From: Dehalococcoidia bacterium
GTDB lineage: Bacteria; Chloroflexota; Dehalococcoidia; Lucifugimonadales; Lucifugimonadaceae
Reading direction: 5' to 3'
NCBI GenBank assembly: GCA_028281895.1
Contig: JANQIZ010000232.1
Location: forward strand, 1 to 35,039
Length of the DNA stretch: 35,039 nucleotides
Position 1 is the first letter of the stretch. The number at the start of each line of letters is the position of its first letter. Below the pieces are notes generated by a model. The model saw only the letters and a list, made by a program, of their open reading frames with translations. It made no database searches and was not told where the DNA came from. Positions 1 through 35,039 of this stretch are shown one piece after another. The position numbers and the translations under genes were made by a program.

Positions 1-1
1 C

Positions 2-445
2 CGAGGGTCGCTATTCTCATTTGACCCGAACCATCTCAACTACCTGCAGGGCAAGAAGCGCCCATTCCAGACGATCATCCCTGCGATGGCCACTAAAGAC
101 GATGAGATGTACCTGAGCTTTGGTGTCATGGGCGGGTTTGTGCAGCCTCAGGGCCACCTGCAGGTTGTATCCAACATGGTCGACTTCGGCATGGACTCGC
201 AGGAGGCGCTCGATGCCCTGCGCTTCAAAGTCAGAGTTGAGGAAGACAACTCGGTGGTCGTTGAAGAGGATGTTGATCCCGCGGTTGTGGATGATCTCCG
301 GAAGCGCGGTCATGATGTGAAGGTGATGGAGGACTACGATCGAGTGGAGTTCGGTGGCGGTCAGGTGATCTCTCGAGATCCTGAGACCGGAATTCTTACG
401 GCTGGTTCAGAACCTCGCAAAGACGGTGAAGCGGTCGGCTGGTAA
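2..445 (+). CDS. gamma-glutamyltransferase family protein, C-terminal part (truncated by window start)
   Basis: Open frame from position 2: RGSLFSFDPNHLNYLQGKKRPFQTIIPAMATKDDEMYLSFGVMGGFVQPQGHLQVVSNMVDFGMDSQEALDALRF, typical of the GGT small subunit C-terminus; TAA at 443-445. Confidence 0.88.
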   Translation, partial: RGSLFSFDPNHLNYLQGKKRPFQTIIPAMATKDDEMYLSFGVMGGFVQPQGHLQVVSNMVDFGMDSQEALDALRFKVRVEEDNSVVVEEDVDPAVVDDLRKRGHDVKVMEDYDRVEFGGGQVISRDPETGILTAGSEPRKDGEAVGW

Positions 446-473
446 ACGGAGTCACCTGCAGGGAGCTGATCGC

Positions 474-1385
474 ATGAGAGTGGGCTTCGTTGGACTTGGC
501 CGCATGGGCGCGCACATGGCTCGCAACCTTCTCGCTGCCGGGCACGATCTGACCGTCTACGACGTTCGGCCAGAGGCAGTGGAGGCCCTTGTAGAGCTTG
601 GGGCGACCGCCGCTTCTTCGGTGACAGGAGTCGCAGACGGAGCAGAGTTCGTCTTCACCTCATTGCCTGGCCCGGATGAAGTGACCGGGATCTGGCAGGG
701 CGAAGAGGGCTTGCTTGCGAATATGAGATCCAGTGCCCTGGCCATCGATCTCAGCACAGTTGGAGCCGACACTTCACGCTCTGTCGAAGCTGAAGCGAGA
801 AATCGAGGCGTTCGGTACATGGATGCGCCAGTCAGCGGTGGTGTTGGCGGTGCTGAGGCCGGGACTCTGAGCCTCATGGTTGGTGGCATCGAATCCGACT
901 TCGAGGAGGCGTTCCCGGTCCTGTCTGCCATCGGTGATCCGGACAAGATCTATCTCTGCGGTGAGGTCGGAGCCGGATCGGTGACCAAGCTCGTCAATAA
1001 CCTGATCGGGATGACCGCGAACGTGGTCCTGGCCGAGGCCTTCTCAATGGGCGTGAAGGCGGGTGTCGATGCCAGTGTGCTGTTCGAAGTCGTTAGCGCG
1101 AGCTCGGGAGCTAGCGCCACGCTGGCACAGTGGAAGACTTCAGTGCTGCAGCGGAATTTCGAGCCGGGATTCATGCTGGCACTCGGACACAAAGACAGCC
1201 GGCTAGCGCTTGAGCTTGCAGAGCAACTGGACATCCCGATGCCGGTAACGACCCAAGCGAGAGACCGGCTGGCGGCAGCGCTTGCTGAAGGCTGGGGAGA
1301 AGAGGCAGTTCCCGTCGTCGCTCGACTCCAAGAGCGGGAAGCGGGCGTTGTGATCGATGGACGAGAATCAGCCGACCGATCTTGA
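474..1385 (+). CDS. NAD(P)-dependent oxidoreductase, 3-hydroxyisobutyrate dehydrogenase family
   Basis: N-terminal Rossmann motif VGFVGLGRMGAHMARNLLAAGH, DAPVSGGVGGAEAGTLSLMVGG and GAGSVTKLVNNLIG motifs. Start chosen at ATG 474 inside the longer ORF 426-1385. Confidence 0.9.
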   Translation: MRVGFVGLGRMGAHMARNLLAAGHDLTVYDVRPEAVEALVELGATAASSVTGVADGAEFVFTSLPGPDEVTGIWQGEEGLLANMRSSALAIDLSTVGADTSRSVEAEARNRGVRYMDAPVSGGVGGAEAGTLSLMVGGIESDFEEAFPVLSAIGDPDKIYLCGEVGAGSVTKLVNNLIGMTANVVLAEAFSMGVKAGVDASVLFEVVSASSGASATLAQWKTSVLQRNFEPGFMLALGHKDSRLALELAEQLDIPMPVTTQARDRLAAALAEGWGEEAVPVVARLQEREAGVVIDGRESADRS

Positions 1386-1423
1386 CCCCGCAAAACGATC
1401 ATGTGAGCAGATGTCGAAGTCTG

Positions 1424-1453
1424 TATACTTTCTTGTACCTTTAAGGAAGTATA
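1424..1453. promoter_or_regulatory. inverted repeat upstream of HTH gene (possible operator)
   Basis: TATACTTTCTT (1424-1434) and AAGGAAGTATA (1443-1453) are reverse complements at 10 of 11 positions, separated by 8 nt, just upstream of ATG 1467. Confidence 0.45.
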
Positions 1454-1466
1454 TGGAACATGTGCG

Positions 1467-2423
1467 ATGGCAGGTCTCAAAGTCCGTGATGTCGCCCGTC
1501 GACTGAATGTCAGCGAAAAGACCGTCTACAAGTGGCTGCGGCAAGGGCTGATCCCGGCCAGTCGCATTGGCAAAACGTGGATCGTCACTGAGGAAGCGTT
1601 GCAGGGCATCCTCGGCTCCAGTCAGCCTGGGCCCGTTGCTTCCACAACTCCGCCGTTTGTTCGTGTGCCTCAGCCTCACTCCGTCAACATCGAAGCGGCA
1701 GAAGACTCCGTGTTCGGCGACGGCCAGCATATGGAAGCAGCTGCGGCTCGGTTCAGCAGGATGATCTCCAGTTCCGTGGGGCACGGCATCATGGCACTGC
1801 TTGGGCCGCGCCGACTCGATCCGCACACGCCGGCTGCAATTGCCAGTGAGCTCGAGGCGGCAGAAGGCGAGGTGCTGTTGCAGGGCGTGGGGCTTCGCGA
1901 GTTCTTCGGAGACCGTGATCACACCACGATACTGCGCCGGATGGCTGTAGAAGACCGGCCAGTTAGCGTCAGGGCGTTGCTGGTGGATCCAACCGGTCAG
2001 TTTGCAAGAGCGCGAACAGTCGTTCAGGACGGTGAGCAGTACGCTGACGATGCGCTATTCCGTGCCGGTCCGTTGTTTGGAGACTCATGGCGCAGTCTGA
2101 ATGTGATCGCCTCTCTGAAGAAGATCAGCGACAAAAGCAGGCGCTTCAGGTTGGATGTGCGATTCCTGGACCACTGGCCCTCTGCGTACCTGGTTCTCAC
2201 GAATCGCTCCGCTTTTGTCGAGACCTACCACTTCGGTCGCACCGACCAGTCATCTGAGCAGGTGACGATCGATGGCCTGGTTCCTATGCTCCAGATCGAT
2301 TCTGAGTCGAACTACTACGCTCTGCTCCGGAACCACTTCGACTACCTGTGGAACGGCACTAACCCGTTTGTTCCGTCGCTGACTCTCGACGAGGTTGCGC
2401 GGTCGGTGCGGGTCGACGTGTAG
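1467..2423 (+). CDS. excisionase-family (MerR-like) helix-turn-helix protein with a large C-terminal domain
   Basis: N-terminus KVRDVARRLNVSEKTVYKWLRQGLIPASRIGKTWIVTEEALQGIL is a HTH_17/excisionase-type domain. The ~220-aa C-terminal region is not confidently assigned. Confidence 0.8.
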   Translation: MAGLKVRDVARRLNVSEKTVYKWLRQGLIPASRIGKTWIVTEEALQGILGSSQPGPVASTTPPFVRVPQPHSVNIEAAEDSVFGDGQHMEAAAARFSRMISSSVGHGIMALLGPRRLDPHTPAAIASELEAAEGEVLLQGVGLREFFGDRDHTTILRRMAVEDRPVSVRALLVDPTGQFARARTVVQDGEQYADDALFRAGPLFGDSWRSLNVIASLKKISDKSRRFRLDVRFLDHWPSAYLVLTNRSAFVETYHFGRTDQSSEQVTIDGLVPMLQIDSESNYYALLRNHFDYLWNGTNPFVPSLTLDEVARSVRVDV

Positions 2424-2571
2424 ATCCTGTCGATTGGAACTTCATGCCACATCTGGCCTTAAAACGCCATAAAAGTTCCAGAAATAGCACTGCCCTTCGC
2501 ATTAGCCTTTTACAGACGGGCTGCATGGATGGCCTGTGTACGCATCAGATACCGCAAAGGGCATTCGGACT

Positions 2572-3705
2572 ATGGGCAAAATCAACGTTGCGATCATCGG
2601 CGCAGGCAACTGTGCATCATCTCTCGTCCAGGGAATCTACAAGTACTCCGAAGTCGAGGGCGATGTTCAGGTCCCCGGCGTTATGCACAACGTGCTCGGA
2701 GGCTACGCAATCGGCGACATAGAGGTCGTCGCTGCATTCGATGTCGACAAGGAGAAGGTCGGCAAGGATCTCTCCGACGCTCTTGTCTCGAAGAACAACA
2801 ATGCAGTTCAGTTCCACGACGTACCGAAGACTGGAGTCAAGGTGAGCCGCGGAATGACTCACGACGGCATTGGAGAGTATCTCGCCGATGTCGTTGAGCC
2901 TGCTCCAGGCACTACGGATGACATCGTTGGCATCCTGAGAGACCGGAATGTTGATGTGGTGATCAACTACCTGCCTGTTGGTTCTGAGCAGGCCACCAAG
3001 TGGTATGTGGAGCAGGTGCTGGCCGCTGGATGCGCATTTGTGAACTGCATTCCTGTCTTCATCGGCGGTGACAAGACCGGTTACTGGCCGAAGAGGTTCG
3101 AAGACAAGGGCCTGCCGATCGTGGGCGATGACATCAAGTCCCAGGTTGGAGCGACCATTGTTCACCGAGTGCTCGCCAGGCTGTTCGAGGACCGCGGCGT
3201 GCAGCTTGACCGCACCTACCAGCTCAACTTCGGTGGCAATACCGACTTCTACAACATGCTTGAGCGCAAGCGGCTCACATCCAAGAAGATCTCGAAGACG
3301 CAGTCGGTGCAGTCACAGCTTGAGAAAGAGCTGCCTACTGACGATGTTCACATTGGGCCGTCGGACCATGTCCCGTGGCTGACGGACCGGAAATGGGCAT
3401 ACATCAGACTCGAGGGCACGTCCTGGGGAGACGTTCCGCTGAACGTTGAGCTTAAGCTCGAAGTCGAAGACAGCCCCAACTCCGCAGGTGTTGCAGTAGA
3501 TGCCATTCGCAGCGCCAAGATCGCCCTGGACAAGGGCCATGCCGGACCTGTTGCTGGCGCATCCGCCTACTTCATGAAGTCGCCACTCGTCCAGATGCGT
3601 GACGATGATGCACGGCGCGAAGTGGAAAGCTACGCTGAAGGCCACACGCCTGGCGGTAAGCCCACACCCTCATCCAGCAAAAAGAACTCGAAGAAGTCGA
3701 AGTAA
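2572..3705 (+). CDS. ino1: inositol-3-phosphate synthase
   Basis: [99 protein letters not shown]: diagnostic of prokaryotic myo-inositol-1-phosphate synthase. Start set at ATG 2572. Confidence 0.93.
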
Positions 3706-3737
3706 CCGGCTAAGATGAGGCCACGAACCTGACTTCA

Positions 3738-3765
3738 CCGCCCCGGTGATCGCTTGCCGGGGCGG
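3738..3765. terminator. GC-rich hairpin between ino1 and the glycosyltransferase gene
   Basis: CCGCCCCGG (3738-3746) pairs with CCGGGGCGG (3757-3765); no strong T tract, so attenuator or processing hairpin is equally possible. Confidence 0.4.
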
Positions 3766-3800
3766 AGGGTTGGTTTCAGCTTGCGCAAGGGGCCTTCATC

Positions 3801-4955
3801 ATGAAAATCGCGATGGTGTCGCCGTACGACTTCGCAATCTACGGCGGAGTCCAAACACACGTCGTTGAGCTTTCAAATGCCCTGATTGAACAGAGGCATG
3901 ACGTAAGAGTGCTCGCTCCCTGCACTGGCAACGAATCGGTCTATGACCTCCGATCTGCGCCGCTGGAGACCTTTGGCAGAACCGTTCCTTTTGTGACCGC
4001 CGGATCTGTAGCTCGTATCTCTATGAGCGTCTGGTATCAGCGCAAGCTGATGTCGATACTTGAAGAGCACCAGTTCGATGTTGTTCACATCCACGAGCCG
4101 CTGATGCCGATGTTCGGCCTGATGGCCAGCTACTACTCGCCATCGCCGACTATCGGAACATTTCACGCCTTCAATGAAGGTCGAGGCCGCGGGTATTTCT
4201 TCTGGAGGCCGCTTCTAAAACGCGGGGTGGTTCGCCTGAATGGGCGAATCGCGGTGTCTGACCCTGCCAGGCAGTTTGCCAACCGGTATTTCCCCGGCGA
4301 CTATTCGGTGATTCCGAACGGCGTTCACTACGAGCGGTTCTCAACTCCTGCGCCAAAGCCGACTGTTTTCAAGGACGACGCGTTCAACCTGTTCTTCGTT
4401 GGCCGCATTGGCGAGAAGCGAAAAGGACTCAAGTACCTGCTTGGCGCCTACTCAAGACTGAAGTGGCGCTTTCCGAAGATTCGACTCGTGGTGGCGGGCG
4501 CTGGAGTTCCGGATCGTGACTCCTACCGCATGATGGGAGAACGCGGCATCGATGACGTGATATTTGTCGGGCCAGTCTCTGACGAAGATCTGCCCGCGTA
4601 CTACCAGCACGCAGATGTCTTCTGTGCTCCAAACACCGGCAAAGAGAGCTTCGGCATGATCGTTGTCGAGGCGATGGCCGCTGGCACTCCCGTAGTCGCA
4701 TCGGCCATTCCGGGATTCAAGGCTGTGATGCAGGACGGCAGGCAGGGCTACCTGGTTGAGCCGAAGAGTGAGAGAGCGATAGAGGATGCCGTGGTGCGGA
4801 TGATCGAGAACCCCGGCGAGCGCACCCTCATGGGCATAAACGGCGCTTCCAGTGCCCGGCAGTACAACTGGGAACTGATCGCGGAGCAGGTTGTGGGCTA
4901 CTATGAGTCGGTGCTGGAGCGCCAACCTGTGCCTCCGTCACTCTACCGGGGATAG
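3801..4955 (+). CDS. GT4-family glycosyltransferase, PimA-like (phosphatidylinositol mannosyltransferase-like)
   Basis: MKIAMVSPYDFAIYGGVQTHVVELSNAL, VHIHEPLMP, FVGRIGEKRKGLKYLLGAY, CAPNTGKESFGMIVVEAMAAGTPVVAS; adjacency to ino1 and a CDP-alcohol phosphatidyltransferase. Confidence 0.87.
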   Translation: MKIAMVSPYDFAIYGGVQTHVVELSNALIEQRHDVRVLAPCTGNESVYDLRSAPLETFGRTVPFVTAGSVARISMSVWYQRKLMSILEEHQFDVVHIHEPLMPMFGLMASYYSPSPTIGTFHAFNEGRGRGYFFWRPLLKRGVVRLNGRIAVSDPARQFANRYFPGDYSVIPNGVHYERFSTPAPKPTVFKDDAFNLFFVGRIGEKRKGLKYLLGAYSRLKWRFPKIRLVVAGAGVPDRDSYRMMGERGIDDVIFVGPVSDEDLPAYYQHADVFCAPNTGKESFGMIVVEAMAAGTPVVASAIPGFKAVMQDGRQGYLVEPKSERAIEDAVVRMIENPGERTLMGINGASSARQYNWELIAEQVVGYYESVLERQPVPPSLYRG

Positions 4956-5001
4956 CCGGTAGACCCACAGACGACGATTCCTCATCGCAGGGCCGAGGCT
5001 C

Positions 5002-5625
5002 TTGGCAGATCTTCAGGCAACAAGGTACGCGTTACGCCGCGGCGTGGCGCGCTGGTTTGAAGAGCCGGTTTCAAATGCCCTGATCCGCATTGGGGTGACA
5101 GCCAACATCGCGACGCTAATTGGCGTTGCCATCGCTGTCAGTGGCGCTGTCGTCGCGGGATTCGGTCACTTCTGGATCGCCGGAATCCTCGTGCTGACAG
5201 GTGCGATCTTCGACATGCTTGACGGCGGCATTGCTCGCAGGACAAACACCGTCGGCCCTCAAGGCGCGCTCATGGACTCGGTGCTCGACCGTGTCTCGGA
5301 GATCGCGGTCTTTGTGGGCCTTGCCGCTTACTACACCAGACCAGAGTCGGCGCATCAGATAGCGGTCATCCTCGCAGTTACCGCTACGGCAGGCTCTCTC
5401 ATGGTCAGCTATGTGCGGGCACGTGCAGAAGGGCTCGGCTACAAGGGTACTGAGGGCTATCTGACTCGTCCGGAGCGCGTCGTGATCATGAGCGTTCTAC
5501 TGCTGGCAGGACAGCCGCTGTGGGCGCTGTGGATCCTTGGCGTAGGCACGCCGCTGAGCGCTGCACATCGCTTCATTGCCGCTTACCGGGAAGCCGGGCG
5601 GCCAAAGAACGAGCCTGCAGAGTAG
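5002..5625 (+). CDS. CDP-alcohol phosphatidyltransferase (candidate phosphatidylinositol phosphate synthase)
   Basis: CDP-OH-P motif DMLDGGIARRTNTVGPQGALMDSVLDR; multiple TM segments; TTG start at 5002. Confidence 0.87.
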   Translation: MADLQATRYALRRGVARWFEEPVSNALIRIGVTANIATLIGVAIAVSGAVVAGFGHFWIAGILVLTGAIFDMLDGGIARRTNTVGPQGALMDSVLDRVSEIAVFVGLAAYYTRPESAHQIAVILAVTATAGSLMVSYVRARAEGLGYKGTEGYLTRPERVVIMSVLLLAGQPLWALWILGVGTPLSAAHRFIAAYREAGRPKNEPAE

Positions 5626-5626
5626 G

Positions 5627-7093
5627 CTACTCGGTCGCTGGTTCGATTCCGGCCGCTTCGAGGTAGCTGTGGGCATCGATAACCGCGTGACTGGCGAAGT
5701 ATCGAGCTGTGAGGCCGCTTTCGCTGTTGTGCCACGGTTTGCCTGCTGTCCGCACTGATTCAGCAACTGGACCACTCTCAACTCCGCTGTCAGCGAGCGC
5801 TTCGCGTATCACGCGTCCATCCATGTGCTCAGGAACATCCAGGCCAAGTAGATGCAGCGCTGTGGCTCCGACATCCACGTTTCCTGTCGGTGCGCCGGAG
5901 CTTGCTGATCGCCTGAACGAAGGGCCGCTTGCGATCAGGGTGTTGCGCAGTTCGTACGGACTGGCAGAGCCGTGCATTCCCGACCCGAGCGGCGATGTTC
6001 CAGCATTGACGCCTGTGCCCATGAATCCATTCCCCGATGCAGCATCCTGCCAGGCCATCGAAACCAGAAGATCAGGAGCGCGGACCCCATCTGCAAAGGC
6101 AAGGCCGACTGGCAGAGCGCCAAGTTCCTGGGCCGCTGTGCTGCCACTGAACATCGCGCCAACCCACGACTGCGACCGCAGCCACTCGACAAGAAACTTG
6201 AACTCGGTCTCACTGCCGCCGGGGAAGTTGAGCAAGACCGCTCCGCCGTTGTCAGACACGAGCACGCTGCCCCTGCCGGAGTTGACCTCGAATCCCGCTC
6301 TCTGCAGTTCCTTTTCCGGATCAATAGAGTCCGTGATGGTCGAATACCCGTGATCCGAAACCACCATCACATCAGGAGAGTGGCCGCGGCCTTCCAACTC
6401 CTGGAGAATTCTCCCGAGTTGCCTGTCGGCCTCAAGGAGTCCAGCGTTTGACTGCTCCGAGCCTAGCCCGTGCTTGTGGTTGGACACGTCCGGCTCAGGA
6501 AACCAGACGAACAGGAGATCAGGTGACAGCTCTGGGATTACGTACTTACATGTTGTCGTTCCGACTCTGATAACCCTCTCCAGGTTTGGTACGGATGAAG
6601 CTGGCCACGGTCCAAACATGTTGGTCTCGGCTGATCGAAGCTCTGGAGGCAGCGAAAACTCCGGGTGGATCACACCGCCCCGACCAGCTTCAGCCGCTTT
6701 CGGAAAGTGGACGTATGCGTTGCCGCTAGTGCCGCCGACCACTGAAACGTGCGTCATTCCTTCAGAAGCGAGGATCTCGCCGATCGTTGGCACGAACAGC
6801 ACCGGAGTAGAGGCTTTGGTCGAAAGCGCGTCTAGCTCAGGTTGCAGAACCTGGAGAACGGAATCTGGGTCATGGTCTGGGAAGACCGCCCGGTTAGCCG
6901 GGATTCCGTGCTTACCTGAGTAGCAGCCGGTGACCATGGCCGCAGAGTTGATGCGCGTCACCGTTGGGAAGACGGCATGGTGTCTCGTGAACCTTACGCC
7001 GTCGTCTGCAAGCCGATGAATGTTCGGCGTCAGCTCCGGCGTCACCTGCGTCGGGAGGAGTCCGTCGAACGCTGCTATCAGCAAACGCACCAT
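5627..7093 (-). CDS. alkaline phosphatase / type I phosphodiesterase-nucleotide pyrophosphatase family protein
   Basis: MVRLLIAAFDGLLPTQVTPELTPNIHRLADDGVRFTRHHAVFPTVTRINSAAMVTGCYSGKHGI, VMVVSDHGYSTITDS. Start set at the internal Met (7093) rather than 7165. Confidence 0.87.
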   Translation of the reverse strand: MVRLLIAAFDGLLPTQVTPELTPNIHRLADDGVRFTRHHAVFPTVTRINSAAMVTGCYSGKHGIPANRAVFPDHDPDSVLQVLQPELDALSTKASTPVLFVPTIGEILASEGMTHVSVVGGTSGNAYVHFPKAAEAGRGGVIHPEFSLPPELRSAETNMFGPWPASSVPNLERVIRVGTTTCKYVIPELSPDLLFVWFPEPDVSNHKHGLGSEQSNAGLLEADRQLGRILQELEGRGHSPDVMVVSDHGYSTITDSIDPEKELQRAGFEVNSGRGSVLVSDNGGAVLLNFPGGSETEFKFLVEWLRSQSWVGAMFSGSTAAQELGALPVGLAFADGVRAPDLLVSMAWQDAASGNGFMGTGVNAGTSPLGSGMHGSASPYELRNTLIASGPSFRRSASSGAPTGNVDVGATALHLLGLDVPEHMDGRVIREALADSGVESGPVAESVRTAGKPWHNSESGLTARYFASHAVIDAHSYLEAAGIEPATE

Positions 7094-7242
7094 GTCTTCT
7101 GTCCTTTTGTTCCGATGCAATCGGAAGTAGCCGGATTGGTCCCAGTTCCGAGAGACTGGAACCAATCGATGCCATCACGCCGTATATTGGCTCGAACCCG
7201 ACTTCCCAACCGCCGGTCCTCTGGACTGGCCGTCAGGACCGC

Positions 7243-8721
7243 ATGAAACTTAGCATTCGCAAACAGATACTGGCTGGAGTGTTGGTAGCTTCTTCACTGC
7301 TGCTGGCATCTCAGGTGGTCGCAGTCGATGCGGTTGCGCAGACCTCACCTGTGTCGTTTATCGAGATCGGCATGGAGAGCCAGTTCCCCGAAGGTATTCG
7401 CTTCTTCGCCGAGATCGATAGCGACGTGGAAGTGGAGGATGTGCGGGTGATCTTCGACGTCGGTGATCGGAACGTCACGCAGTACAACTACCTTGAGATT
7501 CCGCGTGGTGGGCAGAGCCTGATCGATGGGGAGCTGTTCATAAACACGAACTCCCCTGAGAGATACATCCCGCCTGGATCGGTGATCAAGTTCCAGATGG
7601 AGGTGCTTGGAGCAGATGGCGAGGCCTACCTGTCTGAGAGACAGGAAGAGCTGCTGCTAGACGCACGCTTCGAGTGGGACAATGTCTCAAGCGGGCCCGT
7701 CACTGTTTATTTTCATGGACCTGTGCAGTCGCGCGCAGAGACCCTGGCTGAAAAGTCCCACGAAGTGCTGGAGATCATGGAGCCGGTGACAGGGTCTGAG
7801 ATCGAGACCCCGATCGCGATCATGCTCTACAACAACAACGCTGAGATGATCCAGGCCGTTGTGCCCCGGTCGGCCACGATCTCCCGTGAGCTGGTAACTG
7901 AAGGCCAGGCGTTCGGCGATGAGAACACGGTGCTTGTGCTGGCCGGCAGATCGGACATTGGCACAGCGACCCACGAGATCACCCACATCCTCGTTGATCG
8001 AGCTTCCAACGGCGCTACGCTCGTTCCGTTCTGGCTGAATGAAGGACTGGCGGAGTTCGGCAACCTAGACCAGACCGTTTCCTACACGCGATTCCTTGAA
8101 TGGGGAGTAGGCACAGGCCGGCTTCCAACGTTGCGCTCCCTCAGTCGAGCGCCCGGCGATCCCAATCTCACGCTTCTTGGTTACGGCTCAGGCAGATCTG
8201 TGGTCGAGTTCATGATCGAGGAGTTCGGTGAGGAGAAGATGGCGGAACTGCTTTCGATCCTTGGAAGTGGAGTTGCGATACAGGGCGCCATACCTATCGT
8301 GTATGAAATGACTCTGGAAGAGCTGGAGAACGATTGGCGCGAATCGATCGGAGCCGATGAGTATGTGCCCCCAACTCCTGCGCCGACGTCGTCGGTTCCT
8401 ACTCCGACACCTACCCCGAACGCCTTGCTGCCGCTGACTCTTGAAGATATTGCAGCCGCTGGCAGAGCGACTTCGACTCCTGAATCGGCCGAGGCTACAT
8501 CCACTCCCGGGGCGACTGAGGAGAGCCCTACGCCGCTGCCGCAGGCAGAGGAGACGCCAGAGATCGAGAGCGAGTCGTCAGGTGGCGGATCGTGTAGCGC
8601 TGCCGCACACGGCGGCCCAGCACAGGCAGCCCCGCTCCTCGGAATCTCCAGCCTTCTGATTCTGGGCGTCTGGCGAGGACTGCGGCGACGCGAAGGTGCT
8701 GGCCGATCAGGTTCTGACTAG
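7243..8721 (+). CDS. secreted peptidase MA-like metalloprotease with Thr/Pro-rich linker and C-terminal sorting-type tail
   Basis: Signal peptide MKLSIRKQILAGVLVASSLLLASQVVAVDAVA; gluzincin motif HEITHILVDRAS...WLNEGLAEF; PTPAPTSSVPTPTPTPN linker; C-terminus GGGSCSAAAHGGPAQAAPLLGISSLLILGVWRGLRRR. Confidence 0.8.
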   Translation: MKLSIRKQILAGVLVASSLLLASQVVAVDAVAQTSPVSFIEIGMESQFPEGIRFFAEIDSDVEVEDVRVIFDVGDRNVTQYNYLEIPRGGQSLIDGELFINTNSPERYIPPGSVIKFQMEVLGADGEAYLSERQEELLLDARFEWDNVSSGPVTVYFHGPVQSRAETLAEKSHEVLEIMEPVTGSEIETPIAIMLYNNNAEMIQAVVPRSATISRELVTEGQAFGDENTVLVLAGRSDIGTATHEITHILVDRASNGATLVPFWLNEGLAEFGNLDQTVSYTRFLEWGVGTGRLPTLRSLSRAPGDPNLTLLGYGSGRSVVEFMIEEFGEEKMAELLSILGSGVAIQGAIPIVYEMTLEELENDWRESIGADEYVPPTPAPTSSVPTPTPTPNALLPLTLEDIAAAGRATSTPESAEATSTPGATEESPTPLPQAEETPEIESESSGGGSCSAAAHGGPAQAAPLLGISSLLILGVWRGLRRREGAGRSGSD

Positions 8722-9647
8722 ACCTCTACAGACCGGGCTCTCTGTAGCAGTCCGGCTAATGTCGTTCCAAGAATGGCCTCACGGTCTCCATCGCTCACGA
8801 ACGTACAGTAGGTGCGGAACGCTTCGAGCGCGTGCCTGTGTGTCATCGCACTCGTGACCACCGGGTAATCTGATCCCCAGACCATCCTTGATCCAAATGC
8901 CCGGTAGACCTCTTCGTAGATCCACATCACGTCTATGAAAGGAAAATCCCAGGAGCGGTCAGGTTCGCTCATGTAATGGAACCCGGACAACTTCAGATGG
9001 ATGTTGGGGAGCTGTGCTGACTCGGTCACCTGCCGGATGTTTGCTTCCACACCGTCGCCGTACGCCCGCAGGCCTGACATGTGGTGGCACAGGATTGACA
9101 GTTCCGGGAATCTCTCTGCGACCCTGCGAATCATGGGCTGGTGCTGAGGCCCGCAGGCGATGCTTGCGATCATTCTGTTTTCCGAGGCTACCCGGAAGAA
9201 GTCCTGCCCATCCGGGCTTTCGAACCATGAAGCGTCATCTTCGCCAGCGATGTAGTGCGTGAACCCCTTCATTGGCCATCTACGCATCGCATCCGCGAGT
9301 CGCGATGCTGCGCCTGACACGTGGTAAGTCTCCGACCAGAACGAATCGACATCAGCGAACTGGTTCAGCCGGGTTGGATAGCGTCGAACGGCACTGGCCA
9401 CGTAGTCGTTGTTGTCGAAGTTCTGAAATATCTGCGCTGAGACGATCGTCGCCGCGTCCACACCATTCAGATCCATCTGGTCGATCAGCATCTCAGCCGA
9501 TCCGCGAGTCTCGGGATCGGGCACGGCAGGAAGGTATGGCCAATGCTGCCAGGCGTGGCAATGTGAATCGATGATCAACACTCTTGCTCCAGTTGCAGCG
9601 AGTTCAGCCAGGCGGCTGAACCAAGGAATGTAACGGCTCCGATACAC
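8718..9647 (-). CDS. amidohydrolase family protein (metal-dependent hydrolase)
   Basis: DSHCHAWQHWPYLPAVPDPETRG N-terminus, LKLSGFHYM, MVWGSDYPVV; amidohydrolase_2-like. The stop overlaps the convergent upstream gene stop by 3 nt. The true start may lie downstream of 9647. Confidence 0.82.
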   Translation of the reverse strand: MYRSRYIPWFSRLAELAATGARVLIIDSHCHAWQHWPYLPAVPDPETRGSAEMLIDQMDLNGVDAATIVSAQIFQNFDNNDYVASAVRRYPTRLNQFADVDSFWSETYHVSGAASRLADAMRRWPMKGFTHYIAGEDDASWFESPDGQDFFRVASENRMIASIACGPQHQPMIRRVAERFPELSILCHHMSGLRAYGDGVEANIRQVTESAQLPNIHLKLSGFHYMSEPDRSWDFPFIDVMWIYEEVYRAFGSRMVWGSDYPVVTSAMTHRHALEAFRTYCTFVSDGDREAILGTTLAGLLQRARSVEV

Positions 9648-9769
9648 CGCCGAAACTTTTCTGAAACATCTTCCTCATAGTTTCGACGCTGGCAGTTTAT
9701 GCCCGGTGGTAACGGCAGGGCGTGGGTCCAGGCCGGGCGGGGACAGTTTCGAAGATTGGAGACGATGAT

Positions 9770-10972
9770 ATGGCTGAAGCTAACACCGCGTGGATACTTA
9801 TGGCATCTGCGCTTGTTCTGCTGATGACGCCGGGACTGGCGTTCTTCTATGGCGGACTTGTCAGGGAAAAGAACGTCGTCAGCACACTCATGTACAGCTT
9901 TGTATCGATGGGTGTTGTGAGCGTGATCTGGGTCCTGTGGGGCTATTCGCTCGCGTTTGAGGGCGGAAATGAATTTATTGGGACGCTCGATGCCCTGGGC
10001 ATGAAAGATGTCTCGTTCGAACCGGATGGAGACGGCATATCGCCGGCTCTCTTTGCGATCTTCCAGATGATGTTCGCCATCATCACGCCGGCCCTCATAA
10101 CCGGCGCGTTCGCAGAGCGCTTCAAATTCACCACTTACCTGGTGTTCCTGGTTCTCTGGATAACGCTGGTCTATGTGCCGGTTGCGCACTGGGTATGGCA
10201 CGGAGACGGCTGGATCTTCGGTATCGGCGCTGCTGACTTTGCGGGCGGAACCGTTGTTCACATCAACGCTGGTATCGCGGCGATTGTGGCTGCGCACCTT
10301 GTGGGACGCAGGCGCAACATCGAGCGTGGTGTTGAGCCGCACAACGTGCCATTTGTTCTGCTCGGCGCAGGGCTGCTCTGGTTCGGATGGTTCGGATTCA
10401 ACGCCGGTTCCGGACTGGCAGCAGACGGTGTCGCTGTAAGCGCCTTCCTGGTCACCAACACAGCGGCGGCGGTTGCCGGCCTGGTCTGGGTGATTGCTGA
10501 GTACCAGCAGAGCGGCAAGATGAGCGGTGTCGGCTTCGCAACAGGCGCAGTCGCTGGTCTTGTTGCCATCACTCCAGCGGCAGGATCTGTCGGCGTGATG
10601 GGCTCAATGGGAGTCGGGCTCGGAGCAGGTGTGCTCACCTACCTAGCGGTTCGCTACCGCCACCTTCTCAAAATCGACGATGCTCTTGAAGTGTTTGCAG
10701 TTCACGGTATCGGCGGAATCTGGGGAGCGCTTGCAACAGCGATCTTCGCAGTCGAAGTCGGTCTAGTGGAAGGCGAAGGCAGTCTCTTCTGGGCGAACCT
10801 GCGGGCCACCCTGGCCACGATCGCCTACTCAGGCTTGCTCACATTCGTCATCTTGAAGGTGCTGGACGTTGTGCCCGGACTTGGACTCAGGGCCGATGAG
10901 CCTGAAGAGGACGCCGGACTCGACATCTCGCTCCATGGCGAACGAGCGTACGTCTCAGATGGAGCAGACTAG
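9770..10972 (+). CDS. amt: ammonium transporter
   Basis: ANTAWILMASALVLLMTPGLAFFYGGLVREKNVVSTLMYSF; DFAGGTVVHINAGIAAIVAAHLVG; VHGIGGIWGALATAIF. Start set at ATG 9770. Confidence 0.95.
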   Translation: MAEANTAWILMASALVLLMTPGLAFFYGGLVREKNVVSTLMYSFVSMGVVSVIWVLWGYSLAFEGGNEFIGTLDALGMKDVSFEPDGDGISPALFAIFQMMFAIITPALITGAFAERFKFTTYLVFLVLWITLVYVPVAHWVWHGDGWIFGIGAADFAGGTVVHINAGIAAIVAAHLVGRRRNIERGVEPHNVPFVLLGAGLLWFGWFGFNAGSGLAADGVAVSAFLVTNTAAAVAGLVWVIAEYQQSGKMSGVGFATGAVAGLVAITPAAGSVGVMGSMGVGLGAGVLTYLAVRYRHLLKIDDALEVFAVHGIGGIWGALATAIFAVEVGLVEGEGSLFWANLRATLATIAYSGLLTFVILKVLDVVPGLGLRADEPEEDAGLDISLHGERAYVSDGAD

Positions 10973-10990
10973 CCATTAAGGCAATGAAGC

Positions 10991-11023
10991 GGGCGGCCTG
11001 GGGCCAAACGGCACGGGCCGCCC
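10991..11023. terminator. hairpin between amt and the P-II gene
   Basis: GGGCGGCC (10991-10998) versus GGCCGCCC (11016-11023); no T tract. Confidence 0.3.
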
Positions 11024-11084
11024 GGCATAGAATCCCTGCGGGCCAATGCCAACGGTCCGCATATCGAGAAAGTGGGATGATCAA

Positions 11085-11438
11085 ATGATCAAGATCGAGG
11101 CCATAGTACGGCCAGAGCGCATTGGAGCAGTAGTCGACGCGCTGGATTCAGTCGGTTGCGGTGGCTACAACTACGTCAACGTGACTGGACGCGGTCAGCA
11201 GCAGGGCATTGAGGTCTTCACGGGCCGAGGTGCTTCTACCACACGCCGAACGGCTCTGCCAAAGGTGATGGTCGCCACGGTTGTGGCTGACGAGAAGAAG
11301 GAAGGGGTTGTCCAGGCCATCATCGGCGCCGCGAGGTCCGAAGATGAGGGCAACATCGGTGACGGGAAGATCTTCGTGACACCCGTGACCGAGGTGATCA
11401 GGGTCAGAACAGGCGAGAGAGACGCCGAGGCTCTGTAG
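11085..11438 (+). CDS. P-II family nitrogen regulatory protein (GlnB/GlnK-like)
   Basis: MIKIEAIVRPERIGAVVDALDSVG...; NIGDGKIFVTPVTEVIRVRTGE conserved; located directly after amt. Confidence 0.92.
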   Translation: MIKIEAIVRPERIGAVVDALDSVGCGGYNYVNVTGRGQQQGIEVFTGRGASTTRRTALPKVMVATVVADEKKEGVVQAIIGAARSEDEGNIGDGKIFVTPVTEVIRVRTGERDAEAL

Positions 11439-11486
11439 ATAGCGAAGCTGCACAAGCCTGTTTTAAGGTTTGGAGAGCAATAAGAC

Positions 11487-11537
11487 GCCCGGCGAGGTGG
11501 CGCACACTGGTGCGAACCGCTTCGCCGGGCGCACTTT
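11487..11537 (+). terminator. Rho-independent terminator after the P-II gene
   Basis: GCCCGGCGA (from 11487) pairs with TTCGCCGGGC (to 11530), followed by GCACTTTTTG. Confidence 0.65.
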
Positions 11538-11651
11538 TTGACCCTGATGCCGTTTGTCCGCATCTGTCGTGGGCTGTAGAATCGGTACTTGCGGATTCTC
11601 GGAGCGATCAGCCTGATGAATGCCCGGTAGTGGATGAGCGGGTTTGACCGT

Positions 11652-11727
11652 AGGTGCGTAGCTCAGTTGGAAGAGCACCGGTCTCCAAAACCGGCGGTCG
11701 GGGGTTCGAGTCCCTCCGCACCTGCCA
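11652..11727 (+). tRNA. tRNA-Trp (anticodon CCA), encoded CCA end
   Basis: Acceptor AGGTGCG/CGCACCT, anticodon stem CCGGT-CTCCAAA-ACCGG, T arm GGGGGTTCGAGTCCCTC, 3' GCCA. Confidence 0.95.
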
Positions 11728-11775
11728 TGCCACTCCCTCGGTGGCGCTGTGTGGCGGAGAGTCTGCAATGGCATC

Positions 11776-11862
11776 GCCGAGGTGCTGAAATTGGTAGACA
11801 GGCAACGTTGAGGGCGTTGTGTCCTTATGGGCGTGCGGGTTCGAGTCCCGCCCTCGGCACCA
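11776..11862 (+). tRNA. tRNA-Leu (anticodon GAG), encoded CCA end
   Basis: Acceptor GCCGAGG/CCTCGGC, anticodon stem CAACG-TTGAGGG-CGTTG, long variable arm, GCGGGTTCGAGTCCCGC, ACCA end. Confidence 0.94.
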
Positions 11863-11907
11863 GCAGAACGCTGGTGAACAGGCACTTAGTATGTGCCGAT
11901 CTTGCTG

Positions 11908-11981
11908 GGCGACGTGGCCGAGAGGCAAGGCAGAGGACTGCAAATCCTCGTACGGCGGTTCGAGTCCGCCCGTCGCCTCCA
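11908..11981 (+). tRNA. tRNA-Cys (anticodon GCA), encoded CCA end
   Basis: Acceptor GGCGACG/CGTCGCC, anticodon stem GAGGA-CTGCAAA-TCCTC, GGCGGTTCGAGTCCGCC, TCCA end. Confidence 0.94.
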
Positions 11982-11991
11982 CTTCTTTCTG

Positions 11992-12582
11992 ATGTCAGTT
12001 ACTGGCCCGCGTACTCTCCCTAGAGTCTTTGTTATTGGGTGCTCAGGCTCCGGCAAGACGACGATCGCGCGTCGTATCTCGGACCGATTTGACGTGCCTC
12101 TGCACGAGCTGGATTTCCTTGCCTGGGATAGAGAAAGCGATGGCTCGCTACTTCCGCGCGAAGAACGGATCAAGATCGCCAACTCAATTTCAGACAGCGA
12201 CGGCTGGGTAGCCGAAGGGATCTACCTTGGATGGACCGGAGCGCTAATGGAGCGAGCGGATCTGATCGTGTGGACCGACGTTCGGATGACAGTAGCGCTC
12301 TGGAGGATTTTCTGGAGACATATCAAAGCTGAACTGCGTCGGAACAATCGCTTTCCAGGCTGGCGCAGGTTGTTCAGGTTCATGCGATTAGTCGCGGATC
12401 AGTATCGTGATCGTTCAGACGTGTTTCAACCGCCTGATGTCCCGATCAGCCCCGCCAATATCGAACAGGCCGTTGCGCCGTTCAATTACAAACTGATGCG
12501 CGGCTCCGGCGGTGCCTTCTATGCCGAGGTGATTCACAGGCTGGAGCAGCTATCGCTACTCAAGAACCGCCGAGAGCTGTAG
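11992..12582 (+). CDS. P-loop nucleoside kinase-like protein (adenylate kinase / topology-modulation FlaR-like)
   Basis: FVIGCSGSGKTTIARRISDRFDVPLHELDFLAW, ADLIVWTDVRMTVALWRIFWRHI; start ATG 11992 just after tRNA-Cys. Confidence 0.82.
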   Translation: MSVTGPRTLPRVFVIGCSGSGKTTIARRISDRFDVPLHELDFLAWDRESDGSLLPREERIKIANSISDSDGWVAEGIYLGWTGALMERADLIVWTDVRMTVALWRIFWRHIKAELRRNNRFPGWRRLFRFMRLVADQYRDRSDVFQPPDVPISPANIEQAVAPFNYKLMRGSGGAFYAEVIHRLEQLSLLKNRREL

Positions 12583-13656
12583 GAGAATGCCGCTGCTCTG
12601 TCCGTTGCCTGCGTCTTCGAACAGCGTGACCGTGTAGATGCCCGGCTCAGTAGCGAACTCGGCAAGATCAGCCGTGATTTCCAGGTCGCCGCCAGATTCC
12701 ACCCAGCTGTCTGCGACCACCACATTGTCAGGCAGGTTCAGGTAACGGCTTCCGGGTTGTGCTGGCGGCAGAATCTGCACTAGAGGCTCTCCGCAAGACT
12801 CAGAGAAACCGCCGCCGACGCAGTACGTCTTGAGCGTCTCGATCTCTGCGCCGGTGCGAGGCTCTGGCACTGGCTCGTAGTGAACCTGGATGGTCGGGAA
12901 GATCGCCACGCCATCAGCGTTAAGATCGGCCCGGATTCGGAGATCGGACCCGTCGAACCATGGAGCTCGCGGCGCAGAGACGTCTCCGCCCTCGAAGTGC
13001 TGAACGAGCGAGAGAAACTGATCTGTGTAGGCGACCCCGATGTTCACCTTGCGATGTCCCGGGTTGAGGATGTTCAACCTGTGCCGCCAGTCTGACCCCG
13101 CATCGTCGTAGACCATGGCGTGGTGCAGGCGCTGGATGTCGACAGTCGGATTGACCTTCTCGCAGGTCACATGCTCTTCTGTGCAGAGCTCGTTGTACTC
13201 AGCCTCTGAAAACCCGGTGCGAGCCGCGTTCTCGGAAACGTAGCTGGTTCCGCCTGTGGTGCTGTAGACCATGTATGGCTTGCGTCCGTCTCGCCACCAG
13301 TGACCGAGGTAGAGACCGGCTACCATGTCGTCGGCGTGGAGCTGTGCTGCGGTGTTGTCTCCGAGTTCGACAGGCTCTAGTCCATGCAGCCTGCGGTCCT
13401 CGTTGATGTAGTCAAGCGCAAGTAGCTTCAACTCGTCGTTGGTCAGATCATCACCAGTGACCGTAACGCCGGCAGGGTTTCCGGATTCTGGCGAAGGCGT
13501 GCCTGTTAGGGCCGGAGATGCAATGACCGGATCGGGCACTGAAACCTTAGTGGTAGGAGAGTTGAACTCGCGGACGTAATCGGCCAGTGCGGGATACTGG
13601 ACTACCGCAACGAGAGCGAAGAACGACAGCACGGCTATGCTGGTTCGCAGTGACAA
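12556..13656 (-). CDS. secreted CAP (SCP/PR1) domain protein
   Basis: N-terminal hydrophobic segment; DYINEDRRLHGLEPVELGDNTAAQLHADDMVAGLYLGHWWRDGRKPY, WRHRLNILNPGHRKVNIGVAYTDQFLSLVQHF are CAP-domain hallmarks. Overlaps the convergent kinase gene by 27 nt. Confidence 0.82.
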   Translation of the reverse strand: MSLRTSIAVLSFFALVAVVQYPALADYVREFNSPTTKVSVPDPVIASPALTGTPSPESGNPAGVTVTGDDLTNDELKLLALDYINEDRRLHGLEPVELGDNTAAQLHADDMVAGLYLGHWWRDGRKPYMVYSTTGGTSYVSENAARTGFSEAEYNELCTEEHVTCEKVNPTVDIQRLHHAMVYDDAGSDWRHRLNILNPGHRKVNIGVAYTDQFLSLVQHFEGGDVSAPRAPWFDGSDLRIRADLNADGVAIFPTIQVHYEPVPEPRTGAEIETLKTYCVGGGFSESCGEPLVQILPPAQPGSRYLNLPDNVVVADSWVESGGDLEITADLAEFATEPGIYTVTLFEDAGNGQSSGILLQLSAVLE

Positions 13657-13838
13657 CTCAACTCTCTCGTTCTGACTGGATGTATCTCAGAAGCGGGGCG
13701 GAACGGGATATCTCGCCGCTAATTACCCCATCGTCTGAAGTGTCTCAGTTGAACAATACGATCGGGGTGTGGGTGGGAGTGAGTTAAGTTTGGGCGGATG
13801 GCACGGCAGCAGATCCCGGTAGCAGGAATAGCGTTGAC

Positions 13839-15032
13839 ATGCAGCTGGTAGACAGAGAGAAAGCCACCCACCTGATGCAGTCGCAGGGGATCGATCTCCT
13901 CCTGGCCTCATCGAAGCACGGCGTCGGCTATCTGGCCGACTACTGGCATCCAGTCAGCGATGACTACTACCTGCTCTGGTCTGTTGACGCTACCCACAAG
14001 ACGTTCGCCGGGCTTGGCGCTGACCCTGCAATGGAGCCGTTTCTTGTCGCCGGAGCATCAGAACAGACAACGGTTTTGATCATGGACCCGTGGATCAAGG
14101 ATCGTCGATTCTGGGGTCCGGGCTACTACATCCAGACCTGGGACGATCCGCTCGATGCAGACCCGGATCCCAGTGACCCGATGAAGGTGGTTGCAGAGGC
14201 GCTGAGTGAGCGAGGATTTTCGGCAGGGACGGTAGCGATTGAGAAGAGATTTCTCGGCCTGCGATATGTCGAAGCTCTGCAGCGGTACTTGCCGAACCTG
14301 ACTCTCGTCGACGCGGAAGATGTTCTCTGGCAGTTGCGCATGGTCAAGTGCGAAGAAGAGCGCCGACGATTGCGCGAGGCGTGTCTGCTCACAGGGAGCG
14401 CATGGCTGAAGACCGTCCAGTCAGCAGAAACAGGAATGACGCAGCCTGAACTGCAGCGCATCTTCGTGAAGCACTGCATGGATGAAGGGCTGGAGTACGA
14501 GCGGGCATACGTGATATTCGGCCCTGCAGGCGTGAGTCTGATCAATGGATCACCTGCTAGTGGCAGCATCGAGCTTGAGCCGGGCATGTTCATCAGGATC
14601 GATGCCCAGGCCAAGTCGGAAGGCTACGTGTGCAACCTTTCACGTGTTGTCGCTCACGGGGATGTCAACGACGCCATGGCGATCGCGCATTCAAGAGAAC
14701 GCCAACTGATTCTCGATCTGATTCCCGAACTGAAGCCTGGAGTTGCGGTGGCTGATATCCGCCGCCGTGAGCTGGAGCTTTACGAGCAGCTTGGCGAGCC
14801 GCCACTTGTTCCATATACGGGGCACGGAGTTGGGCGAGTCGTTCATGAGCCTCCGTATATGGCTCTGAACGATCCGACGGTTCTACAGCCCGGGATGAGT
14901 GTGACTCTTGAGCCTCACATCATGTATTCGGGGAATGGCGACATCTTTGTTGGCATGGAAGATCACTTCTTGATCACGGACTACGGCGCGGAGTGGCTGA
15001 CCGAGAGCGCTCCGATGGACCTGCACGTGTGA
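13839..15032 (+). CDS. M24 family metallopeptidase (Xaa-Pro aminopeptidase-like)
   Basis: N-terminal creatinase-like domain, FIRIDAQAKSEGYVCNLSRVV, PYTGHGVGRVVHEPPYM, GMSVTLEPHIMY. Confidence 0.9.
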   Translation: MQLVDREKATHLMQSQGIDLLLASSKHGVGYLADYWHPVSDDYYLLWSVDATHKTFAGLGADPAMEPFLVAGASEQTTVLIMDPWIKDRRFWGPGYYIQTWDDPLDADPDPSDPMKVVAEALSERGFSAGTVAIEKRFLGLRYVEALQRYLPNLTLVDAEDVLWQLRMVKCEEERRRLREACLLTGSAWLKTVQSAETGMTQPELQRIFVKHCMDEGLEYERAYVIFGPAGVSLINGSPASGSIELEPGMFIRIDAQAKSEGYVCNLSRVVAHGDVNDAMAIAHSRERQLILDLIPELKPGVAVADIRRRELELYEQLGEPPLVPYTGHGVGRVVHEPPYMALNDPTVLQPGMSVTLEPHIMYSGNGDIFVGMEDHFLITDYGAEWLTESAPMDLHV

Positions 15033-15149
15033 CTCCGGTTGCGTGCCGAATCAGCAACGTCACACTCGAATCACACCGGACTTTAGGTCTCTAAGGCCGC
15101 CTGGCGCACACGATGTATTGATCCCAAAAGTCTTGCCAGGAGTTCACCA

Positions 15150-15377
15150 ATGCCATATCTCTACCGAAATCGACCGGTGAAACTCACGCCTTACCCGTCC
15201 TACGCAGAGAGCGAAGTCGAGATTGACGAGTGTCCCAATTGCAGGGACACGCGTATCTCGAAAACACCGCGTCGGAAAGGCGGACCTTCGAACTTCCAGT
15301 GCAATAACTGCGGATTTAGGTCCAGCTATGACCAGCTAGCCCGCGCTCACTGGATGCTTGGCCACGTAGCGGTTTAG
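15150..15377 (+). CDS. small zinc-ribbon-like hypothetical protein (75 aa)
   Basis: CPNC-x19-CNNC pattern: DECPNCRDTRISKTPRRKGGPSNFQCNNCGF. Confidence 0.65.
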   Translation: MPYLYRNRPVKLTPYPSYAESEVEIDECPNCRDTRISKTPRRKGGPSNFQCNNCGFRSSYDQLARAHWMLGHVAV

Positions 15378-15398
15378 GCCAGTCTGGCCAAACGGGCT

Positions 15399-15749
15399 CT
15401 ACTCGAACTCCATCAGCGGCCTGACTTCAACCGAGCCACCTTCGGCAATCGGCATAGTCCTGGCAGCCTCAGCCGCCTCTTCCCACGAGTTCACATTCAG
15501 TATGTAGAACCCGCCGAACTGCTCCTTCGTCTCGGCAAACGGACCATCTGTAATGGTCGACTGACCGCCGCTTATCCTCACCGTATGCGCCGTGCTGGTT
15601 GGCTGGAGCGCATCACCAGCCAGCATCGTTCCGGAGTTTCGGAGTCCTTCTGTGTAAGCGAACCATGCGCCCATGTTCTCCTGCATGGCCTGTTCGTTCA
15701 TCTGGCCGCGCGCAGCCTCGTTCGAGTAGATCAACAGTGCGAATCTCAT
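15399..15749 (-). CDS. YciI-related / DGPF domain protein
   Basis: MRFALLIYSNEAARGQM..., TITDGPFAETKEQFGGFYILNVNSWEEAAEAARTMPIAEGGSVEVRPLMEF. Confidence 0.9.
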   Translation of the reverse strand: MRFALLIYSNEAARGQMNEQAMQENMGAWFAYTEGLRNSGTMLAGDALQPTSTAHTVRISGGQSTITDGPFAETKEQFGGFYILNVNSWEEAAEAARTMPIAEGGSVEVRPLMEFE

Positions 15750-16010
15750 CGCTTCCTCCAGCATTCATAGCCCTTGTCGATTCAACCATCACTCTTAACG
15801 ACGGCTGACCGGCCCTTCATTCGACATGTTCCAGCGCGTTGTCGCCGAATTTCTGGGGATTCTAGTCCGTTGAGAGATGGCGCTGCAGTTTCTGGCATTC
15901 GGCGCCTCGTGTTCGCAATCGTTCTGTAGACTCGATGCATCTTAGTGAGCGTGAGAGCGGCAGGATTCGATCTGTCGCCCTAAAACACCATTCGGTCAAG
16001 AGGACAAGAA

Positions 16011-16646
16011 ATGGCACTTCTACTCGGCGACAAAGTTCCGAACTTCCAGCAGGATTCGACCGACGGCACGATCGATCTCTACGAGTTCCTGGGTGACAGC
16101 TGGGGCGTGCTGTTCTCCCATCCTGCCGACTACACACCTGTGTGCACCACTGAACTGGGCACAGTGGCGGGAATGAAAGGCGAATTCGATCGTCGAAACG
16201 TCAAAGTCATTGGGCTCAGCGTGGACGAGTTGTCGAACCACCCGGGGTGGGTCAAGGACATCGAAGAGACTCAGAGTGTCAAGATGAACTTTCCGATACT
16301 TGCCGATGGCGACAGGTCTGTCTCGTCAAAGTACGACATGATCCAGGCAGACGGAACGAACATGACCGTGCGATCTGTCTTCATCATCGACCCGAACAAA
16401 ACCTTGCGTTTGACGCTCACTTACCCGGCCTCGACCGGTCGCAACTTTGCCGAGATCCTGCGGGTGATCGATTCGCTTCAACTGACTGACAACTACAAGG
16501 TCGCCACTCCCGCCAACTGGCGAGACGGCGATGACGTAGTTGTTCTGCCCGCGGTCTCAGATGAGGAGGCGGAGGAGCTGTTCTCATCAAAGGGGATCGA
16601 CCGGCAGAAGCCGTATCTGCGAATCACTCCGCAGCCAAACAAGTAG
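16011..16646 (+). CDS. peroxiredoxin, 1-Cys (Prx6) type
   Basis: SHPADYTPVCTTELGTVA; only one cysteine in the ORF; PNWRDGDDVVVLPAVSDEEA C-terminal pattern typical of Prx6. Confidence 0.92.
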   Translation: MALLLGDKVPNFQQDSTDGTIDLYEFLGDSWGVLFSHPADYTPVCTTELGTVAGMKGEFDRRNVKVIGLSVDELSNHPGWVKDIEETQSVKMNFPILADGDRSVSSKYDMIQADGTNMTVRSVFIIDPNKTLRLTLTYPASTGRNFAEILRVIDSLQLTDNYKVATPANWRDGDDVVVLPAVSDEEAEELFSSKGIDRQKPYLRITPQPNK

Positions 16647-16654
16647 TGTCGGAT

Positions 16655-16689
16655 GGCCGCTCCGAATTGACCTACCAGCCGGAGCGGCC
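16655..16689. terminator. bidirectional hairpin between convergent peroxiredoxin and MTA phosphorylase genes
   Basis: GGCCGCTCCG (16655-16664) and CGGAGCGGCC (16680-16689) are perfect 10-nt reverse complements. Confidence 0.6.
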
Positions 16690-17571
16690 GTCTACTCGCC
16701 CTGCGACAACAGATAGCTTCCGGACTAACTCCGGATCGCGATGATCGGGCGGGGTCGCAACAGCGTGTTCGAGCGAGGTATGGCAGCCGCTGGAACAGGG
16801 CGATGCTTGCGCAGCGATAGCAGGCACGGCAGCTTTGATGAGGTTTCTTGCCTGATCTGAATTCTGCCGCAGCACATCGAGCACGGAAGCCGTCGAGACC
16901 GCTTCATGCTCATCGTGCCAGCAGTCGTAGTCGGTCACCATAGCCACAGTTGCGTAGCAGAGCTCAGCCTCACGCGCGAGCTTTGCTTCGGGCATGTTGG
17001 TCATGCCTATGAGGTCGGCTCCCCATGACTGGTGCAGCTCAGACTCGGCGCGCGTCGAGAACTGCGGGCCTTCCATGACTACATAGGTTCCGCCGCGCTC
17101 GACGCGGATATCCGAAGCCCTGGCTGATTGCTCAAGTGAGTTGCCGATGCTTTCACAGACCGGATCAGCCATGCTGACGTGGGCGACGAAGCCAGGCCCG
17201 AAGAAGGTCTTCTCTCTAGCGAATGTGCGGTCTATGTACTGATCGACGATCACAAAGGTTCCGGGTTCGAGCTCTTCCCGAAGCGATCCGACTGCGCTAA
17301 ACGACACGATTCGGCTTGCACCTGCCCGCTTCATTGCCTCGATGTTTGCGCGGTAGTTGATATCGGTTGGGGATATCCTGTGACCGCGGCCATGGCGGGG
17401 CAAGAAGACGAGACGCTGCCCCTCCAGTTCACCTATCAACAGCTGGTCGGACGGCTTGCCGAAGTTGGTGTCAATCGTCACCCACTGCGCCGACTCGAAT
17501 CCGGGCAACTCGTACAGGCCGGTGCCGCCAATAATGCCGATTGCGTCGTCGTTCTGACTGTGGTCCGCCAT
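16672..17571 (-). CDS. mtnP: S-methyl-5'-thioadenosine phosphorylase
   Basis: IGIIGGTGLYELPGF, FLPRHGRGHRISPTDINYRANIEAMKRAG, YVVMEGPQFSTRAESELHQSWGADLIGMTNMPEAKLAREAELCYATVAMVTDYDCW. Confidence 0.93.
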   Translation of the reverse strand: MADHSQNDDAIGIIGGTGLYELPGFESAQWVTIDTNFGKPSDQLLIGELEGQRLVFLPRHGRGHRISPTDINYRANIEAMKRAGASRIVSFSAVGSLREELEPGTFVIVDQYIDRTFAREKTFFGPGFVAHVSMADPVCESIGNSLEQSARASDIRVERGGTYVVMEGPQFSTRAESELHQSWGADLIGMTNMPEAKLAREAELCYATVAMVTDYDCWHDEHEAVSTASVLDVLRQNSDQARNLIKAAVPAIAAQASPCSSGCHTSLEHAVATPPDHRDPELVRKLSVVAGRVDGRSGW

Positions 17572-17652
17572 GATCGGTCCTCGCTAATATCCTGGTCCGC
17601 GTGCCAATGCAGTCGTGCGACGGCAGGGCGCCGATATCATTGCAGATGCAGT

Positions 17653-17741
17653 ACCGGGGTGGCGGAATGGTAGACGCAGCGGGCTTAAACCCCGCGGTCC
17701 CCCTAGGGGGCGTGTGGGTTCGAATCCCACCCTCGGTACCA
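17653..17741 (+). tRNA. tRNA-Leu (anticodon TAA), encoded CCA end
   Basis: Acceptor ACCGGGG/CCTCGGT (one G-T pair), anticodon stem GCGGG-CTTAAAC-CCCGC, variable arm GTCCCCCTAGGGGGC, TGGGTTCGAATCCCA, ACCA end. Confidence 0.94.
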
Positions 17742-17759
17742 GCTTGCCGATGTTTCCGG

Positions 17760-18695
17760 CTAGCCGCGCTGTTCCCAGTTATCAGACAGACGATCGTAGC
17801 GCGCCTGTAGCTCATCAACAGCAGCAGATGCAATAGGCAGCGAGCTGTTCATCATCTCGATGTTCGATTCCAGGTGATGCGGTCTCTGCGTGCCGACGAT
17901 GGCCACATCCACAACATCGTTGGCCATCACGAAGCCCAGCGCGGTGAGTATGCGATCGGCAGGCTCATCGGGAAGCGGGCCATCTGCCTGCAGCGCCTGA
18001 CCGCGCCTGAAGTACTCCTCTGTGTATGACGGGATGTGCTCGTACGGCTTCGGATCTGCCTTGGCTCCCCAGACCGCATTGCCTATCGGACGCTTGATGA
18101 TCACGCCCATTCCCTGTTTCTCAGCAGCCGGCAGCAGGTTGTACCTGGCTTTCTGGTCCACGAGGTTGTAGGAGGTCTGGAGGGTGTCGAATATCCCGGA
18201 GTTGACCGCCCATTCGGCGTTTTCGTTGTCGCCGGAGTAGCCGATGAACCTGGTTTTGCCAGCATCCCTGGCACGCTGTAACGCTTCGATCACTTCGCCG
18301 CGCTCAAGAACCTCAACTGTGCACGAATGCAGTTGCAGCACATCGACGTGATCCGTCTTCATGCGCTCGAGAGAGCGGTCAATGCTGTTGGTGATGACTT
18401 CGGCTGTCCAGTCTTCTCCCTCGTTGCGAGGCAAGAAGTGGCCGGCCTTCGTCGCCAGGACAAACTCTGATCTTCGATGCGATACCGCAGCGCCAATCTG
18501 CTCTTCGCTCAGGTCGTAACAGGCCGCGGTGTCCAGGAAATTGATGCCGCGGTCCAGCGCTGTGTTCAGCACCTGGGTGGCCTGGTCTTCTTCAGCCTTT
18601 GACAGGTTGAATCCCGTCTCGGACAGGCCGATGCCGAGCCTGGAGATTTCAAGGCCGGTCTTTCCTAGTGTCGAAGTCTGCATTCCAGCGCCCAT
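17760..18695 (-). CDS. aldo/keto reductase
   Basis: LGKTGLEISRLGIGLSETGF, GINFLDTAACYDLSEEQIGAAV, LERMKTDHVDVLQLHS, FIGYSGDNENAEWAV. Start may be ATG 18683. Confidence 0.9.
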   Translation of the reverse strand: MGAGMQTSTLGKTGLEISRLGIGLSETGFNLSKAEEDQATQVLNTALDRGINFLDTAACYDLSEEQIGAAVSHRRSEFVLATKAGHFLPRNEGEDWTAEVITNSIDRSLERMKTDHVDVLQLHSCTVEVLERGEVIEALQRARDAGKTRFIGYSGDNENAEWAVNSGIFDTLQTSYNLVDQKARYNLLPAAEKQGMGVIIKRPIGNAVWGAKADPKPYEHIPSYTEEYFRRGQALQADGPLPDEPADRILTALGFVMANDVVDVAIVGTQRPHHLESNIEMMNSSLPIASAAVDELQARYDRLSDNWEQRG

Positions 18696-18776
18696 CCTCT
18701 GAGTCTGATCTGATCGAAGGTTTGGATTTGCGACCAGATGGTATCGGACGGTTTGGGCAACCGCGGCGCTGGACGG

Positions 18777-19142
18777 CTAGCGTCCTGGTGATTCGGCAGG
18801 GATGCGCATCGCCGATGCATAGACCTGGTTGACCTGTGCTGTGATCTGCTGCGTCCAGCGATCGAGCCTGCTGTTGAAAGCATCTTCCCGACGGGCTAAT
18901 TCGCGACTGAGATCGATATTGAGAGCATCCAGCCTTCGGTCGATCCGAGCCAATCTTTCAGTCATAGTCTCAGAGACCGCTTCGATGGCGGAGTCGAGCT
19001 GTTCGATTCGCTGCAGATACTCGTTTTGCTGCGAGAGTATCTCTTGCTCAATCCTGGCTACCCGCGAGCCCGTCTCCATCCAGGATTGGATTGCCTTCAG
19101 AAGCCAGGCCAATCCGCCTCGAAGGTAGAGCAGTAGATTCAA
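18777..19142 (-). CDS. small membrane-associated coiled-coil hypothetical protein (TTG start)
   Basis: LNLLLYLRGGLAWLLKAIQSWMETGSRVARIEQEILSQQNEYLQRIEQLDSAIEAVSETMTERLARIDRRLDALNIDLS; AGGAGG lies 7 nt upstream of TTG 19142. The longer ORF to 19514 looks non-coding upstream. Confidence 0.6.
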   Translation of the reverse strand: MNLLLYLRGGLAWLLKAIQSWMETGSRVARIEQEILSQQNEYLQRIEQLDSAIEAVSETMTERLARIDRRLDALNIDLSRELARREDAFNSRLDRWTQQITAQVNQVYASAMRIPAESPGR

Positions 19143-19302
19143 TTGCCGGCCTCCTGTTGCTGTGTATCTGTTCTTTATCTGATGAAGCCGGTCATGGAAC
19201 AACACCCGCGTCAGTCGAGAACTGAGCCATGCGTGTTTTGCCACGCCAGAGTGTCGGAAAAACTGCATGGGCAGCGCATGGATACAGAATGACACTACCT
19301 GC

Positions 19303-19752
19303 ATGGCGAGCCATGACGATCTGAACGATTTCGGCGACGACCAGGCATCGAAGCAGGCACAGCAGCCGCTCGTGTCTGACTGGTTCGATGCTGATGCCAT
19401 GCGCTTTGTCGACGTTCCTCCCGGCATCGCTGGCGAGAGAGTGACAGCGGACGGTAATCCGATAGCGGATAGCCCTCCATACCCGTTGTCGGATTCCGCA
19501 TCCGTGTATGGCACAGCGCCCGGCTACATCTTCTGCGGTGATGATGGCGACTCGCTCTGGTTCTGGCCTGAGGCCGAAGAGCTGGCATTCAGGTTTGACA
19601 TTGATGCGGCGATGTCACTGAGGCAAGCGCTGCCGGTCGAAGTGGTCCGACTCCTCACCCAGGGCGCGCTGATCTACTGCAACGTCACACGCGCCTCTAG
19701 CCACGAAGGCCTTCAGGTCAGCTTTCCCGGCTCTTCATCCGCGGCGGCCTGA
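19303..19752 (+). CDS. hypothetical protein
   Basis: Acidic ORF MASHDDLNDFGDDQASKQAQQPLVSDWFDADAMRFVDVPPG...; no family recognised. Confidence 0.5.
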   Translation: MASHDDLNDFGDDQASKQAQQPLVSDWFDADAMRFVDVPPGIAGERVTADGNPIADSPPYPLSDSASVYGTAPGYIFCGDDGDSLWFWPEAEELAFRFDIDAAMSLRQALPVEVVRLLTQGALIYCNVTRASSHEGLQVSFPGSSSAAA

Positions 19753-19796
19753 GCCTCGCATTCTGCTCGAATAGCATCGCCATCGATCTGCTGATA

Positions 19797-19823
19797 GAAT
19801 AGAACATATGTGCTAATATTCTG
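19797..19823. promoter_or_regulatory. AT-rich nested palindrome / possible operator-promoter upstream of the phage-region small genes
   Basis: TAGAACATATGTGCTA (19800-19815) is a 16-nt palindrome with one mismatched pair; a TAATAT -10-like element lies 7 nt before GTG 19826. Confidence 0.4.
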
Positions 19824-19825
19824 GC

Positions 19826-20152
19826 GTGGAACGGGTGGAGGTGAAGTGGGTGAGGTCTGCAGGCACAGTCGCGCTGGAAGAGGACGTGGAGCAGTTCATC
19901 GTATGGCTGTTCTCGACGATTGGTGGTGGTGTGGCCGTTGAACTGCCGGAAGAGGTCATTGTCCGAGCACTGAGAGGCCGCTTTCCGGCTTCCAGGATCT
20001 TCGAAGGCCTCAGCAGGCTGAAATCGCGGGGCGCGGCTGTGTCTGTCGACCGGCATATCGATGGAGTCAGCAGGAAATGCTGGCGCGTCAGCGCTGATTC
20101 CTGGAGGCGCATGGTTATGACCGTTCCTGGACAGGGATCTGACGAATGGTAA
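19826..20152 (+). CDS. hypothetical protein, possible winged-helix DNA-binding
   Basis: VERVEVKWVRSAGTVALEEDVEQFIVWLFSTIGGGVAVELPEEVIVRALRGRFPASRIFEGLSRLKSRGAAVSVDR; exact GTG start uncertain. Confidence 0.55.
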   Translation: MERVEVKWVRSAGTVALEEDVEQFIVWLFSTIGGGVAVELPEEVIVRALRGRFPASRIFEGLSRLKSRGAAVSVDRHIDGVSRKCWRVSADSWRRMVMTVPGQGSDEW

Positions 20153-20535
20153 AGCCTGGTCCAGCAGGGCAGACAGCTATCAGATTGATCATCTGCAACG
20201 CTTGCTCGACGGATGATCCGTTCCTGTGCCCTGTTCGCTTTCGACGCACCTATATGCGGATGCATCTTGAGAAGTCGCACGGGGTCGATCTTCGCTCAGC
20301 GAAACTCGTCCGATCGATCCGAGAGTCCCGATCGATCGTGGCGGAGTGGGTTACAGCAGATGAGCCGGATCAGGCCAGGGTGCTACTCACAGAGTTCGAT
20401 GTAGACATGCCAGCGGCGTTGAGTTCTATCGAGTCTTCCACTGGATCAGCGCCGGAGTCGAGCGAGAATCAGTGGACGCGAGAAACGCTGAGTAGTCTGT
20501 ACAGTGTCCGTGAAGGAGACGGAGCCACCTTCTAA
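20146..20535 (+). CDS. hypothetical protein with C2H2-like zinc finger
   Basis: ICNACSTDDPFLCPVRFRRTYMRMHLEKSHGVDLRSAKLVRSI; start overlaps the previous stop (ATGGTAA). Confidence 0.55.
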   Translation: MVKPGPAGQTAIRLIICNACSTDDPFLCPVRFRRTYMRMHLEKSHGVDLRSAKLVRSIRESRSIVAEWVTADEPDQARVLLTEFDVDMPAALSSIESSTGSAPESSENQWTRETLSSLYSVREGDGATF

Positions 20536-20954
20536 GCCTTTGCCGAGGCGCGAGATCTCCGAGGCTTTCTGAGTTTCCCTTTGGAATCCGATTTTGGCGA
20601 CCCTACCTCGCCTTTTCTGCACCAGCGGCAGCCCGCAACCCGCGGACTCTCAGTCACCGAACTGTCCTTCCTGGATATCTGAACATCCACGAACTCCCGT
20701 CGCATGCACTCTGCGCCTGGCTGCCACGGGAACATCCCATGAAACGCCTTGCGGGCCAGATACGATGCCTCGCCGTCATCGAGCGCATCCGGATTGCTCA
20801 CTCGTGCTCGCAGCACAACATCACCCGGCGCTTTGTCTCCGGTGCTGTGATGCGCGTAGAGCGGAATCGAGTGATCCTCGAAGCCGGTGAGCTCAGCGAT
20901 GCCGAATCCCTGTGCCTCCAGGACACGTTGATTTTCATCTCTGAGGAGTTGCAT
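20532..20954 (-). CDS. phage-region hypothetical protein (head-associated by position)
   Basis: MQLLRDENQRVLEAQGFGIAELTGFEDHSIPLYAHHSTGDKAPGDVVLRARVSN...; AAGGAG SD 6 nt before ATG 20954; immediately downstream of the capsid gene. Confidence 0.65.
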   Translation of the reverse strand: MQLLRDENQRVLEAQGFGIAELTGFEDHSIPLYAHHSTGDKAPGDVVLRARVSNPDALDDGEASYLARKAFHGMFPWQPGAECMRREFVDVQISRKDSSVTESPRVAGCRWCRKGEVGSPKSDSKGKLRKPRRSRASAKA

Positions 20955-21033
20955 TTGCGTCTCCTTCGAATAGAGCGGCGGCCCATGGAAGGACCGCCGC
21001 TCCCGCGTTGCCGCAGGTTGAATCCGTGTCTGG

Positions 21034-21939
21034 CTATGCAGCGTCAGACGGAGCCGTCGCGTCGTAGAGCAGGGGCGCTCCGTGCGTGTCATCCAGCTCG
21101 AACACGCCGTAGTCGGAAGTGAACACCACCTCGGTTGCCCTCAGCGATGCGTCTCGCTCCCGCTCGGTGCGCCAGTCAACGCTTGTCAGGCCGATCAGAG
21201 CGTCTCTCTGAGCGATCACACCGGTCGCGTCACCAGACGAATCGACGAACAGGTTCTTCGATTCGAACAGATCAACGCCATTGAATGCGATCCCCGTGAA
21301 GAATCGCTTCAGGAGCTGTTCTTCCTGCCGGTCGTTGATGCGCTGATTGGCGCCGGAGCCGATCGCCGTCGCTGACTTCACGACATCGAACACGGCATGC
21401 GGATGCTGCACGGCATAGTCAGGATCGAACGGCTCCGAACCGTCCGAGTCTGTTGACGATGCGCCTCCGCCCAGCGCCTTCGCGATAGTCGCTGCGAAGT
21501 TGGAGAGCGAGAATGTCGCTCCTGCCGCTCCGAATGCGACTCCCCCGTTGAGACCGGGGTACAGAGCCTGCACGTCCTGGTCCTGCTTGCGCGCAGCGGC
21601 GTCACCAAACTGCCTGCCGATCATTCGGAACACATCGGTCGTTCCGTGCTGCCTCGCAAGCTTGTCCGTGATGACGATCTTCGCTCCGCGCTCAGTCGCC
21701 GTCAGATCGACAAGCGACATGTTGATCGACTGCTCAGTGCTGATCGTTGTGCCATCAACAAGGTCGGCAATCGTGAACTGTCCAACCTTCGGCACCCGAA
21801 CCGTCGACGCGCCCTTCGGCAGCCTGACCTTGTCGATCAGCTGCCAGGATGGCGAATTTGCTTCCTGGGTGTAGCGCGCCTCACGAATGATCGTGTTCTG
21901 CGCCTGCTCCAGGTTTCCAGTAGTGGCCGTCTCGACCAT
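21034..21939 (-). CDS. phage major capsid protein-like
   Basis: LIDKVRLPKGASTVRVPKVGQFTIADLVDGTTISTEQSINMSLVDLTATERGAKIVITDKLARQ... resembles HK97-fold/P22-like coat proteins; directly follows a scaffold-like gene. Confidence 0.72.
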   Translation of the reverse strand: MVETATTGNLEQAQNTIIREARYTQEANSPSWQLIDKVRLPKGASTVRVPKVGQFTIADLVDGTTISTEQSINMSLVDLTATERGAKIVITDKLARQHGTTDVFRMIGRQFGDAAARKQDQDVQALYPGLNGGVAFGAAGATFSLSNFAATIAKALGGGASSTDSDGSEPFDPDYAVQHPHAVFDVVKSATAIGSGANQRINDRQEEQLLKRFFTGIAFNGVDLFESKNLFVDSSGDATGVIAQRDALIGLTSVDWRTERERDASLRATEVVFTSDYGVFELDDTHGAPLLYDATAPSDAA

Positions 21940-21941
21940 GG

Positions 21942-22823
21942 CTACCTCACTTCACCTGTCTTCATGTAACGCAGGTCGGCCTCAGTCCACTCCCACGAAG
22001 GCTTCTCCCTGATTCGCTGGAGCCGCCTCTGCGGTGTCTCAGGCTGAGGACCTGCGCTGTATCCATTTTCGAGTTCGGTCTGAGGAGTCTCTGCCGGGAC
22101 ACGATCTCTGGCAGTGCCACTGCTGGCCTTTCCTAGCCTTCGCGCCAGGTTCTGCATCGCACGTGGTGTGGACGCAGAAGCCAGCGCTTCAAAGTCTTCA
22201 GGAGCAACCGAGTGTTCGCGGGCGAGCGACTGCGCAACGATGTAGCGGGCCTGAAGCTCCTGCTGCTGCACCGCATGCGTTCTCTCAGCCTCGGAGCGCT
22301 TGAGTTGCTGTTGTGTCGCCAGTGTCTGCCTGACCAGTGCGGCGTTCCGAGGCGATCTCACCGTTTGCGAAGCCGCGTCTGGTCCGACCTCCGCCGCCAG
22401 TTCACGCTCCTGAGTCCGGAGCGTCGCCTCTACTGCGGCATCGAGGTCATACCGTTCCAGTTGCTTGCTCGCGGCCGCCTCTGATCGACGCGCCTGTTCG
22501 ATCTGTTTCGCCCATGCCGCCTGCATCTTTGACACCTCGGCCTGCGAGTAGCTGCGAGGCTCAGGCTGTGCTGGCTCGCGCTTGCTCGCATCTTCGATAG
22601 CATCCGAGTCAGCGAGAGGCCTTTCGATCTCACTTGCATCGTGCTCTGGCTCGCGAGATTGAGTGTCGTCTTCTGGAGCTTCATCCAGGGTTGGCGACAG
22701 GAGCTCACGCTCACGTTCCAACTGCTCAGGCGAAGTTCCATCGATGATCTCGAACTCAAGCTCGGACGCAGAATCCGGATTGCTCTGTTGATCGAAAGAT
22801 TCAGCAGGTGACTCAGATACCAA
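21942..22823 (-). CDS. phage scaffolding protein-like (acidic, Glu/Gln/Ala-rich)
   Basis: Highly charged helical composition with coiled-coil centre (SKMQAAWAKQIEQARRSEAAASKQLERYD); stop is adjacent to the capsid start; TTG start with GGAGG SD. Confidence 0.65.
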   Translation of the reverse strand: MVSESPAESFDQQSNPDSASELEFEIIDGTSPEQLERERELLSPTLDEAPEDDTQSREPEHDASEIERPLADSDAIEDASKREPAQPEPRSYSQAEVSKMQAAWAKQIEQARRSEAAASKQLERYDLDAAVEATLRTQERELAAEVGPDAASQTVRSPRNAALVRQTLATQQQLKRSEAERTHAVQQQELQARYIVAQSLAREHSVAPEDFEALASASTPRAMQNLARRLGKASSGTARDRVPAETPQTELENGYSAGPQPETPQRRLQRIREKPSWEWTEADLRYMKTGEVR

Positions 22824-22946
22824 CTCCCACCTCCACAGATGCAGTCACGACTTGAGGCAGATCGCCTCAGACATGTTCCGAGTCTATGAATCTCAATGGG
22901 CGCGTTGAAGCAGCCTGTCAGGCAGAGGTTCTTACGCGCTGGATGC

Positions 22947-24668
22947 CTAGCGCGCTAGGCCGCGTCTTGGGCCAAGCCGCGCTGCGATCACAGGCCCGCC
23001 ATGATTGTGACGCGAGTAGGTGTTCAATGCCGGCCGCGGGTTGAACGGCGCCGTCGCCCAGTCTTCAACTTCGCATCGCTCAGCCCACTCGTTGTAGTAG
23101 CGAAGCATGCCGTCCGCGCGGTCCCTGTCACCGTTGATGAGATCATTGGATTCGACTCGATCTTCAGGGATGTTGTACAGCTCCCAGACGGCGCGAGAGT
23201 TCGGATCACCCGGATCGGCGATCTCGCTGACTAGCTTCCAATCGCCCATTCGCACAGCGCGGTTGCCCTCATGCTCCCAGGCGATCGGCTTATCCCGTTC
23301 CCACTCATGCCCGCTGAGCACGCTGGCAAAAGATTCGCCTTCGAGCGGCTTGATGTCGTGGCCATTGAACGTTGACGGATAGCTTGCACCGGCAAGATCG
23401 AGCAAAGTCGCGTTGATGTCTGTGATGTGCGCCGGATTGTTGAAGATCGACCCGCCTGAGTTCGTGCCATTCGGGTAGTGCATGATGAAAGGCGTCGAGA
23501 TACCGCCTTCGTAGGTGTAGTGCTTGAACAGCCGGAACGGCGTGTTGTTCACATTGGCCCAGGCGATATCGACGCTGGCGAAGGTATCGGGCGGACCAGG
23601 CTCGATATCGGGCGAGTTGCCAGTTCGGACTACGCGGCCATCGACCGTTGGATAGTTGTAGCGCTCTGGATCTGGCACCGTCGTGTCTTCGGCAAGGAAC
23701 TCTGCGCATCCCCCATTATCTGCGAGGAACACGATCACCGTGTTCTCGAACTCTCCGCTTGCCTTCAGTTTCTCAATCAGCCTGCCGATGCCGCGGTCAA
23801 CCTGCTCCACCTGGGCGGCATAGACCGCCATCTGAACATCCCGCCACTCCTTCTCCTGCTCGTCATCCCAGGGTCGGACTGCAGGCTCCCGTGGCGACAG
23901 CTCCCATCTGGGATCGACGACTCCCAGCCCGCGCTGTGACTCGTGGCGATTCATTCGCGTCTCGTCCCAGCCCTTGAGGTACTTCCCGCGATACCGCTCT
24001 ATATCGTCAGGCCACGCGTGCAGAGGCCAGTGAGGCGCGGTGAAGGCCATGTACAGGAAGAACGGCTCGTCTCTGTGGACAGCATCGTCGACAAACTGAA
24101 CAGCTTTACTGGAGATGACGTCTGTGAAGTGATAGTCCGTTGTCTCAACGCTGATCTGAGTGTCATCGTCCATCAGCATGTTCGGGTTGTAGTAGCTGCC
24201 GCCACCGGAGAGGATTCCATAGAAGCGGTCGAAGCCTCGGCCGCGCGGAGATGGATAGCCGGGCATGTTCGGGTGCCATCCGGGCGGCAGGCTCACCTGA
24301 TCGCCTGCGACGTGCCATTTGCCAGCCATCAGCGTCCGGTATCCGGAGCTCTTCAAGACCTCCGCAATCGTTACGCAGTTGTCGTTCAGGTAGCCCTGGT
24401 ATGCAGGGAGGCCCATGTTGTTGACCATGTGGCCAATACCAGCCTGGTGCGGATTGAGCCCTGTGAGAAGCGATGCGCGCGAGGGGCAGCAGCGCGCGGA
24501 GTTGTACATCTGCGTGAAGCGAATGCCACTTGCCGCCAGGCTATCGAGGTTTGGCGTGCTGATCTCTGACCCGTAGCAGCCAAGGTCCGACCAGCCAAGG
24601 TCGTCGGCCATGATGAGAACGATGTTGGGCCTTGTGCCGGATTCGGAATCTGCGCGCCTGTTGGTCAT
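22947..24668 (-). CDS. sulfatase (arylsulfatase family)
   Basis: RPNIVLIMADDLGWSDLGCYGSEISTPNLDSLAASGIRFTQMYNSARCCPSRASLLTGLNPHQAG: C-x-P-S-R formylglycine motif; YRTLMAGKWHV; NTVIVFLADNGG. Confidence 0.95.
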   Translation of the reverse strand: MTNRRADSESGTRPNIVLIMADDLGWSDLGCYGSEISTPNLDSLAASGIRFTQMYNSARCCPSRASLLTGLNPHQAGIGHMVNNMGLPAYQGYLNDNCVTIAEVLKSSGYRTLMAGKWHVAGDQVSLPPGWHPNMPGYPSPRGRGFDRFYGILSGGGSYYNPNMLMDDDTQISVETTDYHFTDVISSKAVQFVDDAVHRDEPFFLYMAFTAPHWPLHAWPDDIERYRGKYLKGWDETRMNRHESQRGLGVVDPRWELSPREPAVRPWDDEQEKEWRDVQMAVYAAQVEQVDRGIGRLIEKLKASGEFENTVIVFLADNGGCAEFLAEDTTVPDPERYNYPTVDGRVVRTGNSPDIEPGPPDTFASVDIAWANVNNTPFRLFKHYTYEGGISTPFIMHYPNGTNSGGSIFNNPAHITDINATLLDLAGASYPSTFNGHDIKPLEGESFASVLSGHEWERDKPIAWEHEGNRAVRMGDWKLVSEIADPGDPNSRAVWELYNIPEDRVESNDLINGDRDRADGMLRYYNEWAERCEVEDWATAPFNPRPALNTYSRHNHGGPVIAARLGPRRGLAR

Positions 24669-24857
24669 GTATCACCGGTGATGAAGAGTGGTTATCGAAC
24701 GTTGAGGAGACGATCGCCATCTTAGCCATTTCCAGAATGGTCGTGGCGCTGGTCGAACTGCTGACTCGCGGGATGATCAACATCGCGCACGGACATAGCC
24801 TGATACTCGGAGAAAGGGCCCGTGCAACTATTCCGCCTATGCTCATTTGCCTGAACG

Positions 24858-26351
24858 ATGAAGCTCACACAAGAAGCAGTTTTCGACGCGCTCGGCTATA
24901 TGCCGACGCCCGCGCAGCGAGAGATTCTCAATGACGATCACCTGACGCAGCTCGTGGCTGGCGGCTATCGAGGCGGGAAGTCTCGAACAGCCTCGATGAA
25001 GGCTGTGCTCTCCACGATGGAGTTCATTGGCAGGTATCGGGAGCAGGCTGCCGGGCACGTCGCATGGCTTGTAGCTGCCGACTACGAGGCGACCCGCGCC
25101 GAATTCATGCATCCGGAAGGCTCCATCGGCCGCGATCTCCAGATGCTATGGCCGGGCGTCAACTACACATCGCGTGTGGATCCGGGCGAGATCAAGCTGC
25201 CAGTTCCAGGTTCAGCAAATGGCCAGAGGCAAGGCGTATTCACGATCAGAACCAAGTCTGCTTTCGATCCGACCGGCCTTGGAATGGAATCGCCCATATG
25301 GATCGTTCTCTGCGAGGCGGCGCGCGTTAGCCAGGATGTCTTTCACCGTCTCCTGTCGAGGTGCTCGGAGGCGCGTAGAAGGTTTCCGGGGTTTGGCTGG
25401 CTGCACATGGAGGGCACGTTCGAGGGTTCACTCAGCTGGTACGCGTCGCAATGGACTAAGTGGCAGGCGAGAGCCGCCCAGAAGCAGGAGAACGCTCGGA
25501 GCTTCTCTCTGCCATCCCACTCGAACACCGCGCTGTTTCCTGACGGAGAAGACGATCCGCAGATCGTCGCACTCAGAAAAGCTCTTCCTGAAGCGAAGTT
25601 CAGAGAGAGGCACCTGGGGCTGCCTGTTCCACCCTCCGGCAGGGTGCACGCATCCTTCTCGACCGATACTCATGTGCGAAGTGCCGAATACGATCCGCAT
25701 GAGCCTGTGTACATCGGCATCGATCCCGGCTATTCAGGCCAGCCGTCTACATATGCGGTAGAGGTGTGCCAGCTCCGCCGATTCGACAGTGGCCATCGGC
25801 AATGGGCGGTCATCGACGAGATCGCAGTGAACCGGCTTGCGATGCCGGGCTTCACAGTTGCCGATGTTTGCGAACTGGCGATGAAGCGTGACTGGTGGTC
25901 GAATCCCAATAAACATGGTGTGATCGACACCGCAGGCACGGCTCATGCAGGCGCGCAGGAAAGTAACGCAGAGGTCTGGTGGAGGTTGACTGGCCTGGTG
26001 CTGCAGCACGAGCGCGTGAGCATTCTTCCTGGCATTGACCGCTTCGATTCATGCCTGAAAATCGATCCTGAGACCGGTGAGCCGGGCATAGTGATCGATT
26101 CCAGGTGCGAGCTGCTGATCTCGGAGTTGGGTGGTGGGCCTAACCCGTTCGATGGGCAGACTCACGTGTATCGATGGAACACAAATCGGACAGGAGATGT
26201 GGTTGGGCGTGTTCCGCGCGACGAGTATTGCGATGGGATCAAGGCGCTCACCTATCTCTTCGTCAACGTCATGGGCCACGCAGGCGTGCGTATGCGAACA
26301 CCCGTAGCGAGTAACAGGATCAGCGTTAGGAGCCGACGACGCAGAGGATGA
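24858..26351 (+). CDS. phage terminase large subunit-like protein
   Basis: Walker A-like QLVAGGYRGGKSRTASMKAV; VYIGIDPGYSGQPSTYAVEVCQL (RNase H-like nuclease Asp), HGVIDTAG. Confidence 0.8.
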   Translation: MKLTQEAVFDALGYMPTPAQREILNDDHLTQLVAGGYRGGKSRTASMKAVLSTMEFIGRYREQAAGHVAWLVAADYEATRAEFMHPEGSIGRDLQMLWPGVNYTSRVDPGEIKLPVPGSANGQRQGVFTIRTKSAFDPTGLGMESPIWIVLCEAARVSQDVFHRLLSRCSEARRRFPGFGWLHMEGTFEGSLSWYASQWTKWQARAAQKQENARSFSLPSHSNTALFPDGEDDPQIVALRKALPEAKFRERHLGLPVPPSGRVHASFSTDTHVRSAEYDPHEPVYIGIDPGYSGQPSTYAVEVCQLRRFDSGHRQWAVIDEIAVNRLAMPGFTVADVCELAMKRDWWSNPNKHGVIDTAGTAHAGAQESNAEVWWRLTGLVLQHERVSILPGIDRFDSCLKIDPETGEPGIVIDSRCELLISELGGGPNPFDGQTHVYRWNTNRTGDVVGRVPRDEYCDGIKALTYLFVNVMGHAGVRMRTPVASNRISVRSRRRRG

Positions 26352-26834
26352 CTAGGTGGACAGCGCTTCCTTGAGCAACTCCAGCGCTCTGATCGTGAAG
26401 CGGTCCATATTCTCTGTCCTGTTGCTGATTCCGGTTTCGAGAGTTGCCACGAGTTCAACGGGGCCGGAGATCGCCACGCATGTGTGTCCTGCTTCATCAC
26501 CGTAGCGATTGCCTGAGGGCCCGGCAGCGCCGGTTTCACTCAATCCCCAGGTCGTGTTGAGACGCTCACGCACAGCGCGGGCGCACAGGGCTGCATACGA
26601 CTCGCTGGCAGATCGCATGCCAGGGTAAGCATCAAGATCGATGCCCAGGAACTCTTCCCGAGCAGTGCCTGTATAGATCACCGCTCCGCCCATGAAGTAG
26701 GCCGAAGCTCCCGGAACGGCCAGGAGAACCGCCGACACGAGGCCTCCGCTTGATGATTCCGATACCGCAACCGTTTCGCCGCGCTCTTTAAGCAGTGTTC
26801 CCACTTCGGTTGCGAGCTCGCTGATCTCACTCAT
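26352..26834 (-). CDS. CinA C-terminal domain protein (nicotinamide-nucleotide amidohydrolase family)
   Basis: LLKERGETVAVSESSSGGLVSAVLLAVPGASAYFMGGAVIYTGTAREEFLGI, WGLSETGAAGPSGNRYGDEAGHTCVAI. Confidence 0.92.
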   Translation of the reverse strand: MSEISELATEVGTLLKERGETVAVSESSSGGLVSAVLLAVPGASAYFMGGAVIYTGTAREEFLGIDLDAYPGMRSASESYAALCARAVRERLNTTWGLSETGAAGPSGNRYGDEAGHTCVAISGPVELVATLETGISNRTENMDRFTIRALELLKEALST

Positions 26835-26972
26835 CGTTCCAATCCTTTTCCAGGCTGAGGTTTACGCCTGACATCTTGTGATTCACCAGGCAAATCACGA
26901 GCCATAGTCTTTTGTCATGCACCCAGGGCCGGCGTGATTGGAGCCGGCAGAAAGGTTGAGTGGAGGTCCCAT

Positions 26973-27671
26973 ATGCCAGACAACTTCACAAGCGAGCTTG
27001 TCGATTCAGCAGGTGAGATCTTCGCAACGGACGCGATCGGTGGATCGTCGGTGCATTATCCCATCGGGAAGCTCGCATGGGGCCCTTTGAACACCGCCAA
27101 CCTTACCGACACGGCCAACCCCCTGCCCATTCAGGTGAACGGCTCCGGCACGTCGTCGTCTGCGCCCTTCTTCGTACGCGGCGCAAACGGCGATTCTTCC
27201 ATTCCTATCACCGGCACTGTCACGATACAGGGCAACGCGTCCGTATCTATCACAGGTGGCTCTTCTGTCTCCATATCCAACGATTCTGCTGGAGAGATTG
27301 GTGTCGGACTCAATGCCATCGGCGGAAACTCTGGAGGGGCGCTGCAGACCTTCACTACCGTGCTGAGCTCAGCCCTTGAGACCGTATCTGCGAATCCCGG
27401 CCGGCTCTACGGGTACATGCTCACCAACCCGGACACCGCGTCGATCGTCTACGCCAAAGTGTTCTCTGATGATTCGACCGGTGTTACCAAGGGAAGCACC
27501 TCACCAGCTCTCAATCTGGGCATACCGCCTGAAGGCGGGGCTAATGTCACGTTCGCACAGGGCATCTTGATGTCCAGTGGGATCTCGGCGCTGGCAGCGG
27601 GTGGCGCGGGGTTGACCGATACATCGGCTCCTGCCAGCGACCTCGTCGTCAATCTCTTCTACAAAGATTGA
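26973..27671 (+). CDS. putative phage virion/tail-associated protein
   Basis: GGAGG SD before ATG 26973; beta-rich Ser/Gly/Thr-rich sequence (ITGTVTIQGNASVSITGGSSVSISNDS); inside the phage structural run. Confidence 0.6.
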   Translation: MPDNFTSELVDSAGEIFATDAIGGSSVHYPIGKLAWGPLNTANLTDTANPLPIQVNGSGTSSSAPFFVRGANGDSSIPITGTVTIQGNASVSITGGSSVSISNDSAGEIGVGLNAIGGNSGGALQTFTTVLSSALETVSANPGRLYGYMLTNPDTASIVYAKVFSDDSTGVTKGSTSPALNLGIPPEGGANVTFAQGILMSSGISALAAGGAGLTDTSAPASDLVVNLFYKD

Positions 27672-27723
27672 ACGCTAACTAGATAGTCGCTCATGCACGC
27701 GAAAGCGTCGGTGAAGTGAGGGG

Positions 27724-27897
27724 ATGAGCATGGGATTCCTGACAGCCGTGCTGGCGGCCCTTGGATTCAGGGCGGGTGCACCGGTAGTGGTGACAGGCCC
27801 GCTACATACAGAGAGAGTCCGAGTGAATGCGAGCTTCGCACATCGAGCAGTGACCGCAGGAGCCAGTTCGCACAGGGTGAGACTGAACGCCCGGTAG
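27724..27897 (+). CDS. small hypothetical protein (57 aa), not in supplied ORF track
   Basis: ATG 27724 (or 27730): MSMGFLTAVLAALGFRAGAPVVVTGPLHTERVRVNASFAHRAVTAGASSHRVRLNAR, TAG at 27895-27897; fills an otherwise empty gap in a same-strand run. Confidence 0.45.
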   Translation: MSMGFLTAVLAALGFRAGAPVVVTGPLHTERVRVNASFAHRAVTAGASSHRVRLNAR

Positions 27898-27922
27898 TGC
27901 ACTGCCTCAGAGGAGGGATGTG

Positions 27923-28252
27923 ATGACCAGGAGTATTTGGGGAGGGCCGGACGGAGTGCCGGCAGGGGCGGATCTGTCTCTCGAGGCGGTGTTGACGATC
28001 GACGGTGCGGTCAACCCGTCGCAGGTGACGTCCAGTGGCACGTTCAGCCTGTCCATAGGCAGCTCACTCCTGATCGACGAAGCGGCGGATGCTGTCACCA
28101 GTTCCGACGGACTCGTGAAGTGGGACATCACGTCGATTCAGTCATCGCCCTGGGTCGCAGGAACACATGAAGGCGACATCAAGCTTGTCGACTCAGGAGG
28201 CGCCGTTTCTTACTGGCCCGTCAGTCTCCAGGTGAGGAAGGTCGTCGATTAG
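27923..28252 (+). CDS. putative phage structural protein
   Basis: AGGAGG SD upstream; MTRSIWGGPDGVPAGADLSLEAVLTIDGAVNPSQVTSSGTFSLSIGSSLLIDEAADAVTSSDGLVKWDITSIQSSPWVAGTHEGDIKLVDSGGAVSYWPVSLQVRKV, beta-sandwich-like composition. Confidence 0.6.
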   Translation: MTRSIWGGPDGVPAGADLSLEAVLTIDGAVNPSQVTSSGTFSLSIGSSLLIDEAADAVTSSDGLVKWDITSIQSSPWVAGTHEGDIKLVDSGGAVSYWPVSLQVRKVVD

Positions 28253-28297
28253 CAAGCTGTCCGATACAGGTCTCGAAGTGGGTATTGAGGTGGTGGG

Positions 28298-29572
28298 ATG
28301 CCAGTGACACAACGTCGCAGCAGGAAGCAGTTGAGGCACTCGATCGGCCAGATGCTGGGTGCGCTAAGACAGGAGACAGGGACGGTCGAGCGAATGCCTA
28401 CCGGCACGGCTTCGAACCAGTCACGCATTGTCGACGACGCACTGGCCTTTGGTGTCGAGAACGAACACCGCGGCAGGTGGATCTACGCAACCGATTCAGC
28501 AGGAGTCGGCCAGACTCGCCGGGTAACCGCGTCGTCACTTGATGAGCGGACGCTCACCGTTGCCGAGCCATTCTCTTCGGTTACGGGCAGTAGCTGGCGC
28601 TATGAGCTCTGGGATGCAGACGCGCCACCCGAACGAGTGCATGAGTTCATTAACCAGGCGATCTCAGGCGTTACTCGCAAGGGCGCGGTGAACTCGATAG
28701 ACGGCTCTTTCCACACCGGCGGAGATGTCAGCGCATTCGAAGTTACGGATTCATGGACAGGTGTGCGGGATATCAGTTGGCGGTCGCGCTATACCGGCGC
28801 ACAGATAGCGTCGATGGACTCACCAGCACTTGCGATGTCCTCAAACGCGATCGTCGAATCCGACACTGCCGATTTCCGCGAAGGACGCGCGGCGAACCGA
28901 ATAACTATCACCGAGGCGGCTGGGGCTGGCGACGCACTTGCCGATGCGGTGTTCACCTCTCGTGAAGCGAGAGGCTTCAACCGGGTGGAGTTCTGGCACA
29001 AGTCGAGCGCTCCAACGACATCTTCCAATCTGGTTATTGAACTCCGACAGGGCTCGTCGACTCATGAATCCCTGGCGATCCCTGCGACTGTCGAAAACCG
29101 ATGGCAGTACGCGGTGCTCGAGATTTCCTCCCCTGAGAAGAACGGAAGCCTGGACGCCGTGCGAATAGCGGTTGGCAGCAGCGATGCCGGAGCTGTGACC
29201 GCGTGGATCGATGATGTGAAGCTGTCACGTGCCAACTCTGAGACCTGGCATCGGGTGCCCGCAGAGTTCTGGAGCGTGAATCCGGCAGACAGGTCCGTGA
29301 TCCTTGAGCCGAGCGCCCGGCTGCCCTACACAAGACTCCGTGTGACGGGTGTCAGGGCTCCTTCCCTGCTGACTTCTGATTCCCAGTTGTGCGAGATCGA
29401 TTCGCAGTACGTCATCAATGCCGCTGCGGCAGGTGTCTTGCGGTCTCGGAGCGATAGGCGCGGGCCCGAACGAGACGCAGCAGCGCGCCAGGCCGATCTG
29501 TATGAGCAGTTGGCGCAGACCATGCGGCTTCGCATGAACACACCTTCCAACATCAAGTGGGTGGACGACTAA
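28298..29572 (+). CDS. putative phage virion protein with internal carbohydrate-binding-like beta region
   Basis: FNRVEFWHKSSAPTTSSNLVIELRQGSS...AVTAWIDDVKL; stop overlaps the next start (TAATG). Confidence 0.6.
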   Translation: MPVTQRRSRKQLRHSIGQMLGALRQETGTVERMPTGTASNQSRIVDDALAFGVENEHRGRWIYATDSAGVGQTRRVTASSLDERTLTVAEPFSSVTGSSWRYELWDADAPPERVHEFINQAISGVTRKGAVNSIDGSFHTGGDVSAFEVTDSWTGVRDISWRSRYTGAQIASMDSPALAMSSNAIVESDTADFREGRAANRITITEAAGAGDALADAVFTSREARGFNRVEFWHKSSAPTTSSNLVIELRQGSSTHESLAIPATVENRWQYAVLEISSPEKNGSLDAVRIAVGSSDAGAVTAWIDDVKLSRANSETWHRVPAEFWSVNPADRSVILEPSARLPYTRLRVTGVRAPSLLTSDSQLCEIDSQYVINAAAAGVLRSRSDRRGPERDAAARQADLYEQLAQTMRLRMNTPSNIKWVDD

Positions 29573-31407
29573 TGCCTCAGCCATCGGTAACCAATGAAGG
29601 CGAAGTTCATCTCGATGGCCGTTCATATCGCATTGATGGCCATGTTCAGCGTGAGCTTGCGACGCGTTTTGCGCCGAAGACCGTAATCGGTGACTACACC
29701 GATGAGTCCAACCCTCTCGTTTCAACTGCTACCTGGCGCTCATGGGAGGACGGCTTCGGTCTTGAGACGATCAGGGATGCACGAGACTTCCAGCGCAATC
29801 GCTGGAGCTCGTTGTACACGCGTGTCCCGGGCCACCTGCTACTCGGCCCAAGAGTCCGCCGGATTGGTGGCGGACTTGGCACTTCGTTCAGCAGGTATTT
29901 CGATTTCAACGACAGCCTCTTCCTGGTCGAAGACAGGAGAGTGTATGCGTACAGCGATGCTAATGATTCGTTCGCGTCACTCCCGATGCGAGTCCTTGCC
30001 AACAGTGTTTCCGACGCCACCACGGGCGTGCTCAATGGAGAAAATATCACGGTAGTTGCCCAGGGCACTGCCACCGACTGGTCTGCAGACGCTAGCGATA
30101 CGACCGCGTGGAGCCGCGACACGACACCTATGAGCCGAGTGACGTTCTGGCGCGATCTGCTCTGGGGCGCCGATTCTTTCGGCAAGCTCTCGTTCACTAG
30201 CGACCTTGACGGTGGCTGGACGCAGGTGGCCGATCTTCCAGAGCCACTGGATGAAGTGGTCAACCTGTTTGCCGGTCCATCGGGAGACCGCGGAGACCCG
30301 GAGGCGCTGTACGTGGCGACCCGGCGCGGCCTGTGGGTCTACGACAATCTGAACGAGCGATTCCGCAACACGGGTCTCTCGTTACCGAAATCGAACGCGA
30401 CGGCCGCTGCCTGGAACGGATCTGTCTACTACACCAGTGAACAGCGGGTCTTCAGGTTCACACCTGGCCCGGCCAACGTTATCGACAACGTAACGCCACC
30501 CATCATCTCGGACAGCAACACTAGCCGGACGCAGCTTGGCTACTACAAGGAAGCACATCCGGGCATCGACGGAATCTTCTTCCTGACAGATGGTTCGGCA
30601 GTTATCCATCAGTGGGATGGCCATTCGTGGAACAGTTTTCCAGCGAACGGACATGGTGTGTTCGATGCCGGTGACGATGTTGGAGGCATGTTCCTTTCGA
30701 CATCCAATGGCAAGCATCGCCTGTTATTTGGTCACTTTGAGCCATTTGTGGCCGCTGGCACAGCTGCTGTCGCGCTTCCCGTCTTGAGCGCTGATCTCGC
30801 AGGGCAGAGCAGCTTCGGCTTCGTGCCGGAAGGCCATCTGCTAACACCCTGGTTCGACGGATTCGTATCAGGCAGAGACAAGTTGGCCGTGAGCATCGGG
30901 CTAGAGGTTTCGATTCCCGATTCCAACGAGAGCGTTCGAATCACCTACACACGAGACAATGGCGACACTTCGGGAACTGTCATTGAGATGAACGAGCCGG
31001 GATATCACGCCATTACGGTTCCGATCAGGAATGAGCAGAACGAGCCGACCGGCGTGCTGTTCGACAGGATCTCTCTTGGAGTCGAGATGAACATCAATTT
31101 CACTGACTCAACTCATCTCCTGCACAGTCCTGATGTCAGACGACTGTCTCTCAACTACATCAAGGCTCAGCCCATCCGATGGGCATACAGCTTCACCATC
31201 GACGTCGATGCCGAAGAGAGCGCGGCCGAGGTCAGAAGATCGCTGGAGCAGACATTTGAGAAGCAGTCGCTGGTCAGGTTCGCATACAAAGACGCCGCGC
31301 ACGGGCCCGTTGAGCCGAAGCTGGTTATCCCTGTGAGCCTGCGGAGCGAAGAAGAGACCGGTGTTCACGAGAAGGGCCGATTCCGGCTGGTGGTGACGGA
31401 GGTTTAG
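29572..31407 (+). CDS. large putative phage tail/appendage protein (beta-propeller-like)
   Basis: Repeated aromatic/Gly-rich blades (LYVATRRGLWVYDNLNERFRNTGLSL, SVYYTSEQRVFRFTPG, FFLTDGSAVIHQWDGHSW); start ATG 29572 coupled to previous stop. Confidence 0.62.
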   Translation: MPQPSVTNEGEVHLDGRSYRIDGHVQRELATRFAPKTVIGDYTDESNPLVSTATWRSWEDGFGLETIRDARDFQRNRWSSLYTRVPGHLLLGPRVRRIGGGLGTSFSRYFDFNDSLFLVEDRRVYAYSDANDSFASLPMRVLANSVSDATTGVLNGENITVVAQGTATDWSADASDTTAWSRDTTPMSRVTFWRDLLWGADSFGKLSFTSDLDGGWTQVADLPEPLDEVVNLFAGPSGDRGDPEALYVATRRGLWVYDNLNERFRNTGLSLPKSNATAAAWNGSVYYTSEQRVFRFTPGPANVIDNVTPPIISDSNTSRTQLGYYKEAHPGIDGIFFLTDGSAVIHQWDGHSWNSFPANGHGVFDAGDDVGGMFLSTSNGKHRLLFGHFEPFVAAGTAAVALPVLSADLAGQSSFGFVPEGHLLTPWFDGFVSGRDKLAVSIGLEVSIPDSNESVRITYTRDNGDTSGTVIEMNEPGYHAITVPIRNEQNEPTGVLFDRISLGVEMNINFTDSTHLLHSPDVRRLSLNYIKAQPIRWAYSFTIDVDAEESAAEVRRSLEQTFEKQSLVRFAYKDAAHGPVEPKLVIPVSLRSEEETGVHEKGRFRLVVTEV

Positions 31408-31701
31408 ATGGCACGATTGCTTGTCGCATCACTCAACATCGCCGACTCCGTTGATGCAGTTCAATTGGAGTCTGCGCCTCGGCCGCGAGTGAGAACTGCT
31501 GTGTTCAAAGCGAGAGCTGGCAATACGGGCTCAGTGTTCTTAGCGTCCGATTCCGCCGCAAAGTCATCCGGATTCGAGCTTGTGGCTGGTGACCGTGAGG
31601 AGTGGTCCATGCTCCCGGCATCTGTCAGAGGATCGACGTTCTGGGTGTGGGGTGAATCGTCCGGAGATCGACTGGATTATCAGTTCGTAGTGGAGGAGTA
31701 A
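31408..31701 (+). CDS. putative phage minor structural protein
   Basis: ATG 31408 abuts the previous TAG; MARLLVASLNIADSVDAVQLESAPRPRVRTAVFKARAGNTGSVFLASDSAAKSSGFELVAGDREEWSML. Confidence 0.6.
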   Translation: MARLLVASLNIADSVDAVQLESAPRPRVRTAVFKARAGNTGSVFLASDSAAKSSGFELVAGDREEWSMLPASVRGSTFWVWGESSGDRLDYQFVVEE

Positions 31702-31784
31702 GGGGGATTAGGAGAGTCATGTAAATTCGGGAAGTATTTTGCGGCAGAGTGAGGAGATCGGCTAAGGGTGGTAGACTCGACAGG

Positions 31785-32849
31785 ATGACCGAATCATCCG
31801 AAACCGCCCACGAGCGCTTACTGGCGCGTCTAGGGCAAGTAGTGCAAGTCGAAGCCGAATCTCCTGAGGAGGAACTTGGCGCTGATCTGGCTGAGTTAGC
31901 GAGATCGAACGACGCTGTCATTCTTGCCTTTATCGCACCTTATGTTGGTGTGAAAGTATCGCCGGGTCGTCAAGTAACAGCTCAAATCGGCCTATTTGAA
32001 GAGTACGGGATTCGAGCCGCGTTAGCGCAGATTGCCGAAGCTGATCCTGACTACAGAAAACGATCACTATGGCTCTTGGTGCACAGCCCAGGAGGGCTCA
32101 TACCATCCTCGTACGTGGTGGCGAAGCGCCTACGGCAGACATTCAAGGACATCACAGCGTTCGTTCCGCACATAGCCACAAGTGGCGGAACGATCATTAC
32201 GTTGGCAGCCAACCGAGTTGTTATGGGAGATTTTAGCCGTATCGGTCCGGTTGACCCCCAAGTACCGTACAGTCAGAACCAAGAGAGTCATATCGTTCGA
32301 GTTTCTGCAAATACGATGCAAAGAGCTCTGGACGATCTTAAGCAAGACCTTGAGACTACAGCACCGGACGAAGTCACCTATCCGTATCAGGTGTTGACGA
32401 GGCAGGTGGACCCAGTTCTGCTGCAGGACTGGAACGCCGAATTATTGGCAGTTGCATCGTATATGAATGAACTGTTGGGGTTGGCTGACTACGAACGAGA
32501 ACGGATCAACAGGCTAATCGCTAGCCTTGTGTACACTGCCCACCCTCACGATTTTGTCGTTGACAGGGAAAGAGCAGAAAGCTACGGGGTCAATTTGGAG
32601 GAAGGGAAAGACGCCGAGCTGGAGTTGATGCAGGAGTGGTTGATTCAATATATGCTTCGCCCCGAAGCTCGGCATTACATCAGGTACGTTGTCCCGGCAA
32701 TGGAGCGACAAAATGGCACAGGAACGGCAAACGGTAAAGGCAATGGAAGAGCTTCTTCGGGACCCAAACTTCAACGTCGACGAGTATCTAGAGAAAAAAA
32801 ACCAGTCTCTGGCAAGGTCCCTGATGGAGCAGATGGAGCGGCACAGTAG
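31785..32849 (+). CDS. serine dehydrogenase proteinase-like (SDH/ClpP-crotonase fold) protease
   Basis: FIAPYVGVKVSPGRQVTAQIGLFEEYGIRAALAQIAEADPDYRKRSLWLLVHSPGGLIPSSYVVAKRLRQTFKDITAFVPHIATSGGTIITLAANRVVMGDFSRIGPVDPQVPY; start ATG 31785. Confidence 0.82.
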   Translation: MTESSETAHERLLARLGQVVQVEAESPEEELGADLAELARSNDAVILAFIAPYVGVKVSPGRQVTAQIGLFEEYGIRAALAQIAEADPDYRKRSLWLLVHSPGGLIPSSYVVAKRLRQTFKDITAFVPHIATSGGTIITLAANRVVMGDFSRIGPVDPQVPYSQNQESHIVRVSANTMQRALDDLKQDLETTAPDEVTYPYQVLTRQVDPVLLQDWNAELLAVASYMNELLGLADYERERINRLIASLVYTAHPHDFVVDRERAESYGVNLEEGKDAELELMQEWLIQYMLRPEARHYIRYVVPAMERQNGTGTANGKGNGRASSGPKLQRRRVSREKKPVSGKVPDGADGAAQ

Positions 32850-32904
32850 TCGACTATCTACAGAAGGGACCAAGCGCCCCAAGGCCGCTAGTACAGCCTC
32901 GTAG
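32713..32904 (+). CDS. small charged hypothetical protein overlapping the 3' end of the protease gene in another frame
   Basis: MAQERQTVKAMEELLRDPNFNVDEYLEKKNQSLARSLMEQMERHSSRLSTEGTKRPKAASTAS; plausible helical protein, whereas the overlapped protease tail is low-complexity. Confidence 0.55.
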   Translation: MAQERQTVKAMEELLRDPNFNVDEYLEKKNQSLARSLMEQMERHSSRLSTEGTKRPKAASTAS

Positions 32905-32910
32905 AGAAAA

Positions 32911-32936
32911 GGGTCCGGTATTTGACCGGGCTTTTT
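32911..32936 (+). terminator. Rho-independent terminator after the protease/small ORF
   Basis: CCGGT-ATTTG-ACCGG stem-loop followed by GCTTTTTG. Confidence 0.6.
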
Positions 32937-32950
32937 GGGTGGAAATCTAC

Positions 32951-33184
32951 GTGTCCCAGGTAACGGTCTACTCGTCCAACATGTGCAGCACCTGCGAGAT
33001 GGTGAAGCAGTTTCTCGTGCTGCGAGGCGTTGAGTTCACCGAGAAGAATGTCTCGATCGACCTCGAAGGCAGGTCAGAGCTGGTCAAGCTGGGGTTTGAC
33101 TCAACTCCAGTGGCGGTGATCGGCGATCGGGTGCTAGAGGGCTTCGACACGAGCGAGATCGACGAAGCGCTTCAGACGTTGTAG
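32951..33184 (+). CDS. glutaredoxin-like / thioredoxin-fold protein
   Basis: VTVYSSNMCSTCEMVKQFLVLRGVEFTEKNVSIDLEGRSELVKLGFDSTPVAVIGDRVLEGFD: CSTC active site and TP loop. GTG start at 32951 assumed. Confidence 0.9.
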   Translation: MSQVTVYSSNMCSTCEMVKQFLVLRGVEFTEKNVSIDLEGRSELVKLGFDSTPVAVIGDRVLEGFDTSEIDEALQTL

Positions 33185-33241
33185 CTGGCTTAAGTAGCAC
33201 TCCGATACTATTCGACCACGTCACGAAAGGGAGCACGCCTC

Positions 33242-33487
33242 ATGGTTGCGACAACTTCAAACGACAAGGTCGACTTCGTCCTGCAGCAGATAGAGACGAT
33301 GGTCGCCAGTGAAGGCGGCACGCTCGACCTGGTCGCTTCTGGCAGTGACTCACTGTCTGTGAAGTACACGCCGGGAGTAAACGAAGAGTGCCCCGAGTGC
33401 GTTCCCTCGCTTGAGCAGGTCACCCAGTTCCTCACGGCTTCGCTGCAGATTCACGCTCCTGAGATCACTTCGGTCGAAGTTTCCTAG
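33242..33487 (+). CDS. NifU C-terminal-like small protein
   Basis: VDFVLQQIETMVASEGGTLDLVASGSDSLSVKYTPGVNEECPECVPSLEQVTQFLTASLQIHAPEITSVEV; size and CxxC position resemble the Nfu domain. Confidence 0.65.
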   Translation: MVATTSNDKVDFVLQQIETMVASEGGTLDLVASGSDSLSVKYTPGVNEECPECVPSLEQVTQFLTASLQIHAPEITSVEVS

Positions 33488-33576
33488 CTCGATCCCGGCA
33501 ACCGGAACCTTCTCCAAGAGCTGATGTAACATCGCCGCATATTCGGCCCTGCATCAGCATCCATGGAGGGAAGTCC

Positions 33577-35039
33577 GTGCATCTTCTCGAAGTCCTCAAC
33601 CCGGTCGCTCCCCAGCGCGGCGTGCTCAATGCTTTCCAGGCGAGTCCGCGGCCAGACACCCTCGACAACAAGACCGTTGGCCTGCTCTGGAGCGGAACTC
33701 ACGGCGGTGACATCGCGCTCAACACAGCCGGCCGCATGCTCCAGGAGCGATTTGAGAACGTAAAGGTCAACTTCTACAACGGGAACAACTACCCGGCTCC
33801 GCCACCGCTGGTGAAGCAGGCAGGAGAGGAGTGCGACGTCGTCATCGGCGCCACTGCCGATTGAGGGACGTGCGCGTCGTGGATGGTCCACGACATGATT
33901 GAGCTTGAGAAGATGGGCCGGCCGGCGGTCGCCATCGTCTCGGGACGCTTTGAGAGCGACGCTGTCGCAAGTTCTCGCGCATTCGGCATGCCTGACCTTC
34001 AGTGGGTTGTCGTGCCGCGCATCTACAGAAACCTTGAACCCGAGTTCTGCCAGAGCCAGACAGAGGATGCGATCGACGACATTGTCGGTTCGCTGACCGC
34101 GTCTATCGACGCGCGATCACCTTCTCTCGATACCGAATCGACGCACAGATTCGAGGGCGATGACCGGCACGACTCGATCCTGAAGATGAATGACGCCTTC
34201 ATCCGAGACGATCTTGGCGACGGCCTGTTCATGCATCCTCCAACGCGTGAAGCGGTCGATGAGATGCTCACGGGCACCAGTCTTTCTCCTGACCATGTCG
34301 TGTGTGACATGCCGCCGGGATTCGGGCTGGCGACTGTCGAGAAGATCGCCGTGAATGCCGTTATGGCAGGAGCCAGGCCTGAACATCTGCCTGTTGTGAT
34401 AGCGGGAGTGAAGGCGCTCTCGAAGATCGGCGGGCAGGGCGGCAAGTCACTGCTCATGTCCACCAGCCCGCAGGCTCCACTGCTCATCGTCAATGGTCCG
34501 ATCACGAACAAGATCGGTCTTAATCCACGATCAGCGCTCGGACCGGGACGCGACAACCAGGTCAATACGCTCATCGGACGTGCTTTCGCTCTCTGCTTCC
34601 GCAACATCGGCTACTGGTATCCAAACCAGATGGACATGGACACTATCGGCACCTCCCGCAAGTTCATCCAGTGCATCGCGGAGAACGAAGAGATGAGTCC
34701 GTGGGAGCCTTTCCACGTAGATCGCGGGTTCAAGAAGGATGAAAGCACGCTTAGCCTCTTCATCACCGATGGAGAGCTCGATGTGCAGGACCAGGGCAAC
34801 CACACGGCCGAGGGTTTGCTGAGAAACCTTGCCTACGGCTGTACGTTCGGAACTCGAAGCCTGCAAGGAGAAAAAGGTGGCGTGCAGCGCCTGATCCTCA
34901 TGCCTCCCGATGTGGCCCGCCCCGTTGGAGCACAGGGATTCTCAAAGCAGGCTACGCAGGAGTTCATCCACGAACATGCCCGCGGCAGCTTTGGTCAGAT
35001 GATCGAGTACATGCCGCTTGAGGGAGAAGCGAGGGTTAG
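33577..35039 (+). CDS. UGSC family (seleno)protein with in-frame UGA (Sec) at 33862-33864; continues past window end
   Basis: GTG start with upstream GGAGGG. The frame reads ...QAGEECDVVIGATAD-(TGA)-GTCASWMVHDMIELEKMGRPAVAIVSGRFESDAVASSRAFGMPDLQWVVVPRIYRN... and stays open from 33865 to 35039. The U-G-T-C core resembles the UGSC motif. Confidence 0.85.
33876..33894 (+). promoter_or_regulatory. candidate bacterial SECIS element
   Basis: GTCGTGGA-TGG-TCCACGAC perfect 8-bp stem with 3-nt loop, starting 11 nt after the in-frame TGA, with GGU(C) at the apex. Confidence 0.72.

What the first reader, a model, noticed from the sequence alone, without database searches (positions are those of the whole stretch)
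33577..35039. Hidden UGSC-type selenoprotein: the 95-aa ORF continues through an in-frame TGA for more than 390 codons
The ORF track stops at 33864. I translated the same frame onward to the last base and found no further stop. The residues around the TGA read GATAD-U-GTC-ASWMVHDMIELEKMGRPAVAI. This fits the UGSC family, known from marine metagenome selenoproteomes, in which Sec (or Cys) sits in a U/C-G-S-C motif. Here the third residue is Thr (UGTC). The conserved protein sequence on both sides argues against a genuine stop or a pseudogene. It implies that the host encodes SelA/B/C/D.
Basis: partly seen in the sequence, partly recalled or inferred. Interest (0 to 1): 0.85.

Follow-up and report, generated by a model that had tools for sequence, protein, structure and literature searches.

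The report
Fused UGSC-type selenoprotein gene
A gene that looks like a 95-residue fragment is the start of a roughly 547-residue enzyme in which an internal 'stop' codon is almost certainly read as selenocysteine; it belongs to a known but functionally uncharacterised selenoprotein family, here fused to a widespread partner domain that current family libraries do not list.

Summary
Frame 33577-35039 carries one in-frame TGA (33862-33864) and stays open to the contig end, which cuts off about 60 residues. Residues 6-174 match Pfam UGSC (E 3e-32). The host assembly has tRNA-Sec, SelA, SelD (with its own in-frame TGA) and the N-terminal half of SelB at a contig edge. All 38 close hits spanning residue 96 have TGA there. 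The eight codons after it show zero synonymous variation, the lowest in the gene, and encode a hairpin whose loop starts 19 nt after UGA; this geometry recurs in distant members with different stem sequences. Cys replaces Sec in five distant homologs; four of their five genomes lack SelA, against 1 of 15 Sec-form genomes. New here: the UGSC domain resembles the C-terminal Sec domain of reductase subunit GrdB and is modelled as flavodoxin-like, not thioredoxin-like; the partner domain is fused or adjacent in 28 of 29 cases found by UGSC alone and is absent from Pfam and NCBIfam. Substrate unknown; a GrdB-like reductive cleavage is proposed.

The parts
33577..35039 (+). UGSC/Unknown_1 fusion selenoprotein gene, GTG start, truncated by the contig end (487 of about 547 residues present)
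33565..33570 (+). Shine-Dalgarno-like GGAGGG, 6 nt before the GTG start
   Evidence: sequence; inference
33592..34098 (+). UGSC domain (Pfam PF24696), residues 6-174; modelled in an ortholog as flavodoxin-like beta-alpha repeats with Sec96 just before helix 97-112
33862..33864 (+). In-frame TGA read as selenocysteine 96, motif U-G-T-C
33876..33894 (+). Bacterial SECIS-like hairpin GUCGUGGA-UGG-UCCACGAC, loop starting 19 nt after UGA
34159..35039 (+). C-terminal partner domain ('Unknown_1' of the 2008 ocean study), no Pfam or NCBIfam model, incomplete here

Best explanation
The gene encodes a two-domain selenoenzyme. UGA 33862-33864 is decoded as Sec96 by the host's SelA/SelB/SelC/SelD machinery, directed by the hairpin immediately downstream. 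The N-terminal UGSC domain has a flavodoxin-like alpha/beta fold that places Sec96 and Cys99 (U-G-T-C) at the start of a helix, as the motif is placed in the C-terminal domain of GrdB. The C-terminal Unknown_1 domain is the near-constant partner, supplied as a separate adjacent protein in many relatives. Most likely function, inferred: a GrdB-like reductive cleavage in catabolism of a small organic acid, in which the Sec selenolate attacks a carbon-heteroatom bond and Cys99 resolves the selenide, while the Unknown_1 domain binds the substrate. Shown by sequence evidence: Sec decoding signals, host machinery, family membership, partner coupling. Supported but not proven: kinship to GrdB's Sec domain and the fold (model). 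Inferred only: reaction, substrate and the division of labour between the domains. The confidence given is for the core (a Sec-decoded UGSC-family selenoprotein); for the GrdB-like reaction alone it is about 0.35.
For: Pfam UGSC E 3.4e-32 across the TGA. tRNA-Sec, SelA, SelD and partial SelB in the same assembly. TGA in 38 of 38 close hits spanning the site. Codons 100-107 have zero synonymous variation, the lowest of 480 windows; gene mean 0.52. Hairpin stem of 6 bp or more in 89% of 79 Sec genes, mean 7.2 bp against 4.7 in synonymous recodings and 5.4 in five Cys genes. Of 97 UGSC domains in the wide scan, 79 have Sec and 5 have Cys in the aligned motif. SelA is present in 14 of 15 Sec-form genomes and 1 of 5 Cys-form genomes, Fisher p 0.005. 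hhalign UGSC against GrdB: E 3e-6, probability 88, Sec on Sec; motif-masked E 0.0037 in the same register; shuffled and reversed controls 0.013-0.7. Model pLDDT 92.4; Foldseek matches include lumazine synthase, WrbA and TIR. Unknown_1 is beside or fused to 28 of 29 UGSC domains found by the UGSC model alone. Neighbours in diverse genomes are catabolic: TctC, MFS, MmgE/PrpD, enoyl-CoA hydratase, amidase, IclR.
Against: No expression or selenium data. The GrdB link is remote and weakens when the motif is masked (probability 9%). Unknown_1 shows no detectable kinship to GrdE, so the protein is not a GrdE/GrdB pair. The neighbours of the window's own orthologs are not conserved between genera, so no pathway can be read from them. 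The window's single hairpin against same-protein synonymous recodings is only marginal (p 0.08); the strength lies in the comparative data.
Confidence: 0.95

Rival explanations
1. It is a UGSC selenoprotein, but a thiol-disulfide oxidoreductase with a thioredoxin-like fold, as suggested in 2008, and not a GrdB-like reductase.
For: UxxC motif; [quoted passage not shown] A glutaredoxin gene lies just upstream in the window (32939-33181).
Against: The confident model has five parallel beta-alpha units, with flavodoxin-like structures and no thioredoxin listed among the top 50 Foldseek matches. The GrdB Sec domain aligns Sec on Sec. Glutaredoxin was not among the neighbours shared with relatives.
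Confidence: 0.2
2. The TGA is a genuine stop: a 95-aa product plus a second protein started at ATG 33883.
For: A 385-codon ORF starting at 33883 exists.
Against: The stop would lie inside a conserved domain that is continuous in Cys-form homologs; TGA is kept in every close hit spanning the site, followed by a synonymously frozen hairpin, and the host has Sec machinery.
Confidence: 0.02
3. Sequencing or assembly error or pseudogene: TGC or TGT misread as TGA.
For: Fragmented assembly (395 contigs).
Against: The same TGA is present in independent genomes down to 63% identity and again in paralogs at 42-52%.
Confidence: 0.005
4. TGA is reassigned to an ordinary amino acid throughout the genome.
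For: None found.
Against: Two same-genus orthologs of this very gene terminate with TGA (L032, L033); Cys, not Trp, replaces it elsewhere.
Confidence: 0.005

Closest known systems
UGSC family (seleno)protein, Pfam PF24696 / NCBIfam NF041046
   Same: Sec (or Cys) in a U-G-x-C motif at the same place; E 3.4e-32 over the whole domain; Sec machinery in the host.
   Different: Motif UGTC instead of UGSC; below NCBIfam's equivalog cut-off (103.8 against 125 bits); fused to a second domain.
UGSC/Unknown_1 fusion of the Global Ocean Sampling study (PMC2398784, Figure S1A)
   Same: Same two-domain description, UGSC domain fused to a conserved domain of unknown function.
   Different: That study's alignment is only in a supplement that could not be read here, so identity of the domain rests on the description. 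The invariant Cys of the split partner proteins (MAGC) is Ala in the window's clade.
Glycine/sarcosine/betaine/proline reductase subunit GrdB/PrdB (PF07355)
   Same: U-G-T/S-C motif before a helix, followed by an E-x-E-(K/R)-x-G-x-P-type stretch; remote profile match to the C-terminal Sec domain.
   Different: No match to the PF07355 model itself; no GrdE partner; partner domain not detectably related to GrdE.

Membership tests
UGSC selenoprotein family (PF24696) | Full-length match above the curated cut-off | tested here: met
   112.4 bits against 25, positions 2-171 of 172
UGSC selenoprotein family (PF24696) | Sec or Cys followed by G-x-C | tested here: met
   UGTC; in 79 Sec homologs 50 UGSC, 10 UGTC, 10 UGGC, 3 UGAC
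UGSC equivalog NF041046 | Score above NCBIfam cut-off of 125 bits | tested here: not met
   103.8 bits; so filed under the Pfam family, not under this narrower model
Bacterial selenoprotein | Host has SelA, SelB, SelC, SelD | tested here: met
   (SelB partial at contig edge)
Bacterial selenoprotein | SECIS hairpin directly downstream of UGA, conserved across homologs | tested here: met
Bacterial selenoprotein | Selenium incorporation in the protein | not testable with these tools
   needs 75Se labelling or mass spectrometry
GrdB/PrdB reductases (PF07355) | Match to the GRDB model | tested here: not met
   only UGSC reported for the protein
GrdB/PrdB reductases (PF07355) | Kinship of the C-terminal Sec domain | tested here: inconclusive
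   hhalign E 3e-6, masked 0.0037, controls 0.013-0.7
GrdB/PrdB reductases (PF07355) | GrdE/PrdA-type pyruvoyl partner | tested here: not met
   Unknown_1 against GrdE probability 0.1%; no PF09338 hit in the own genome
Thioredoxin-fold oxidoreductases | Thioredoxin fold | tested here: not met
   predicted model with parallel beta-alpha units; flavodoxin-like matches; model only

The most novel reading that the evidence does not exclude
UGSC proteins together with the uncatalogued Unknown_1 domain form an unrecognised second branch of Sec-dependent reductive-cleavage enzymes beside the glycine/betaine/proline reductases. It would be widespread in marine and soil bacteria, often in several copies per genome, and would use a new partner domain in place of GrdE.
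Probability: 0.35. Interest if true: 0.75.

Novelty: new member of a known kind. Interest (0 to 1): 0.42.

Why it matters
[quoted passage not shown] A link to the Sec domain of GrdB and the near-constant coupling to a second, uncatalogued domain turn 'unknown redox protein' into a testable two-part reductase. Practically, ordinary ORF callers split these genes at the UGA, so many are probably annotated as two fragments.

Tried and rejected
A stop with re-initiation at 33883, an assembly error, and a genome-wide recoding of TGA were rejected on ortholog evidence. Unknown_1 as a GrdE homolog was rejected. No close solved structure was found by sequence. Foldseek of Unknown_1 alone gives only weak hits to class I fumarase (E 2e-3, TM 0.28) and cyanuric acid hydrolase, too weak to use. 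Rfam has no matching SECIS model. Raw folding energy of the region downstream of UGA is not distinctive against same-gene windows (mean z -0.8); the positional hairpin test is the informative one. Gene neighbours of the window's orthologs differ between genera. A paper search for SAR202 with selenoprotein found nothing, and one for SAR202 with selenocysteine only two papers with passing mentions. The coupling count is biased, because one scan pattern lies in Unknown_1; one search is the unbiased count.

Full report
Observation. The ORF 33577-33864 ends at TGA 33862-33864, and the same frame then runs without a stop to the last base. Read through, it gives 487 residues with Sec at 96. The contig ends at 35039, and orthologs are about 546-547 residues, so the gene is cut by the assembly and not by biology. 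A GGAGGG sits 6 nt before the GTG start.

Family. The read-through protein matches Pfam UGSC over residues 6-174 (E 3.4e-32) and NCBIfam UGSC_fam at 103.8 bits, below that model's cut-off of 125. In the same assembly the UGSC model finds a second gene on contig C367, with motif UGSC and also one in-frame TGA.

Machinery. The assembly has tRNA-Sec (69.7 bits; ARAGORN tRNA-SeC with anticodon tca), SelA (458 bits), the N-terminal half of SelB at a contig edge (296 bits) and SelD (376 bits, with its own in-frame TGA).

Conservation. In 100 related genomes, all 38 hits at 63% identity or more that span residue 96 have exactly one TGA; paralogs at 42-52% identity also have it. Thirty sequences (the window's and 29 orthologs) read out show ATAD-U-GTC-ASW in every case. 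Two of the orthologs terminate normally with TGA, so TGA is a stop elsewhere in the same genes.

Decoding signal. Across these sequences the eight codons 100-107 show zero synonymous variation, the lowest of 480 windows, where the gene mean is 0.52. They encode the hairpin GUCGUGGA-UGG-UCCACGAC, whose loop starts 19 nt after UGA (33876-33894). In 79 Sec-form genes of the wider family the best stem in that position averages 7.2 bp, against 4.7 in synonymous recodings. Distant members reach it with different sequences, for example GCCCGC-CGUGUU-GCGGGC or GACCGCG-CGUGA-CGCGGUC. Five Cys-form genes average 5.4 bp and none is unusual.

Sec/Cys exchange. A scan of 85,462 species genomes with a family alignment returned at least 569 relatives; the best 80 loci come mainly from Chloroflexota, Proteobacteria, Actinobacteria, Rokubacteria and Acidobacteria, with one haloarchaeon. 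Of 97 UGSC domains in them, 79 have Sec, 5 have Cys in the aligned motif, and 13 are divergent or truncated. The Cys forms are in Nonomuraea, a Mycobacteriaceae MAG, another actinomycete MAG, Sphingomonas and Natronomonas. SelA is present in 14 of 15 tested Sec-form genomes and in 1 of 5 Cys-form genomes (Fisher p 0.005). Together these results make the Sec reading secure short of an experiment.

Architecture. The C-terminal half corresponds in description to the 'Unknown_1' domain that the 2008 ocean survey reported fused to UGSC (PMC2398784). It has no Pfam or NCBIfam model. In loci chosen by the UGSC model alone it lies fused or adjacent on the same strand in 28 of 29 cases. In the window's own genome both arrangements occur: fused here, split on C367. 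The split proteins carry an invariant Cys (MAGC) that is Ala in the window's clade.

Fold and relations. A model of a full-length ortholog (pLDDT 92.4) shows beta-alpha repeats in the UGSC domain with Sec96 just before a helix. Foldseek's matches include flavodoxin-like proteins such as lumazine synthase, WrbA and TIR domains, which argues against the thioredoxin fold suggested in 2008. Profile comparison with GrdB proteins taken from related genomes aligns 99 columns with Sec on Sec (E 3e-6, probability 88). With the motif masked the same register remains (E 0.0037), against 0.013-0.7 for reversed and shuffled controls. This is suggestive of distant kinship, not proof. Unknown_1 is not detectably GrdE.

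Function. Neighbours in diverse genomes are catabolic genes: TctC receptors, MFS and ABC transporters, MmgE/PrpD, enoyl-CoA hydratases, amidases and IclR regulators. GrdB-type enzymes are known from amino-acid reduction, and a GrdB-like pair has been proposed to cleave the C-F bond of fluoroacetate by attack of Sec (PMC10838667). I therefore propose a Sec-dependent reductive cleavage of a small organic acid, with Unknown_1 as the substrate-binding half. The reaction and substrate are inference. The confidence of 0.95 given for the best explanation refers to its core, a Sec-decoded UGSC-family selenoprotein; for the GrdB-like reaction alone I would say about 0.35.

Verdict. The finding is right and robust, but the family and the fusion were already described. 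The added value lies in the GrdB link, the revised fold and the uncatalogued partner domain.

Noticed in passing
G000 contig C367:3200-4800 (locus L024/L080): Second UGSC selenoprotein of the same genome (motif UGSC) as a single-domain gene, preceded by a separate Unknown_1-type gene.
   Followed up: yes
G000 contig C167:4343-5269 (locus L026): SelD of this genome has an in-frame TGA and is probably itself a selenoprotein.
   Followed up: no
window 21037-31698: Phage-like cluster: major head protein (phrog_267), terminase large subunit (phrog_2) and several unidentified ORFs; part of it (about 26.4-31.7 kb) is kept upstream of the UGSC gene in two same-genus genomes (L061, L062), possibly a prophage remnant or gene-transfer-agent-like element.
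   Followed up: partly
window 32939-33487: Glutaredoxin-like and weak NifU-like small genes directly upstream of the selenoprotein gene; not found among the neighbours shared with relatives.
   Followed up: partly
L171-L183 (genomes G001, G007, G063): Several relatives carry many GrdB-type genes, with an in-frame UGA in a UGSC/UGTC motif in the 12 that were read out, accompanied by GrdE genes; the window's own genome has only one weak partial GrdB match and no GrdE match.
   Followed up: partly
L092, L103, L116, L125, L132: Some genomes carry tandem or clustered UGSC/Unknown_1 genes, suggesting substrate diversification.
   Followed up: no
L127, L135, L138, L142, L153, L154: Divergent UGSC-like domains fused to Unknown_1 in which the Sec/Cys position is replaced by other residues; possibly a non-redox branch.
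   Followed up: no
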